64,000 nt of DNA from Leifsonia sp. fls2-241-R2A-40a (lineage in GTDB: Bacteria > Actinomycetota > Actinomycetes > Actinomycetales > Microbacteriaceae), in the NCBI RefSeq assembly GCF_030209575.1, contig NZ_JARVRS010000001.1, forward strand, positions 1,178,001 through 1,242,000, read 5' to 3'. The translations under genes and the position numbers were made by a program. The notes beneath the pieces were generated by a model. That model was given only the letters and a program-made list of their open reading frames with translations. It did no database searches and had not been told where the DNA came from. Below, piece by piece: positions 1-64,000 of this stretch (position 1 is its first letter; every line of letters begins with the position of its first letter).

Positions 1-714
1 ATGGGAGGCCTCGTCCAGCGCGGTCTCGCTGCCGAGGGCTACGACGTCACGCTGGTCACGAACGGTGTGGATGCGCTTATCGCGCTGCGCAGCGACGGCT
101 ACTCGGCCGCCGCGATCGACGTCATGCTCCCGGGGATGAGCGGCTTCGAGCTGTGCCGGCACATCCGTGAGGCGTCGAACCCCATGCCCATCCTGCTGCT
201 GACGGCGCGTGATGCCATCGAGGACCGCGTGCACGGGCTCGACTCGGGCGCCGACGACTACCTGACCAAGCCTTTCGCGTTCGCCGAACTCGCCGCACGG
301 GTCCGTGCGCTGCTGCGGCGCGAGCCGACCGGGATGCGCCCCCAGGTCACCGTGGGCCGGCTCACGATCGACTCCCACGAGCATCAGGCGCTGGTCGCCG
401 GGCACGAGATGCCGTTGAGCCGCCGCGAGTTCACCCTGCTGCGCCTGTTCGCGACGAACCCGGACAAGACGCTGTCGCGTTCCGACATCCTCGAGTCGGT
501 GTGGGGGACGACGGAGAACATCGGCACGAACGTCATCGACCAGTACGTGTCCTATCTGCGGAAGAAGCTGGATGCGGCGGGCGCCGGCCTCTCGATCGTC
601 ACCGAACGCGGACGCGGCTACCGGCTGGATGCCCGCAACGCCGCAGACCGCTCCCGAGCCGGCGCCGGTTCCGAGTCCGCTCCCAACGCGCACGACACCG
701 CTTCGACCCTGTGA
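1..714 (+). CDS. OmpR/PhoB-family response regulator, 5'-truncated by window edge
   Basis: DNA-binding response regulator of a two-component system. The visible part begins inside the receiver domain. The phospho-acceptor Asp is residue 40 of the visible protein (motif IDVMLPGMSG), with the conserved Thr68 (LLLTARD) and Lys90 (YLTKPF). The C-terminal winged helix (about residues 115-212) ends with the usual ERGRGYRL. The N-terminal strand and its acidic pair are missing, so the first ATG is probably an internal Met and about a dozen codons lie outside the window. The stop codon overlaps the GTG of the histidine kinase by 4 nt (GTGA), so the pair is translationally coupled. The signal sensed and target genes cannot be told from sequence. 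Confidence 0.93.
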   Translation: MGGLVQRGLAAEGYDVTLVTNGVDALIALRSDGYSAAAIDVMLPGMSGFELCRHIREASNPMPILLLTARDAIEDRVHGLDSGADDYLTKPFAFAELAARVRALLRREPTGMRPQVTVGRLTIDSHEHQALVAGHEMPLSRREFTLLRLFATNPDKTLSRSDILESVWGTTENIGTNVIDQYVSYLRKKLDAAGAGLSIVTERGRGYRLDARNAADRSRAGAGSESAPNAHDTASTL

Positions 715-2135
715 ACCGTCTTCGGCGGCTGTCGATCACGGCGCGGATCACGATCGGCAGCCTCGTCGTGGCCGCACTGTTCGCTCTGCTCGCCGTGGTG
801 ATCATCCGCATCGGGGTGTCGTCCATCCTGCACAACGCGACGGTCACGCTCCTGAATAACGACGTCGTGGCGCCCGCCCAGGCGCTCCCCTCGAAGCCGT
901 CCGGCCCCTTCGACCTGCCGGGCGGCGGGCAGGAGCTCGCGATCGTGGACGCCAAGGGGTCGGTCCTCGCCTCGACCCTGCCGGAAGCGCTCGAGGACCG
1001 CATCCACTCCCTCATCAGTCAGGGAGACGACCCGCGCGAGGTCCAGGCGGGGAATGATCACTACCTGGTCCTCACCCGGAGCGTCGCCACCTCCGATGGC
1101 ATCATGCACATCGTCGCGGCGCGGAATGACGAGACCACGGCCTTGATCCTGGACCGCCTGACCATCGCGCTTCTGGTCGGCGCGGGCGTCGTGATCTTCG
1201 CGTTCGGTGCGGCGTCGTGGCTGCTGGCGCGGGCGGCCCTGCGGCCCGTGAGCCGGATGCGCGAGCAGGCCGACCGCATCGCAGGGTCGACGCCGGAGGA
1301 CGCGGGGCTGCTGCCGGTCGGACCGGCCGAGGACGAGTTGTCCGAGCTGGCGACCACGTTGAACGACCTCATCCTGCGGCTGCGGGCGTCCGCGGATCGC
1401 GAGCGCCAGATGGTGTCGGATGCGAGCCACGAGCTGCGGACGCCGCTCGCGGTCCTGCGCGGCCAGTTGGAGCTCGCCGAGTTGGATGCGGGCGATGCGG
1501 ATGCCCTGCTGTCCGACGTCCGGTCGTCGCACGCGACCGCCATCCGCTTGGCGCAGCTCGCGAACAACCTGTTGGAGCTGTCGCGGATCGAGGCCGGGCC
1601 GTCGAGCGGACGCATCGACTGGCGCACCCTCGTGGACGAGCTGACGGATGCGATCGACCGTGCGCGCCTTTTGGTGAGCAGCGACGACGAGGCGGCGGGC
1701 ATCTCGGTCGACTTCGAGTACGACCCTCGGCGCCGCCCCGACCCGGAGGCGCGGGTGGCACTGTCCCCGACCGATTTCGGCCGCATCCTGGACAACCTGC
1801 TGGGGAACGCGATCACCGCGATCCGTTCGTCCGGCCCCGACCGCGCCGATGCGACCGTCACGGCCGCGCTGAGGCTGGAGGACGGCGAGGACGGCGGCGA
1901 GGTGGCGGTGCTCACAGTGCACGACTCCGGCCCGGGGATGCCGGAGGAGTTCATCCCCGTGGCGCTGGACCGGTTCACCCGTGCGGACGGTGCTCGCACC
2001 GGTCAGTCCGGCGGCGGACTCGGGCTGGCGATCGTCGGCGCGCTGGCGGGCGCCGCGGGCGGCCGCGTCGTGCTGGCGAACGCGTCACCGTCGGGGTTGA
2101 CGGTCACCGTGAGGCTGCCGATCCGGCGCGACTGA
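711..2135 (+). CDS. Sensor histidine kinase (HAMP, HisKA, HATPase_c)
   Basis: Membrane-bound sensor kinase of 474 aa partnering the upstream regulator. I start it at the GTG that overlaps the regulator's stop; a longer frame upstream would merely run through the regulator gene. Two transmembrane segments (about 13-35 and 148-170) bracket a small extracytoplasmic sensor domain of about 110 residues. A HAMP region (about 171-225) follows, then the phospho-acceptor His240 in DASHELRTPLAVLR, the N-box (DNLLGNAITAI), the G1 box (DSGPGMP) and the G2 box (GGGLGLAIV). All catalytic boxes are intact. The short sensor domain has no recognisable ligand-binding fold. The stop codon runs straight into a tandem repeat. 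Confidence 0.93.
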   Translation: MNRLRRLSITARITIGSLVVAALFALLAVVIIRIGVSSILHNATVTLLNNDVVAPAQALPSKPSGPFDLPGGGQELAIVDAKGSVLASTLPEALEDRIHSLISQGDDPREVQAGNDHYLVLTRSVATSDGIMHIVAARNDETTALILDRLTIALLVGAGVVIFAFGAASWLLARAALRPVSRMREQADRIAGSTPEDAGLLPVGPAEDELSELATTLNDLILRLRASADRERQMVSDASHELRTPLAVLRGQLELAELDAGDADALLSDVRSSHATAIRLAQLANNLLELSRIEAGPSSGRIDWRTLVDELTDAIDRARLLVSSDDEAAGISVDFEYDPRRRPDPEARVALSPTDFGRILDNLLGNAITAIRSSGPDRADATVTAALRLEDGEDGGEVAVLTVHDSGPGMPEEFIPVALDRFTRADGARTGQSGGGLGLAIVGALAGAAGGRVVLANASPSGLTVTVRLPIRRD

Positions 2136-2202
2136 CTCGGCTCGGGACCGACTCGGCTCGGCTCGGGACCGACTCGGCTCGGCTCGGGACCGACTCGGCT
2201 CG
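2134..2202. repeat. Tandem repeat of about 21 bp starting at the kinase stop codon
   Basis: Immediately after the kinase TGA the sequence consists of about three and a half copies of a 21-bp unit built from GACTCGGCTCG and GCTCGGGACC. The first copy lacks 5 bp (one CGGCT). It fills most of the gap between the kinase and the convergent aldo/keto reductase. The units can pair locally (CCGA with TCGG), so it might help end transcription, but no T-run follows. It looks like a slippage-prone minisatellite. Confidence 0.85.
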
Positions 2203-2216
2203 CGTCTGTTCGGGCG

Positions 2217-3053
2217 TCAGTGCCCGCTGCGGTCTGAGTCCACCCCGGCGTCGGGGCCCTCGTCGAGGGTGTCGAGTGCGGCGAGGTCGTCCGCGTCGAG
2301 GTCGAAGTCGAACACCGCGAGGTTCTCGGCCATCCGCTGCGGGTTCCGTGATTTCGGGATGGCGACCAGCCCGTTCTGCACGTGCCAGCGCAGGACGATC
2401 TGCCCGGGCGTCCGCCCGTGCTTCTCGGCCAGGCGGGCGAGCACGGGCTCGGCGAGCAGGTCGCCGCTTCCGCCGATGGGGCTCCACGACTCGGTGACGA
2501 TCCCATGCTCGCTGTCGTAGGCGCGCTGTTGGCGCCGCGGGATGGGGGGGCTGAGCTGGATCTGGTTGACCGCGGGTGTGACCCCGGTCTCGGCGACGAT
2601 CCTGTCGATGTGCGCCGGCTTGAAGTTGGAGACGCCGATCGCCCGGGCCTTCCCCGCCTCGCGAAGCCGGATAAACGTCTCCCACGTGGAGACGAACTGG
2701 TCGCGCTTCGGGAGCGGCCAGTGGATCAGCAGAAGGTCGACGTAGTCGAGCCCGAGCCGCTGCAGGCTGTCGTCGAGGCCGGCCACGGCGCGGTCATCGC
2801 CCTGGTACACCCCGTCGAGCTTGGTGGTCACGAACCACTGCTCGCGGGGAACCCCACTCGCTGCGAGCCCCCGCCCGACGCCGACTTCGTTGGCGTACTT
2901 CACCGCCGTGTCGACGTGACGGTAGCCGATCTCCGCAGCCGCGACGATCGCTTTCTGGACCTCCGCGTCGTCGAGCGGCCACGTGCCCAGCCCGAGTTGC
3001 GGGATGCTGCCGCCACCGTTGAGGGGAAAGGAGGGGATGGATGCCGTCGTCAT
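2217..3053 (-). CDS. Aldo/keto reductase
   Basis: NADPH-dependent carbonyl reductase of 278 aa, single TIM-barrel domain. The AKR catalytic tetrad is visible: Asp48 (HVDTA), Tyr53, Lys78 (VTTKLD) and His111 (LLIHWP). The family signature IGVSNF is present, and the C-terminal cofactor loop has IPKSRNP. The fold and length fit the AKR5-like (2,5-diketo-D-gluconate reductase type) prokaryotic group, but the substrate cannot be inferred. It sits 24 bp downstream of putA on the same strand. It also has its own TAAGGT hexamer (minus strand, 3061-3066) 7 nt before the ATG, suggesting a separate leaderless promoter inside the putA end. Confidence 0.9.
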   Translation of the reverse strand: MTTASIPSFPLNGGGSIPQLGLGTWPLDDAEVQKAIVAAAEIGYRHVDTAVKYANEVGVGRGLAASGVPREQWFVTTKLDGVYQGDDRAVAGLDDSLQRLGLDYVDLLLIHWPLPKRDQFVSTWETFIRLREAGKARAIGVSNFKPAHIDRIVAETGVTPAVNQIQLSPPIPRRQQRAYDSEHGIVTESWSPIGGSGDLLAEPVLARLAEKHGRTPGQIVLRWHVQNGLVAIPKSRNPQRMAENLAVFDFDLDADDLAALDTLDEGPDAGVDSDRSGH

Positions 3054-3077
3054 GTCTCAGACCTTACGCGCGGGCGC

Positions 3078-6000
3078 TCAGATCACGCCGTCGGACAGGT
3101 GGGTTGGGTTGCCGAAGCGGTGGTTCGTGATCGAGATCGCCTGCTCGTGGAGGAACGTGAGCACCTCGATCCGCCCGGATGGCGTCACCGGGCCGTTGTA
3201 CACGGCGACGTCGGGCGTCCCGCCGAGGGCCGCGGCGAGCGCGACAGGGTCGCCGCCGATCAGCCGGATCCGGTGCGCGGCGATGCGCCGCGAACGCACG
3301 CGGGACAGCCAGTGCGCATCCGTCTCGACCGTCACTTCCACTTCGCGCTCCCTGAGGAGGGCGAGCATCGCCTTCGGCAGCTTCACCGGCGTGCTGACGG
3401 TGAACGGCGAGCGCGCGACCGTGGCGGCCGCCATGACGCGCAGCAGTTCGGGGAGCGAGCTGCCTTCCGACAGCCGGATCGCGACCGGGACCGGCCGGTA
3501 GCGGAACAGGTTCCGCTCGACGCCCAGCCCGGAGACATCCGCGACCCGGTGGTACTCGGTGGCCACGGCGATGGCATCGCTGAGCGCTGAGCGTCGGACC
3601 AGGTCGAAGGACGGGTAGTCCATCGACGACTGCCCGGATTCGATGAGGTCGGTGACCCGCGGCTCCAGCCCACGCAGGTGCAGGCTGGAGCTGGAGTGTC
3701 CGGCCTCGGGGACCCAGCTCCCGAGCGCCAGCAGGTAGTTCGGCCCTCCCGCCTTCGCACCCGCCCCGACCGACGACCGCTTCCATCCGCCGAACGGCTG
3801 TCGCCGCACGATCGCTCCGGTGATGCCCCGGTTGACGTACAGGTTGCCGGCTTCGACCGTGTCCAGCCACAGTGCGAGCTCGTCGGAGTCGAGCGAGTGG
3901 AGCCCCGCGGTGAGTCCGTACTCCACCGCGTTCTGGAAGCGGATCGCCTCGTCCAGATCGCGTGCGGTCATGATGCCCAGCACCGGGCCGAAGAACTCGG
4001 TGAGGTGGAAGTAGGAGCCCGGCTGCACCCCGGTCCGCACTCCCGGGCTCCACAGGCGCCCGCTGTTGTCGAGCCGCCGCGGCTCGACGAGCCACTGCTC
4101 GCCCGCGCCGAGCGTGGTGAGCGCGTGCTGCAGCTTGCCCGACGCCGGCTCGATGAGCGGCCCCATCTGGCTGGTCGGGTCGCTCGGGTACCCCACGCGC
4201 ATGCTGGTCACCGCATCCACAAGCTGGTTGCGGAACCGCTCCGAACCGCCGACCGATCCCACGAGGATGACCAGACTCGCTGCGGAGCACTTCTGGCCCG
4301 CGTGCCCGAAGGCACTCTTGACGATGTCGGCCACCGCGAGGTCGTAGTCGGCGCTCGGCGTCACGATGATGGCGTTCTTGCCGCTCGTCTCGGCGAGCAA
4401 AGGAAGGTCGGGCCGCCAGGAACGGAACAGCTTGGCCGTCTCGTACGACCCGGTCAGGATCACCCGGTCGACCCGCGGGTCCGAAATCAGTTGCTGACCG
4501 AGTTCGTTCTCCGCGACGTCGACGAGTGCCAGAAGGTCCCGCGGGATGCCGGCCTCCCACAGCGCCTCCACCATGACCGCGGCCGACCGACGCGCCTGCG
4601 GAGCCGGCTTGATGACGACACCGCTTCCCGCGGCGAGCGCCGCAAGCACCGACCCCGCCGGGATCGCGACCGGGAAGTTCCATGGCGGCGCGACCACGGT
4701 CAGTACTGCCGGGATGAATCGTGCACCCTGGACAGCATCCAACTCGCGGGCGCGGCCGGCGTAGTAGTGCGCGAAGTCGACGGCTTCGCTCACCTCCGGA
4801 TCCGCCTCGGCGATCGTCTTCCCTGTTTCGACGGCCATGACCTCGATCAGCCGATCGCGATTGGCCTCGAGGGCATGCCCGGCGCGATCGAGTGCGGAGG
4901 CGCGATCATGACCGCTCCGTCCTCCCCAGGAGCGCCCGGCCTGAGCGACGCTCTCCAGGATTGCGTCCAGCCTGCCGGCGTCATCCACGACGGCTGCCGC
5001 GATGGTGTCCGCCCCGATGGCCGAATCCGCCGACCGCGCGAGGATCCGCCGCCCCCACGCACGGTTGGCCGACAGCGACGGATCGGTGTCCGGCGCGTTC
5101 CGGAAGCGCTCCGCCGCGACGACCGTCTCCACCTCTGCTCCGGGTCGCGGCAACGCGATGCCCCCGGAGCCCCGCGTGAGCCCCAGCACCACACTCGTCA
5201 GCCCCTGCTCCTGCGCGGTGGGCGCCTCGGAAACCTCGGGCGCCGGCGCACGAGTGAATGACGGCGCGGACGCTTGCTCCCACTCGTGGGTCCGGTCCTG
5301 TTGCCGGTTCGGAAGGGGAGCGACGCCGCGCGGGCCGGACTCGGCCTCCAGCTCGGCGACCGAGGCGAGGAAGCGCTGCTTCTCGCGTTCGAACAGTTCG
5401 CGGTTCGAGTCGAGCTCGAACACCGCGGACATGAAGTTCTCCGAGCTCGCGTTCTCTTCGAGTCGTCGGATCAGGTACGAGATGGCGACGTCGAATTCGC
5501 CCGGATCGACCACCGGCGTGTAGAGCAGGAGGCCGCCGACGGTGCGCTTGACCGCGTCAGCCTGAGCGGTCGCCATCCCGAGCAGCATCTCGAAGTCGAT
5601 CCGCGCCGTCACCCCGCGCCGCGAGGCCAGCAGCCACGCGTATGCGATGTCGAACAGGTTGTGACCGGCCACGCCGATCTTGACCGCATCGGTGTGCTCC
5701 GGCGTGAGCGACCAGTCGAGCACCCTCTTGTAGTTGGCGTCGGTCGCCTGCTTCGTCTCGTACGTTGCGAGCGGCCAGTCGTGGATCGTCGCATCCACTC
5801 GTTCCATCGCCAGATTGGCGCCCTTGACCACCCGGACCTTGATCGGTGCACCCCCGGCGATGCGACGCTGGGTCGCCCACTCGGTCAGCGTCTGCATCGC
5901 ATTGAGCGCATCCGGCAGGTAGGCCTGGAGCACGATCCCCGCTTCGAGCCGGAGAAGCTCGGGTTTGCTGAGGATGGTGGTGAACACGGCCATCGTCAGG

Positions 6001-6737
6001 TCGAGGTCGCGATACTCCTCCATGTCGAGGTTGATGAACTTGGGGGTCGGGGATGCGGCCGCGAGCTCGTAGAGCGGCGTCAGCCGCTCGACCACGCGCT
6101 CCACCGTCTCGTCGAACGCCCACATCGACAGCTGTGAGGCGATCGACGACACCTTGATCGACACGTAGTCGACGTCGTCGCGGGCCAGGAGCGCTCGGGT
6201 GCCCTCGAGCCTCCGTTGCGCCTCCTTCTCACCCAGCACCGCCTCACCGAGCAGGTTGAGGTTGAGCCGTGCCCCGTCCCCCGATGCATCCGTGGGAGCT
6301 CGGAGCCGCGCGATCGCGGGTCCGAGCTTGTCGGGCGTCGCATCGACGACGAGGTGGCCGACCATCCGCCGGAGCACGCGCCGCGCCACGGGGATCACCA
6401 CCCAGGGCAGCACCGGCCCGAAGACTCCCCCGAGCCAGATCGCGAATCGCATGTACCAGGGGAGGAAAGCAGGGATGCGCTTGGCCACGCGCTGCAGGTT
6501 GTAGCCGGCGACGAACAAATCCTGCGGGCGAGCGACTCCGTCGACGAACCCGACCGCGAAGTCGAGACCGTTCGGATCACTGAGGACCCCAGCGAGTCTC
6601 TGGGCAGCGGGATCCTGCTGGCGCGCAGCGCCGTCGTCGCCATGCGCGCTCTCGGCGAGCCAGCGCTGCACCAGCTCGACCGCCTCGTGAGCGATCACCG
6701 CCGGGCGCGCCTCGGCGCCATCCGTTGTTTCGACCAT
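3078..6737 (-). CDS. putA: Bifunctional proline dehydrogenase / L-glutamate gamma-semialdehyde dehydrogenase
   Basis: Oxidises proline to glutamate in two steps and passes electrons to the quinone pool. The 1219-aa protein has an FAD-binding proline dehydrogenase barrel at about 100-430 (motif VRVVKGANLAMERVD) and an aldehyde dehydrogenase domain at about 540-1030 with Glu in LLAETSGKNA and the catalytic Cys817 in GHAGQKCSAAS. About 190 further residues follow, as in long PutA forms where a C-terminal ALDH-like lid closes the substrate channel. There is no N-terminal ribbon-helix-helix domain, so unlike the E. coli protein it should not repress its own gene. The ATG lies 6 nt after a TAGTGT hexamer (leaderless promoter), and a 13-bp palindrome sits in the presumed spacer. 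No putP transporter is in view. Confidence 0.95.
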   Translation of the reverse strand: MVETTDGAEARPAVIAHEAVELVQRWLAESAHGDDGAARQQDPAAQRLAGVLSDPNGLDFAVGFVDGVARPQDLFVAGYNLQRVAKRIPAFLPWYMRFAIWLGGVFGPVLPWVVIPVARRVLRRMVGHLVVDATPDKLGPAIARLRAPTDASGDGARLNLNLLGEAVLGEKEAQRRLEGTRALLARDDVDYVSIKVSSIASQLSMWAFDETVERVVERLTPLYELAAASPTPKFINLDMEEYRDLDLTMAVFTTILSKPELLRLEAGIVLQAYLPDALNAMQTLTEWATQRRIAGGAPIKVRVVKGANLAMERVDATIHDWPLATYETKQATDANYKRVLDWSLTPEHTDAVKIGVAGHNLFDIAYAWLLASRRGVTARIDFEMLLGMATAQADAVKRTVGGLLLYTPVVDPGEFDVAISYLIRRLEENASSENFMSAVFELDSNRELFEREKQRFLASVAELEAESGPRGVAPLPNRQQDRTHEWEQASAPSFTRAPAPEVSEAPTAQEQGLTSVVLGLTRGSGGIALPRPGAEVETVVAAERFRNAPDTDPSLSANRAWGRRILARSADSAIGADTIAAAVVDDAGRLDAILESVAQAGRSWGGRSGHDRASALDRAGHALEANRDRLIEVMAVETGKTIAEADPEVSEAVDFAHYYAGRARELDAVQGARFIPAVLTVVAPPWNFPVAIPAGSVLAALAAGSGVVIKPAPQARRSAAVMVEALWEAGIPRDLLALVDVAENELGQQLISDPRVDRVILTGSYETAKLFRSWRPDLPLLAETSGKNAIIVTPSADYDLAVADIVKSAFGHAGQKCSAASLVILVGSVGGSERFRNQLVDAVTSMRVGYPSDPTSQMGPLIEPASGKLQHALTTLGAGEQWLVEPRRLDNSGRLWSPGVRTGVQPGSYFHLTEFFGPVLGIMTARDLDEAIRFQNAVEYGLTAGLHSLDSDELALWLDTVEAGNLYVNRGITGAIVRRQPFGGWKRSSVGAGAKAGGPNYLLALGSWVPEAGHSSSSLHLRGLEPRVTDLIESGQSSMDYPSFDLVRRSALSDAIAVATEYHRVADVSGLGVERNLFRYRPVPVAIRLSEGSSLPELLRVMAAATVARSPFTVSTPVKLPKAMLALLREREVEVTVETDAHWLSRVRSRRIAAHRIRLIGGDPVALAAALGGTPDVAVYNGPVTPSGRIEVLTFLHEQAISITNHRFGNPTHLSDGVI

Positions 6738-6743
6738 GAGACG

Positions 6744-6822
6744 ACACTATTACCCGGCGCTGAGCGCCCCCGGAAGCGACCTGAAGTTGTAGAGAACTGC
6801 CGTTGTCCACCGCGGATAGAGT
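6744..6822. promoter_or_regulatory. putA: Divergent promoter region of putA and the FAD oxidoreductase, with palindrome
   Basis: The putA -10 candidate is TAGTGT on the minus strand (6744-6749), 6 nt from the ATG. The rightward gene has TAGAGT at 6817-6822, also 6 nt from its ATG. A perfect inverted repeat, GGCGCTGAGCGCC (6756-6768), lies where the putA -35/-10 spacer should be and is a candidate operator. A lone DnaA-box-like TTGTCCACC is at 6803-6811. No consensus -35 is obvious for either gene. Confidence 0.5.
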
Positions 6823-6828
6823 CAATTC

Positions 6829-8418
6829 ATGACCGACCGATCCTCCGCATCCACCTCCGCGACGCACGACATCGTCATCGTCGGCGGCGGACACAACGGA
6901 CTGACTGCCGCCGCCTACCTCGCACGGGCGGGCAAGTCGGTCATCCTGCTGGAACGACTGGACGAAGTGGGCGGCGCAGCGGTCAGCGCCCAGGCGTTCA
7001 GCGGCGTCGAGGCGCGACTCTCCCGGTACTCCTACCTGGTCAGCCTTCTGCCGAAGCGCATCATCTCCGACCTCGGCCTCGACATCCGTCTCGCGCGACG
7101 CCGCTACTCCTCCTACACGCCTGTCCCGGGGGATGCCGACGGCGCGGGCCTCCTGATCGACAACACCGACGCCGCGGCCACGGAAGCGTCCTTCGCCCGG
7201 ATCGGAGCGGCCGACGATGCCGCTTCGTTCGATGCACTCTACGAAAGCACCGGCGAACTCGCCCGCTCCCTCTGGCCCACCGTCACCGAGCCCCTGCTCA
7301 CGCGGTCCGAGGCCAAGGCGCTGGTCGGGGACGATGAGCTGTGGCAGGCGCTGATCGAGGATCCGATCGGCGAGTTCATCCAGCAGCGTCTCCAGAACGA
7401 CCTGGTCCGCGGAGTGGTCGCGACGGACGCGCTGATCGGCACGTTCGCCAGCCTCGCCGATCCGGGTCTCTCGCAGAACCGTTGCTTCCTGTACCACGTG
7501 ATCGGCCAGGGCACCGGGGAGTGGGATGTGCCGATCGGCGGCATGGGCGCCGTGACCGGCGAGCTCCACCGCGTAGCACGCGAGGCCGGTGCCCGCATCG
7601 TCACGGGCGCCGAGGTGACCCGCATCGACCCGGACGGCACCGTCGAGTACCGGCGGAACGGTCACGATCGCCGGGTCGAGGGCGCGCATGTGCTCGCCAA
7701 CGTCGCGCCCGAGGTGCTCGACGCGCTGCTGGGCGAGCCGGCCGAACCGCCGCGCCCTAAGGCCGAGGGCGCGCAGGTCAAGGTGAACCTGCTGCTGGAG
7801 CGCCTCCCCCGCCTCCGAGACGCCGCCATCGACCCGAAGGCGGCCTTCGGCGGCACCTTCCACATCAACGAGACCTTCACGCAGCTCGAAGACGCCTACG
7901 CCGGAATGACGCGCGGTGTGATGCCCGAGCTGCTGCCGTGCGAAATCTACTGCCACACCCTCGCCGACCCGAGCATCCTCGACCCGGACCTCGCTGCCTC
8001 CGGCGCGCAGACCATCACGGTCTTCGGCCTGCACACGCCCGACCGATGGCTGACCGACGAGAACAACGACGCCACCCGCCAGCGGCTCCAGGACGCGGTG
8101 CTCGCCTCGCTGAACTCGGTGCTCGCCGAGCCCATCGAGGACCTGCTGCTCACCGATGCCGACGGACGCCTCTGCATCGAGACCAAGACGACGCGCGACC
8201 TGGAGCAGGCGCTCAACATGCCCGGAGGCAACATCTTCCACGGCCCGCTGTCGTGGCCGTTCGCCGAAGACGACGAACCGTTGGACACCCCGGCCCGGCG
8301 CTGGGGCGTCGCGACGCAGCACCCGCGCATCCTGATGTGCGGCTCCGGCGCACGACGCGGCGGCGCGGTCAGCGGGCTCGGCGGTCACAACGCCGCCATG
8401 GCCGTCCTCGAAGGCTGA
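6829..8418 (+). CDS. NAD(P)/FAD-dependent oxidoreductase, phytoene-desaturase / PYROXD2-like
   Basis: Flavoprotein of 529 aa. The dinucleotide-binding fold is at the N-terminus (DIVIVGGGHNGLTAAAYLA, residues 14-32), followed by the acidic ribose-binding Glu in LLERLDEVGGAA. The C-terminal FAD segment SGLGGHNAAMAVLE closes the fold, as in carotenoid desaturase-like amine oxidases. The closest family I recognise is the PYROXD2-like branch, whose bacterial role is poorly defined. It is not in a carotenoid cluster, so a carotenoid role is not supported. It is divergent from putA with a shared 91-bp promoter region and a leaderless-type start (TAGAGT, 6 nt). Confidence 0.82.
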   Translation: MTDRSSASTSATHDIVIVGGGHNGLTAAAYLARAGKSVILLERLDEVGGAAVSAQAFSGVEARLSRYSYLVSLLPKRIISDLGLDIRLARRRYSSYTPVPGDADGAGLLIDNTDAAATEASFARIGAADDAASFDALYESTGELARSLWPTVTEPLLTRSEAKALVGDDELWQALIEDPIGEFIQQRLQNDLVRGVVATDALIGTFASLADPGLSQNRCFLYHVIGQGTGEWDVPIGGMGAVTGELHRVAREAGARIVTGAEVTRIDPDGTVEYRRNGHDRRVEGAHVLANVAPEVLDALLGEPAEPPRPKAEGAQVKVNLLLERLPRLRDAAIDPKAAFGGTFHINETFTQLEDAYAGMTRGVMPELLPCEIYCHTLADPSILDPDLAASGAQTITVFGLHTPDRWLTDENNDATRQRLQDAVLASLNSVLAEPIEDLLLTDADGRLCIETKTTRDLEQALNMPGGNIFHGPLSWPFAEDDEPLDTPARRWGVATQHPRILMCGSGARRGGAVSGLGGHNAAMAVLEG

Positions 8419-8502
8419 GAACCCTCCTAGCGGCCCTCTGCCGATTCCAGGCCACGGTGACTAAGGTGTGCATCACCAGAGGCTGAGCCGACGGAGGTCA
8501 CC

Positions 8503-9057
8503 ATGATGCCGCAGCCGACAGGAAGACTGGTCCGCAAGGACGACGGGGTCTACCTCGTGTTCGATCGGATGTTCCAAGCGCCGATCGAGGAGGTGTGGAC
8601 CTACTTCAGCCGCTCGCCGCGCCTCGCGTCGTGGCTGGGCGAGTACAAAGGCACCGGCTCGACCGGCGCCGTGAAGTTGCGGATGACCGCCGAGAAGGAC
8701 GGCGCCGACTGGGAGGACGTCTCGGTGATGGAGTGCTCCGCGCCGCACCGCCTCCGCGCCGACGTGGGCCCGGCCGGGGCGTCCCACAGGATGTTCGTGC
8801 ACCTCACCGAGGGGAGCGGACACACGACGGTCACGGTCGGACGCCGGATGCGCTCGGTCGTTGCGGAAGCCGACTCCGGGACGAGATGGGACTACTTCCT
8901 CGACCGCCTCGTCGCAGCGCACGACCACAAACCGCTGCCGGACTGGAGCAGCTACGGCCCGGCGATGACCGAGCACTACCGGACGCTGTGCCGGGAGCTC
9001 GACCGCGACCTGCGCTCCGAGCACGCCGCGGCCGCCCGCTCCGCCGCTTCGTCGTAA
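8503..9057 (+). CDS. SRPBCC / AHSA1-family protein
   Basis: Small 184-aa protein of the START-like hydrophobic-cavity fold. It shows the AHSA1 pattern: a first strand, then FQAPIEEVWTYFSR with SPRLASWLG, then an extended sheet and a long C-terminal helix. Such proteins bind small hydrophobic ligands or act as co-chaperone-like factors; no catalytic residues are diagnostic. A good ribosome site (GGAGG at about 8492) precedes two consecutive ATGs, and I take the first. A TAAGGT hexamer at about 8463 may be the promoter. It could be cotranscribed with the preceding flavoprotein gene (84-bp gap), but function is unknown. Confidence 0.78.
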   Translation: MMPQPTGRLVRKDDGVYLVFDRMFQAPIEEVWTYFSRSPRLASWLGEYKGTGSTGAVKLRMTAEKDGADWEDVSVMECSAPHRLRADVGPAGASHRMFVHLTEGSGHTTVTVGRRMRSVVAEADSGTRWDYFLDRLVAAHDHKPLPDWSSYGPAMTEHYRTLCRELDRDLRSEHAAAARSAASS

Positions 9058-9076
9058 CGGCCGACGCCGATCCGCG

Positions 9077-10042
9077 TCAGTGCCAGCGGTGATCCTGCAG
9101 GGTCACCCGCGGCCCTCGCCGCTCGAACCGGAAGCCGCTCGCGAAGATGAGTCGCACCACGCGCTGCCGGTGCCCGGCATAGGGCTCGAGCAGTTCGAGC
9201 ATCCCATCGTCGTCGACGCGTCGCCCGATGAGCGCCTCGCCGACCTGATGCGCCAAGTGGTAGTCCCCGACGCTGACCAGGTCCGGGTGTCCGTGGGAGC
9301 GCTGCAGCGTCTCCGCGGCCGTCCACAGCCCCACTCCCGGGATCGTCTGCAGCGCCGTCTCCGCTGCCGTCAGGCTCTCGGCCCGCTCGACGGCCCGCTC
9401 GAGCGAGGATGCGACGGCGAGTACAGCCTGGATCGCACGCGCGCGTCGCGGGTCGACGCCGGCGCGATGCCAGTCCCACGACGGGATGCCGCGCCACTGC
9501 TGCACGGTCGGCGTCACGCGCATGCCCTCCGGCGCTGGACCGGGCGCCGGTTCCCCGTACCACCGCAGCAGGCGCGACCACGAGCGGTACGCCTCGAGGC
9601 TGGTCACGCGCTGCTCGATGATCGCCGGGAGGAGCGCCTCGAGCATCCGACCCGTCCGCGCCAGCCGTATCCCGGGATTGCGGTGTCTGCTGTCGCGCAG
9701 CAGTGGATGCCCGCTCACGTCGAGCCCGGACCAGTCGTCGCTCTTCCCGAGCAGTTCGGGGACGGCGGCGATCGACCACTCCGCACCCGGTCCCCAGGCC
9801 GCGGCCGCGATGCTCCCGTCGGCAGATCGACGATGGATGCGCAGGGTCGCCGCGCCCTCTGGCGTGCGCCAGGTGCGCCACATCCCGCGCAGATCCCAGG
9901 TCGTCGTGGGATCGTACGGGCCGCGGCCGAGCAGGCCCAGCGTGCCCGCCATGTCGAGCGGGCCGGCGGGGCGGTAGACGGTCTCGGCGTCCGGTGCTGC
10001 GCCCGACCCGGAGGCACGGGGAGCGGGGAGCACGGCGGTCAT
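9077..10042 (-). CDS. DNA-3-methyladenine glycosylase, AlkA-type (HhH-GPD)
   Basis: Base-excision repair glycosylase of 321 aa removing alkylated purines. A helix-hairpin-helix (TIPGVGLWTAAETL) is followed about 20 residues later by the catalytic Asp260 (DLVSVGDYHL), the hallmark of the HhH-GPD superfamily. No Cys cluster follows, so it is AlkA-like rather than EndoIII/MutY-like. The first about 110 residues form the AlkA-like N-terminal domain. No Ada-type regulator is nearby. The start is leaderless-type: TAGTCT on the minus strand (10049-10054), 6 nt before the ATG. It is divergent from the next flavin oxidase, with both promoters within 85 bp. Confidence 0.85.
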   Translation of the reverse strand: MTAVLPAPRASGSGAAPDAETVYRPAGPLDMAGTLGLLGRGPYDPTTTWDLRGMWRTWRTPEGAATLRIHRRSADGSIAAAAWGPGAEWSIAAVPELLGKSDDWSGLDVSGHPLLRDSRHRNPGIRLARTGRMLEALLPAIIEQRVTSLEAYRSWSRLLRWYGEPAPGPAPEGMRVTPTVQQWRGIPSWDWHRAGVDPRRARAIQAVLAVASSLERAVERAESLTAAETALQTIPGVGLWTAAETLQRSHGHPDLVSVGDYHLAHQVGEALIGRRVDDDGMLELLEPYAGHRQRVVRLIFASGFRFERRGPRVTLQDHRWH

Positions 10043-10048
10043 GCAGGA

Positions 10049-10120
10049 AGACTACGTCACGCGACTGACGGTCCACCTGCCCCGCAGGTCTTCCCGCACG
10101 TCGGAGGTATCCCCTACATT
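10049..10120. promoter_or_regulatory. Divergent leaderless-type promoters (glycosylase / flavin oxidase)
   Basis: A TAGTCT hexamer on the minus strand (10049-10054) stands 6 nt from the glycosylase ATG. A TACATT hexamer on the plus strand (10115-10120) stands 7 nt from the oxidase ATG. No clear -35 elements are seen. Confidence 0.5.
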
Positions 10121-10127
10121 GCCTGCC

Positions 10128-11498
10128 ATGGGAATCGAACTCGAATCGGCCGATGTCGCGCGCCTGCGCGAGGCACTGACCGGCACCGTCTACGTCCGCG
10201 GCGATGAGGGGCTCGCAGCGGAGGTCGCCTGCTTCAATCCGGCGATCAGCCACGACCCCGACATCGTCGTCGCCGTCGCCAGTGAGGGCGACGTCACCGA
10301 AGCCGTCCGCTTCGCCCGCGACCTCGGGCTCCCGGTCCGGGTCCAATCCACCGGTCACGGCGCGGAAGCGCCGATCATCGGCGGCATGATCGTGTCCACT
10401 CGTGGACTCGACCAGCTGTCCATCGACGCGGAGAACCGGCTCGCCCGCATCGGCGCGGGCGTCCGCTGGGCCCCCGTCATCGTGGCCGCGGCGGAACACG
10501 GGCTCGCACCGATCACGGGATCATCGACCAGCGTCGGCGCGGTCGGATACAGCCTCGGCGGCGGTATCGGCCCCCTCGCGCGGCGATACGGCTTCACTGC
10601 CGACTGGGTGCGCGGCTTCCGCGTCGTCACCGCGGACGGGAGTGTCGTCGTCGCCGACCACGACACGAATCCGGAACTGTTCTGGGCGCTCCGCGGAGGC
10701 AAGGGCGGCCTCGGAGTCGTCACGGAGATGCTGCTCGAACTCGTCGCGCTGCGCTCCCTCTACGGCGGAAGCGTCTTCTTCGAGGGCGACGCGATCGAAC
10801 CGGCGCTGAGGGCCTGGATCGACTGGTCGGCCGACCTTCCGGACGAGGCGACGACCTCTGTCGTCCTGCTCGACGTGCCGGACATGGAGGGACCGCCGCC
10901 GCCGCTGCGCGGTCGCTCTGTGGTGAGCGTCCGCTTCGCCTATCCGGGCGACCCCGTGGAAGGCGAGCGCCTCTTCGCACCGATCCGCGCGGCCGCGCCC
11001 GTCTACCTCGACTTCGTCGCTGAGATGCCCGCGACGGCCGTCGCGAGCATCCACAACGACCCGGAGGAGGGCGGCCCCACCTGGATCCGCGGCCTGATGC
11101 TGGACTCGTTCGACCAGGACGCCGGCGACGTCATCCTCGAACTCGCCGGTCCGGGCTCCGGCTCGCCCTTCCTGGCGGCGGAGATCCGCCAGCTCGGCGG
11201 CGCCACCGCCCGCGACCCCGAGGACGGCACCTCCGTCGGCGGCCGCGACAGCGCCTACACCCTCAGTCTTCTGGCGGGAGACCCGTCGACGTTCGCCGAG
11301 GCGGCTCCCGCGCGGGCACGGGCAATCGCGGAAGCCTTGGGCGACCGGGTGTCGGCGATCACCAACGTCAACTTCGCGGGAGATCTCGCCGACCGGGCGG
11401 CATTCGAGAAGGTGTGGCCGCCCGCGGTCTTCGACCGGCTCGAAGCGGCGCGGAGCCAGTGGGACCCGGAGAAGGTGTTCGCCTTCGGGCCGGCTTGA
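10128..11498 (+). CDS. FAD-binding oxidoreductase, berberine-bridge / PCMH type
   Basis: Flavin oxidase of 456 aa. The frame is open further upstream, but I use ATG 10128 because TACATT lies 7 nt before it and the upstream part overlaps the divergent gene. The PCMH-type FAD domain covers about 1-220. His77 in QSTGHGAE is placed where related enzymes attach FAD covalently. The pyrophosphate loop SVGAVGYSLGGGIG is clear, and a BBE motif ends the protein (SQWDPEKVFAF). The second conserved Cys of bicovalent members is not evident, so attachment through His alone is more likely. Relatives oxidise sugars, alkaloids or phenolics; the substrate here is unknown. Confidence 0.88.
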   Translation: MGIELESADVARLREALTGTVYVRGDEGLAAEVACFNPAISHDPDIVVAVASEGDVTEAVRFARDLGLPVRVQSTGHGAEAPIIGGMIVSTRGLDQLSIDAENRLARIGAGVRWAPVIVAAAEHGLAPITGSSTSVGAVGYSLGGGIGPLARRYGFTADWVRGFRVVTADGSVVVADHDTNPELFWALRGGKGGLGVVTEMLLELVALRSLYGGSVFFEGDAIEPALRAWIDWSADLPDEATTSVVLLDVPDMEGPPPPLRGRSVVSVRFAYPGDPVEGERLFAPIRAAAPVYLDFVAEMPATAVASIHNDPEEGGPTWIRGLMLDSFDQDAGDVILELAGPGSGSPFLAAEIRQLGGATARDPEDGTSVGGRDSAYTLSLLAGDPSTFAEAAPARARAIAEALGDRVSAITNVNFAGDLADRAAFEKVWPPAVFDRLEAARSQWDPEKVFAFGPA

Positions 11499-11534
11499 CC
11501 CCGCTCGCGACCGGGATCCGCCGGGCGTCCGGGC

Positions 11535-12095
11535 TCACTCGCTCCAGACGCTCGGCGCATCCACGCGTGTCGACGGGAGCGCGGCGTCCGCGCCCCACTC
11601 CAGGAGCCACTCCGGGATGGTGACGTCCGTGGGCGATGGGCCCACCGCATCCAGCAGCTCCTCGATCGTGACGACTCCGCCGCTGCGCTTGAGGAACCGG
11701 CCGCGGATGAACGCCTGCGTGTAGATCTCGCCGTCGACGGTGAAACGCTGCTCGACGTACACCGCCTTCGCGTCGAAGCCGAGGATGCGCGACTCGACGA
11801 CGAACGGCTGCCAGAGTTCGAGCGATTTCCGGAAGGAGATCGTCTCCGAAGCGACGACCGGGTACCAGCCGCGCTTCTTGAAGATCGCCCAGACGCCGTT
11901 CCGCTGGAGCAGGTCGAAGCGTCCAATGTCGGCGATGGAGAGGTACACGCCGTTGTTCATGTGCTTCAGGATGTCGAGGTCGGTGGGCAGGACGCGGAAC
12001 TTCGTCCGCGCGACGTCCCAGTGACCGAGCCGGGCTCCGAATCGAGAGATGATCGCGTGAAGCATCGTCCGGAAGATCATGTGCACGCGGCTCAT
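11535..12095 (-). CDS. Acyl-CoA thioesterase, 4HBT/hotdog family
   Basis: Predicted hotdog-fold thioesterase of 186 aa in the 4-hydroxybenzoyl-CoA thioesterase-like group. The family segment VLPTDLDILKHMNNGVYLS (about 36-54) contains the conserved Asp and Asn pair, followed by the long central helix and strands. An N-terminal helix of about 25 residues precedes the fold. It is transcribed in the same direction as menD and starts 130 bp after menD's stop, so it might supply the 1,4-dihydroxynaphthoyl-CoA hydrolysis step of menaquinone synthesis. That is inference from position only; general acyl-CoA hydrolysis is equally possible. Confidence 0.75.
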   Translation of the reverse strand: MSRVHMIFRTMLHAIISRFGARLGHWDVARTKFRVLPTDLDILKHMNNGVYLSIADIGRFDLLQRNGVWAIFKKRGWYPVVASETISFRKSLELWQPFVVESRILGFDAKAVYVEQRFTVDGEIYTQAFIRGRFLKRSGGVVTIEELLDAVGPSPTDVTIPEWLLEWGADAALPSTRVDAPSVWSE

Positions 12096-12125
12096 GTTAG
12101 TGATCCCCCACCGGACCGGCGCATT

Positions 12126-12180
12126 CGTTGTGCGGTTGCTCCAAACTGGCAGACGACCGAGTGGATGCGCGTTGTGCGGT
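12126..12180. repeat. Direct repeat in the menD-thioesterase gap
   Basis: The 11-mer CGTTGTGCGGT occurs at 12126-12136 and again at 12170-12180, a period of 44 bp. The gap holds no gene and no clear terminator. Function unknown; possibly coincidental or a regulator site upstream of the thioesterase gene. Confidence 0.4.
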
Positions 12181-12225
12181 CGCCATCACCGCCGCAACCG
12201 GTGCGACGTCCGTCTCCTGACGCCG

Positions 12226-14016
12226 TCAGCGGGTGAGAGGGATCTCCAGGATGCTGACGCCCGCCGGCGGAGCGGACAGGGCCTGGTCGAGCTCACCCTT
12301 GGTGCGCGCGACGCGGTGGGGCCAGCCGTAGGCGCTCGCGAGCGCGGCGAAATCCACGGACTGGGGTGTGTAGAGGACGCGATCGAAGGCCTGCGCGGGA
12401 GCCGTTCCTGCGACCTCGAGGCCGTCGAAGATCGTCCCGCCGCCGTCGTTTCCGACGATCACCTGAAGGTGGGGAACGGCCTCTCCTGCCCCGACGAGCA
12501 GGGAGCCGACGTCGTGCAGGAGGGCGAGGTCTCCGAGGAGCACACGGGTGACGCCGCTCGGAGTCTCAGCCGCCCGCGCAGCAGCCTGGCTGGCGAGCGC
12601 GATCCCGGTCGCCGTGGCGATCGTCCCGTCGATCCCCGCGAGTCCGCGATTGGCGTGCACGGTGATCTTCTTGCCGGGCACGATGCGGTCGACATCCCGG
12701 ATCAACCGGGATGCGCCGAGCACCAGCCGATCGTGCGGCCAGGTGTACCGCCACACGGCTTCCGCCAGCAGGGCGCGGGTGATGGGCGCGCGGATCGCCG
12801 CCAGCTCGGCCGACGCGAAGGCCAGGGCATCGGCCGGCTCGAAGGAACGGGCCTTCTCGACATCGGGCGCGACGGCTGCCGGATCGGCCTCCCGCTCGGC
12901 TTGCTCGGCGAGACGCCTGCTCGCGAACACCCACCGCCCGACCCAGCCCCGGACCTCGGGTGACCGGACATCGATGTCGGACCCGGCACGGACACCTCCG
13001 ACGATCCGGGCGCGGTGGCCCGGGTTGTACGCCTGGCCCCCCGTGGGCGCGACGACGATCAACTCGATGCCCTCGCGGGTCAATAGGAGAGGCACTTCGC
13101 GGCTCAGCGTCGGATGACCGAACACGACGGCACGTTCGACCGCTCCGCCGAACACCTCGTCGCGCAGCAAGTCACGGTAGGAGACGACCAGGTTGGGCCC
13201 GAAGTGCGAACCGCTCGACACTTCGGCGATCAGCGGGAAGCCGCCCTCCCGGGCGAATTCTTCTGCGCGGGGGCCGGCGTCGGCTCCCGCCACCACGACG
13301 GTTCGCCGCCCGCCGTCGATGTCGACGACCGTACGGCCGAGCGCCTCGGGCCCGGCGACGGACGGCAGGACGCCGGTCGGCTGCTCGGGCAGCTCGGGGA
13401 CGGCCACCGACAGCGGCTCGCGGAAGGCGACGTTCAGGTGCACCGGACCCGGATCCGCGCTGTCCGCTCCGACGGCGGCGCGGACGGCCGCCTCCGCGAG
13501 CGCCACTGCGCGCTCGCCTTCTGACGGGGCGCCGGTCGGAGCATCCACGTCGTCCGACCAGCGGACCGCGGACGCGTACAGGCCGTCCTGCTGCGTGGTC
13601 TGGTTGGAGCGGATGCCCCGCAGTTCCTCCGGGCGGTCGCCGGTGACGACGATGAGCGGGATGCCGGCCTCGTGCGCTTCGAGGACTGCCGGGTGCAGGT
13701 TCGCTGTCGCGGTCCCGCTGGTGGTGATGACGACGGCAGGCGCCTTCGTCTCGCGAGCGAGACCGAGCGCGAGGAACCCGCCCGAGCGCTCATCGATCCT
13801 GACGTGGAGGCGGGCCGAGCCCGACCGCTCCAGTTCCGCGGCCGCGAGCGCGAGGGCCTGCGATCGCGATCCGGGGCTCACGACGAGGTCGCGGACGCCG
13901 TTTCGCACGAAAGCGCTCAGCAGTGCGACCGAGAAGTCGGTCGCAGGATTACCGGTGGCCGCGGTCGCGGCAGCCGCCATGGTCGTGACGTCGCCCGGAT
14001 GCGGGCCGTCACCCAT
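12226..14016 (-). CDS. menD: SEPHCHC synthase (2-succinyl-5-enolpyruvyl-6-hydroxy-3-cyclohexadiene-1-carboxylate synthase)
   Basis: ThDP-dependent enzyme adding succinic semialdehyde to isochorismate, the first committed menaquinone step. The 596-aa protein shows the MenD signatures [13 protein letters not shown] and [15 protein letters not shown] (activating Glu) near the N-terminus, [14 protein letters not shown], and [12 protein letters not shown] in the C-terminal cofactor domain. Its start overlaps the end of the PLDc_N gene by 8 nt; a Met 12 codons in (MAAAATA) is an equally plausible start because homologues begin near there. It is the upstream part of the scattered men cluster in this window. 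No menF/isochorismate synthase is present here. Confidence 0.94.
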
Positions 14017-14365
14017 CCCGGCGGCCGGTCTGATCGTTGTTGTCGGGACCGTTCTCGTCCAGCTCGGCGAGCTCTTTCTCGAGCTGCCGGATGCGCTCCT
14101 CCTGGTCGTGGTCCATCCGGAGCTTTCCGAGGAACTCGGGGTCGTCGTCCGGCGCGGACACGCGACGTGCGAGAGCCTTCCGCCGGCCGCGGCCTATCAG
14201 GAACCACAGGATGCCGCCGATGACGGGGAACAGGATGATGACGAGCAGCCACACGGGCTTGGGAAGGCCGCGCACTCGAGAGCGATCGAACAAGGCGCAG
14301 TCTGCCACCGAATAGATGTAGAACACCACGGCTGCAACGCCGAGGGCTATCCAGAGGCGAACCAT
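14009..14365 (-). CDS. Small PLDc_N-domain membrane protein
   Basis: 118-aa protein with two transmembrane helices (about 3-22 and 37-60) separated by a short loop with VRGLPKPVW, the arrangement of the phospholipase D-nuclease N-terminal domain family. A charged, helical tail with likely coiled coil follows ([18 protein letters not shown]). The domain is only an anchor and has no catalytic HKD motif. It is the first gene of a unit with menD, overlapping it by 8 nt. A leaderless promoter is likely: TACGAT on the minus strand (14372-14377), 6 nt before the ATG. Function unknown. Confidence 0.75.
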
Positions 14366-14371
14366 GGGTCA

Positions 14372-14401
14372 ATCGTAACTCTCAGAGACGGTCTCTAAGC
14401 T
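14372..14401. promoter_or_regulatory. Back-to-back leaderless promoters (PLDc_N-menD / DUF4229)
   Basis: Minus-strand TACGAT (14372-14377) and plus-strand TAAGCT (14396-14401) are only 18 bp apart, each 6 nt from its start codon. Two polymerases could not occupy both at once. An inverted repeat, GAGACGGTCTC, lies between them (about 14385-14395). Confidence 0.55.
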
Positions 14402-14407
14402 GGGAGG

Positions 14408-14731
14408 GTGAAGCGGATTCCCTCTTGGATCACCTACACCGTGCTGCGCCTCCTGGTGTTCGCGGTGCCGCTCGCGATCCTGCTGCTGGTGGGCGTGGTC
14501 TGGTGGCTGGCTGTCATCGCTGCCGCGCTGATCGGCCTGTGCCTCTCGTACATCTTCTTGAGCCGTCCGCGAAACGCGGTCTCGTCGGAGCTTTATGCGG
14601 TTCGCCACCGCGAGAAGCCCTTGCGTTCGGAGGATGACGACGTGGAGGATGCCGCGGTCGACGCGCGCGACGAGCGCTCCGGGCCCGAGACGTCTCGTCG
14701 CTCCGAGTCGGGCGAGGGTTCAGCGGCCTGA
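14408..14731 (+). CDS. DUF4229 small membrane protein
   Basis: 107-aa protein starting with GTG. Two adjacent hydrophobic helices (about 10-28 and 31-47) are followed by LSRPRNAVSSELYAVR and a hydrophilic, acidic tail. This is the pattern of DUF4229, a small actinobacterial membrane family commonly found beside menaquinone genes. TAAGCT lies 6 nt upstream; the intervening GGGAGG is too close to the GTG to act as a normal ribosome site, supporting a leaderless start. It converges on menA with a 7-bp gap containing the arms CTGACC/GGTCAG. Role unknown; association with quinone synthesis is inferred from location. Confidence 0.72.
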   Translation: MKRIPSWITYTVLRLLVFAVPLAILLLVGVVWWLAVIAAALIGLCLSYIFLSRPRNAVSSELYAVRHREKPLRSEDDDVEDAAVDARDERSGPETSRRSESGEGSAA

Positions 14732-14738
14732 CCGAAGG

Positions 14739-15722
14739 TCAGAACGCGTAGGCGGCGCCGAGCGCGATTCCGACGAGCAGACCGGTGATGCTGGTCAGCT
14801 GCAGCGCCGTCACCAGTTCGCGCGGAGTGCGCCCGAAGAGCGTGATCACGCAGGCGGGCAGTGCGGCGAGCAGCGCGAACATCCCGAACCAGGCGAACGG
14901 GTAGAACACCGCGAGCACCGCGAGGATGAGGAACGGCACGAGCAGCAGCACGCAGAACACGATGCGGGATGCGACGTTGCCGAGCAGAACCGCGAGCGTC
15001 CGCTTGCGCGCCTGCTTGTCGGGCACGATGTCGCGGATGTTGTTGACCATGAGCACGGCGCAGGCGATGAGGCCGGCGATCACCCCGCCGTACCACGACT
15101 CCTGGTTGACGGTTCCGGCGAGCATGAACGTGGTGCCGGCGGTCGCGACGAGGCCGAAGAACACGAAGACGAACACCTCGCCCAGCCCGTAGTACCCGTA
15201 GGGACGCTTGCCGCCGGTGTAGAACCACGCCGCAGCGATGGCCGCCGCCCCGATCAGCAGCACCCACCAGTGCTGAGTCAGGATCACCAGGATCACGCCC
15301 GCGATCGCCGCCAGGGCGAAAAACGTCAGCGCGACCGTGAGTACCTTGCGCGGCGCCGCCTTGCCCGAGCCCGTGAGGCGGCCCGGTCCGACACGGAACT
15401 CATCCGTCCCCCGGACGCCGTCGGAGTAGTCGTTGGCATAGTTGACGCCGATCTGCAGGAGCACGGCGACCGCCAGACACAGCAGCGACCGGACGGGATG
15501 CCAGACTCCAGGCCCCTCCGCGATCTTCGCCGCCCCGACACCGATGAGCACCGGCGCGATCGCCAGAGGCAGCGTCCGGAGTCGCGCACCCGCGATCCAG
15601 TCGGCCGTGGTCGCCGGCTTGACGTTGGCGGCGGCCGCTCCCGGGCGTCCGCTGCGCCCGCCGCGCGGTCCGCGGGCGGTGGGCGGCGCCATCCGCTGCA
15701 TGCGTGGCTTGTTCTGACTCAT
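14739..15722 (-). CDS. menA: 1,4-dihydroxy-2-naphthoate polyprenyltransferase
   Basis: Integral membrane UbiA-family prenyltransferase that attaches the polyprenyl tail to DHNA, making demethylmenaquinone. The 327-aa protein has about eight to nine transmembrane helices. Both Asp-rich prenyl-diphosphate/Mg sites are visible: NYANDYSDGVRGTD and NNIRDIVPDKQARKRT. I choose the ATG at 15722 (MSQNKPRM) because TACGAT (minus strand, 15733-15738) lies 10 nt before it; the open frame continues upstream into menE but without support. The first about 45 residues are a basic, Pro/Gly-rich extension ahead of the enzyme domain. Confidence 0.93.
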   Translation of the reverse strand: MSQNKPRMQRMAPPTARGPRGGRSGRPGAAAANVKPATTADWIAGARLRTLPLAIAPVLIGVGAAKIAEGPGVWHPVRSLLCLAVAVLLQIGVNYANDYSDGVRGTDEFRVGPGRLTGSGKAAPRKVLTVALTFFALAAIAGVILVILTQHWWVLLIGAAAIAAAWFYTGGKRPYGYYGLGEVFVFVFFGLVATAGTTFMLAGTVNQESWYGGVIAGLIACAVLMVNNIRDIVPDKQARKRTLAVLLGNVASRIVFCVLLLVPFLILAVLAVFYPFAWFGMFALLAALPACVITLFGRTPRELVTALQLTSITGLLVGIALGAAYAF

Positions 15723-15748
15723 CACAGAGCGAATCGTAACAACATCCG

Positions 15749-16963
15749 CTATGCCCCTCGTTCCGCGGCGAGCGCCGAAATGACGACCCGGTCCGGTTTT
15801 CCGCTCGCCAGCCGTGGCATCCGGTCCACCTCGACGATGCGGGCGGGCGCGGCAGCTCGCCCCAGGCGCTCCGCGAGCGCCCTCCGAACGGCCTCGAGCT
15901 CCGTTCCCTTGCTCCCCTCCGAGACCACCACCGGCACCTGTCCCCACTCGGCGTCTGGCACCGCCACCACGACCGCCTCCCCGAGCCCCGGGAGTTCTCG
16001 GACGACCCGCTCGACGGCGTCCAGCAGCACCTTCTCCCCGCCCGAGATGATCACGTTGTCCGCACGGCCCGCGACGGATACGCGGCCCTCGTCGTCCACG
16101 CTTCCGAGGTCACCCGTGCGATACCAGCGAACGCCGTCGTGCTCAGCGAACGCGGACGCCGACCGCTCGGGATCGCCGACGTACCCTTCTGCAAGAACCG
16201 GCCCGGAGATCTCGAGCTGTCCACCGATCTCCCGCACCACGGTGGTCCCGATCGGAAGCCCGTCGTAGACGCACCCTCCAGCGGTCTCGCTGGAGCCGTA
16301 CGTACTCACGATCCGCGCCCCCACCCGTTCCGCCCGCTCCCGGAGTCCGGGATTGAGAGCCTGGCCGCCGACGAGGATCCCGTCGAAACTCCGAAGGGCG
16401 CCGGCCACCCGTCGCGAGCCGCCTTCGATCGCCTCCACGAGCCTCCCCAGCTGCACGGGAACGAGAGACGTGTACCGCAGGTCATGGCTCAACTCCCCGG
16501 CAGCATCCGCGAACCGCTCCGGGTCGAAGTGGCCCGCACCGTAGAGGATCGGCTCCGTCTCGGCCGCGAGTGACCGCACCAGCACCTGAGCTCCGGCGAC
16601 GTAGTGAACGGGAAGTGCGAGCAGCCACTGCCCCTGTCCGCCGAGCGCCCCGGCCGAGGCGGCCGCGCTCGCCAGCAGCGCATCCGCGGAGAGCGCCACC
16701 CTCTTCGGCACCCCTGTGGATCCCGACGTCTCGATGATGAGCGCCACATTCTGCGCGACGCGCTCGTCGTCCGCCGGCCACGACAGGCCGCCGACCCGCT
16801 GGCCCGGTGCGCTCGCGCTCGCACTCCGCGGCACCACGGCGCTCCGCATCTCGCTCGCGCTCCGCGGCACCACGGCGTCTCCCCCACCGCCGAGCGACTC
16901 ACGGAGAGCGGCGAAGACGTCCTCCGGCTGCGAGGCGTCGATCACCCGAACGGCTCGACTCAT
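15749..16963 (-). CDS. menE: o-Succinylbenzoate-CoA ligase
   Basis: Adenylate-forming enzyme that activates o-succinylbenzoate with CoA. The 404-aa protein is shorter than the 450-500 aa typical of MenE, as is usual in Actinobacteria. The AMP-binding P-loop ETSGSTGVPKRVALS, the STYGSSETAGGC motif, the YRTGDLGSVDDEGRV hinge and the C-terminal lysine region (PRLASGKPDRV) are all present, so it should be active. The N-terminal linker carries a 12-residue in-frame repeat (AVVPRSAS twice), see the repeat entry. It starts 11 nt after menB ends and is probably cotranscribed with it. Confidence 0.92.
   Translation of the reverse strand: MSRAVRVIDASQPEDVFAALRESLGGGGDAVVPRSASEMRSAVVPRSASASAPGQRVGGLSWPADDERVAQNVALIIETSGSTGVPKRVALSADALLASAAASAGALGGQGQWLLALPVHYVAGAQVLVRSLAAETEPILYGAGHFDPERFADAAGELSHDLRYTSLVPVQLGRLVEAIEGGSRRVAGALRSFDGILVGGQALNPGLRERAERVGARIVSTYGSSETAGGCVYDGLPIGTTVVREIGGQLEISGPVLAEGYVGDPERSASAFAEHDGVRWYRTGDLGSVDDEGRVSVAGRADNVIISGGEKVLLDAVERVVRELPGLGEAVVVAVPDAEWGQVPVVVSEGSKGTELEAVRRALAERLGRAAAPARIVEVDRMPRLASGKPDRVVISALAAERGA
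16824..16877. repeat. menE: 36-bp in-frame repeat inside menE
   Basis: The 18-mer CTCCGCGGCACCACGGCG occurs at 16824-16841 and 16860-16877, a period of 36 bp. It duplicates AVVPRSAS in the N-terminal linker of MenE just before the AMP-binding domain. The frame is preserved. Confidence 0.85.
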
Positions 16964-16974
16964 GACCCGCCGCC

Positions 16975-17886
<912 letters not shown>

Positions 17887-17942
17887 GGATCCAGCCTACG
17901 GTTCGCGCTTCCGCCGCGACCCGGCCGTGCAAAACTTGTGGA

Positions 17943-18935
17943 ATGGTGCCGGAACTCGCCGACCTGTTGGCAACTTCGCGTGTGGTCTCCCTGCCGATGA
18001 CCGCGCGCTTCCGCGGGATCACGGTGCGTGAGGCGGTGCTGTTCGAGGGGCCACAGGGCTGGACGGAGTTCTCCCCCTTCGTCGAGTACGACGATGAGGA
18101 GGCGTCCGCGTGGCTTCGCGCGGCCGTCGACTTCGGCTGGCGACCGACTCCCGAGCCGCTGCGGCAGCGCATTCCGGTCAATGCGACCGTTCCCGCGGTG
18201 CCGGCCGCCGATGTCGCGCGGATACTCGCCCGCTATCCCGACGTTCGGACCGCCAAGGTGAAGGTGGCAGAGCCCGGCCAGACGCTCTCCGACGACGTTG
18301 CTCGTGTCCGTGCTGTGCGTGAAGCACTCGGTCCCGAAGGACGCATCCGCATCGACGCGAACGCGCTGTGGAATCTGGACGAGGCCGAGCACGCCATCCA
18401 TGCCCTCGCCCCGTTCGATCTGGAGTACGTCGAACAGCCGTGCGCGACCATCGACGAGCTGGCCGAGCTCCGCCGTCGGGTCAAGTACATGGACATCCCG
18501 ATCGCCGCGGACGAGAGCGTCCGCAAGGCGGCCGATCCGCTCGAAGTCGCGCGTGCCGGGGCGGCCGACCTGCTGATCGTCAAAGCGCAGCCGCTCGGCG
18601 GCATCCACTCCGCACTGCGCATCGTCGCCGCTGCCGGCCTGCCGGCGGTGGTGTCGAGCGCCATCGACACTTCGGTGGGCATCGCGATGGGCGCCTACCT
18701 GGCCGCAGCGCTGCCCGACGTGGACTTCGACTGCGGACTCGGCACGGTGGCGATGTTCGTCGATGACGTCGCGGATGAGCCACTGGTCCCGGTCGACGGC
18801 AGCATCCCCGTCGTCCGTCCGACCGTGTCGTCGAGCCGATTGGATGCGCTGAGCGCTGACCAGGGCCGCACCGAGTGGTGGCGGGACCGCATCAGGCGAT
18901 GCCACCGCATCCTGGAGCACTCCGCCGCGCTCTGA
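17943..18935 (+). CDS. menC: o-Succinylbenzoate synthase
   Basis: Enolase-superfamily dehydratase converting SHCHC to o-succinylbenzoate. The 330-aa protein shows the acid/base lysines Lys105 and Lys107 (AKVKVAE), the metal ligands Asp138 (RIDAN), Glu164 (EYVEQP) and Asp190 (IAADES), and the opposing Lys214 (LIVKAQPLGG). The length and the short N-terminal capping domain match the actinobacterial MenC type. It is divergent from menB with a 56-bp gap; AAAACT six nt upstream of the ATG may be a weak -10. It ends 6 bp from the convergent HAD gene. Confidence 0.93.
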   Translation: MVPELADLLATSRVVSLPMTARFRGITVREAVLFEGPQGWTEFSPFVEYDDEEASAWLRAAVDFGWRPTPEPLRQRIPVNATVPAVPAADVARILARYPDVRTAKVKVAEPGQTLSDDVARVRAVREALGPEGRIRIDANALWNLDEAEHAIHALAPFDLEYVEQPCATIDELAELRRRVKYMDIPIAADESVRKAADPLEVARAGAADLLIVKAQPLGGIHSALRIVAAAGLPAVVSSAIDTSVGIAMGAYLAAALPDVDFDCGLGTVAMFVDDVADEPLVPVDGSIPVVRPTVSSSRLDALSADQGRTEWWRDRIRRCHRILEHSAAL

Positions 18936-18941
18936 ACCGGC

Positions 18942-19961
18942 TCAGGCGTACAGGCTCTCCGGTACCTCGAGCCCGTAAATCGCTCGACCCGAGTTCCAGA
19001 TGGCGGCGCACGCGGCCCGAAGGAGGTCGAGCCGATCCGGCCCCTCGGAGACGATCCGCACCTCGTTCCCATCGATGGCCACGGTCGCCTCGCGGACGCT
19101 GACCGAGCCGTCCCGAGCCGTCCGCGCCTGCGGATACGATTCGGTCAGACCTCGAAGGTCGTTCAGGATGTAGGTCGGGCGCGAGTTCGCGTCGGCCGAG
19201 AGCAGTTGCTTGCCTCCGTCGATGCCCGTCAGAACGAGGACCGAATCGATCTCCGCCCGATTCGCACCCAGGATGTCCGTGTCCAGTCGGTCCCCGATGA
19301 AGAGGGGCTTCTTCGCCTGGAAGCGATTCACGGCCTCGTCGAAGATCGCGCGCTCGGGTTTCCCCGCCACCAACGGGAGTCGCCCGACCGCGGTGTGCAC
19401 GGCCGAGACGAGGGTGCCGTTCCCGGGAGCGATGCCGCGAGCCACGGGGATGGTCCAGTCGGTGTTGGTCGCAATCCACGGACGTTCGTCGTCGGACCGG
19501 CCCTGGAGCGCGAACGCCGCCTCGGCGAGTTCCGTCCAGCCGATGTCGGGCGAGAAGCCCTGGATCACCGCAGCGGGCTCGTCGTCTGCGGATCGGGTGA
19601 CGGAGAAGCCGCCCTTCTGGACCTCGTCCACCAGGCCGTCCCCGCCGACGACCAGGATGTTCGATCCCGCGGGCACATGATCCGCGAGCAGGCGAACAGC
19701 GGCCTGGGGCGATGTGACCACGTCGGTCGGGCGAACGTTCAGGCCCAGCTCCGTGAGATGCTGGGCCACCGCAGCATCCGTTCGGGACGCGTTGTTGGTG
19801 ATGTAACCGACCCGGATGGTTTCGGCGACACCATTCAGGCTGTCCACTGCATACGGGATGGCGTCGGCGCCCTTGTAGACGACACCGTCGAGGTCGGCGA
19901 GGACGAGGTCGACTCCGTCGAGCGGAGCCTTGCCCTCACTGCTCCGTCGAAACAGTGCCAT
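18942..19961 (-). CDS. HAD-IIA family phosphatase (NagD-like)
   Basis: 339-aa haloacid-dehalogenase hydrolase of subclass IIA. Motif I is DLVLADLDGVVY (nucleophile Asp23, acid Asp25), motif II is YITNNASRTD, motif III Lys is in AGKPERAIFDEA and motif IV is GDRLDTDILGA. The C2 cap lies between motifs II and III. About 60 C-terminal residues extend past the core. The start lies 26 nt inside the upstream repeat-protein gene, so they are likely cotranscribed; the same pairing (TPR protein then HAD phosphatase) is found in mycobacteria. Relatives act on nucleotide, glycerol or phosphoglycolate phosphates. Confidence 0.88.
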   Translation of the reverse strand: MALFRRSSEGKAPLDGVDLVLADLDGVVYKGADAIPYAVDSLNGVAETIRVGYITNNASRTDAAVAQHLTELGLNVRPTDVVTSPQAAVRLLADHVPAGSNILVVGGDGLVDEVQKGGFSVTRSADDEPAAVIQGFSPDIGWTELAEAAFALQGRSDDERPWIATNTDWTIPVARGIAPGNGTLVSAVHTAVGRLPLVAGKPERAIFDEAVNRFQAKKPLFIGDRLDTDILGANRAEIDSVLVLTGIDGGKQLLSADANSRPTYILNDLRGLTESYPQARTARDGSVSVREATVAIDGNEVRIVSEGPDRLDLLRAACAAIWNSGRAIYGLEVPESLYA

Positions 19962-21639
19962 CGTGCGGCTCGCCCTCCACGTCGTCGTCCTCGGCTACGA
20001 AGTCGTCCACGTCGGCCGCTTCGTTGTCGTCCGCTGTCTCGTCCTCGTCCGTCAGATCGAGGAACACTTCTTCCTCGATGATGTCGATCGTCTCGTGCTC
20101 GTCCGTGTCCTGCGCCTGGTCGAGCGCCTCCTCGGCACGCGTCGCTCGGCTGCGCCAGCGCGCAGCGTCGTCGTCTCGGCCCAGCTCTTCCAGCACCTCG
20201 GCATACGCGTGGAACAGGTCCGCGCTGTAGCTGAACGCACGGTTCGGATCGAGCTGGGGAATCTCCAGTTCGGCGAGGGCAGCTTCCGGCTGCTCCAGGT
20301 CCAGGCGCGCACCGGACATGGCGATCGCCAGGGAGACCTGCACGTCGGCGGGCAGCGTGGAGCGGTCGACAGAGCGACCGAGCTCGAGCGCACGATCGGG
20401 CCGGCCCACTCCGCGTTCGCTGTCCACCATCAGGGGAAGCTGGTCGTTCGAGCCGGAGATCCGTCGATACGTCCGCAGTTCCCGGAGGGCCAGCGCGAAG
20501 TCGCCGGTCGCGTACGCCGTGATGGCGAGCGTCTCGCGGACGACCGCCACGCGCCCGGCACGCCGCGACGCCGAAACCGCGTGCTGGTGCGCGAGCTCGG
20601 GTTCGCTTTCGATGAGGCGACCCGCCATGACGAGGTGCTTCGCGACCCAGTCCGCGTTGTCCTTGCTGAGCGTCTTCAGCTCGACGCGTGCTTCGCCGGG
20701 GAGATCTCGAGCCTGAACGTCGTCAGGGATGTCCGGGTCGTCATGACGCGGACGCACGGACTGCAGCTCGCGAGCGCGCTCCGCTTCTACGTCGTACTGC
20801 CGGCTCTGCTCGCGGGCATCTCTATCTCCGCGGGCCGGGCGTCCGTCGCGGGTCCACAGCTGCTCGTCGCGTCCGGGGCGCCCCTGACCGTCGCGGCGGT
20901 AGCCCCCGGCCTGTCCACGAGAACCACCCGCGCGTGCGGGTCCGCCACTCTGCTGACCGCGGGATGCGCTGTTCCACTCGCGACCACCCGAGCGGTTCCC
21001 GGAGGATCCGTCCGTTCGTCGCGGGGCGTCGCCACGTCCGTCGCGACCTGCGCCGGACGGACGACCGCCCTGGCGCTCGACGTCGCGTCCTCGGTAGCCG
21101 TCCCGACGCTCGCTGTCGCGGCCCCGGTAGCTGTCTCGGCGCTCTCCGCCCCGGGAGTCATCGCGTCCGCGGAAGCCGGCGCCACGCTCGCCGCCGCGCG
21201 ACCCGGAGTACCCGCCGGAGCGCTCGGGTCGACGGTCGTCGCCTGCCGCGCGAGGCTTCCATTCGCGCGAGGGACGTCCGTCCCGCGAACGACCAGCGTC
21301 GTCTCGGTCGGTCCGCGGTCGCGGGTTACGGTCTCCGCGGTAGCGGTCGGCACCGTCGCGGCCGTTTCCGGCGCCTTCTGCGCGGCGGTAGCCGCCCTCC
21401 GAACGGTCACTGCGACCGTTACGGAACGAGCCGCCGCCAGTAGAGGACGACCGATCGCGGGATGCGCCACCCGACGAAGACCGGTCGCGGGACGTGCCGC
21501 TCGAGCGCGGTCGACCGCCCTGCCCGCCATCGTTGCGTGGGGGTCGGTAGCTGTCTCCGCCGCGAGCCGGCCGGTCGGGCTGCTGTCGGCGCCGCGGCTG
21601 CTCGTTCCGGGCGTTCTCGTCTGCCGGTGTGTCGCTCAC
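19936..21639 (-). CDS. Arg/Gly/Asp-rich disordered protein with TPR-like domain and acidic tail
   Basis: 567-aa protein in three parts. Residues 1 to about 310 are low complexity, dominated by Arg, Gly, Asp and Ser, with RGG and YRGRD-type motifs and a local tandem pattern (YRGRDSERRDG then YRGRDVERQGG). Residues about 315-505 are alternating helices resembling TPR-like repeats (AITAYATGDFALALRELR; YAEVLEELGRDDDAARW). About 50 very acidic residues close the protein. I start at GTG 21639, preceded by GGAGA; an upstream ATG at 21726 would read into the terminator region. It lies just behind the rRNA operon on the same strand. RGG-type tails bind RNA and drive condensates in other systems; whether this one does is inference. 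Confidence 0.8.
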   Translation of the reverse strand: MSDTPADENARNEQPRRRQQPDRPARGGDSYRPPRNDGGQGGRPRSSGTSRDRSSSGGASRDRSSSTGGGSFRNGRSDRSEGGYRRAEGAGNGRDGADRYRGDRNPRPRTDRDDAGRSRDGRPSREWKPRAAGDDRRPERSGGYSGSRGGERGAGFRGRDDSRGGERRDSYRGRDSERRDGYRGRDVERQGGRPSGAGRDGRGDAPRRTDGSSGNRSGGREWNSASRGQQSGGPARAGGSRGQAGGYRRDGQGRPGRDEQLWTRDGRPARGDRDAREQSRQYDVEAERARELQSVRPRHDDPDIPDDVQARDLPGEARVELKTLSKDNADWVAKHLVMAGRLIESEPELAHQHAVSASRRAGRVAVVRETLAITAYATGDFALALRELRTYRRISGSNDQLPLMVDSERGVGRPDRALELGRSVDRSTLPADVQVSLAIAMSGARLDLEQPEAALAELEIPQLDPNRAFSYSADLFHAYAEVLEELGRDDDAARWRSRATRAEEALDQAQDTDEHETIDIIEEEVFLDLTDEDETADDNEAADVDDFVAEDDDVEGEPHDGTVSTEQ

Positions 21640-21711
21640 GGCTTCTCCTGTCGAGTCGGCGGGTCGAGCCCAGCCTATTCTTCGTACTGCTACTGACCCC
21701 GTTAACGCGAA

Positions 21712-21737
21712 ATGGCCACCCATCACTGGGTGGCCAT
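21712..21737 (-). terminator. Terminator of the rRNA operon
   Basis: A perfect 11-bp inverted repeat (ATGGCCACCCA / TGGGTGGCCAT) with a 4-nt loop, 12 bp after the 5S 3' end. In the direction of transcription it is followed by TTTCG, a short T-run. It separates the rRNA operon from the disordered-protein gene. Confidence 0.85.
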
Positions 21738-21749
21738 CTCACAAAGAAG

Positions 21750-21867
21750 TCCGGCGGTGTCCTACTCTCCCACAGGGTCCCCCCTGCAGTACCATCGGCG
21801 CAGAGAGTCTTAGCTTCCGGGTTCGGAATGTAACCGGGCGTTTCCCTCTCGCTATGGCCGCCGAAAC
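21750..21867 (-). rRNA. rrf: 5S ribosomal RNA
   Basis: About 118 nt. On the minus strand it begins GTTTCGGCGGCCATAGCG and ends GTAGGACACCGCCGGAC, so the terminal stem GGCGG/CCGCC closes. The internal CCGAACCCGGAAGCTAAG loop is the universal 5S signature. Ends are estimated to a few nucleotides. Confidence 0.95.
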
Positions 21868-21920
21868 ACTATTGATGTATCAAAGTGAACGATCAAGCTT
21901 CGCTTGAATCAGTTCTCGAC

Positions 21921-21949
21921 CGTACATCGAGAACCACATAGTGGACGCG
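21921..21949 (-). other. 3' arm of the pre-23S processing stem (23S-5S spacer)
   Basis: This segment is complementary to 25240-25266 in the 16S-23S spacer over about 25 bp with few mismatches (GTCCACTATGTGGTTCTCG against GAGAACTACACAGTGGAC). Together they form the long stem flanking 23S that RNase III normally cuts. Confidence 0.75.
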
Positions 21950-22000
21950 TGCAATCTCAGGCCCCTCATGCCAGCCTTACAACATGCATGAGAGTGGTGA

Positions 22001-27063
<5,063 letters not shown>

Positions 27064-27261
27064 ATGTTTTGCTCCGCGGTCGCAAGCGACCGGGAAACAT
27101 TGTGCAGGCTTGGCCAGGAAATATGGCCGCGCACTGCGAGTTTGTCTTGACTAGTTTCGAATATCTACTGACATTCTGTTTCTAATCCAAAGGAATCTCG
27201 CATCGACCACTAGACTAGGTCTAGAAGGTCAATGCCGAGGTTGTTTGGCATTTGACATTGT

Positions 27262-27284
27262 GCACGCTGTTGAGTTCTCAAGGA
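27262..27284 (-). promoter_or_regulatory. boxA-type antitermination site of the rrn leader
   Basis: Minus strand reads CTTGAGAACTCAACAGCGTG, the actinobacterial rrn box. A related TTTGAGAACT element recurs in the 16S-23S spacer. Confidence 0.8.
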
Positions 27285-27337
27285 TCGGACGCTCTCGCTT
27301 TTCAACCTTCCGGCTGTCTCCGCGAGGCAACTTCTCT

Positions 27338-27365
27338 ACCTTACCACTCTCAGTCAGTTTGTCAA
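27338..27365 (-). promoter_or_regulatory. rRNA operon promoter, proximal
   Basis: Minus strand: consensus -35 TTGACA (27360-27365), 16-nt spacer, -10 TAAGGT (27338-27343). It is the best sigma-70-type promoter in the window and lies about 50 bp upstream of boxA. Confidence 0.75.
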
Positions 27366-27460
27366 GTCGGCGTTTCGTGTTCCTCGTTGGCCCGATATGT
27401 GGTGGGCACAACCGATCACACGATCCGAACCGGTTAGACCTGCTCAGTGAGTGGGTGTTA

Positions 27461-27490
27461 ATCCTAAGCGCAGCAGCCGAACTAATTCAA
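27461..27490 (-). promoter_or_regulatory. rRNA operon promoter, distal candidate
   Basis: Minus strand: TTGAAT (27485-27490), 18-nt spacer, TAGGAT (27461-27466). Weaker than the proximal promoter; multiple rrn promoters are common. Confidence 0.5.
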
Positions 27491-27705
27491 GTTCGGATTT
27501 GCCGCTTTGGCTTGGGATTCGGTCCCGCTTGAGGCCGGGGAGCTCTTCCGCTCTCCCGCACCTTTGGGGTGACAAGTAAGTACTTTACGCAGGCCCTGGA
27601 GGTCGTGCAAATTCGGCCTACCGCCCGGGCGTGTCGCCCTTGACTTCCGCGGGATTCCGCGGATCTTCGTCAGTCGTGCCGCCCCCAGGCCTCCCGGGGC
27701 AAGCA

Positions 27706-27742
27706 AAAACCCCCTCGTGAGCCGAAGCTCAGAGGGGGTTCT
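27706..27742 (-). terminator. Terminator of the cytochrome c maturation operon
   Basis: Strong rho-independent terminator: minus-strand stem AACCCCCTC-TGAGC, loop TTCG, GCTCA-(C)-GAGGGGGTT, then TTTG. It lies about 20 bp after the ccsB stop and insulates the operon from the rRNA promoters. Confidence 0.93.
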
Positions 27743-27763
27743 TTTCGCAGAAGTCCGCGACGG

Positions 27764-28828
27764 TCACAGTCCCGAGTACGCGTGCAACCCGTGGAAGAAC
27801 ACGTTCACGATCCCGAAGTTGAAGAGCACCGCCGCAAACCCGATGATCGCGAGCCACGCCGAACGCGATCCGCGCCATCCGCGAGTGGCTCGTGCGTGGA
27901 TGTATCCCGCATAGATCACCCAGATGATGAAGGTCCACACCTCCTTGGTGTCCCATCCCCAATACCGGCCCCATGCCTTTTCGGCCCAGATGGCGCCGGC
28001 GATCAGGGTGAAGGTCCACGCGATGAAGCCCACGATGTTGATCCGGTATGCGAGGTTCTCGAGCGCTACCGAACTCGGAAGGGTCGCGAGGAAGCGGAAC
28101 TGCTGCGGTCGAGACTCCTCGACCTGGCGTTCGCGTCGATACTGCAGCAGCTGAAGACCCGACAGCGCGAAGCCCAGAGCGAAGAACGCCGTTCCCAGAA
28201 CGGCCACGATGATGTGGATCACCAACCAGTACGACTGCAACGCCGGCTGCAACGGAACGACGGGGACGTAGTACCGAAGCAGGGCGATCCCCTGGAGCAC
28301 AAGGACCAGTCCGAGGACGAAGGTCCCGACGTACTTGATCTGCCACTTGAGGTTGGCGATGAGGAAGACGCCGATGATCACGAGCGTCCCCGTCATCGAG
28401 AACTCCCACATGTTCGCCCAGGGGACGCGCGCGGCGGCTATGCCGCGAAGCACCACTGCGACGAAGTGGAATGCGAACCCGACGATCGTGAGGCCGAACG
28501 CCCAGCGCAGAGACGCAGAGTTCTCCGATCCGTTCACCAGGTCGTCCTCGACCCGCGAGCTGATCCGCGACGACAGCCGGCCGAGTGCGGACCCGGCAGG
28601 TGGCGCCTCCGCGTCACCTCCACCGATCACGGTGGCGGTCGGCGCTCCTACCGGCGCTGTTACCTCCGCGCGCCGGGCGACAGCGCTCGGAACGGCTGCG
28701 GCCTCGACGGCCGTTGCCCGAGCTCCCCGCCGTGCGAGATCGAGTGCGAAGGCGATGAATGCCGCCGCGTACAGTCCCATCGCCGCGTACAGGAACACGG
28801 TCGAGAGTTGAGCGAGCGTTTCGGTCAC
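27764..28828 (-). CDS. ccsB: Cytochrome c biogenesis protein CcsB (CcsA/ResC type)
   Basis: Integral membrane heme-handling subunit of System II cytochrome c maturation; with ResB it exports heme and ligates it to apocytochrome. The 354-aa protein has about eight transmembrane helices. The tryptophan-rich heme motif WGRYWGWDTKEVW lies about 90 residues from the C-terminus, with conserved His residues in the flanking helices. An Ala/Val-rich insertion (about 35-85) follows the first helix, as in other actinobacteria. It is the last gene of the operon, 9 bp after resB, before a strong terminator. Confidence 0.93.
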   Translation of the reverse strand: MTETLAQLSTVFLYAAMGLYAAAFIAFALDLARRGARATAVEAAAVPSAVARRAEVTAPVGAPTATVIGGGDAEAPPAGSALGRLSSRISSRVEDDLVNGSENSASLRWAFGLTIVGFAFHFVAVVLRGIAAARVPWANMWEFSMTGTLVIIGVFLIANLKWQIKYVGTFVLGLVLVLQGIALLRYYVPVVPLQPALQSYWLVIHIIVAVLGTAFFALGFALSGLQLLQYRRERQVEESRPQQFRFLATLPSSVALENLAYRINIVGFIAWTFTLIAGAIWAEKAWGRYWGWDTKEVWTFIIWVIYAGYIHARATRGWRGSRSAWLAIIGFAAVLFNFGIVNVFFHGLHAYSGL

Positions 28829-28837
28829 TATGCAAGC

Positions 28838-30466
28838 CTAAGTCTTCGGGGAGCCGGCGAGGGCTCGAGAATGCTGATCCGCCACCGCGGCTATCGCCGC
28901 GAGGAGGTTCGGGTCGTCGCCGCGGGCCAGACCGGCGTACTCCAAGGTGAGAGACCCGTCCGAGTTCTCGACGGCCTTCACCCACAGCCGGCGCCTCGGC
29001 ACGAACAGCGAGGTGAGCAGGCCCACCAGGATGAGGATCGCGAACACGAGGACCCAGACCTGGGCCGGGTCGTGGTGCACCTCGAGCGTCGCGAAGCGCT
29101 TCACCCCGTCCAGCGAGATCGTGCCGAGCCCATTCGGCAGCTGCACCTTCTCGCCCGGCTTGAGCTCGAGCGCCTTGGTCTTGGTCGGCGGACCGGCCAG
29201 CTGCTCGAGGGTGTCGGTGTTCAGGCTGTAGACGGACTGCGGGACTCCGTCGTCGACGCCGAGGTCTCCCGCGTAGACGTTGAGGCTCAACACCGGATCG
29301 TCGAGTCCGGGGAACTTCGACGCCAAGGCCCCCTGGGCTGTCTGGCTCGCCGTCACCGTCGGGTAGAAGAAGCCGATCATGCCGACCTGCTCCTTCAGCC
29401 CATCCGGGATCTTCACGAAGCCGAGAGACGTCAGGTTCGGATCGGCCTGCGGGATGAACGGCACCGAGTCGCTGAACACCACCTTGCCGGCGGGATCCCG
29501 GACGGTGATCGACGGGGCATAGCCGTTCCCGAGCAGATAGACGTTGGTGCCGCCGATCGCCAACGGGTCGTTCACCTTGATGGTCGTGTTGGATGTCGCA
29601 TCCCCCGGCCCGACCGTCGTCACGTGCGCGGTGTAGTCCAGCGGTGTGCCGATCGCATCCTTGTTCTTCGTCTCGTAGGCGACGTTGAGCTTGTTCACGG
29701 CGATCGAGAACGGCGCCAGCGTCCCATCGCTGAAGAAGCGCCCGGGATTGAACGAGTTGTACGACGGCAGGCTGTTCACGAAGCTCTGACCCTCGACCAC
29801 GATCTTCTGGCCGGTGTAGCCGAATCCGCCACCGACGCCGATCGCCAGCAGCACCCCCAGCAGCGCGACGTGGAAGACGAGGTTTCCGCTCTCGCGCAGA
29901 TAGCCGCGCTCGGCGGAGACCGATGTGGAGCGGGCGTCCTGGTAGAGAGCGACGCGGTATCGATTGGCCTTCAGGACGTCGCGTGCGGTCAGGATCGGAT
30001 CCGGACCGCTCGCGCGAAGCTCCGCCGGCAGCACCCGCGCCTGGAATCCGGACATGCGCGTGAGACGGACGGGCGTTCGCGGCGGCTTGGCCCGCATGGC
30101 CAGGAAGTGATGCTTCGTCCGCGGGATGATGCATCCGATCAGGGATGCGAACAGCAGAAGGTAGATCGCCGAGAACCACACCGAGGTGTACACGTCGAAG
30201 GCCTGGAGATTGTCGAGAACCGGTGCCAGGGACGGGTTGTCGGTGAAGTACTTGGTCACGCCGTTCGGGTCGGAACTCCGCTGCGGGACCAGGGACCCCG
30301 GCACCGCTGCGATGGCCAGCAGGAGCAGCAGGAACAGCGCGGTGCGCATGCTCGTCAGCTGCCGCCAGAACCAGCGAAGCCACCCGGCGGGGCCGAGCTG
30401 AGGCTGGACGACGTTCGGGTCCTCGCGAGGGGGCGCCGAATCGATGTGATCAGAGGGCCGGCTCAA
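28838..30466 (-). CDS. resB: Cytochrome c biogenesis protein ResB (Ccs1)
   Basis: Partner of CcsB in System II. The 542-aa protein has three N-terminal transmembrane helices, a large extracytoplasmic domain of about 350 residues and a final helix (VWVLVFAILILVGLLTSLFV), the standard ResB topology. The start is a TTG 17 nt inside the end of ccdA; no ATG or GTG is available before the first helix, so coupling to ccdA translation is likely. A Pro/Gly-rich linker precedes helix 1 (LRWFWRQLTSMRTALFLLLL). Confidence 0.92.
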   Translation of the reverse strand: MSRPSDHIDSAPPREDPNVVQPQLGPAGWLRWFWRQLTSMRTALFLLLLLAIAAVPGSLVPQRSSDPNGVTKYFTDNPSLAPVLDNLQAFDVYTSVWFSAIYLLLFASLIGCIIPRTKHHFLAMRAKPPRTPVRLTRMSGFQARVLPAELRASGPDPILTARDVLKANRYRVALYQDARSTSVSAERGYLRESGNLVFHVALLGVLLAIGVGGGFGYTGQKIVVEGQSFVNSLPSYNSFNPGRFFSDGTLAPFSIAVNKLNVAYETKNKDAIGTPLDYTAHVTTVGPGDATSNTTIKVNDPLAIGGTNVYLLGNGYAPSITVRDPAGKVVFSDSVPFIPQADPNLTSLGFVKIPDGLKEQVGMIGFFYPTVTASQTAQGALASKFPGLDDPVLSLNVYAGDLGVDDGVPQSVYSLNTDTLEQLAGPPTKTKALELKPGEKVQLPNGLGTISLDGVKRFATLEVHHDPAQVWVLVFAILILVGLLTSLFVPRRRLWVKAVENSDGSLTLEYAGLARGDDPNLLAAIAAVADQHSRALAGSPKT

Positions 30467-31190
30467 AACCTTGGATCACCGCCAAGAACTGGGACATGAG
30501 CTCGCTCCACAGACCGGTGACCATCAGGACTCCGATGACCACCAGCAGAACGCCGCCGATGATGTTGATTGCGCGGATGTGCCGCTTCAGGAACGAGACG
30601 GAACCCGCCACCCAGTCGAACCCGAGCGCGACCAGCAGGAACGGGATGCCGAGGCCGATGCAGTAGAACAGGCCGAGGAGCGCGCCTCGCCAGGGCGATC
30701 CGCTTCCGACACTGAGGGCGCTGATCGCGGCCAGCGTCGGGCCGATGCAGGGCGTCCACCCGAGACCGAACACGATTCCCAGGAGCGGTGCGCCGATCAA
30801 GCCCGTCGCCGGCCGCCAGGACGGCTTGATCGTCCGCTGCAAGAACGAGAACTGGCCGATGAACACGAGCCCCATGACGATCACCAGGGCCCCGAGGATC
30901 CGGACGACGACCTCCTGCCAGCGAACGAGCCAGAAGCCGAGCGCGCCGAACGCAGCGCCGTAGGCGATGAAGACGACGGCGAACCCGAGGATGAAGAGCG
31001 CGACGCCGGTGAGCATCCGCGATCGGTCGCGCTTCGCGCCGGGGTCGCTGATACCGCCGACATACGCGAGATAGCCGGGTACGAGGGGCAGGACGCAGGG
31101 CGACGCGAACGACACCAGTCCTGCCAGGAGTGCGATCGGCAGGGCCAGCAGGAGCTGACCGCTGAAAACGATCTGACCGACGCCGCCCAC
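30450..31190 (-). CDS. ccdA: Thiol-disulfide interchange membrane protein CcdA
   Basis: Six-helix membrane protein of 246 aa that carries reducing equivalents from cytoplasmic thioredoxin across the membrane to TlpA. The two redox Cys are in conserved places: FASPCVLPLVPGY in helix 1 and GWTPCIGPTL in helix 4. I start at GTG 31190, one base after tlpA's stop; the frame is open further upstream but overlaps tlpA. It keeps extracytoplasmic CXXCH heme sites reduced. Confidence 0.93.
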   Translation of the reverse strand: MGGVGQIVFSGQLLLALPIALLAGLVSFASPCVLPLVPGYLAYVGGISDPGAKRDRSRMLTGVALFILGFAVVFIAYGAAFGALGFWLVRWQEVVVRILGALVIVMGLVFIGQFSFLQRTIKPSWRPATGLIGAPLLGIVFGLGWTPCIGPTLAAISALSVGSGSPWRGALLGLFYCIGLGIPFLLVALGFDWVAGSVSFLKRHIRAINIIGGVLLVVIGVLMVTGLWSELMSQFLAVIQGFEPAL

Positions 31191-31191
31191 G

Positions 31192-31809
31192 TCAGTTCTC
31201 GGCCACGGCGTCGGAGATGAGGGAGTCGAGGATGCTCTTGTCGGGGATCGCGCCGAGGATGCGCGCTGCGACCCGGCCCTTCTTGTCCACGACCAGTGTC
31301 GTCGGCGTTGCCTTCGGGGGAACGGTCTTGCTGAAGGCCAGGAGAACCGATCCCGTGTCCCTGTCCAGCACCGACGGGTAGGTGACGCCCTTCTCCTTCT
31401 CGAAGCTCGCGGCGGTCTGTGCCGAGTCGTATAGGTTGACGCCGAGGAACCCGACGCCCTTCGACGCGTACTTCTGACTGAGCGACTCCAGCGCAGGAGC
31501 CTCGACGCGGCAGGGTGGGCATCCGGCGTACCAGAAGTTGACGACGAGGACCTTTCCCGCGTAGTCGGCAGAGGAGACCGTGCTGCCACTCTGGAGCTTT
31601 CCGGAGAACTCGACCGGCTTGCCGCGGCTGGCGTCAGCGAACTCGCTGACGGTCCCATCGCCGGCGATGTAGTTCTGGCCGCTGCCGGAGCGGTACTGCT
31701 TCGCCAGACCGTCGTCTGCTGTGCAGCCGGTGAGGGCGAGAGCGGTCGCCGCGACGAAGGCGGCGATCGGAAGAAGCATGCGCGGGCGCAGGCGAGGTGC
31801 GGTACTCAC
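31192..31809 (-). CDS. TlpA/ResA-like thioredoxin lipoprotein
   Basis: Membrane-anchored reductant for apocytochrome c. The 205-aa protein has a signal peptide with lipobox ALTGC (acylated Cys29), then a thioredoxin fold with the active site WYAGCPPCRVEA (Cys97, Cys100) and the cis-Pro region KATPTTLVVD. The GTG start at 31809 overlaps the stop of the upstream phosphatase gene (GTGA), so they are translationally coupled. Position before ccdA supports the CcdA-to-TlpA electron route. Confidence 0.92.
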   Translation of the reverse strand: MSTAPRLRPRMLLPIAAFVAATALALTGCTADDGLAKQYRSGSGQNYIAGDGTVSEFADASRGKPVEFSGKLQSGSTVSSADYAGKVLVVNFWYAGCPPCRVEAPALESLSQKYASKGVGFLGVNLYDSAQTAASFEKEKGVTYPSVLDRDTGSVLLAFSKTVPPKATPTTLVVDKKGRVAARILGAIPDKSILDSLISDAVAEN

Positions 31810-32501
31810 ACGGCACCGACGTCCGTGGCGGTGGCCTGCAGGCTCGCAGCGGGCTCGACGTAGCCGACCTCGACGAGACGTCGGGCCGCAGGCGTTCCGG
31901 TTGGCTGCGGGATGCTGCCGGCGTCGCCTTCGCGCGGAGCATCCTTCGTCCGTTCGAAGGTCGTGATGCTCGAGAGGGCACAGCGGCGCTTGCGCGGGTC
32001 GTGCGGAAAACGTTCGCCCACGACGGACAGGTGGGTGACCCAGATCGGCAGTTGGTGACTGACCAGGATGACGTCGCCCGACTCGACGGACTCGAATGCC
32101 GCGTAGACGGCCGCGAGCATCCGGTGCTCGATGCTGCTGTAGGCCTCGCCCCAGCTGGGGCGCAGAGGATTCACCAGGTAGGGCCAGTACTTGGGGTTGC
32201 GGACCGCCCGCTTCATCCGCGTGCCCTCGAATCGATTCGTCGGCTCGATGATGCGCTCGTCGATCAGCGGCTCGAGACCGAAGGCCGCCGCTATCGGGGC
32301 CGCGGACTCGCGCGTGCGCTGGAGCGGCGAGACCCGCAATGCGTTCATCGGACGCGCCCGCGCGAGCAGCTCGTCGGCTGCTGCGCGAGCCATGCGGTGG
32401 CCGAGCTTGGAGAGGCCGAAGCCCGGCAACCTGCCGTACAGGATGCCGTCGGGATTGAACACCTCTCCATGACGGACGAGGTGGACTTGGCTTGCTACCA
32501 C
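31806..32501 (-). CDS. Histidine phosphatase family protein (phosphoglycerate mutase-like)
   Basis: 231-aa member of the histidine phosphatase superfamily. The catalytic RHG is at residues 10-12 (VHLVRHGEVFNP), the second Arg is in SPLQRTRESA, and the C-terminal catalytic His is in VILVSHQLP. The GTG start is leaderless-type (TAGACT on the minus strand, 32508-32513, 6 nt before it). It heads the cytochrome c maturation operon; the same gene order occurs in mycobacteria, where hemL precedes it. Here hemL is about 23 kb away. The substrate is unknown, and a role in cytochrome maturation is inferred from synteny only. Confidence 0.88.
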   Translation of the reverse strand: MVASQVHLVRHGEVFNPDGILYGRLPGFGLSKLGHRMARAAADELLARARPMNALRVSPLQRTRESAAPIAAAFGLEPLIDERIIEPTNRFEGTRMKRAVRNPKYWPYLVNPLRPSWGEAYSSIEHRMLAAVYAAFESVESGDVILVSHQLPIWVTHLSVVGERFPHDPRKRRCALSSITTFERTKDAPREGDAGSIPQPTGTPAARRLVEVGYVEPAASLQATATDVGAV

Positions 32502-32507
32502 TGGTCC

Positions 32508-32645
32508 AGTCTACGGAGCACGTTCCCCTGAGTTCGCTGAGCGCCGGAGGCTGTGGATACAGAGTCGTCCACAGGCAAGCGGTTTGAGCAGCTATCCACA
32601 GATGCGTCTCGGCCGAGGGCGGCGGGCCCTCGGTATTCATAACGT
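32508..32645. promoter_or_regulatory. Divergent promoter region of the ccs operon and radC
   Basis: Minus-strand TAGACT (32508-32513) serves the phosphatase-ccs operon and plus-strand TAACGT (32640-32645) serves radC, each 6 nt from the start codon. Between them lies a group of DnaA-box-like sites (separate entry) and a GC-rich inverted repeat near 32612-32632 (CCGAGGG/CCCTCGG). Confidence 0.5.
32552..32600. promoter_or_regulatory. Cluster of three DnaA-box-like 9-mers
   Basis: TGTGGATAC (32552-32560; the complement GTATCCACA differs from TTATCCACA at one position), TCGTCCACA (32565-32573; one mismatch to the high-GC actinobacterial TTGTCCACA) and CTATCCACA (32592-32600; one mismatch to TTATCCACA). 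The three occur within 49 bp, all in the radC/ccs intergenic region. Confidence 0.55.
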
Positions 32646-32651
32646 CGAGCC

Positions 32652-33413
32652 ATGGCCGACGACGAAGAAGAGGAAGTGGCTCTTGCGAACATCCCGAACC
32701 ACGACCGCCCCCGCGAACGAATGCGACGCCTGGGCATCGGATCGCTCACCGACGACGAGGTGCTCGCCCTCGTCCTCGGGTCCGGACAGACCGGACGCAG
32801 TGTGCTCGCGCTGGCACGATCGGTTCTGCGCCGGACCGGAGGGTTTCCGGGACTGGCGACGATGGACTTCGCCCGGCTGGAGCGCCTACCCGGAGTCGGG
32901 CCCGCGACCGCTGGGCGGTTGGTGGCCATCACCGAGATCTGGCGCCGAGCCGGCGCCTCGTCCACCTGGACGCGCCTCGTCGACCACACGGCGGTGGCAG
33001 ACGTCGTCCGTCCCGAGCTGTTGCACCGCGACTCCGAACGGTTCGTGGTCATCGTCGCCGACCGCGCCTCACGACCGCTCGAGCTCGTCCTCATCCGCGA
33101 GGGCGGCGTGGACGAGACCAGCGTCCAGCCGGCCGATGTGCTCCAGGCCGTCCTCACACGCGGCGGCAGGTCGTTCGCGGTTGCGCACAACCATCCGTCG
33201 GGCGTGCTCGACGCCTCCGTGGCGGACCTCATGCTCACGCGACGTCTCGACCAGGCGGCGGCAACACTGGGGCTGCGCTTCCTGGGGCACATCCTCGTGG
33301 CAGGCGACAGCTGGACCGCCGTGCCGACCGCCGGGTCGGGTGCTACGGCGTCAGGCGCGCGGGGCCGCGGAAGAGATAGGTCGTCTCACGCAGGTTCGAG
33401 AGGTGCAGCATGA
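32652..33413 (+). CDS. radC: RadC/JAB-domain protein
   Basis: 253-aa RadC family protein. The N-terminal helix-hairpin-helix (LPGVGPATAGRLVAI) is followed by a JAMM metalloprotease-like domain with the full HxHx7SxxD motif (His179, His181, Ser189, Asp192). The biochemical role of RadC is unsettled despite its historic link to repair. The start is leaderless-type (TAACGT then 6 nt). After the domain ends near residue 218 there is a 35-residue Gly/Ala/Arg-rich tail whose codons overlap the 3' end of the convergent aspS gene by 71 bp. That tail may simply be run-through until a stop arises. Confidence 0.88.
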   Translation: MADDEEEEVALANIPNHDRPRERMRRLGIGSLTDDEVLALVLGSGQTGRSVLALARSVLRRTGGFPGLATMDFARLERLPGVGPATAGRLVAITEIWRRAGASSTWTRLVDHTAVADVVRPELLHRDSERFVVIVADRASRPLELVLIREGGVDETSVQPADVLQAVLTRGGRSFAVAHNHPSGVLDASVADLMLTRRLDQAAATLGLRFLGHILVAGDSWTAVPTAGSGATASGARGRGRDRSSHAGSRGAA

Positions 33414-34671
33414 GCATCAGCACGCGGGCCAAGCCCATACCGAAGCCGCCGTGCGGCGGGATGCCGTACCGGAAGAAGGCGAGTACGTCTTCGAGCTCCT
33501 CGACCGAGAGGCCCTTCTCTTCCGCCTGCTTCTCGAGGATGTCGATCCGGTGCTCGCGCTGGGCACCGGTCGAAATCTCCACGCCGTTGAAGATCAGGTC
33601 GTAGCTGCGGGTGATGGAGGGGTCCTCGGGATGACGCATGTGATAGTAAGGGCGGATGCTCGCGGCATAGTCCGTCAGGAAGACGAACTCGTGTCCGTAG
33701 GTCTCCTTGACGTACGCCGAGATCTGGCGCTCGCCCTCGGGGTCCATGTCGTCGTCCTCGCGCTGCACCTCATAGCCGCGTTCTGCCACGATCCGCTTGG
33801 CCTCTGCCAGCGGGATCCGGGGGAACGGCGTCGACGGGACGGTGACCTCGACCCCGAACAGACGCTCGATCTCCTCGCCGTGCTTCTCCTTCACCGCGGT
33901 GAAGCCGGCGACGAGGAGCTCTTCATGCACCTTCATGACGTCTTCGTGGCTGTCGATCCAGCTGAGCTCGGTGTCGACGCTGGTGAACTCCGTCGCGTGG
34001 CGGCTGGTGAAGCTCGGGTCGGCCCGGAATGCAGGCCCGATCTCGAAGACGCGGCCGAAGCCCGCAGCCTGAGCCATCTGCTTGAAGATCTGGGGGCTCT
34101 GCGCCAGGTACGCGGTGGTCTCGAAGTACGGCAGCTCGAACAACTCGGCGCGCGACTCGGACGCCGACGCCATGAGCTTGGGCGTGTGGATCTCGACGAA
34201 GCCGTTGTCGACCCAGTACTGCCGGAGAGCGTGCTCGAAGGTCGTCTGCACTCGGAAGATCAGGTTGTGGCTCGGCTCGCGCAGGTCGAGGAAGCGCCAG
34301 TCCATGCGCTTGTCGATGCCACTGTCGGCAGCGATGGGGGTCTCGGGGATCGCCGCCGTCTCCACCTCCAGGGACGAGAGGCGGATCTCGATGCCGCCGA
34401 GCTTCACCCGCTCGTCGTGCTTCAGTTCCCCGGTGGCGCGGACGAACGTGCCCTGCGAAAGACCCGAGATGGTCGTGGCGGGCTCGTCTGCGACGACGGC
34501 ACCGTCTTCACCGACCGTGCGCGGGTTCACGAGCTGGACAGCACCCGACTCGTCGCGCAGGACGACGAACTGCACCTTCTTCTGGTCGCGGACGGTCTCT
34601 ACCCATCCGGCGACGCTCACGGGGCCGTCGGGAAGAGCGGCGAGGTCCTTGATCAAAACGCGTGCAGTCAC
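33343..34671 (-). CDS. aspS: Aspartate-tRNA ligase, short (archaeal / nondiscriminating) type
   Basis: 442-aa class II synthetase. The N-terminal OB-fold anticodon domain (VSVAGWVETVRDQKKVQF) is followed by the catalytic core with motif 2 (FEIGPAFRADPSF) and motif 3 (GFGMGLARVLML). The 100-plus residue GAD insertion of standard bacterial AspRS (about 590 aa) is missing, so this belongs to the archaeal-like branch, which often charges both tRNA-Asp and tRNA-Asn. I start at GTG 34671 (VTARVLIKDLAALPDG), which has TAGGCT 8 nt upstream; the open frame extends further but without support. If it misacylates tRNA-Asn, GatCAB must correct it; that locus is not here. Confidence 0.93.
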   Translation of the reverse strand: MTARVLIKDLAALPDGPVSVAGWVETVRDQKKVQFVVLRDESGAVQLVNPRTVGEDGAVVADEPATTISGLSQGTFVRATGELKHDERVKLGGIEIRLSSLEVETAAIPETPIAADSGIDKRMDWRFLDLREPSHNLIFRVQTTFEHALRQYWVDNGFVEIHTPKLMASASESRAELFELPYFETTAYLAQSPQIFKQMAQAAGFGRVFEIGPAFRADPSFTSRHATEFTSVDTELSWIDSHEDVMKVHEELLVAGFTAVKEKHGEEIERLFGVEVTVPSTPFPRIPLAEAKRIVAERGYEVQREDDDMDPEGERQISAYVKETYGHEFVFLTDYAASIRPYYHMRHPEDPSITRSYDLIFNGVEISTGAQREHRIDILEKQAEEKGLSVEELEDVLAFFRYGIPPHGGFGMGLARVLMLMLHLSNLRETTYLFRGPARLTP

Positions 34672-34798
34672 GAGCCCCAAGCCTACCCGTGCGCCCGGCG
34701 ACCTCGGCATGCAGGCTGTGCTGGCGCCGGGGCCCTCTCCGCATGCGGCGAGCGCCGCCGGTGTCAGAATGGGAGGACCAGGCACGAAGGAGTAGCCC

Positions 34799-35983
34799 AT
34801 GAGTACCGACGACGTCGTCATCCTGTCCGCCGCGCGCACCCCGCTCGGGAAGATCAAGGGAGCGCTGGCGTCGCTGACGGCAGTTCAGCTCGGGACGATC
34901 GCCGTTCAGAGCGCGCTGGAACGGTCCGGCCTCGGTGCGGACGCGGTCGACACGGTGCTCTTCGGACAAGTGCTGCAGGCGGGAGCCGGGCAGAACCCCG
35001 CACGCCAGACCGCGATCGGCGCTGGAATCGGCTGGGATGTGCCCGCCACGACGATCAACAAAGTGTGCCTCTCCGGGCTCACGGCGGTCATCGACGCCGC
35101 CCGGCTGATCCGGACGGGCGAGGCGACCGTGGTCGTCGCGGGTGGACAGGAGTCGATGACGAACGCGCCGCACATCCTGCCCGGCTCGCGGATGGGGTGG
35201 AGCTACGGCTCGATCCAGGCACTCGACTCGGCAGCCCACGACGGCCTGACCGATGCGTTCGACGGCGTCTCGATGGGTGCGTCCACCGAGAGCTACACGG
35301 AGAAGCTCGGCCTGACGCGCCAGGCGCAGGACGAATTCGCCGCCCGCTCCCACCAGCGCGCGGGCGCGGCTGCGACCAACGGAGTGTTCGACGAGGAGAT
35401 CGCTCCGGTCACCATCCCGCAGCGTCGGGGCGAACCGCTCGTTGTCCGCACCGACGAGGGAGTGCGCCCCGACTCCACGGCGGAGACCCTGGCAGGCCTG
35501 CGACCGAGCTTCGCGGAGGGTGGAACCCTGACGGCAGGGAACTCGTCGCCGCTGAGCGACGGCGCCGCCGCGCTCGTGCTCACGAGTCGCGAGAACGCGG
35601 AGCGCCTCGGCCTCGAATGGCTCGCCCTCGTCGGTTCGAGCGGTCAGGTGGCAGGCCCGGACAACTCCCTGCACTCGCAGCCGTCACGAGCGATCGACGC
35701 GGCACTGCGCAGAGCCGGATGGGATGTCTCGGAGTTGGATCTGGTCGAGATCAACGAGGCGTTCGCAGCCGTCGCTCTCCAGTCGATGGCGGATCTGGGT
35801 CTGGATCCGGAGAAGGTCAACCTTCACGGCGGAGCGATCGCTCTCGGACACCCGATCGGAGCCTCCGGCGCCCGGCTCGCCGGTCACGCGGCGCACGAAC
35901 TCGCGCGGCGCGGATCCGGGCGGGCGGCAGTGGCACTCTGCGGTGGAGGCGGACAGGGCGACGCGCTTCTGCTGTACCGCTGA
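34799..35983 (+). CDS. Acetyl-CoA C-acyltransferase (thiolase)
   Basis: 394-aa thiolase. Catalytic residues are all present: nucleophile Cys90 (TTINKVCLSGL), His351 (ALGHPIGASGAR) and Cys381 (ALCGGGGQGDA). The length and the C-terminal motif match the biosynthetic acetoacetyl-CoA thiolase group, although degradative function cannot be excluded. A ribosome site (AAGGAG) lies 9 nt before the ATG, so this is one of the minority of genes here with a normal leader. It converges with prpC. No hydroxyacyl-CoA dehydrogenase is adjacent. Confidence 0.9.
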   Translation: MSTDDVVILSAARTPLGKIKGALASLTAVQLGTIAVQSALERSGLGADAVDTVLFGQVLQAGAGQNPARQTAIGAGIGWDVPATTINKVCLSGLTAVIDAARLIRTGEATVVVAGGQESMTNAPHILPGSRMGWSYGSIQALDSAAHDGLTDAFDGVSMGASTESYTEKLGLTRQAQDEFAARSHQRAGAAATNGVFDEEIAPVTIPQRRGEPLVVRTDEGVRPDSTAETLAGLRPSFAEGGTLTAGNSSPLSDGAAALVLTSRENAERLGLEWLALVGSSGQVAGPDNSLHSQPSRAIDAALRRAGWDVSELDLVEINEAFAAVALQSMADLGLDPEKVNLHGGAIALGHPIGASGARLAGHAAHELARRGSGRAAVALCGGGGQGDALLLYR

Positions 35984-36006
35984 TCCTGGATCGGGCCGGC
36001 GCAGCG

Positions 36007-37134
36007 CTACCGCTCCAGGTGGCGCTCCTCCGGACCGTTGTACTGGGAAAGCGGCCGGATGAGCGAGTTCGCGGCGTACTGCTCGAAGATGTGGGCGGTC
36101 CAACCGGTCACGCGCGCGGCTGCGAACAGCGGGGTGAAGGTCGCGGTGTCGAAGCCCATGAGGTTGTAGGCGGGCCCGGACGGATAGTCGAGGTTGGGCT
36201 TGATGTTCTTCCGCTCCCCCATCGCGCCCTCGAGCGCGTCGTAGAGGTCGAGCATGTCCTGTCGGTCGTAGTGCTCGACCAGCGTGACGAGCGCCTCCCG
36301 CATGGTGGGAACCCGCGAGTCGCCGTTCTTGTACACGCGGTGACCGAAGCCCATGATCTTGCGCTTTTCCGCCAGCGCGGAGTCGAGCCACTCTGCAGCG
36401 TTGTCCGCGGAGCCGATCTCGTCGAAGGCGTGCATCACCGCTTCGTTGGCGCCCCCGTGCAACGGACCCTTGAGCGCCCCGATCGCTCCCGTGACCGCGG
36501 AGTACACGTCAGAGAGGGTGGAGGCGATGACCCGGGCTGTGAAGGTCGAGGCGTTGAACGAATGCTCGGCGTACAGGATCAAGGACACGCGGAAGGCGTC
36601 GACGACCACGTCGTCCGGGACCTCACCGAAGGTCAGCCACAGGAAGTTGCGGGAGTAGTCGAGATCGTCGCGGGGCTCGACCGGCTCCAGCCCCCGACCG
36701 CGCCGTTGGATGTACGCGACGATCGCGGGCAACTGCGCGAAGAGGTAGATGGCACGGCCCTCGTTGAGGTCCGGATCGAGGATGCCGTCGGGCTGCTGGA
36801 GCGTCGCATCCAGGCCACCGAGCTGACTGACAGCGGTGCGCAGCGCGTCCATCGGGTGCGCCGATACGGGCACGTCATCCAGGACGCGGCGCGTACGGTC
36901 ATCCAGGCGACGAAGCGAGCGTTCCAGCGCTTCGAAGGCGACGAGCTGGTCGTCGGTCGGAAGCTCGCCGTGCCACAGCAGGTAGGCGACCTCTTCGAAC
37001 GAACAGTGCTTCGCCAGCTCCTGCACCGGATAACCGCGATACAACAGCGAGTTCGTCTGCGGGTTCACCGAGGAGATGGCCGTCGTATCCACGACGACGC
37101 CGGCGAGGCCCTTGTGGATCTCCGGGTCGGTCAT
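36007..37134 (-). CDS. prpC: 2-Methylcitrate synthase (bifunctional with citrate synthase)
   Basis: 375-aa citrate-synthase fold enzyme condensing propionyl-CoA (or acetyl-CoA) with oxaloacetate. Key residues lie in HGGANEAVMHAF, GFGHRVYKNGDSR (catalytic His) and FDTATFTPLFAAARV (catalytic Asp). The short length and position behind prpD and prpB make the methylcitrate role much more likely than the main citrate synthase. It is the last gene of prpDBC, with a 30-bp gap after prpB holding a GGAG ribosome site. No regulator (PrpR type) is adjacent. Confidence 0.93.
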   Translation of the reverse strand: MTDPEIHKGLAGVVVDTTAISSVNPQTNSLLYRGYPVQELAKHCSFEEVAYLLWHGELPTDDQLVAFEALERSLRRLDDRTRRVLDDVPVSAHPMDALRTAVSQLGGLDATLQQPDGILDPDLNEGRAIYLFAQLPAIVAYIQRRGRGLEPVEPRDDLDYSRNFLWLTFGEVPDDVVVDAFRVSLILYAEHSFNASTFTARVIASTLSDVYSAVTGAIGALKGPLHGGANEAVMHAFDEIGSADNAAEWLDSALAEKRKIMGFGHRVYKNGDSRVPTMREALVTLVEHYDRQDMLDLYDALEGAMGERKNIKPNLDYPSGPAYNLMGFDTATFTPLFAAARVTGWTAHIFEQYAANSLIRPLSQYNGPEERHLER

Positions 37135-37164
37135 GTGAGCTCCTTCGCTGCTGGACGGAGGGCG

Positions 37165-38064
37165 CTAGCGGCGCACCTCGAAGTTGTACACCGACGTGTC
37201 GAACGCGTTGTAGCCCTCGTAGTCAATCAGGTCATACAGATCGGCGCGATGCTGCATCTCACCGAGCATCGGCTTCAGCGACCCTTCGCTCAGCAGTTGA
37301 TCGAGGCCCCGCTCGGCGGCCCCCATGGCGAGCCGGAGCAGCGACACCGGCCAGATGACGATGTTCACACCGACATCCCGGAGCTGGTCGACGGTGAACA
37401 GGTCGCTCTTGCCGAACTCGGTCATGTTGGCCAGCATCGGGACATCGACGGCGGCCCGGACCGCCTCGAACTCCGACAGGTCGGACATGGCCTCCGGGAA
37501 CAGTGCGTCAGCGCCGGCGTCGACCAGGGCCTTCGCGCGGTCGATCGCTGCCTGAAGCCCCTCGACCGCCCGGACGTCCGTTCGGGCCATGATCAGCAGG
37601 TTCGGATCGCGGCGGGCATCCACCGCGGCGCGGATGCGCTTGAGCGCAGTGTTCTCGTCCACCACCTGCTTGCCATCGAGGTGACCGCACCGCTTGGGAT
37701 TCACCTGGTCCTCGATGTGCAGACCCGCGACGCCCGCATCCTCGAGGGCCTGGACTGTTCGCGCGACATTCATCGGCTCACCGAAACCCGTGTCCGCGTC
37801 GACCAAGGCCGGAAGGTCCGTCATCCTCGCGATCGCGGCCGACCGCTCGGCGACCTCGGTCTGCGTCGTGAGGCCGATGTCCGGGAGGCCCAGGTCGGCG
37901 GACAGCACAGCTCCAGAGATGTAGACACCCTCGAAACCCTTCCGCTCGATCAGGCGGGCGCTCAGCGGGTTGAAGGCGCCGGGCATCCGCAGCAGATCGC
38001 CGGAGGACAGTCGAGCCCGGAACGCGGCACGCTTCTCGTGCGCAGGAATGGACGAATACAGCAT
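37165..38064 (-). CDS. prpB: Methylisocitrate lyase
   Basis: 299-aa member of the isocitrate lyase/PEP mutase superfamily cleaving 2-methylisocitrate to pyruvate and succinate. The catalytic loop NPKRCGHLDGK (Cys126) is intact, and the Mg ligands Asp89 and Asp91 are in VDADTGFGEP. The ATG follows the prpD TAG with no gap (TAGATG), indicating translational coupling. Compare with the second superfamily member at 45.9 kb, which lacks this loop. Confidence 0.95.
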   Translation of the reverse strand: MLYSSIPAHEKRAAFRARLSSGDLLRMPGAFNPLSARLIERKGFEGVYISGAVLSADLGLPDIGLTTQTEVAERSAAIARMTDLPALVDADTGFGEPMNVARTVQALEDAGVAGLHIEDQVNPKRCGHLDGKQVVDENTALKRIRAAVDARRDPNLLIMARTDVRAVEGLQAAIDRAKALVDAGADALFPEAMSDLSEFEAVRAAVDVPMLANMTEFGKSDLFTVDQLRDVGVNIVIWPVSLLRLAMGAAERGLDQLLSEGSLKPMLGEMQHRADLYDLIDYEGYNAFDTSVYNFEVRR

Positions 38065-39636
38065 CTAGAACAGTCCCTTCGGCGCGGGCGTCGCCTCAAG
38101 CAACCCCGGTCGCGCGGTGATGGTCAGGCCGCCGAGTTCCGCGGCGGTCAAGTCGGGCAGACGAGCGGCCAGGCCCAAGAAGCGCTCGATCTCCTCCGCT
38201 TCCAGGACGTCGGCCGCAAGCGCGCGGAATTTGGCGACATAGTCGTCACGAGCGAAGGGCCGCGCGCCCAGTGGGTGGGCGTCGGCCACCGCGATCTCGT
38301 CCTCGATGACACGGCCATCGGCAAGACGGATCACGACTCGGCCGCCGAACGCCTTCTCCGCCGGATCGGTGGAGTGGTAGCGGCGGGTCCACTCGGGGTC
38401 CTCCGTGGTCGTCACCTTCCCCCACAGTTCGACCGTATCCGGCCGCGCGGCCCGCGTGGGGAGGTACGACTCGACGTGGTGCCAGCCGCCGTCCTGAAGC
38501 GCGACCGTGAAGATGTACGGGATGCTGTGGTCGAGGGTCTCCCTCGACGCGGTCGGGTCGTACTTCTGCGGGTCGTTGGCGCCGGACCCGATGACGTAGT
38601 GCGTGTGGTGCGACGTGTGGATCACGATGCTCTCCACCCGCGAAGGATCGGATGCCTCCGGATACTCGCGGTGCAGCTTGCGCGCGAGGTCGATCCAGGC
38701 CTGGGCCTGGTACTCGGCGGAATGCTCCTTCGTATACGAGTCGAGAATCGCGCGCTTCGACTCCCCCGGCTCCGGCAGAGGGACGTCGTACGACGCATCG
38801 GGGCCATCGAGGAGCCACGCGATGACACCGTCTTCGCCCTCGTAGATCGGTGTCGGACTCGTCTCGCCGCGGAGCGCGCGGTCGATCGCCTCGACCGCCA
38901 TCTTGCCGGCGAAGGCCGGAGCGTGCGCCTTCCAGCTCGAGATCTCACCCTTGCGCGACTGCCGCGTGGCGGTCGTCGTGTGAAGGGCCTGACCGATGGC
39001 CTGATAGATCGTCTCGGGCGGGAGGCCGAGCAGCGTCCCGATTCCAGCCGCCGCGGACGGCCCGAGGTGCGCCACGTGGTCGATCTTGTGGCGGTGCAGA
39101 CTGATCGCCCGCGCCAGGTCGATCTGAAGCTCGTAGCCGGTTGCGATGCCGCGGACGAGGTCGCGACCGCTCAAGCCGTAGGCCCGTGCGGCATGCTGCG
39201 CCACGGCAGTGATGGGCGGGATGTTGTCGCCGGGATGCGAATACTCCGCCGCCAGGAAGGTGTCGTGGTAGTCGAGCTCTCGTACAGCCACGCCGTTCGC
39301 CCACGCGGCCCACTCAGGCGAAACGCGAAGCGACGGCTTCTCGCCGAAGACCGTGGAGCCGTCCTGCGGGTGGTCCGCGGACTCCGCGAGTTCCTCCAGC
39401 TGGCGAACGGCGAGCGGATGCGCGACGGCCTGCGACCTCGCCGACACCACCGGCCGGCGGATCAAGGACGCGGCAGCAACGGCGGCGTTGTCGATGATGC
39501 GGTTGATCACCATCTCGGTGACGTCCGCGTCCACCTCCACCGGGTCGGCCGCGACCTCCGCCATCTTCCAGGCGAGCTGGTCCCGTCGTGGGAGGTTCTC
39601 CTCGCTGCTGTGTACACGAACGTTGTGGAGCTTCAC
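38065..39636 (-). CDS. prpD: 2-Methylcitrate dehydratase
   Basis: 523-aa MmgE/PrpD-family enzyme that dehydrates 2-methylcitrate without an iron-sulfur cluster. The all-helical core is recognisable from [31 protein letters not shown] and the C-terminal lid. The start is GTG 39636, leaderless-type, with TAGGTT (minus strand, 39643-39648) 6 nt before it. It heads the prpDBC operon, which detoxifies propionyl-CoA from odd-chain fatty acids, branched amino acids or sterol side chains. Confidence 0.95.
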
Positions 39637-39642
39637 GTAACG

Positions 39643-39661
39643 AACCTACCTCCCCTACGCT
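39643..39661. promoter_or_regulatory. Back-to-back leaderless promoters (prpDBC / LysE)
   Basis: Minus-strand TAGGTT (39643-39648) and plus-strand TACGCT (39656-39661) are 7 bp apart, each 6 nt from its start codon. The whole gap between the genes is 31 bp, so each promoter's -35 region lies inside the other gene. Confidence 0.6.
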
Positions 39662-39667
39662 CAGCAC

Positions 39668-40306
39668 ATGGTTCCGGGTCCATCGCTGCTGGCGTTCGCG
39701 CTGGCGTCCATCGCATTGATCGTGATCCCTGGGCCCAGCGTGCTGTTCGTGATCGGTCGCTCGCTCGCGCTGGGGCGGCTCGGAGGTCTCCTCAGCGTGC
39801 TCGGGAACGCGCTCGGGATGCTGCCGCTGGTCATCGCGGTCTCGCTCGGGATCGGCGCCATCGTTGCGCAGTCGCTGGTGCTCTTCACGGTCATCAAGTT
39901 CGCGGGTGCCGCCTACCTCGTCTACCTGGGCATCCAGGCGATCCGGCACAGGCGGCACACCGCCGTCACGCACGAGGCGACTCCTCCACGGCGGTCGCGG
40001 CTGCGGATCCTCGGCGAAGGGTTCGTCGTCGGGCTGACGAATCCGAAGTCGCTCGTGTTCTTCGTGGCGGTGCTTCCGCAGTTCGTCGATTACCGCGCGG
40101 GCGCGATCCCCCTGCAGCTGTTCGAGCTCGGAGTGGTGTTCCTCGTGCTCGCGCTGATGTTCGACAGCGTGTGGGCGCTCGCCGCGGGAACGGCTCGCCA
40201 GTGGTTCGGGCGGTCGCCCCGGCGCGTTGAGCGGTTGGGCGCCACGGGCGGGGTGCTGATGATCGGGCTCGGCGGCGTGCTCGCCTTCACCGGCGTCAAG
40301 CACTGA
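39668..40306 (+). CDS. LysE/RhtB-family amino acid exporter
   Basis: 212-aa membrane protein with six predicted helices. The N-terminal family motif IVIPGPSVLFVIGRSLALG lies in helix 1 and the loop, with NPKSLVFFVAVLPQF in the fourth. Family members export lysine, threonine, homoserine lactones or small amphipathic compounds; the substrate is not predictable. It is divergent from prpD with a 31-bp gap, so leaderless transcription (TACGCT then CAGCAC then ATG) is almost required. A short tandem repeat lies after its stop. Confidence 0.87.
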   Translation: MVPGPSLLAFALASIALIVIPGPSVLFVIGRSLALGRLGGLLSVLGNALGMLPLVIAVSLGIGAIVAQSLVLFTVIKFAGAAYLVYLGIQAIRHRRHTAVTHEATPPRRSRLRILGEGFVVGLTNPKSLVFFVAVLPQFVDYRAGAIPLQLFELGVVFLVLALMFDSVWALAAGTARQWFGRSPRRVERLGATGGVLMIGLGGVLAFTGVKH

Positions 40307-40310
40307 GGCG

Positions 40311-40350
40311 ACGCTCGACGCCGGCAGGCGGTGCTCCACGCCGGCAGGCG
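40311..40350. repeat. Two-copy 20-bp repeat after the LysE stop
   Basis: Units 40311-40330 and 40331-40350 match at 17 of 20 positions and share ACGCCGGCAGGCG. The flanks GCGACGC and GCGTCGC are inverted, so the block can fold as a hairpin between two convergent genes and may act as a bidirectional terminator. Confidence 0.6.
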
Positions 40351-40369
40351 TCGCAGGACCGGGACGGGA

Positions 40370-40900
40370 TCAGATGTCGCCGGAGGTGGCCACCGCAGAG
40401 GTGACGCCGCGGGCGAGGACGTGGAAGTGCGCGTTGAAGCCGAGGACTGCCGGGGTCGACTGCGGGTCGATGTCGAGGTGGTCCACATCGAGGGCGTGCA
40501 CGACGATGTCGTAGCGGTGGGTTCCGGTACCCGCCGGCGGCTCCGCTCCCGTGAAGCTCTTGGATCGCAGCTCGTTCGACAGCATCTCGGCACCTTCCGG
40601 GAGGTTCGCTCCGCCCTCTGCGCCGGCGTCGGCGGCGAGCTCCGTGACCGAGGCGGGGATGTTGAAGACAGCCCAGTGCCAGAAGCCCGAACCGGTCGGA
40701 GCGTCCGGATCATGAATGGTGACGGCGAAACTCTTCGTCTCCGCGGGGAAGCCGCTCCACGAGAGGTGAGGCGAGATGCCGCCGCCACCGGAGGTGGTCG
40801 CCCACTGCTCGCGAGAGAAGGCGGCACCATCCGTGAAGTCGTTGCTCGAGACGGTGAAGGAGGGAACGGAGCGGAAGCGCTCCAGGGGATCGTTGGCCAT
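40370..40900 (-). CDS. YbhB/YbcL (Raf-kinase-inhibitor-like / PEBP) protein
   Basis: 176-aa phosphatidylethanolamine-binding-like protein. The ligand-pocket motifs DPDAPTGSGFWHW and GTGTHRYDIVVHALD are clear, and the opening SSNDFTDGAAF is typical. Bacterial members are cytosolic or secreted; no signal peptide is seen. Their physiological role is poorly known. The start is leaderless-type: TAACCT on the minus strand (40907-40912), then 6 nt. That hexamer lies inside the 3' end of the mannose synthase gene region, 10 bp from its stop. Confidence 0.85.
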   Translation of the reverse strand: MANDPLERFRSVPSFTVSSNDFTDGAAFSREQWATTSGGGGISPHLSWSGFPAETKSFAVTIHDPDAPTGSGFWHWAVFNIPASVTELAADAGAEGGANLPEGAEMLSNELRSKSFTGAEPPAGTGTHRYDIVVHALDVDHLDIDPQSTPAVLGFNAHFHVLARGVTSAVATSGDI

Positions 40901-40909
40901 GGCGCCAGG

Positions 40910-41689
40910 TTACGCCGGGCGCGGCGCCTCGACCTCGGCAGGCGCCGGGCGCTTCCGGAAACGTCGCGGAAGGCCCGTCACGCCCCACAGGGTCACGCGG
41001 AGCATCGCCTCGACGACGATTCCGCCGCCCATCTTCGAGGCGCCGCGCTCACGCTCCACGAACGTGATCGGCACCTCGACGATCGACAGGCCCGCGTCGT
41101 ACGCGCGACGCGTCATATCGATCTGGAAGCAGTAACCCTGGCTCTCGGTGCGGTCGAAATGCAGTCGGCGCAGCGCGTCAGCGGTGAAGGCACGGTAGCC
41201 GCCCGTCACATCCCGGACCGGAAGCCCCAGGGCGATACGCGAGTACGCGCTGCCGCCCCGCGAGATCAGGCGCCGACGGGCGGGCCAGTTCACCACGCCC
41301 CCGCCCTCGACCCAGCGGGAGCCGAGCACGACATCCGCGCCGTCCGGCCGACCGAGGGAGCGCAGTGCATCCAGAAGTCGCGGGAGCTGCTCGGGCTGGT
41401 GGGAGCCGTCCGCATCCATCTCGACGATCGCCTCGTACCCCGCATCGATAGCCAGCTGCATCCCCGCACGATAGGCGGCGCCGAGGCCGTCCTTCCCGCC
41501 GCGATGCAGCACCCGCACGTTGGCGTCGGTCGCGGCGAGCGCATCGGCGAGTTCGCCGGTCCCGTCCGGGGAGCCATCGTCGACGACGAGGACATCCGCA
41601 TCGGGCGCGGACGCACGCACCCGTCCGACGATCGAGCCGACGTTCTCCCGTTCGTTGTAGGTCGGGATGATGACTAGGGTTCGCAACAA
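40910..41689 (-). CDS. Polyprenol monophosphomannose synthase
   Basis: 259-aa GT2-family glycosyltransferase making polyprenyl-phosphate-mannose, the lipid donor for lipoglycan mannosylation. Motifs are [28 protein letters not shown], the metal-binding [13 protein letters not shown], and [11 protein letters not shown]. Only the catalytic (Ppm1 D2-like) domain is present; the membrane acyltransferase domain fused to it in some mycobacteria is absent. It begins with TTG (two in tandem), preceded by AAGGCGGG. It points away from the sulfurtransferase gene. Confidence 0.9.
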
Positions 41690-41838
41690 CCCGCCTTTCT
41701 GTAACGGGGAGCGCCCCGGGGAACGTCACGACACTGTCCCATCTGCCTGAACGGCAGGCGAACAAGACTTCACGCGTTCACATCCTCCACGATCCTACGA
41801 TCGGTGCTCGCCGGGAAGCACTCGCTTACGATGAGGCG

Positions 41839-42726
41839 GTGCCCGTCCCGAAAATCCTCCTCTTCTACGTGTTCGCGCCGCTGCCCGACCCCGAGGCGAT
41901 CCGGCTCTGGCAGCGGGAACTCTGCGAGAACCTGGGCCTGCGCGGGCGCATCCTGATCTCCGAGGACGGCATCAACGGGACACTCGGCGGGGAACTGGAC
42001 GCGCTCAAGCGCTACCTGCGGGTCACGAAGGAATACAAGGCCTTCCGACAGCTCGACGCCAAATGGAGCGAAGGATCCGGACTGAATGCGGACAATAGCA
42101 GCACCGATTTCCCCAAGCTGTCCGTCAAGGTGCGCGACGAGATCGTCTCGTTCGGTGCACCGGATGAACTCCGCGTCGATGAGAACGGCGTCGTCGGAGG
42201 CGGCGAGCGCCTCGCCCCCGGCCAACTGCACCAGCTGGTCGCCGATCGCGACGACGTGGTGTTCTTCGACGGCCGCAACCGCTTCGAGGCGGAGATCGGG
42301 CGCTTCCGCGACGCGGTCGTGCCGGATGTCGCCAACACCCGCGAATTCGTGGCCGCACTCGAGAGCGGGGCGTACGACCACCTGAAGGACAAGCCGGTCG
42401 TCACCTACTGCACCGGCGGCATCCGCTGCGAAGTCCTATCGTCGCTCATGCGCACGCGCGGCTTCCAGGAGGTCTACCAGCTCGAGGGCGGCATCGCCCG
42501 CTACGGCGAGGCGTACGGCGACGACGGACTCTGGGACGGCTCCCTCTACGTCTTCGACGGGCGAGGATCCCTGACGTTCAGCGACCATGCCGCCGTGCTC
42601 GGACGCTGCGCGACCTGCGGAACAGCGACCAGCCGGATGCGCAACTGCGCCGACCTGTCCTGCCGGAAACAGCTCGTGGTCTGCGACGACTGCGACACGG
42701 CGGTCTGCGCCGAGCACGCCGCGTGA
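41839..42726 (+). CDS. trhO: tRNA uridine(34) hydroxylase TrhO / rhodanese-like (UPF0176)
   Basis: 295-aa YceA/TrhO family protein that hydroxylates U34 of tRNA using oxygen. An N-terminal ferredoxin-like domain ([15 protein letters not shown]) precedes a rhodanese domain with the active-site Cys191 in [10 protein letters not shown]. After it comes a Cys-rich tail with CATC and [16 protein letters not shown], which could bind zinc. GTG start with TACGAT at 41827-41832, 6 nt upstream. The 149-bp gap before it contains a small CTGCC/GGCAG hairpin near 41740 and nothing else recognisable. Confidence 0.88.
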
Positions 42727-42821
42727 CGCGGCATCCGGACAACCGCTCACATCGCTGAGGGCGAACGCGTTCTCCACGGGCCGATGGGAAACCTTGGCGG
42801 CGCCTCCGCGTTGCCGCCATC

Positions 42822-44414
42822 ATGAACACCATGGATCCGGTCTCCACCATCGTCTGGATCGTGTCGTTCGTCGTCGTCACGGTCGCGGTAACCGGGCTGT
42901 CCCGCAGGGTCGGCTGGTCGGCACCCGTCGCGCTCGTCTTCGTCGGTGCGGCCGCTTCCTTCATCCCGGGTGTGCCCCAGGTCGCCCTCGAGCCGGAAGT
43001 CGTGCTGTTCGGTCTGCTGCCGCCCCTTCTCTTCGCGGCGGCCATCCAGACATCGATCGTGGATGTTCGCGCCAGGCGCGACGGCATCCTCCTGCTCTCA
43101 GTCGGCCTCGTCGCCTTCACCGTCGTGGTGGTCGGCTTCGCGACGTTCCTGGTCGTCCCCGCCATCACCCTCGCGGCAGCCTTCGCGTTCGGCGCGGTCG
43201 TCGCGCCGACCGACACCGTCGCCGTCAAGGCCGTCGCCGGCCGGGGCGGGCTCCCCCGGCGGCTGGTGACGGTGCTCGAAGGCGAGAGCCTCCTCAACGA
43301 TGCGACCGCTCTGGTCGCGCTGAACGCGAGCATCGCCGCGATCGTCAGCGTGGTGAATCCGATCGCGGTGGGCACCGACTTCATCCTGGCGGTCGTCGTC
43401 GGCGTCGGGGTGGGCCTCCTCGTCGGGGTGCTGCTCGCGGCGATCCGCAAGCAGCTGCGGTCGCCTGTGCTCGACACCTCGCTCGCGCTCGTGACGCCGT
43501 ACCTGGCGTTCATCCCGGCGCAGCTCTTCCACGGTTCGGGGGTGCTCGCGGTCGTCGTCGCGGGGCTGTACCTCGGCTACCGCTCCCCCACCATCCAGAC
43601 CGCGGAAGCCCGCATCGCCGAGACCATCAACTGGCGGACGGTGAGCTTCCTGCTCGAGAACGCGGTCTTCCTCTTCATCGGCCTGGAGTTGCGGTCGATT
43701 CTCAGTGCGGCGTTCACGTCGGGAATCACCATCCCGCAGACGATCGTCATCAGCATCGTTGTGCTGCTGACCATCTTCCTGGCGCGGTTCCTGTGGATGG
43801 TTGGAACGACCTCGCTCTACCGTTACGGTCCGAGACGTCTGCGGGAACGTGGATGGTCGTGGCCCACGGGCATCGCCGTCTCGTTCGCGGGCATCCGCGG
43901 TGTGGTCACCCTCGCCGCGGTGTTCCTGCTGCCGGCAGCGACACCGCACCGCGAGTTCTTGCAGTTCCTGGCATTCGTGGTCGTGGTCGGCACCCTGCTC
44001 GAAGGGCTGGCGCTGCCGTGGGTCATCCGACGGCTGCACCTGCCACCGCCCGACTTCGCTCAGGAGGCCAGCGAGATGCAGCGGCTGCTGGCCGAGGCTC
44101 AGTCCGCCGGACTCGAGCATCTGGAGTCGCAGGTCACCGGCGGCGAGGACGACCGCGTCATCGAGCGGCTGCGGATCAATGCGCTGTTCCTCTCGGACGC
44201 GCTAGAGAATCCTGCGCCGGAGGACGGGCCCGACCTGCCCCTCGAATACCGGAAGCTGCGCCGCACGATGATCGTCGCCGAGAGACAAGCGGTGCTCGAG
44301 GCCCGCGCGGAGGGGCGGTATCAGGAGCCGGCGGTGCGCTCCGTCCTCGCCTTCCTCGACGCCGAGGAGTCCGCCCTCAAGGCGGGCGGCACCGACGGGA
44401 AGAAGCTCAACTAG
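42822..44414 (+). CDS. Na+/H+ antiporter, CPA1 family
   Basis: 530-aa sodium/proton exchanger with about 12 transmembrane helices in the first 400 residues. CPA1 hallmarks are VAPTDTVAVKAV, LEGESLLNDATALVAL (ion-binding Asn-Asp) and GIRGVVTLAAVF. A cytoplasmic helical tail of about 130 residues follows (EASEMQRLLAEAQS onwards), as in bacterial NhaP/YjcE types. No regulatory gene is adjacent. The 3' end overlaps the convergent LssY-domain gene by 8 bp. Confidence 0.92.
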   Translation: MNTMDPVSTIVWIVSFVVVTVAVTGLSRRVGWSAPVALVFVGAAASFIPGVPQVALEPEVVLFGLLPPLLFAAAIQTSIVDVRARRDGILLLSVGLVAFTVVVVGFATFLVVPAITLAAAFAFGAVVAPTDTVAVKAVAGRGGLPRRLVTVLEGESLLNDATALVALNASIAAIVSVVNPIAVGTDFILAVVVGVGVGLLVGVLLAAIRKQLRSPVLDTSLALVTPYLAFIPAQLFHGSGVLAVVVAGLYLGYRSPTIQTAEARIAETINWRTVSFLLENAVFLFIGLELRSILSAAFTSGITIPQTIVISIVVLLTIFLARFLWMVGTTSLYRYGPRRLRERGWSWPTGIAVSFAGIRGVVTLAAVFLLPAATPHREFLQFLAFVVVVGTLLEGLALPWVIRRLHLPPPDFAQEASEMQRLLAEAQSAGLEHLESQVTGGEDDRVIERLRINALFLSDALENPAPEDGPDLPLEYRKLRRTMIVAERQAVLEARAEGRYQEPAVRSVLAFLDAEESALKAGGTDGKKLN

Positions 44415-45822
44415 TCAGATCGGGCTGCGAGACGGGCGTCGCATCGACCTCGCCGACGACGGGCGCCACGCCGGCACGCCCGCGTGAGCGAGGGCGCCGC
44501 GCCCACAACCGCGACCGTTTCGACGAGAGGGCCAGCACCACCAGGATGTCGAGCGCCAGCCCCAGGAGGTTGTTCCGCAGGGAGACCTGAGGTCCGCCGT
44601 TGAAGAAGTCGATCGCCGACACGACGATGATGAGCGAGCTGTACGACATCGCCGCGATGCGCGCCCAGTTGCTGCCGGAGAAGACCAGCAGGGCCAGCAG
44701 GAAGTAGAGGATCAGTCCTGCGCCGAACAGGCCCATGGCGATCCCGAGAACGAGGCTGGCCGTGCTCTCCTCGTTCGGGGTCAGGGACCCCGCGGACACC
44801 TCGGACTGGACGAAGCGATGCCAGTCGAGCACGTTCAACGCGATGTAGAGGGCGCCCGCGAACACACGCAGCGTCATCAGCAGGACGCCCAGCGTGGTGG
44901 GGACCGGCCGCTTCTCCGCCTGCGCGAGGCGTCGCGCATCCGCATCCGCCGCGACGGTGACGCCCTGCGCATCCACCGGCACCTTCCTCAGATCGATCAC
45001 CGGCAGGTCGCCGTCGGTCTCGATGGTGTCGCCGCCGCCGTTGCGCGAGTGGTAACCGGTCGAGAAGTCGCGGATGACCGACACCTCGACCCCGACGTCC
45101 GCATCCACGAGCGTCGAGACGATGTGGTCCCGCTCGATATCCGTGTTCGCGTCGATCTTGTGCGTGATCTGGAGGGTGAACAAAGAGAAGCCGACCGAGC
45201 GGTCGAACGTCCCGGCGGCCAGCCAGTCCGCGGCATGGCCGCCGGGCAGCAACCAGCCGTCCGGGCAGCGCCAGAAGCGCACGTGATGCCGCTTCGCCGG
45301 GTTGCCCTTGACCTCCTGCTGGTACGCGACGTCCTGCTGGCGCCCGAACAGGAACAGCGGACTCACCGGCGCCTCGTCGTAGCTCCGTCGAAGCAGCGTC
45401 GAGGTGATGATCCGCCGGCTCGAGCGGGCGGTGATGTCGTCGGCGCGCGTCCATCCCGCCTCCCGCATGGCGTCGTCGAGCTGCGCCTCCGAGCCCAGCA
45501 GCGCGAGGTTGATGGGGTCGCCGAGCAGCCCGTCGCTGGTGCGCGCGCGGCCGATGAAGTAGTCCGGGACGTAGATCTCGGTCAGGATGCGATGCAGGCG
45601 CGGCAGCACCAGGTAGGCCAGGACGACCCAGAACACCACGAAGAAGAGGATGAGGAACCAGCCCCACTCGAAGCTCTCCGTGAGCACCAGCCAGGCGAGC
45701 CAGACCGCCGAAAGACCCCCGAGGACGAAGAACAGGTAGTCGACGACGCTGCTCCTGGACGCGCGGTGGCCGAGTGCCGAACGGCTCTTCGGCACCTCCT
45801 GCGGCTCCCCGGTCCGGGCCAT
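44407..45822 (-). CDS. Membrane protein with LssY-like C-terminal domain
   Basis: 471 aa. Two N-terminal helices (about 29-76) lead into a soluble domain at about 95-290 with the LssY_C-type segments GDPINLALLGSEAQLDDAM, AGWTRAD and DANTDIERDHIVSTL. Four more helices (about 315-440) follow, then a basic tail. In its founding context LssY_C is fused to a PAP2 phosphatase beside type II secretion; here it stands alone, without any phosphatase motif. The start is leaderless-type (TAGGAT on the minus strand, 45829-45834, 6 nt). Function unknown. Confidence 0.72.
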   Translation of the reverse strand: MARTGEPQEVPKSRSALGHRASRSSVVDYLFFVLGGLSAVWLAWLVLTESFEWGWFLILFFVVFWVVLAYLVLPRLHRILTEIYVPDYFIGRARTSDGLLGDPINLALLGSEAQLDDAMREAGWTRADDITARSSRRIITSTLLRRSYDEAPVSPLFLFGRQQDVAYQQEVKGNPAKRHHVRFWRCPDGWLLPGGHAADWLAAGTFDRSVGFSLFTLQITHKIDANTDIERDHIVSTLVDADVGVEVSVIRDFSTGYHSRNGGGDTIETDGDLPVIDLRKVPVDAQGVTVAADADARRLAQAEKRPVPTTLGVLLMTLRVFAGALYIALNVLDWHRFVQSEVSAGSLTPNEESTASLVLGIAMGLFGAGLILYFLLALLVFSGSNWARIAAMSYSSLIIVVSAIDFFNGGPQVSLRNNLLGLALDILVVLALSSKRSRLWARRPRSRGRAGVAPVVGEVDATPVSQPDLTS

Positions 45823-45828
45823 GCCGCC

Positions 45829-45861
45829 ATCCTAGGGCGACGACGAGCCGCGTCGTAGGGT
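45829..45861. promoter_or_regulatory. Back-to-back leaderless promoters (LssY-domain gene / PEP mutase-like gene)
   Basis: Minus-strand TAGGAT (45829-45834) and plus-strand TAGGGT (45856-45861), 21 bp apart, each 6 nt from its ATG. The full intergenic gap is 45 bp. Confidence 0.55.
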
Positions 45862-45867
45862 GACGAT

Positions 45868-46644
45868 ATGACCAGCATCCAGGACCGCGGCGCCGAACTG
45901 CGCCGCCTGCACGACGCCCCCGAACTCCTCCAGGTCGTCAACGTGTGGGACGCCATCAGCGCGCGCGTGGTGGCGGACCTTCCCGACACGCGAGCGCTCG
46001 CCACCGCCAGCCACTCGATCGCCGCGACCTTCGGCTACGAGGACGGGGAGAACATCCCGCTCGACCTCATGCTCGACATGATCGGCCGGATCGTCGCGAC
46101 CACCGACCTGCCGGTCAGCGCGGACCTAGAGAGCGGTTACGGCGACGCGGGCGAGACGATCCGGCGCGCGATCGGCGTCGGTGCGGTCGGGGCGAACCTC
46201 GAGGATCGCATGCGGCCCTTCGACGAGGCCGTCGAGGCGGTGCGCGCGTCGGTACGCGCAGCGGAAGCGGAGGGTGTGCCGTTCGCCCTCAACGCGCGGA
46301 CCGACGTGTTCCTGCGGGATGCGCTTCCGACCGAGCACGAAAAGACGACAGAGGCCATCCGCCGCGGCCGCGCCTTCCTCGACGAGGGCGCGACCTGCGT
46401 GTTCGTCCCGGGCAAGCTGGACGAGGGGACGATCGAGCAGCTCGTGGGCGGACTCGGCGAGCGCAAGCTCAGCGTCATCGCCGTCCCCGGCTCCGTCCAC
46501 CCCCAGCGACTGCAGGAGCTGGGGGTGGCGCGGGCGTCGTACGGTCCGTGGACGCAACGGGTCGCCCTGACCGCCCTGCGCAACACCGCCCTCGAGCTCT
46601 ACGCCGGCGGAGTGCTGCCCACGGGGACCCAGCCGCTCAACTGA
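45868..46644 (+). CDS. Isocitrate lyase / PEP mutase superfamily protein (non-lyase type)
   Basis: 258-aa TIM-barrel protein of the PEP mutase/ICL superfamily. The metal-binding strand is PVSADLESGYGDAGETIRRA. The loop that carries the catalytic K-(K/R)-C-G-H in lyases reads NLEDRMRPFDEA here and has no Cys, so it should not be an isocitrate or methylisocitrate lyase. Relatives of this type are annotated as carboxyvinyl-carboxyphosphonate phosphorylmutase-like or oxaloacetate hydrolase-like. Leaderless start (TAGGGT then 6 nt). Its TGA leads into a 9-bp tandem repeat. Confidence 0.82.
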   Translation: MTSIQDRGAELRRLHDAPELLQVVNVWDAISARVVADLPDTRALATASHSIAATFGYEDGENIPLDLMLDMIGRIVATTDLPVSADLESGYGDAGETIRRAIGVGAVGANLEDRMRPFDEAVEAVRASVRAAEAEGVPFALNARTDVFLRDALPTEHEKTTEAIRRGRAFLDEGATCVFVPGKLDEGTIEQLVGGLGERKLSVIAVPGSVHPQRLQELGVARASYGPWTQRVALTALRNTALELYAGGVLPTGTQPLN

Positions 46645-46669
46645 GCGCGCCGAGCGCGCCGAGCGCGCC
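46643..46669. repeat. Three 9-bp tandem repeats at a stop codon
   Basis: Three perfect copies of GAGCGCGCC. The first overlaps the stop codon of the preceding gene (TGA at 46642-46644). Confidence 0.85.
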
Positions 46670-46721
46670 GACGGCGCAGAGCGACCCGGGACGGCTCTCC
46701 GCCCCGGCGTAGGGTGAGGCC

Positions 46722-47744
46722 ATGAGCGACTTCCGGGCCATCGTGATCGAGCAAGAGGTCGAGGGGGGACGGATCGCCGCCCACACCGCGGAGGTCCGGC
46801 ACCTCACCGATTCCTTCCTCATGCCCGGCGAGGTGACGATCGCGGTGGAGTTCTCCGACCTCAACTTCAAGGACGGGCTGGCGATCGGCGGACGCCCCGG
46901 CGTCGCGCGGACCTCCCCTCTCATCCCGGGCATCGACGCCATCGGCACGGTGGAACGGTCCGACGATCCGCGCTGGCGGCCGGGCGACCGGGTCGTCCTC
47001 AACGGCTCGGGGCTCGGCGAGACCCACCACGGCGGTCTGGCCGAGAAGGCACGCGTCGGCGGCGACGCGCTCGTCCGCATCCCGGATTCGATCACCTCCG
47101 AGCAGGCCGCCGCCATCGGCACCGCGGGCTTCACCGCCATGCTGGCCGTGCTCGCACTCGAGCGGAACGGCGTCGATCCGGAGGAGGTGACGCGCAGTGG
47201 CTCCAGCATTCTCGTCACCGGTGCGTCCGGCGGTGTCGGGTCCATCGCCATCGCGCTGCTGTCGAAACTGGGTTACCCGGTCACAGCATCCACCGGCCGA
47301 GTGGAGGAGATGGACGGCTACCTGAGGGATCTCTGCGCCGATGCGATCATCGATCGCTCCGAGCTCGACCAGCCCGGCAGACCGCTGCAGTCGCAGCGCT
47401 GGGCCGGCGTCGTCGACTCCGTCGGCAGCCAGACGCTCGCGACGGCTCTCGCCCAGACGCGGTACGGCGGCACCGTCACGGCGTGCGGCCTCGTTCAGGG
47501 CCCCGACATTCCCACCACTGTCATGCCGTTCATCCTGCGTGCGGTCTCGCTGATCGGAATCAACTCGGTGGAGGCGCCCGTGGCGATGCGGGAGACGGCG
47601 TGGCGTCGCCTTGCCACCGACCTCGACGAGGAGTCGCTCGCGGCGATGACGCGGTTCATCGCGCTCGCCGATGCGATCCCGGCGGCGGACGACATCCTCG
47701 CCGGGCGGTTGCGCGGGCGAACGGTCGTCGACGTCCGCGCGTGA
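46722..47744 (+). CDS. MDR-family oxidoreductase (acrylyl-CoA reductase AcuI/YhdH-like)
   Basis: 340-aa zinc-independent medium-chain dehydrogenase/reductase. The substrate-domain signature FSDLNFKDGLAIGG and the Rossmann motif VTGASGGVGSIAIALL are those of the AcuI/YhdH branch, NADPH-dependent reductases of acryloyl-CoA and similar enones. No structural zinc Cys set is present. A propionyl-CoA link with prpDBC 7 kb away is possible but speculative. Leaderless start: TAGGGT at 46710-46715, 6 nt from the ATG. Confidence 0.87.
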   Translation: MSDFRAIVIEQEVEGGRIAAHTAEVRHLTDSFLMPGEVTIAVEFSDLNFKDGLAIGGRPGVARTSPLIPGIDAIGTVERSDDPRWRPGDRVVLNGSGLGETHHGGLAEKARVGGDALVRIPDSITSEQAAAIGTAGFTAMLAVLALERNGVDPEEVTRSGSSILVTGASGGVGSIAIALLSKLGYPVTASTGRVEEMDGYLRDLCADAIIDRSELDQPGRPLQSQRWAGVVDSVGSQTLATALAQTRYGGTVTACGLVQGPDIPTTVMPFILRAVSLIGINSVEAPVAMRETAWRRLATDLDEESLAAMTRFIALADAIPAADDILAGRLRGRTVVDVRA

Positions 47745-47808
47745 CGAGAGGAAAACGGCCAGTCCGGCACTCGGATCGCGCGGGCAGACCCCTCGGTATG
47801 CTGACGCC

Positions 47809-48207
47809 ATGATCGTGCTCGCCACCGTCGTGGTCACCCTCGCCGCCGCGCTCCACATCGCCATCTTCTTCATGGAGAGCATCGCGTGGACCCGCCCGAC
47901 CGTCTGGAAGCGGTTCGGCGTCGCCAGCCAGGAGGCCGCCGACACGACCCGGCCGATGGCCTACAACCAGGGCTTCTACAACCTCTTCCTCGCCATCGGC
48001 GCCGTGGTCGGGCTGATCCTGTACGGCGTCGGCCAGCACGCGGCCGGACTGGCGCTGATCATCTTCGCGACCGCCAGCATGCTCGCCGCAGCGATCGTGC
48101 TCACCACGACCGGTCGCGGCTACGTGCGGCCGGCGATCATCCAGGGGACGCTGCCGTTGATCGGGCTGGTCCTGCTCCTGGTGGGCGTCGCCACCGGCCA
48201 GAGCTGA
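47809..48207 (+). CDS. DUF1304 family membrane protein, copy A
   Basis: 132-aa membrane protein with four predicted helices. It contains the family core RPMAYNQGFYNLFLA after helix 1 and an aromatic/acidic loop (MESIAWTRPTVWKRFG). A longer frame exists upstream, but ATG 47809 is supported by TATGCT at 47797-47802, 6 nt before it. A paralogue of exactly the same length lies 1.3 kb downstream beyond a flavin monooxygenase gene; roughly half of the positions are identical without gaps by eye. The biochemical function of DUF1304 is unknown. Confidence 0.85.
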   Translation: MIVLATVVVTLAAALHIAIFFMESIAWTRPTVWKRFGVASQEAADTTRPMAYNQGFYNLFLAIGAVVGLILYGVGQHAAGLALIIFATASMLAAAIVLTTTGRGYVRPAIIQGTLPLIGLVLLLVGVATGQS

Positions 48208-48235
48208 CGCCGGGCTGACGCTAGCCGACGCCGCA
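48204..48235. repeat. Imperfect 10-11 bp repeats at the copy A stop codon
   Basis: GCTGACGCCG, GGCTGACGCT and AGCCGACGCC follow one another, the first containing the stop TGA. They fill the 28-bp gap to the convergent flavoprotein stop. Confidence 0.6.
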
Positions 48236-49510
48236 CTAGCGCAGCGACGGGGCGACCGACTCCGGACGCAGCCCTCGGCCGATGAGCCGCGAACTGACCT
48301 GCTGCACGACCGGCGTCACGCCGGCGATCGCCACCCGCGCGGCACCCGGGAGGGATTCGGGCAGCAGTCGCACACCCTCCGGCCGTGAGAGGGAGCGGTG
48401 GACGGCGAGCTGGATGCGCTGCATCGCAGCGACCGCCGGCGTCCGCCGCCGCTGGATCCCGTCGAGCAGACGCAGATCGACGCCGTCGTCCGCGCCATCG
48501 CCGGAGGGCGGGGCTCCGCCTGCCCGACCCACCGGCCCCAGCGTGCGCAGTGCCTCCGTCAGGGCGTTCGCCGTCGCGACCGCATCCTGAACTGCATAGT
48601 TGACACCGACGCCGAACGCCGGTGACATCGCGTGGGCCGCGTCTCCGATCGCCAGGAATCCCCGCCGGTACCACCGGGCCAGGCGGTCGATCTGCACGCT
48701 CAGCAGCTTGACCTGATCCCAGTCGGTGATCGTGTCGAGAACAGAGCGCAGGTGCGGCGCCGGACTCGCGACCGCGCTGCGGAAGGTCTCCAGGCCGGCT
48801 TCCCGAAGCTGGTCGAAGCCGCCTTTCGGGATGATGAGGCCTGCCTGCACGTAATCCTGGCGTTCGATCGTGACTACCATCCCGCCCGTCCCCACGTAGG
48901 CCAGGGTGTGCGGCGGCAGATCCTCGGGCTTCGGGATGCGGAACCAGAGCACGTCGATCGGCACCCCGAAGGTGCGCGGCCGGAGGCCCGCCTGTTCGCG
49001 CAGAACCGACGAGCGCCCGTCGGCGGAGACAACGAGTCGTGCACGGATCTCGGCGAGGCCCGCCGGCCCGCCCGCCACGACTCCGCGTACGGCGCCGCCC
49101 TCCCAGATCAGCTCGGTCGCCTCGGTCTGCATCAACAGCCGGAAATTGGGATGCTTCGCGGCTTCATCGGCAAGGAAGCTGAGGAAGTCCCACTGCGGCG
49201 CCAGGACCAGGAAGTCGTCCGGCGGGGCGAGCCGGCTGAAGTCGACGGGGTGGAGCCGGTTGCCGTTGACCACGATGTCCAGCGTGCTCACGCTGGTGTG
49301 CGGCAACCCCAGGAACCGATCGCGCAGCCCCAGCTCGCCCAGCACACCGATGGTGGACGGATGGATGGTGTCGCCGCGGAAGTCCCGGAAGAAGTCGGCG
49401 TGCTTCTCCAGCACCACCACATCCACACCGTTGCGCGCGAGGATCAGACCGAGCATCATCCCGGCCGGCCCGGCCCCCACGATCACGCACGTCGTGTTCA
49501 GCGTCTCCAT
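48236..49510 (-). CDS. FAD-dependent monooxygenase (PHBH-like, group A)
   Basis: 424-aa flavoprotein. GAGPAG at about 12-17 binds the FAD ADP moiety. The RDFRGDTIHPST segment, the DG motif (VVSADGRSSVLRE) and the GD motif (LAIGDAAHAMSPAFGVGVN) place it in the aromatic hydroxylase/FAD_binding_3 family. Length and the absence of a C-terminal thioredoxin-like domain fit 4-hydroxybenzoate hydroxylase-like enzymes. A Gly/Pro/Asp-rich linker (about 340-360) interrupts the C-terminal helices. It is flanked on both sides by DUF1304 genes on the other strand. The start has TACGCT (minus strand, 49518-49523) 7 nt upstream. Confidence 0.87.
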   Translation of the reverse strand: METLNTTCVIVGAGPAGMMLGLILARNGVDVVVLEKHADFFRDFRGDTIHPSTIGVLGELGLRDRFLGLPHTSVSTLDIVVNGNRLHPVDFSRLAPPDDFLVLAPQWDFLSFLADEAAKHPNFRLLMQTEATELIWEGGAVRGVVAGGPAGLAEIRARLVVSADGRSSVLREQAGLRPRTFGVPIDVLWFRIPKPEDLPPHTLAYVGTGGMVVTIERQDYVQAGLIIPKGGFDQLREAGLETFRSAVASPAPHLRSVLDTITDWDQVKLLSVQIDRLARWYRRGFLAIGDAAHAMSPAFGVGVNYAVQDAVATANALTEALRTLGPVGRAGGAPPSGDGADDGVDLRLLDGIQRRRTPAVAAMQRIQLAVHRSLSRPEGVRLLPESLPGAARVAIAGVTPVVQQVSSRLIGRGLRPESVAPSLR

Positions 49511-49517
49511 GATGGGC

Positions 49518-49527
49518 AGCGTATCCT
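49518..49527. promoter_or_regulatory. Overlapping divergent -10 hexamers (flavin monooxygenase / DUF1304 B)
   Basis: Minus-strand TACGCT (49518-49523) and plus-strand TATCCT (49522-49527) share two base pairs. Each stands 6-7 nt from its start codon in a 23-bp intergenic gap. Only one could be opened by RNA polymerase at a time. Confidence 0.6.
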
Positions 49528-49533
49528 CCGGGC

Positions 49534-49932
49534 ATGGCCATCATCGGCACCCTTTTCATCGTCGCGGCTGCCGTCGTGCACGTGGTCTTCTTCGCGATGG
49601 AGAGTGTGCTCTGGTCGGCGCCCGGCGTCTGGCGACGGTTCGGCCTCACGTCCCAGCGGGATGCGGACGTCGTGCGTCCGATGGCGTACAACCAGGGCTT
49701 CTACAACCTGTTCCTCGCGGGAGGCTCGGTGGTCGGCCTGCTCCTCTACTGGACGACCCTGCGCCAGGTGGGCTTCGGCCTCATCTTCTTCTGCGGCATC
49801 TGCATGGTGCTCGCGTCGCTCGTACTCCTGACGACGGGTCGCCGGCTCTGGGGCGCCGTCCTGCTGCAGGGCGGCCTGCCGCTGGTCGGCCTGATCCTGT
49901 TCGTGATCGCGGAGAACGCGCCTACTCGATGA
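49534..49932 (+). CDS. DUF1304 family membrane protein, copy B
   Basis: 132 aa, four predicted helices, paralogue of the gene at 47809. The block RPMAYNQGFYNLFLA is identical between the two; the first and last helices differ most. The start is fixed by TATCCT at 49522-49527, 6 nt before the ATG; no ribosome site is present. The end overlaps the convergent hypothetical gene by 11 bp. Confidence 0.85.
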   Translation: MAIIGTLFIVAAAVVHVVFFAMESVLWSAPGVWRRFGLTSQRDADVVRPMAYNQGFYNLFLAGGSVVGLLLYWTTLRQVGFGLIFFCGICMVLASLVLLTTGRRLWGAVLLQGGLPLVGLILFVIAENAPTR

Positions 49933-50308
49933 ACTCGCCGTCGGCCGCGAGCTCGCTGCCGTCGACGCGCAGCGCCTCCACGAGGCGTGCGGCGTGCGGG
50001 GTGGACACGATGATGCGCGAGTACTCCTCGCCGTCGAGGTCGATCACGACCGCGGCCCGCTGCTTGCCCTTGATGAGCAGGAAGTCTTTGCCTCCGTGGA
50101 ACTTCCACGTTCCGATCGACAGGGTGAGCGGGACGGCCGCACCCGGTGCGCGGATGCCGCGGATCCAGATCCAGGGGTCCTCGGTGATCGCCACCGAGCG
50201 GATGCTGTCGCGCGGCACGACCAGATCCTCCCGCTTCACGGCCAGCACCTTCTCGGCCCTGGTCAAGTGGATCTCCAGGCGGTCGGGGTGAACGTGCAAG
50301 TCGGCCAT
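49922..50308 (-). CDS. Conserved hypothetical protein
   Basis: 128-aa soluble protein without signal peptide or membrane segment. The sequence is strand-rich (LEIHLTRAEKVLAVKRED; IRSVAITEDPW; PLTLSIGTWKFHGGKDF) and ends with a helix (HAARLVEALRVDG). The alternating pattern suggests a small PH-like beta barrel. I do not recognise the family with confidence. It overlaps DUF1304 B by 11 bp at the 3' end and is divergent from the ROK regulator. Confidence 0.7.
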   Translation of the reverse strand: MADLHVHPDRLEIHLTRAEKVLAVKREDLVVPRDSIRSVAITEDPWIWIRGIRAPGAAVPLTLSIGTWKFHGGKDFLLIKGKQRAAVVIDLDGEEYSRIIVSTPHAARLVEALRVDGSELAADGEFIE

Positions 50309-50414
50309 GTCTCTATCCTGCCAAGCCCGTCGCCCGCTCGGGTCTCAGGAATCTCACAAAGGCATTACTTTCCCGTGGAGGATGCCCGTTCCCTGGGCAT
50401 GTATCCTTCTCGTC

Positions 50415-51596
50415 GTGGCAACGCAGCGACGAACTCCGGGCTCGCAGACTTCACTTCGTGAAGCCAACAGAGCCCGCATCGTCGACGCCATCAAGAAGCA
50501 CGGCGGCCTCACCCAGGTCGAACTGGCCGGTGCGACCGGCCTCTCCCCCGCAACGGTGTCCAACATCGTCAAGGAACTCTCGACCTCCGGCGTGTTGCAT
50601 ACCGCGCAGAGCATCCGCTCGGGCCGGCGCGCTCAGCACGTCACCCTGGCGCACGCCCTGGGGCTCGTGGTCGGCGTCCACTTCTCGACGCGACACCTGC
50701 GCGTCGCCCTCGCCGACGTCGCCAACACGGTCGTCGCCGAGAACCACATGCCGCTCGCCAAGGATCACCGCGCCGACAACGAGCTGGACAAGGTCTCGCT
50801 GCTGCTCAACGACATGCTCGAGTCGGTGGACGCCTCCCACGACGACCTGCTGGCTGTCGGGATCGCTCTCCCCGCGCCGATCGACCGCGCGACCGGCACG
50901 ATCGCGCGCAGCGGGATCATGCGCGGCTGGGACGGCGTGGTCGTCGCCGAATCGCTGGAGCGACGCATCAAGCGCCCCGTCTTCGTCGACAATGCCGCCA
51001 ATCTCGGGGCGCTGGGCGAGTCCCGACTCGGAGCCGGCCGCGGGAAGCGGAACACGATCACCCTCGACATCGGAGACGGCATCGGGGCCGGACTGCTGCT
51101 GAACGGGCAGCTGTTCCGCGGGAACCACGGCGTTGCCGGGGAGTTCGGCCACACCACCATCCGCGAGAACGGACCGCTCTGCCGCTGCGGCAACCGCGGC
51201 TGCCTGGAGGCGCTCGCGGGCGGACCGGCGATCATGGACGAGCTGCGCGATCACCTCGGCAGCCTGAAGCTGGGCGACGTGGTGCTGCAGGCGATGGCCG
51301 GGGATGCGCGCTGCATCCGCGCCATCGCCGACGCGGGACGGCACATCGGCGTCGCCACCGCGAACCTGTGCAACCTGATCGACCCGGAACGCGTCATCGT
51401 CGGCGGCGAGCTCTCCCGCGCCGGAGAACTGCTGCTCGGCCCGATGCGGCACGCGGTCGAGCGCTCGATCATCGTGAATCCCGACCTCATGCCCGACATC
51501 GTGCAGGGTCAGCTCGGGGTGCGCGCGGCCACGCTCGGGGCCGTCGCCTACGCGGTCGACTGCGTCTCGCTCTCTCCCGACGGCGTCGCGTTCTGA
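50415..51596 (+). CDS. ROK-family transcriptional regulator
   Basis: 393-aa repressor-type protein. An N-terminal winged helix-turn-helix (about 15-70: GLTQVELAGATGLSPATVS) precedes a sugar-kinase-like ROK domain with the LDIGDGIGAGLLLNGQ phosphate motif and the zinc-binding CRCGNRGCLEALAG. I choose GTG 50415 because TATCCT (50402-50407) lies 7 nt upstream; longer starts are open but add unconserved sequence. It is followed 138 bp later by a xylose-type importer, so xylose or a related sugar is the likely effector (XylR-like). It might also control itself. Confidence 0.9.
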   Translation: MATQRRTPGSQTSLREANRARIVDAIKKHGGLTQVELAGATGLSPATVSNIVKELSTSGVLHTAQSIRSGRRAQHVTLAHALGLVVGVHFSTRHLRVALADVANTVVAENHMPLAKDHRADNELDKVSLLLNDMLESVDASHDDLLAVGIALPAPIDRATGTIARSGIMRGWDGVVVAESLERRIKRPVFVDNAANLGALGESRLGAGRGKRNTITLDIGDGIGAGLLLNGQLFRGNHGVAGEFGHTTIRENGPLCRCGNRGCLEALAGGPAIMDELRDHLGSLKLGDVVLQAMAGDARCIRAIADAGRHIGVATANLCNLIDPERVIVGGELSRAGELLLGPMRHAVERSIIVNPDLMPDIVQGQLGVRAATLGAVAYAVDCVSLSPDGVAF

Positions 51597-51660
51597 ACGT
51601 CCCCCTGCGTTGGCCCCCGAAGACGTCTCGAACCGTTACCGAATCCATTGGCTTCAACTC

Positions 51661-51689
51661 TTGACGCCATACCCCTCGGCTGGGACACT
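51661..51689 (+). promoter_or_regulatory. Possible promoter of the xylose-type importer
   Basis: TTGACG (51661-51666), 17-nt spacer, GACACT (51684-51689), about 45 bp before the ATG, leaving a conventional leader with GGAGG at 51723-51727. No convincing ROK operator palindrome could be fixed by eye. Confidence 0.4.
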
Positions 51690-51734
51690 CAACCCAGCCG
51701 CCAACGAAGGCGGTCCCGAATCGGAGGTTTTTCA

Positions 51735-52850
51735 ATGAAGATCGCCACCAAGAGAGCGGTCATCGCGTCGGCCGCGATCCTGCTCACAGCCGTCACCCTC
51801 ACAGCGTGTTCGAACGGTTCCGGAAACAGCTCCGGCGGAAGCTCCGCGAACGCCGCCAACGCCCAGATCGGGCTCCTCCTCCCCGACTCCGTCACCGCCC
51901 GGTACGAAGCGGCGGACAAGCCCTTCTTCGAAGCCAAGGTCAAGTCGCTCTGCTCCGGCTGCAAGGTCCTCTACGCGAACGCCGACGGCGACGCCAGCAA
52001 GCAGCAGCAGCAGGCGGAGTCGATGCTGACGCAGGGCGTCAAGGTGCTCGTGCTCGACCCGTTCGACGGTGAGGCCGCCGCATCCATCGTGGGCGAGGCG
52101 AAGGCCAAGAATGTGCCGGTCATCTCCTACGACCGTCTGATCAACAGCCCGGACAGCAACTACTACATCTCGTTCGACAACGAGAAGGTGGGTCAGCTGC
52201 AGGGACAGGCGCTGGTCGACAAGCTCAAGAAGGACGGTGTCGCTTCGGGCGCCGGCATCCTCATGGTCAACGGCTCGCCGACGGACAACAACGCCACGCT
52301 GTTCAAGAAGGGCGCGCACAGCGTCATCGACCCCAGCGGCTACAAGGTGCTCGCCGAGTTCGACACCCCCGGATGGGACCCCGCCAAGGCCCAGGACTGG
52401 GTGTCCGGCCAGGTCTCGCAGTTCAAGGACCAGATCAAGGGCGTCTACGCCGCGAACGACGGCACCGGTGGTGGCGCGATCGCGGCCATGAAGGCGGCCA
52501 ACGTGAGCCCGCTCCCGCCCGTCACGGGTCAGGACGCCGAGCTCGCCGGTATCCAGCGCATCCTCGCCGGCGACCAGTACATGACCGTCTACAAGGCCCT
52601 CCAGCCGGAGGCTGAGAAGGCGGCCGAGCTGGCCGTTTCGCTCACCAAGGGCGAGAAGCCGAAGGGCGACACCACGGTCAAGACCGCGGGCGGCGCGGAC
52701 ATCCAGTCGTTCCTGCTGACCCCGGTCGCGGTGACGACGGACAACATCGAGAGCACGGTCGTGAAGGACAACTTCTACGGCACCGACTCGGCGTCGAAGA
52801 TCTGCACGGCTGACTACAAGGCAGCCTGCGACAAGTACGGCATCAAGTAA
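51735..52850 (+). CDS. xylF: Sugar ABC transporter substrate-binding lipoprotein, XylF-like
   Basis: 371-aa lipoprotein binding the sugar outside the membrane. Signal peptide with lipobox LTAC (acylated Cys25), then a Ser/Gly linker and a periplasmic-binding-protein fold. The segment PDSNYYISFDNEKVGQLQG and the VPVISYDRLI motif are typical of D-xylose-binding proteins. Two Cys pairs (CSGC near 75 and CTADYKAAC at the C-terminus) may form disulfides. The ATG has a good ribosome site (GGAGG, 7 nt). A strong hairpin follows the stop. Confidence 0.9.
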   Translation: MKIATKRAVIASAAILLTAVTLTACSNGSGNSSGGSSANAANAQIGLLLPDSVTARYEAADKPFFEAKVKSLCSGCKVLYANADGDASKQQQQAESMLTQGVKVLVLDPFDGEAAASIVGEAKAKNVPVISYDRLINSPDSNYYISFDNEKVGQLQGQALVDKLKKDGVASGAGILMVNGSPTDNNATLFKKGAHSVIDPSGYKVLAEFDTPGWDPAKAQDWVSGQVSQFKDQIKGVYAANDGTGGGAIAAMKAANVSPLPPVTGQDAELAGIQRILAGDQYMTVYKALQPEAEKAAELAVSLTKGEKPKGDTTVKTAGGADIQSFLLTPVAVTTDNIESTVVKDNFYGTDSASKICTADYKAACDKYGIK

Positions 52851-52865
52851 CCGAACACGGTTCCT

Positions 52866-52916
52866 CCCGGCCCGGGATACGCCCCCTCCATCGGAGAAGG
52901 GACGTCCCGGGCCGGG
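52866..52916 (+). terminator. Intercistronic hairpin after the binding-protein gene
   Basis: A perfect 12-bp inverted repeat (CCCGGCCCGGGA / TCCCGGGCCGGG) with a 27-nt loop, not followed by a T-run. It probably attenuates read-through or protects the 3' end of the binding-protein mRNA, giving more binding protein than transporter. Confidence 0.7.
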
Positions 52917-52975
52917 TGGTTCCGCTCTACCCTGAGAACAGGAAGCATGCTGCGCACAGCTCGAAGGAGAACGCC

Positions 52976-53812
52976 GTGACCATGGAATCCGCGATCGTGG
53001 ACGACGAGCGGTCGGCCCGCCGCCCCGTCCTCTCCCTGCGGGGGGTCTCGAAAGGGTTCGGCGCCGTCCAAGCGCTCACCGACATCCACCTCGACGTCTA
53101 CCCGGGAGAGGTCGTCGCTCTCGTCGGCGACAACGGCGCCGGAAAGTCGACGCTCGTCAAGATCCTCGCCGGTGTGCACCCGCAGGATGCGGGGACGATC
53201 GAGTTCGACGGCCAGGAGGTGAACATCCCCTCCCCCGCCGCCTCGCGCGAACTGGGCATCGCGACGGTGTTCCAGGACCTCGCCCTCTGCGACAACCTCG
53301 ACGTCGTCTCGAACCTCTTCCTCGGCCGCGAGATCAGCAAGGGAACGCTGGACGAGGAGGAGATGGAGAAGCGGTCGTGGAGCCTGCTGCGGCAGCTCTC
53401 CGCGCGCATCCCGTCCGTCCGGATCGCCGTCGCCTCGCTCTCGGGAGGACAGCGGCAGACCGTCGCCATCGCCCGCTCGCTGATCGGCGACCCGCGCATC
53501 GTCATCCTCGACGAGCCCACCGCCGCGCTCGGCGTCGCGCAGACCGCCGAGGTGCTGAACCTGATCGAGCGCCTGCGCGAGCGCGGCCTCGGCGTCATCC
53601 TGATCAGCCACAACATGGCCGACGTGCAGGCGGTCGCGGACCGCGTCGCCGTGCTCCGCCTCGGCCGCAACAACGGCGACTTCCGGGTGCCGGAGGTCAG
53701 CTACGAAGAGATCATCTCCGCCATCACCGGCGCCACGGACAACGTGGTCGTGCGCCGCGCCGAGCGCCTCATGGAGGCCGAAGAATCCATCGAACGGAGC
53801 CCGGAAGCATGA
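52976..53812 (+). CDS. Sugar ABC transporter ATP-binding protein, single cassette
   Basis: 278-aa ATPase energising the importer. Walker A GDNGAGKST (51-59), signature LSGGQRQTV, Walker B IVILDEPTAALG and the H-loop HNMADV are intact. Unlike XylG, RbsA or MglA (about 500 aa with two fused cassettes), there is only one, as in FrcA-type systems, so it should act as a homodimer. GTG 52976 is chosen for its GAAGGAGA ribosome site; ATG 52982 is a close alternative. The end overlaps the permease start by 4 nt (ATGA). Confidence 0.9.
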   Translation: MTMESAIVDDERSARRPVLSLRGVSKGFGAVQALTDIHLDVYPGEVVALVGDNGAGKSTLVKILAGVHPQDAGTIEFDGQEVNIPSPAASRELGIATVFQDLALCDNLDVVSNLFLGREISKGTLDEEEMEKRSWSLLRQLSARIPSVRIAVASLSGGQRQTVAIARSLIGDPRIVILDEPTAALGVAQTAEVLNLIERLRERGLGVILISHNMADVQAVADRVAVLRLGRNNGDFRVPEVSYEEIISAITGATDNVVVRRAERLMEAEESIERSPEA

Positions 53813-55077
53813 GCAAGGCAACCCCATCCGCGGCCACGGAGACGCCGGCCGAGCTGGCGGCGGACCTGCAGGACGAGCGACTCATCCGCGACGAGGGACT
53901 CGGTGGCGCGGCGCGCGCCTTCGGGCGACGCGTCCGCGGCGGCGACCTGGGGTCGCTCCCCGTCGTGATCGGGCTGATCGTGATCTGGGTGGTCTTCCAG
54001 ATCCTCAACCCGAACTTCCTCAGCGCGAACAACCTCGTCAACCTGACGCTCCAGTGCGCCGCGATCGGCACGATCTCGATCGGCATCGTCCTGGTGCTGC
54101 TGCTCGGCCAGATCGACCTCTCGGTCGGCTCGGTCAGCGGTGTGTCTGCGGCCATCCTCGGCGTCGGTTTCACGCAGCTGCACTGGCCGCTCTGGCTCAC
54201 GGTGATCGTCGCGATCCTCGCCGGATCGGCGATCGGCCTGCTGTACGGCTTCCTCTTCACCCGGTTCGGGGTGCCGAGCTTCGTGATCACGCTGGCCGGT
54301 CTGCTCGGCTTCCTCGGCCTGCAGCTGTGGATCCTCGGAGCGAACAGCTCGATCAACATCCCGTACGACTCGTGGATCGTGAAGTTCGCCCAGCAGTGGT
54401 TCCTCCCGCCGTGGGCCGCCTACACCCTGGCGGTGATCGCCGCGGGCGGGATGTTCCTCTCCGACTGGCGACGGAACATCCGGCGGCGCAAGGCCGGGCT
54501 GTCCGAAGGCTCCGTGGCGGTCGTCGCGATCAAGGCGGTGCTGCTGCTGATCGGCCTGTGCATCAGCGTCTGGTACCTCTCGACCGACCGCGGGACGGGC
54601 GCGATGTTCCTGTTCTTCGTCATCCTCGTGATCGTGATGAACTTCCTGCTCACCCGTACGCGCTGGGGCCGCGCGGTCTTCGCGGTCGGCGGATCGGTGG
54701 AGGCGGCCCGCCGAGCGGGCATCCACGTCAACCGCATCTTCATCAGCGTGTTCATCCTCTGCTCGACGTTCGCAGCGGTCGGCGGCCTTCTCGCAGCGGC
54801 GCGCCTCGCGTCGGTCGGCGCGGGTTCGGGCGGCACGGACACCAACCTGAACGCGATCGCGGCGGCCGTCATCGGCGGCACGAGCCTGTTCGGCGGACGC
54901 GGGTCGGCGTGGTCTGCGCTGCTCGGCATCCTGGTCATCCAGTCGATCTCGAACGGCCTGACGCTGATGAACCTCGACTCGTCCTACCGCTTCATGATCA
55001 CGGGCGCCGTGCTGCTGCTCGCAGTGATCATCGACTCGCTGTCGCGGCGGTCGCGCGCGTCGCACGGGCAAGCCTAG
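53809..55077 (+). CDS. xylH: Sugar ABC transporter permease, XylH-like
   Basis: 422-aa permease of the BPD_transp_2 (ribose/xylose) family with about 10-12 helices and the coupling motif region GQIDLSVGSVSG. The C-terminal segment LNAIAAAVIGGTSLFGGRGS is the family signature. An unusually long hydrophilic N-terminus (about 50 residues) precedes helix 1. The length exceeds the 320-aa ribose permeases and fits xylose permeases. Translationally coupled to the ATPase. Confidence 0.92.
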   Translation: MSKATPSAATETPAELAADLQDERLIRDEGLGGAARAFGRRVRGGDLGSLPVVIGLIVIWVVFQILNPNFLSANNLVNLTLQCAAIGTISIGIVLVLLLGQIDLSVGSVSGVSAAILGVGFTQLHWPLWLTVIVAILAGSAIGLLYGFLFTRFGVPSFVITLAGLLGFLGLQLWILGANSSINIPYDSWIVKFAQQWFLPPWAAYTLAVIAAGGMFLSDWRRNIRRRKAGLSEGSVAVVAIKAVLLLIGLCISVWYLSTDRGTGAMFLFFVILVIVMNFLLTRTRWGRAVFAVGGSVEAARRAGIHVNRIFISVFILCSTFAAVGGLLAAARLASVGAGSGGTDTNLNAIAAAVIGGTSLFGGRGSAWSALLGILVIQSISNGLTLMNLDSSYRFMITGAVLLLAVIIDSLSRRSRASHGQA

Positions 55078-55121
55078 CGACGGCACTCCGTCCGCCCCGA
55101 CGGGCGTGGGAGAGTGGTGGG

Positions 55122-55358
55122 ATGACCCGGACCACCACCTTCCGCGCCCGTCTTCTGCGTTCCGGCGCCGAGCCGCAGACGGTGACCGTGCGGTCGTCGT
55201 CGGATGCGCCGCCGCGCACGCTGCGACGAGCCGCCGGGGGCGGTGGGACGCTCAACTTCGACGTGTACGCACTGCTCGACGCGGACGGCTGGCCGGCCTC
55301 GGCCACCTACACCTACGTCGAATCGCTCTCGCGGGAACCGTCCGCCTCGGACGAGTGA
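55122..55358 (+). CDS. Small hypothetical protein
   Basis: 78 aa, with a beta-rich middle (LNFDVYALLDADGWPASATY) and basic N-terminus. No signal or membrane segment. Only GAGAGT, six nt before the ATG, hints at a leaderless promoter. It lies 44 bp after the permease and could be in the same transcript. I recognise no family. Confidence 0.5.
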   Translation: MTRTTTFRARLLRSGAEPQTVTVRSSSDAPPRTLRRAAGGGGTLNFDVYALLDADGWPASATYTYVESLSREPSASDE

Positions 55359-55361
55359 CCG

Positions 55362-55419
55362 TGAGGTGCTCAAAGCTGCGGCCCGCGACGGCGCGTCGGG
55401 GACGACGACGAGCACCTCA
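55362..55419. terminator. Bidirectional terminator between the importer and heme operons
   Basis: A 10-bp perfect inverted repeat (TGAGGTGCTC / GAGCACCTCA) encloses a second GC-rich hairpin (CCCGCGACG / CGTCGGGG). It sits exactly between convergent transcription units. Confidence 0.65.
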
Positions 55420-55424
55420 GCGGA

Positions 55425-56744
55425 TCACGGAGTGGGCGGGAGAGCGGGGGTCGCGGAGGCGGAGGCGCGCGCGGCGGCCGGGAGGGCGTCCAGGATGCGC
55501 GCAACGGCCGCGTCGTCGTGGGCGGCGGTGACGAACCAGGCCTCGAAGACACTCGGGGGCAGCGAGACGCCCTGGTCGAGCATCGTGTGGAAGAACGCGC
55601 GGTACCGGTACGCCTCCTGGCGCTGCACCTCGGCGTAGGTGCGCGGAGCATTCTCGAAGTCGCCGAAGGCGAAGCTGAACAGGTTTCCGGCCCGCTGGAC
55701 GCGGTGAGCCACTCCGGCGGCGGACAGCGCGTCGGAGGTCGCCGCCGACACGGTCTCGGCGACGGTGTCCAGGCGGTCGTAGACGGACTCGTCCGCGTTC
55801 GCGAGCGTCGCCAGGCCGGCGGCCACCGCGACCGGGTTCCCCGAGAGCGTGCCCGCCTGGTAGACGGGGCCGGCGGGCGCGAGGAAGTCCATCAGCTCGG
55901 CCCGTCCGCCGAGAGCCGCAAGGGGCATCCCGCCGCCGACGACCTTTCCGAAGGTGACCAGGTCGGGCGTGTACCCGCGGTCGAGTCCCCAGAACCCGGC
56001 GTCGCTGACGCGGAAGCCGGTCAGCACCTCGTCGAGGATGAGCAGCGCACCGAACTCGTGGGCGAGGTCGGTGAGGGCGGCGTTGAAGCCCTCGTCCGGC
56101 GGGACGACGCCCATGTTGGCGGCGGCGGCCTCGGTGATGACGGCCGCGATGTCGGGGCCTTGCGCCTCGAAGACCGCGCGCACCGCATCCAGGTCGTTGT
56201 ACGGCAGCACGATCGTCTGCGCTGCCGTCGCCTCCGTCACACCGGCGGACCCCGGGAGGGCCAGGGTGGCGAGGCCGGAGCCGGCCTCGGCCAGCAGGCC
56301 GTCGGAGTGCCCGTGGTAGTGACCCGCGAACTTGATGAGCAGCGGGCGACCGGTGAAGCCGCGCGCCAGGCGGATCGCGGTCATCGTCGCCTCGGTGCCG
56401 GTGGAGACCAGCCGCAGCTTCTCGATGAACGGGACGCGGCCGATGACGGCCTCCGCGAGCTGGGTCTCGGCCGGAGTGGATGCGCCGAACGACAGTCCGC
56501 GCGCGGCGGCCTGCTGCACCGCGTCCACGACGGCGGGATGCGCGTGGCCGAGGATCGCCGGACCCCACGACGCGACCAGGTCGACGTACTCGCGGCCGTC
56601 CGCGTCGGTGACGTACGGCCCGCGGGCCGAGACGATGAAGCGCGGGGTGCCGCCGACCGAGCGGAAGGCGCGCACGGGCGAGTTCACCCCTCCCGGGATG
56701 ACGCGCTGCGCGCGCTCGAACTGCTCCAGATTGACGTCGTTCAT
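55425..56744 (-). CDS. hemL: Glutamate-1-semialdehyde 2,1-aminomutase
   Basis: PLP enzyme making 5-aminolevulinate by the C5 route. The 439-aa protein has the PLP-lysine Lys267 in [12 protein letters not shown], the phosphate-binding [13 protein letters not shown] and the [11 protein letters not shown] Asp. ATG 56744 overlaps hemB's stop by 4 nt (ATGA); an ATG 9 nt upstream is possible. It is last in the hem operon. The partner hemA is not in this window. Confidence 0.95.
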
Positions 56745-57721
56745 CGCAGCCATCCCGCCACTTCGGTCGCCCAATAGGTCATGATCGCGTCGGCGCCGGC
56801 GCGGCGGGCGCCGATCAGGGTCTCCTCGATGATGCGGTCGCGGTCGATCCAGCCGTTCGCTGCCGCAGCCTCCACCATCGCGTACTCCCCCGACACCTGG
56901 TACGCCCACACGGGGACGTCGCTCATGGCGGCGACATCGCTGAGGACGTCGAGGTAGCTGAGCGCCGGCTTCACCATCAGGATGTCGGCGCCCTCCTCGA
57001 GGTCGAGGCGCGCCTCGCGCAGGCCCTCGCGGCGGTTCGCCGGGTCTTGCTGATAGGCGCGGCGATCGCCGGAGAGCTGCGAGTCGACCGCCTCGCGGAA
57101 CGGACCGTAGAAGCCGGAAGCGTACTTGGCCGAGTAGGCCAGGATCACGACATCGGTGTGGCCCGCGTCATCGAGCGCCTCGCGCACGGCGGCGACCTGG
57201 CCGTCCATCATCCCGCTGAGGCCCAGCAGCTGCGAGCCGGCCTCGGCCTGCGCAATCGCCATGTCGCGGTAGCGGAGCAGGGTGGCGTCGTTGTCGACGT
57301 GACCGCGTGCATCCAGGACTCCGCAGTGGCCGTGGTCGGTGAACTCGTCGAGGCACAGGTCGGTCTGCACGACCAGCGCGTCGCCCACCTCGTCGGCGAG
57401 CACGCGGGTCGCCACGTTCAGGATCCCCTCCGGGTCGGTCGCGGCCGAGCCGATCGCGTCGCGCGTCTCGGGCACACCGAAGAGCATGAGCCCGCCGACG
57501 CCGGCCTCGGCCGCCTCGTTCGCCACGCGCTTCAGCGAGTCGAGACTGTGCTGCGAGACGCCCGGCATCGAACCGATCGGGACGGGCTCGGCGGCGCCCT
57601 CGCGCACGAACAGCGGGAGGATCAGCTCGGAGGGGTGGAGGCGGGTCTCGGCGGTCAGCCGGCGCATCGCCGGGGACTGCCGCAGCCGTCGGGGTCGGAT
57701 GACGGGATGCAGTTCACTCAC
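56741..57721 (-). CDS. hemB: Delta-aminolevulinic acid dehydratase (porphobilinogen synthase)
   Basis: 326-aa enzyme condensing two ALA. The Schiff-base lysines are Lys199 ([12 protein letters not shown]) and Lys251 ([12 protein letters not shown]). The metal region reads [14 protein letters not shown]: Cys-x-Asp plus a later Cys, intermediate between the three-Cys zinc type and the Asp-rich magnesium type. GTG start with TAGGCT on the minus strand (57729-57734) 7 nt before it, so hemB-hemL probably has its own promoter within the larger cluster, 63 bp after hemD. Confidence 0.95.
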
Positions 57722-57784
57722 TCACATCAGCCTACGCCCGCCACGCTGAGCACCCTCCCAGCGAACGGCTCCGGGAACGTCGGG

Positions 57785-58588
57785 TCAGGCGTCGGCCGCG
57801 TCGGCCGCGGCACGGGACTGCGCGACCTGCACGACGGCGTCGATGAGGGAGGCGGCTGTGCGCTCCTCGGCGATCACATCCACACGGAGTCCGAAGGACC
57901 GGGCGTCGCGTGCGGTCTGCGGACCGATCGCCGCGATGAGTGTGGACTCGGGCACCGGTCCCAGCTGCTGCTGGACCTGCTCGGCGACCGAGCCGCTGGT
58001 CACGAGGATGGCCTGCACCAGCCCGTCGCGGACATCGTCCACCACGCTCTCCGGCACCGGGACGCCGACCGTGCGGTAGGCGACAACCGACTCGACCTCG
58101 TGCCCGATGCGGCGGAGCCCTTCGGTGAGGAGCGGCTTGGCGATCTCGGACCGGAGCGTCAGCACGCGCAGCGGGAAGGCGCCCTGCGTCGCGGCCTCCC
58201 ACTCGTCGAGCAGACCGCGGGCCGAGTTGTCCTCGGAGGGGACGAGGTCGACGTGATACCCGGCGGCCGCCAGGGCGGCGGCCGTCGTCTCGCCAACAGC
58301 GGCGACGCGAGTCGTCGGCGGGACCACCGCGCGCTGGGCGCTGAGGACGTCGACCGTGGTGGCGCTGGTGACGGTCATCCAGTCGAACTCGCCGTTCGCG
58401 AGCCGGGCCAGCGCCCTCTCGAGCGCGGGCGCGTCGGCGGTCGGCGCGAAGTTGATCATCGCCGCGACGACGGGAGAGGCCCCCTTCGACCGGAGGTCGG
58501 CCGCGACGGAGTCGCCCCACGGGCCGCCGCGTGGCACGAGGACGCGCCAACCGGCCAAGGGCTTGGGGATGGGAGCCGTATTGGTCAT
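57785..58588 (-). CDS. hemD: Uroporphyrinogen-III synthase
   Basis: 267-aa enzyme closing and inverting ring D of the tetrapyrrole. The family is poorly conserved; recognisable parts are the N-terminal LAGWRVLVPRGG, VTSATTVDVL, and ILVTSGSVAEQVQQ with IAAIGPQTARDA. Its ATG overlaps hemC's stop by 4 nt (ATGA), matching the pathway order and supporting the call. No methyltransferase fusion is present. Confidence 0.9.
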   Translation of the reverse strand: MTNTAPIPKPLAGWRVLVPRGGPWGDSVAADLRSKGASPVVAAMINFAPTADAPALERALARLANGEFDWMTVTSATTVDVLSAQRAVVPPTTRVAAVGETTAAALAAAGYHVDLVPSEDNSARGLLDEWEAATQGAFPLRVLTLRSEIAKPLLTEGLRRIGHEVESVVAYRTVGVPVPESVVDDVRDGLVQAILVTSGSVAEQVQQQLGPVPESTLIAAIGPQTARDARSFGLRVDVIAEERTAASLIDAVVQVAQSRAAADAADA

Positions 58589-59586
58589 CGGCTGCTCCCC
58601 AGCGGTGCCAGGTCGGCAGCGCCGGCCTGCAGCAGTTCGGCGACCACCCGGGCGCCGACGTCGAGCGCGGCCTCCTGGAGGTGGGCCGAACTCAGCGAGT
58701 CCGGAGTGGCCGCGTGGGATGCGGTCAGCCGCTCGGTGCCGTCGGGACGGTAGACCGTCGCCGTCAGGAACAGGAGGCCGTCATCGACGATCGCCGTGGC
58801 GCCGATCGGTGCAGCGCATCCCGCTTCGAGTCCGGCGAGCACATGGCGCTCGGCGACGACGGAGGCGTGGGTGGTGACGTGGTCCACTGCGGCGAGCGCG
58901 CGCGCGATGGGCCCGCGGCCCTTCTCGTCCCCGGCGCGCACCTCGAGCGCGAGCGCGCCCTGACCGGGAGCCGTCGGCATGAGCGACAGGGGGAAATAGT
59001 CCGTCACGGCGTCGAGGCGGCCGAGGCGGGTGAGCCCGGCGGCCGCGAGGACCACCGCATCCAACTCGCCCTCGGCGACCATTCTGAGACGCGTGTCGAC
59101 GTTGCCGCGGAGGTCCGTGACATCGAGGTCGGGGCGCTGCGACTTCAGCTGCGCGACGCGGCGGGGCGATCCGGTGCCGACCCGGGCGCCCTCGGGCAGG
59201 GTCTCCAGCGTGAGCCCGTCGCGGGCTGCGAGGGCGTCCCGCGCGTCCGCGCGCTTCGGGATCGCGCCGACCACGAGGCCGGTGGCGGGAGCGGTCGGAA
59301 GGTCTTTCAGGGAGTGGACGACCAGATCCACGTCGCCCGCGAGGAGCGCGTCGCGGAGGGCGGTGGCGAACACTCCCGTTCCGCCGAGCTGCGCGAGCGA
59401 CTCGCGCGAGGTGTCGCCCTGCGTGGTCACCGTGACGAGTTCGACATCGAGGCCCGTGGCCCGGGCGATCGACTCGGCGACCGCCGTCGTCTGGGCGACC
59501 GCCAGTGCGCTGCCGCGCGTACCGACGCGCAGGACGCCCTCACGGCGCTCGGCGTCGCCGTCGACCCTCGTCACGGCGCCGCTCAC
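58585..59586 (-). CDS. hemC: Porphobilinogen deaminase (hydroxymethylbilane synthase)
   Basis: 333-aa enzyme polymerising four porphobilinogens. Start GTG 59586 overlaps the ferrochelatase stop (GTGA). Motifs are VGTRGSALAVAQT, the catalytic Asp in HSLKDLPT, GTGSPRRVAQL, and Cys257 (LEAGCAAPIGATA), which holds the dipyrromethane cofactor. Translationally coupled on both sides. The frame is open upstream within hemH but not supported. Confidence 0.95.
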   Translation of the reverse strand: MSGAVTRVDGDAERREGVLRVGTRGSALAVAQTTAVAESIARATGLDVELVTVTTQGDTSRESLAQLGGTGVFATALRDALLAGDVDLVVHSLKDLPTAPATGLVVGAIPKRADARDALAARDGLTLETLPEGARVGTGSPRRVAQLKSQRPDLDVTDLRGNVDTRLRMVAEGELDAVVLAAAGLTRLGRLDAVTDYFPLSLMPTAPGQGALALEVRAGDEKGRGPIARALAAVDHVTTHASVVAERHVLAGLEAGCAAPIGATAIVDDGLLFLTATVYRPDGTERLTASHAATPDSLSSAHLQEAALDVGARVVAELLQAGAADLAPLGSSR

Positions 59587-60764
59587 GGTGCGAGCCCCGC
59601 TGCCGCCGGCTTGAATCCGAGGCGGACGTTCTCGCAGCATCCCGGACGGCACACGTCGTACCAGGGGCCGAGCGAGGTGACCGCGGGACGCTCCTCGGTG
59701 GGGACGCCGTCGCGGCGTTCGAGGACGAGGTCGACCAGACCCTTCACGTACGCGGCGTGCGTGCCCGGGGTCGGGACGCGGACGGCGACCAGTCCGTGCT
59801 CGTCGCTGGTCTCCATGGCCTCGTTGTCGAGGTCCCAGAGCACCTCCATGTGGTCGCTGACGAACCCGAGCGGCACGATGACGACCGCCTTGACGCCCAG
59901 CGCGGGGAGTTCTGCGATGCGGTCGTTGATATCCGGCTCGAGCCACGGCATCGACGGCGGCCCGGAGCGCGACTGGTAGACCAGATCCCATTCGACGGTT
60001 CCGCCGGTCGCAGCGTGCGTGACGACCTCCGCGACCGCGAGGTGCTGCGCCGCGTAGGCGCCCCCGTCACCGAAGCCGCGCTCGGCGGGGCCGGACCGGG
60101 TGGCGTCGCTCGACGGGATGGAGTGCGTCGAGTACAGGATGCGCACCTCGGTCGCCGGGTCGAGCCCGGGGAGCTTCTGCTGCAGCTCGTCGATGGCGTT
60201 GCGGACGCCCTCGATGAACGGCTCCACGAAGCCGGGGTGGTCGAAGAACTGGCGCACCTTGTCGATCTGGATGCGCTCCCCCAGTCCGGTGGCTTCCAGA
60301 GCGCCCGCGAAGTCCTCGCGGTACTGACGGCAGCTGGAGTAGGACGAGTACGCGCTGGTCGCGATGGCGATGAGCTTGATGAAGCCGCGCTCGTCGGCCT
60401 CGCGCAGTGCGTCAGCCAGGTACGGGTCCCAGTTGCGGTTGCCCCACAGCACGGGAAGGTCGATGCCGCGCTCGGCGAGCTCCGCCTCGAGCGCTGCCTT
60501 CAGCTCGCGGTTCTGGTCGTTGATGGGGCTGACGCCGCCGAAGTGGCGGTAGTGGTGCGCGACCTCTTCCAGCCGCTCCTCCGGGATGCCGCGCCCGCGG
60601 GTGACGTTGCGGAGGAAGGGGATGACGTCGTCCTGACCCTCCGGGCCGCCGAAGCCGGCCAGCAGGATCGCGTCGTAGGCGACCGGCTCGGTCACGTGCT
60701 CGGGCCCGGCGGCCGCGGCCGGCGTCGCGAACAGCACCCGCTGATCGGTCTGTGCCTCGGTCAC
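59583..60764 (-). CDS. hemH: Ferrochelatase (coproporphyrin type)
   Basis: 393-aa enzyme inserting iron into coproporphyrin III in the Gram-positive pathway. The metal-binding His214 lies in YSTHSIPSS, with Glu in DHMEVLWDLDNEA. The C-terminus has Cys372, Cys376 and Cys377 (DVCRPGCCENV) and there is an internal Cys in SSYSSCRQYRED, suggesting the [2Fe-2S] cluster known in actinobacterial ferrochelatases, though the spacing differs from the mycobacterial example. GTG start overlaps hemQ's stop by 4 nt. Confidence 0.94.
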   Translation of the reverse strand: MTEAQTDQRVLFATPAAAAGPEHVTEPVAYDAILLAGFGGPEGQDDVIPFLRNVTRGRGIPEERLEEVAHHYRHFGGVSPINDQNRELKAALEAELAERGIDLPVLWGNRNWDPYLADALREADERGFIKLIAIATSAYSSYSSCRQYREDFAGALEATGLGERIQIDKVRQFFDHPGFVEPFIEGVRNAIDELQQKLPGLDPATEVRILYSTHSIPSSDATRSGPAERGFGDGGAYAAQHLAVAEVVTHAATGGTVEWDLVYQSRSGPPSMPWLEPDINDRIAELPALGVKAVVIVPLGFVSDHMEVLWDLDNEAMETSDEHGLVAVRVPTPGTHAAYVKGLVDLVLERRDGVPTEERPAVTSLGPWYDVCRPGCCENVRLGFKPAAAGLAP

Positions 60765-61492
60765 TGCAGGACCTCCACGATTTCGGCGGGCTGGATGCGG
60801 CGGCCGGTGAAGAACGGGACCTCTTCGCGGACGTGGCGGCGTGCCTCGGTGTACCGGAGCTCGCGCATCATGTCGACGAGGTCGGTCAGCTCGTCCGCCT
60901 CCAGCGGGAGGATCCACTCATAGTCGCCGAGGGCGAACGAGGCCACCGTGTTCGCCAGGACTTGGCGGAACGCGGCACCCTTCCTGCCGTGCTCGGCCAG
61001 CATCTGCGAGCGCTCCTCATCGGGCAGCAGGTACCACTCGTAGCTGCGGACGAAGGGGTAGACGCAGAGCCAGTCCTTCGCGGCCTTGCCACGGAGGAAG
61101 CCCGGCACGTGCGCCTTGTTGAACTCGGCGTCACGGTGAACGCCCATGGCGTTCCACGTGGGGAGCAGGGCCTTCAGCAGCCGGGTCCGGCGCAGCTGGC
61201 GCAGGCCCCACTGCAGGGTCTCGGCCTCGGGGCCGTGCAGCCAGATCATCAGGTCGGCGTCGGCGCGGAGGCCGGAGACGTCGTACAGGCCGCGGGTGGT
61301 CACACCCTGAAGCTCCATGTCGGCGATGACGCCTTCGAGCTCGGAGACCGCGGTGGGCACGTCGGTGCCGTCGAGGTCGTCGGGCCGGGCGGGGTCACGG
61401 CGCAGCACTGCCCAGAGGGTGAAGCCGGTCGGGGTGTCGCTGGGGGTGTCGGGGGAGGTCGACTCTGCCGGAACGGCAGCCGGGGTACTCAT
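60761..61492 (-). CDS. hemQ: Coproheme decarboxylase (HemQ, chlorite dismutase-like)
   Basis: 243-aa enzyme that decarboxylates coproheme to heme b using peroxide, the last step of the coproporphyrin pathway. The catalytic Tyr region is YPFVRSYEWYLL and the axial His is in AEHGRKGAAFRQ. The chlorite-dismutase distal Arg motif is lacking, so it is not a true chlorite dismutase. ATG 61492 is preferred over GTG 61498 because GGGAG is 9 nt away. It is the first pathway gene of the coupled hemQHCD run. Confidence 0.94.
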   Translation of the reverse strand: MSTPAAVPAESTSPDTPSDTPTGFTLWAVLRRDPARPDDLDGTDVPTAVSELEGVIADMELQGVTTRGLYDVSGLRADADLMIWLHGPEAETLQWGLRQLRRTRLLKALLPTWNAMGVHRDAEFNKAHVPGFLRGKAAKDWLCVYPFVRSYEWYLLPDEERSQMLAEHGRKGAAFRQVLANTVASFALGDYEWILPLEADELTDLVDMMRELRYTEARRHVREEVPFFTGRRIQPAEIVEVLQ

Positions 61493-61541
61493 ACCCACAG
61501 TCTCCCTCTCAAACCTGAGAAGGCCAAAAACGAGCGGGCGC

Positions 61542-61757
61542 TCACCGGCGGATCAGCCGGACGACGCCCCAGACGGCGAGCGCGGTCGCGGCCACGGCTC
61601 CGGCGGCGGCAGACGCGAGCGCGATCGGGTTGTCCCTGCGGAGGCGCTCGACGCGCTCGGTGAGGCGCCTGGGCACGTTGAGCTTGTACTCGAGCGCCTC
61701 GATGGTGGCGGCGAGCTCGGAACGCGCCCGGTCGACGTCGCTGCGGTCAGTTGTCAT
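61542..61757 (-). CDS. DUF3618 membrane-anchored protein
   Basis: 71-aa protein: an amphipathic N-terminus (DVDRARSELAATIEALEYKLN), one membrane helix (about 46-66) and a basic end (RLIRR). This is the DUF3618 pattern. It overlaps the holin-like gene by 11 bp, and the three small genes form a set (YtxH-like, holin-like, DUF3618) seen together in many actinobacteria. Its role is unknown; envelope stress is suggested by relatives. Confidence 0.82.
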   Translation of the reverse strand: MTTDRSDVDRARSELAATIEALEYKLNVPRRLTERVERLRRDNPIALASAAAGAVAATALAVWGVVRLIRR

Positions 61758-62187
61758 ACTTCCCCAGTCCTTTCACCGCGTCGACGTCTTCCTTGATGCT
61801 GTCGATCGTCTGCGACGGTGCCACGCCATCCATCTTCTTGAGGGAGCGGACGCCGATCAGTGCGAGCACCACGGCGATCACGACGAGTGCCCCGAAGACG
61901 ATGAGCGCGGCGGCCCAGCCGGGAAGTGCAACGGCGATGCCGAGGATCGCCGCGGCGACGAGCGTGCCGAACGCGAAGAACAAGAGGAAGGCGGCCCCTG
62001 CGAACAGCCCTATGCCGACACCGGCATACTTCGCCTTCTCGGCGAACTCGGCCTTCAGGTGGTTGAGTTCGGCCGTGAGGAGCTCGACGAGCTGGCGCGG
62101 GAGGTCGGTGACGAGCTGGGCGACCGACTTGGCGCGCGCGCGCTCGACCCGGGCGCGTTCGCCGGGCGTCGGTTCACGGTCGGTCAT
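61747..62187 (-). CDS. Holin-superfamily III-like (Phage_holin_3_6) membrane protein
   Basis: 146 aa, two close membrane helices (about 55-88 and 90-112) after an N-terminal amphipathic helix (VAQLVTDLPRQLVELL). This matches the chromosomal 'phage holin family' proteins of actinobacteria. No lysin or other phage gene is near, so it is a resident membrane protein rather than a prophage remnant. The ribosome site is GGGGAG. Confidence 0.82.
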   Translation of the reverse strand: MTDREPTPGERARVERARAKSVAQLVTDLPRQLVELLTAELNHLKAEFAEKAKYAGVGIGLFAGAAFLLFFAFGTLVAAAILGIAVALPGWAAALIVFGALVVIAVVLALIGVRSLKKMDGVAPSQTIDSIKEDVDAVKGLGKYDN

Positions 62188-62224
62188 CGGCGTCTCCCCT
62201 CATCGCTTCCGTACAGTACCCCTG

Positions 62225-62545
62225 TCAGAACGAGGACGCGCTACGGCCGTCCGCTTGTCCGGTGGTCGAAACCGTGGGCCGGGAGGGATACGGCGCCCGG
62301 GACTCGCGACGGCGGCGGTTCGCCTGCACCACGGCCTTCTTGACGGTGATGTACGCCGTCTCGGGGAACTCTCCCACCTTCTCGGCCACGAAGTCTTCGA
62401 CGGCGTGCACCTGCTTCTGCACGCTCGGAGACTGCCAGGCCTTCACGGCCGTCGCCTTGATCTGCTCGTAGCGCTCCCGGCCGGCGCGAGCGCCGAGCAC
62501 GAAGCCCACCGCCGCTCCGGCGACGAAGAGGAGTTTGCCGCGCAT
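62225..62545 (-). CDS. YtxH-like small membrane protein
   Basis: 106 aa starting at ATG 62545 with GGGAG before it. A single Gly-rich membrane helix (KLLFVAGAAVGFVLGARAG) is followed by RERYEQIKATAVKAW and a helical, then basic tail. The pattern matches small YtxH-type proteins. A longer upstream frame is open but overlaps the hemG end and lacks signals. Function unknown; cotranscribed with the holin-like gene. Confidence 0.78.
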   Translation of the reverse strand: MRGKLLFVAGAAVGFVLGARAGRERYEQIKATAVKAWQSPSVQKQVHAVEDFVAEKVGEFPETAYITVKKAVVQANRRRRESRAPYPSRPTVSTTGQADGRSASSF

Positions 62546-62580
62546 GTCGTCTCCCTGTCTCGAGTCCTCGTGGTCTCTGT

Positions 62581-64000
62581 TCAGTCGTCCGTGTGGAGGG
62601 CCTCTGTCAGAGCCCTCCAGCGTAGACCTCGCGCGCGCTCGGCTGTCCGGCGCGCATCCGGGATGACGGAGGCGAGGCCCGTACCGGTCAGCCAGGACCC
62701 GGTGACCTCGAGACCCTCGACGCCGTCGACCTCGGAGCGGACCCGCTGGATGCGTTCCCGCTGCCCCACTGTCGCATAAGGGAGGGCGTTCGTCCAGGGG
62801 GTCCTGGCGAATGCCGTCACGGCGGATTCCGCGATCGGAATATTGAGCATCCGGGAGGCGTCGGCCACCGCCTGAGCCCGCAGCTCGGCGTCGCCGAGGG
62901 CGAGCGTCTCGGCCGGTCGGCCCGCTCTGCCGTAGGAGAGGCGCACGACGTGACGACCGGGCCCTGCGGCTTCCGCGACCCACGCCCACTTCGCGCTGGA
63001 GTGGGTCATCGCCTTCGCGCGCACATCCGCACCCGGGACATCGGCGACGAGCACGCCCGTGCCGACCGGGCTCGCGGCGAGGCGGTCGTCCTCGACGATG
63101 AGCGTCACCAGCTCGACGCTCGACGCGGCCGGCCAGTCGAGCGCATCCAGCTCTGCGAGGGCCGCGTCGAGGGAGGCGAGCAGCGGCAGCGCGGAGTCGG
63201 CGGGCGACGCGAGCACCACGACGTCGGCGACGACCGCGTCACCGTCGATAGTGCGCACGAGCCAACGTCCGGGTCGCGCGGCGTCGGACGCGGTCTCTGC
63301 CTCGGTCTCTGGCGCGGCCTCGTCGTCGGTGTCCTGCGGCGGCTCCTCGGCCGGCTGCTCCCAGCGTGCGACGGAGGCGACCGCCGCTCCGGTGCGGACG
63401 GCGCCGCCGCGAGCCTCGATGTCGGCGGCGAGCGCCTGCGGCAGCTGCCACATCCCTCCCCGCAGACCACCGACGGCGCTACCCGCCTTCGAGGCCGAGC
63501 GCAGCTCGCCGACGGCGCCGGAGAGGGAGCCGAGGCGGGTGAGCGCCGCGTTGAGGCCCGGCGCGACGACCTCGACGTCCAGGTCGTCCGGCGCCGCCGA
63601 GTACACGCCCGTCGCGACCGGCGCGACCAGCAGCTCCAGCACCGTGCGGCCCATCCGCTTGCGCACCAGGGTGCCGAGCCGACGCTCCTGACCGATCTTC
63701 AGGACCGGGGTGACGCGGTCCAGGTAGGCGCGGAAGGCGCCCGCCCAGCCGATCGCCGCGACGACGTCCTTCGCGAGCGGGGAACTCGGAATGCCCAGCA
63801 GTCCCGCCTTCGGCAACGGCACCGAGCGCGAGCCGTGGCGCACCCAGGCTCCGGACGGGTTCGGCTGGACGACCGCGTCGTCGAGCCCGAGGTCGTGGAG
63901 GAGTTCGGCGACATGACCGCCCCGGGTCGCGAAGCTCTCCGCACCCGCGTCGAGCGTCATCCCGCGCAGAGACAACGGAGCGACGCTGCCGCCGACGCGG
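62581..64000 (-). CDS. hemG: Protoporphyrinogen/coproporphyrinogen oxidase, N-terminus outside window
   Basis: FAD enzyme oxidising coproporphyrinogen III. 473 codons are visible; the frame stays open to the window edge and the N-terminal GxGxxG FAD motif is missing, so the gene continues beyond 64000. The visible start of the domain is LDAGAESFATRGGHV, and the C-terminal ITGSWLTGTGLASVI-type FAD closure (here VTGSWLTGTGLASVIPDA) is intact. An acidic, Glu/Ala/Thr-rich insertion of about 35 residues (coded near 63270-63370) interrupts the FAD domain. Confidence 0.9.
   Translation of the reverse strand, partial: RVGGSVAPLSLRGMTLDAGAESFATRGGHVAELLHDLGLDDAVVQPNPSGAWVRHGSRSVPLPKAGLLGIPSSPLAKDVVAAIGWAGAFRAYLDRVTPVLKIGQERRLGTLVRKRMGRTVLELLVAPVATGVYSAAPDDLDVEVVAPGLNAALTRLGSLSGAVGELRSASKAGSAVGGLRGGMWQLPQALAADIEARGGAVRTGAAVASVARWEQPAEEPPQDTDDEAAPETEAETASDAARPGRWLVRTIDGDAVVADVVVLASPADSALPLLASLDAALAELDALDWPAASSVELVTLIVEDDRLAASPVGTGVLVADVPGADVRAKAMTHSSAKWAWVAEAAGPGRHVVRLSYGRAGRPAETLALGDAELRAQAVADASRMLNIPIAESAVTAFARTPWTNALPYATVGQRERIQRVRSEVDGVEGLEVTGSWLTGTGLASVIPDARRTAERARGLRWRALTEALHTDD

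Follow-up and report, generated by a model that had tools for sequence, protein, structure and literature searches.

The gene at 19936..21639 on the minus strand of the window, i.e. the whole 64,000-nt stretch of DNA analysed here, belongs to a real, class-wide and unnamed family with an unusual disordered region that is under selection, and it stands behind an rRNA operon, an adjacency that comparison of gene neighbourhoods indicates is ancient and specific. The 567-aa product consists of an R/G/D/S-rich disordered N-terminal half, a TPR-like domain and an acidic tail, and falls within the Rv1691/MSMEG_3754 orthologue group. The most likely reading, to which we give somewhat less than an even chance, is that its product is an RNA-associated scaffold of actinobacteria. 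It is near-universal in actinomycetes, Streptomyces-like and mycobacteria-like genomes included, and is annotated there merely as hypothetical or as a TPR protein. What sets it apart is a charge grammar in the disordered region that is kept over very distant lineages, together with its address behind the rRNA operon.

The coordinates and length given in the first-pass annotation were correct, as was the placement of the gene on the same strand as the rRNA, both being on the minus strand. The start codon is a GTG at 21639, with AGGAG 5' of it. Between two Leifsonia loci (L170 and L171), the disordered part has a dN/dS of 0.15, and 99 of 145 substitutions are at third codon positions. This pattern identifies the minus-strand frame as coding and indicates that purifying selection acts on the disordered half; a 588-aa antisense ORF was ruled out as the true gene by the same codon-position substitutions. 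Aligned with these two loci, the window protein has 50% identity with many gaps in the disordered part, and 92–93% in the domain. The closest named relatives are Leifsonia, at 89% in the TPR domain.

The arginine-rich mixed-charge region, with its YRGRD, RD and RG elements, spans residues 1–290 (20770..21639, minus strand). This is 51% of the protein, in line with the earlier description of more than half of it as low-complexity R/G/D/S sequence. R makes up 24% of these residues, G 20%, D 11%, S 11% and K 0.3%, compared to 8% R and 9% G in the remaining genes of the window, and the richest 100-aa stretch is 75% R/G/D/S, against at most 53% in every other window gene. In the full-length AlphaFold2 model, the pLDDT is below 50 over residues 1–268 and 513–567. 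The first-pass annotation had singled out both YRGRD and RGG as repeated elements. YRGRD is indeed repeated, with two occurrences against a mean of 0.01 in shuffles of the same composition; [YF]RG (4 vs 0.5) and RD (15 vs 7.7) also exceed their shuffle means. RGG was overstated: its three occurrences compare with 2.8 expected from composition, and it was rejected as a defining motif, or one enriched beyond composition, of the window protein. RGG-dense sequences exist among some other members, judged by raw density rather than against shuffles. "Arginine-rich mixed-charge" is therefore the more apt label. The statement that such a protein is uncommon in bacteria applies to this genome, where a search for a second copy of the disordered part gave no match at E<1, but not to the Actinomycetes, within which the architecture is the rule. 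Near the end of the disordered half, an LWTRDGxPARGDRDA element (LWTRDGRPARGDRDA; residues 261–275, 20815..20859, minus strand) was found in 29 of 127 relatives (the window protein and 28 others), all of them Microbacteriaceae-type loci and a subset of that family. It is possibly a short binding motif; with this limited distribution, the idea of a family-wide short motif in the disordered half was rejected.

Among the members of the family, the sequence of the disordered half turns over but its composition is kept, at ~24% Arg and almost free of Lys. The N-terminal region is thus neither absent from close relatives nor unrelated in them, which the first-pass annotation had named as an outcome that would count against its proposal. 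In 115 members, the basic and acidic fractions differ but covary, with a rho of 0.83 (0.85 in the complete-genome set). The net charge of the disordered half in these members is 0.084 with an sd of 0.021, where an sd of 0.052 would be expected if the two fractions were independent. Charge mixing is finer than that of shuffled sequences in 99% of members (median z −3.2), and R/(R+K) is 0.97, without significant dependence on GC. Similar composition is built from different repeat units in many families. The disordered half is Arg-rich and Lys-poor with acidic residues intermixed, which is what defines an arginine-enriched mixed-charge region.

It could be argued that this half arose as a side effect when RD/RG codon repeats expanded in GC-rich DNA, or that it serves as a non-specific solubility bristle, and that only the TPR domain matters. 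Its quick turnover and its length, from 27 to 663 aa among loci, fit such an origin, and RD-type repeats alone, which by themselves give covarying positive and negative fractions, might account for part of the covariation. In a strongly reduced genome of the family, with 927,303 bases (G015, locus L129), the TPR core occurs alone, without the disordered half, and there is no rrn in the stretch read. However, the low dN/dS inside the half, the net charge held at 0.08 over 115 members, the lack of a significant dependence of R/(R+K) on GC and the recurrence of the composition from unlike repeat units all argue against this explanation, which we regard as very improbable.

The conserved TPR-like, all-helical domain (residues 291–506; 20122..20769, minus strand) has 29 invariant columns, seven of which are Arg. 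When the domain was modelled alone (residues about 300–511), AlphaFold2 returned a TPR-like solenoid with a mean pLDDT of 91.3, i.e. tandem antiparallel helix pairs wound into a superhelix in the predicted structure, and the TPR-like helices of the first-pass annotation were thereby borne out. The best Foldseek match was a consensus TPR, 8chy (TMq 0.50, E 3.9e-4), and 9 of 18 members have a Pfam TPR_2 match. No dedicated family model was matched in Pfam/NCBIfam, only generic or sub-threshold TPR-type models, and no catalytic RNase or helicase domain of the RNase E/Rho type was found in these searches; no solved structure was related by sequence (best E 0.65). In VIA-align, MamA gave a Z of 16.1 with an rmsd of 3.3 over 171, although a Z this high is common among TPR proteins and uninformative on function. 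The acidic tail, with its ETIDIIEEE element, comprises residues 507–567 (19936..20121 with the stop, minus strand). These 61 aa carry a net charge of −0.46 per residue, as acidic as had been described, and 98% of members have a tail with a net negative charge.

Such a combination could belong to a chaperone for basic ribosomal proteins, in which the acidic tail and the TPR groove would hold nascent r-proteins and the basic half would anchor to rRNA, by analogy with sNASP and histone H3. The fold and the near-constant acidity of the tail are what one would want for this role, and the sNASP TPR is among the structural neighbours, with a Z of 14–15. Against this, values in that range are again common among TPR proteins, and the tail shrinks to ~15 aa in the mycobacteria-like members (f22), where the disordered part is just 35–75 aa. 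We consider this role quite improbable.

Searches with the core matched 97 of 100 genomes in the family and 142 of 149 in the order. Profile A1 matched 234 of 247 genomes of the class, all listed f22 genomes included, and 60 of 149 in a draw from the phylum, 47 of them outside the class. Beyond the class its scores drop sharply, to 132 bits at best, and orthology is weaker there. The members share a homologous TPR-like domain, normally in single copy, and a gene order, before a HAD phosphatase and tlyA-nadK-recN, from which tlyA has been relocated in Leifsonia. In the window, the HAD-IIA phosphatase gene (18942..19961, minus strand) occupies the position of Rv1692, a glycerol-3-phosphate phosphatase (PMC12722247), and its first 26 nt overlap the stop end of the 567-aa gene. 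The C-terminus of this phosphatase (residues 293–324) has a partial match to PF18407 (GNAT-like). Rv1691, a TPR-repeat-containing protein of the lprJ-recN operon, precedes an Rv1692-type HAD gene and tlyA/ppnK/recN (PMC3072309), and by position and description Rv1691/MSMEG_3754 is the mycobacterial counterpart (PMC3072309, PMC7092591). The f22 domain is the same, and rrn lies directly upstream where present; the difference is in the flanks, where f22 members have 35–75 aa of disorder and 15 aa of tail, and the window protein has 290 and 61 aa. A search of a plasmid collection gave two matches only, one of them plainly a chromosomal piece. The record labelled plasmid 8 of Tsukamurella tyrosinosolvens (L326; NZ_LR134450.1, 6565–19062) contains an rrn operon along with the recN block, and is therefore probably a piece of chromosome.

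The rrn operon of the window (21749–27064) contains 5S (21749..21865), 23S (22000..25113) and 16S (25541..27064) rRNA genes, all on the minus strand. Since one 5S was found, it would be the sole rrn operon of the 3.75-Mb genome; no tRNA genes were found in the 64,000-nt window. To assess linkage, we used 60 loci of ~10 kb, mostly from complete genomes and picked for distance from contig ends, not for rrn, plus the window. An rrn on the same strand lies at most 600 nt upstream in 49 of these 61 loci, and anywhere upstream in the stretch in 54; two loci from outside the class (L167 and L169) are among those with an upstream rrn. Among a further 80 named relatives, an upstream rrn occurs in 60, with a median gap of ~98 nt, and most of the others are contig ends. 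The linkage is specific to one operon: at 47 further rrn loci of 23 genomes the gene was absent throughout, and these loci had no other downstream gene in common across more than four families, so that the remaining rrn loci were rejected as equally conserved neighbourhoods.

It is possible, but on balance rather unlikely, that the linkage is passive, the gene having stayed in an unbroken ancestral block of tyrS-rrn-TPR-HAD-tlyA-nadK-recN, with the protein serving RNA or proteins in general as a scaffold, without a tie to rRNA. Much of the block can be recognised: tyrS is upstream of the gene's rrn in 17 of 27 genomes from nine families, as it is upstream of mycobacterial rrnB (PMC10218544), tlyA is close downstream in 14 of 19, and a named Tsukamurella record reads 16S-23S-5S-gene-HAD-TlyA-NAD kinase-RecN. 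The HAD gene follows in 51 of 61 loci, a linkage equal in strength to that with rrn, and a mycobacterium-like genome lacking this rrn (L152) retains the gene. However, Leifsonia has kept rrn-gene-HAD together although tyrS and tlyA have both been relocated, and in two Streptomyces-like genomes (f35) no tyrS was found in the 4.6 kb upstream of rrn and the gene is still 94–143 nt after 5S. The rrn linkage is in part a remnant of an ancestral tyrS–rrn–TPR–HAD–tlyA block, and selection for adjacency is only a candidate explanation. In the Leifsonia-like genomes G000 (C1:365746–366453) and G055, tlyA is far from the gene.

The first-pass annotation had called for a check of whether the disordered half is kept where the gene is not beside rrn. 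It is retained, at a length of at least 80 aa, in 8 of 12 loci without an adjacent rrn, compared to 42 of 49 with one, and can therefore be considered independent of rrn adjacency.

The gene does lie just after a terminator-like element that follows the rRNA genes, close to what had been proposed. The 109-nt spacer between the end of 5S and the start codon (21640..21748, minus strand) contains a strong hairpin, GAGATGGCCACCCAGTGATGGGTGGCCATTTC, followed by the RBS AGGAG. In 84 of 98 loci, 5S is followed by a hairpin with an energy below −12 kcal/mol, and the 10 nt after the hairpin contain a median of three T. This element is terminator-like with a weak T-run, from which a leak is conceivable, and read-through from rrn into the gene is possible. 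The spacers gave no clear sign of a sigma-70-type promoter belonging to the gene itself: TANNNT was not enriched (41 of 96, vs 35 by shuffling), and no conserved −10 box was found. A pattern of the TTGAC/TTGCC/TTGCG type is over-represented in the spacers (28 vs 12), without coupling to a −10 box.

The literature searched mentions the gene in proteomics and gene-order contexts only, and yielded no functional study of it. In a crosslinking screen on the RNA polymerase beta subunit, which listed 275 proteins, MSMEG_3754 had a place on the high-confidence list; it was picked for validation, and there its FLAG pull-down recovered no DNA (PMC7092591); this is compatible with RNA- or protein-mediated contact. 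It is also listed in a ClpC1 interactome (PMC10433963). We favour the RNA-associated scaffold because the domain is class-wide, the rrn linkage is specific to one operon and the charge grammar is constant, and because MSMEG_3754 is on the RNA polymerase list without DNA and the domain has its seven invariant Arg. In such a scaffold, the well-mixed Arg-rich half would make weak multivalent contacts with RNA, most plausibly pre-rRNA in view of the rrn linkage; the TPR solenoid may grip a peptide of a transcription or ribosome-assembly partner; and the acidic tail could tune the Arg-rich half or hold basic ribosomal proteins. Several points count against it: the RNA polymerase pull-down screen was a permissive one, many genomes pair the gene directly in its operon with a glycerol-3-phosphate phosphatase rather than a ribosome factor, 12 of 61 orthologues persist away from rrn, and the mycobacteria-like members keep little of the disordered part.

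The closest compositional parallel is with the arginine-enriched mixed-charge domains of eukaryotic speckle and nucleolar proteins (PMC9324279; Greig et al. 2020, as cited in PMC13269538), which are likewise Arg-rich, Lys-poor and Asp-rich, with well-mixed charges and a slight positive excess. The window protein differs in having more Gly and Ser/Pro and in being fused to a bacterial TPR domain, and there is no known common descent. Finely mixed R/D domains localise to speckles in human cells and blocky ones to nucleoli, and in vitro an alternating R/D peptide alone did not phase separate but a blocky one did (PMC9324279). Since the charges here are finely mixed, this counts against condensates driven by the protein itself, which cannot be confidently predicted. 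Among bacterial proteins, the condensate-forming Bacteroides Rho (PMC13269538) and RNase E are similar in having a charged disordered segment and a relation to RNA. The segment in the Bacteroides Rho is Lys/Glu-rich, unlike the Arg/Asp/Gly-rich window protein, which has no Rho or RNase domain.

Nucleolar RGG/GAR proteins such as nucleolin and fibrillarin have R/G-rich disorder, Y/F in an RG context and acidic stretches. In terms of working principle, the window protein is similar in combining R/G-rich disorder, Y/F-RG and an acidic stretch in one chain, but its RGG is at the level expected from composition and it has no RRM or other RNA-binding domain. A bolder reading, which is speculative and in our estimate clearly unlikely, is that of a dedicated Actinomycetota scaffold behind the rRNA operon, which would organise nascent rRNA and RNA polymerase through its Arg-rich mixed-charge region as a working-principle counterpart of nucleolar GAR/acidic proteins, its expression being tied to growth rate through leaky rrn read-through. 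If the protein does bind rRNA or organise its transcription, it would be a dedicated bacterial example of the role of eukaryotic nuclear Arg-rich mixed-charge proteins.

Overall, the architecture and the rrn neighbourhood put forward by the first-pass annotation are real and conserved far more widely than the sequence alone could have told, which strengthens a connection to RNA or ribosome biology; the proposal that RGG defines the protein was not supported. The natural variants of the family form a ready comparative set for disordered-region function.

Beyond the HAD gene in the window, ORFs at 12226–18935 resemble, as read from their translations, the menaquinone biosynthesis genes menD, menA, menE, menB and menC; the menC-like ORF and the HAD gene are convergent.
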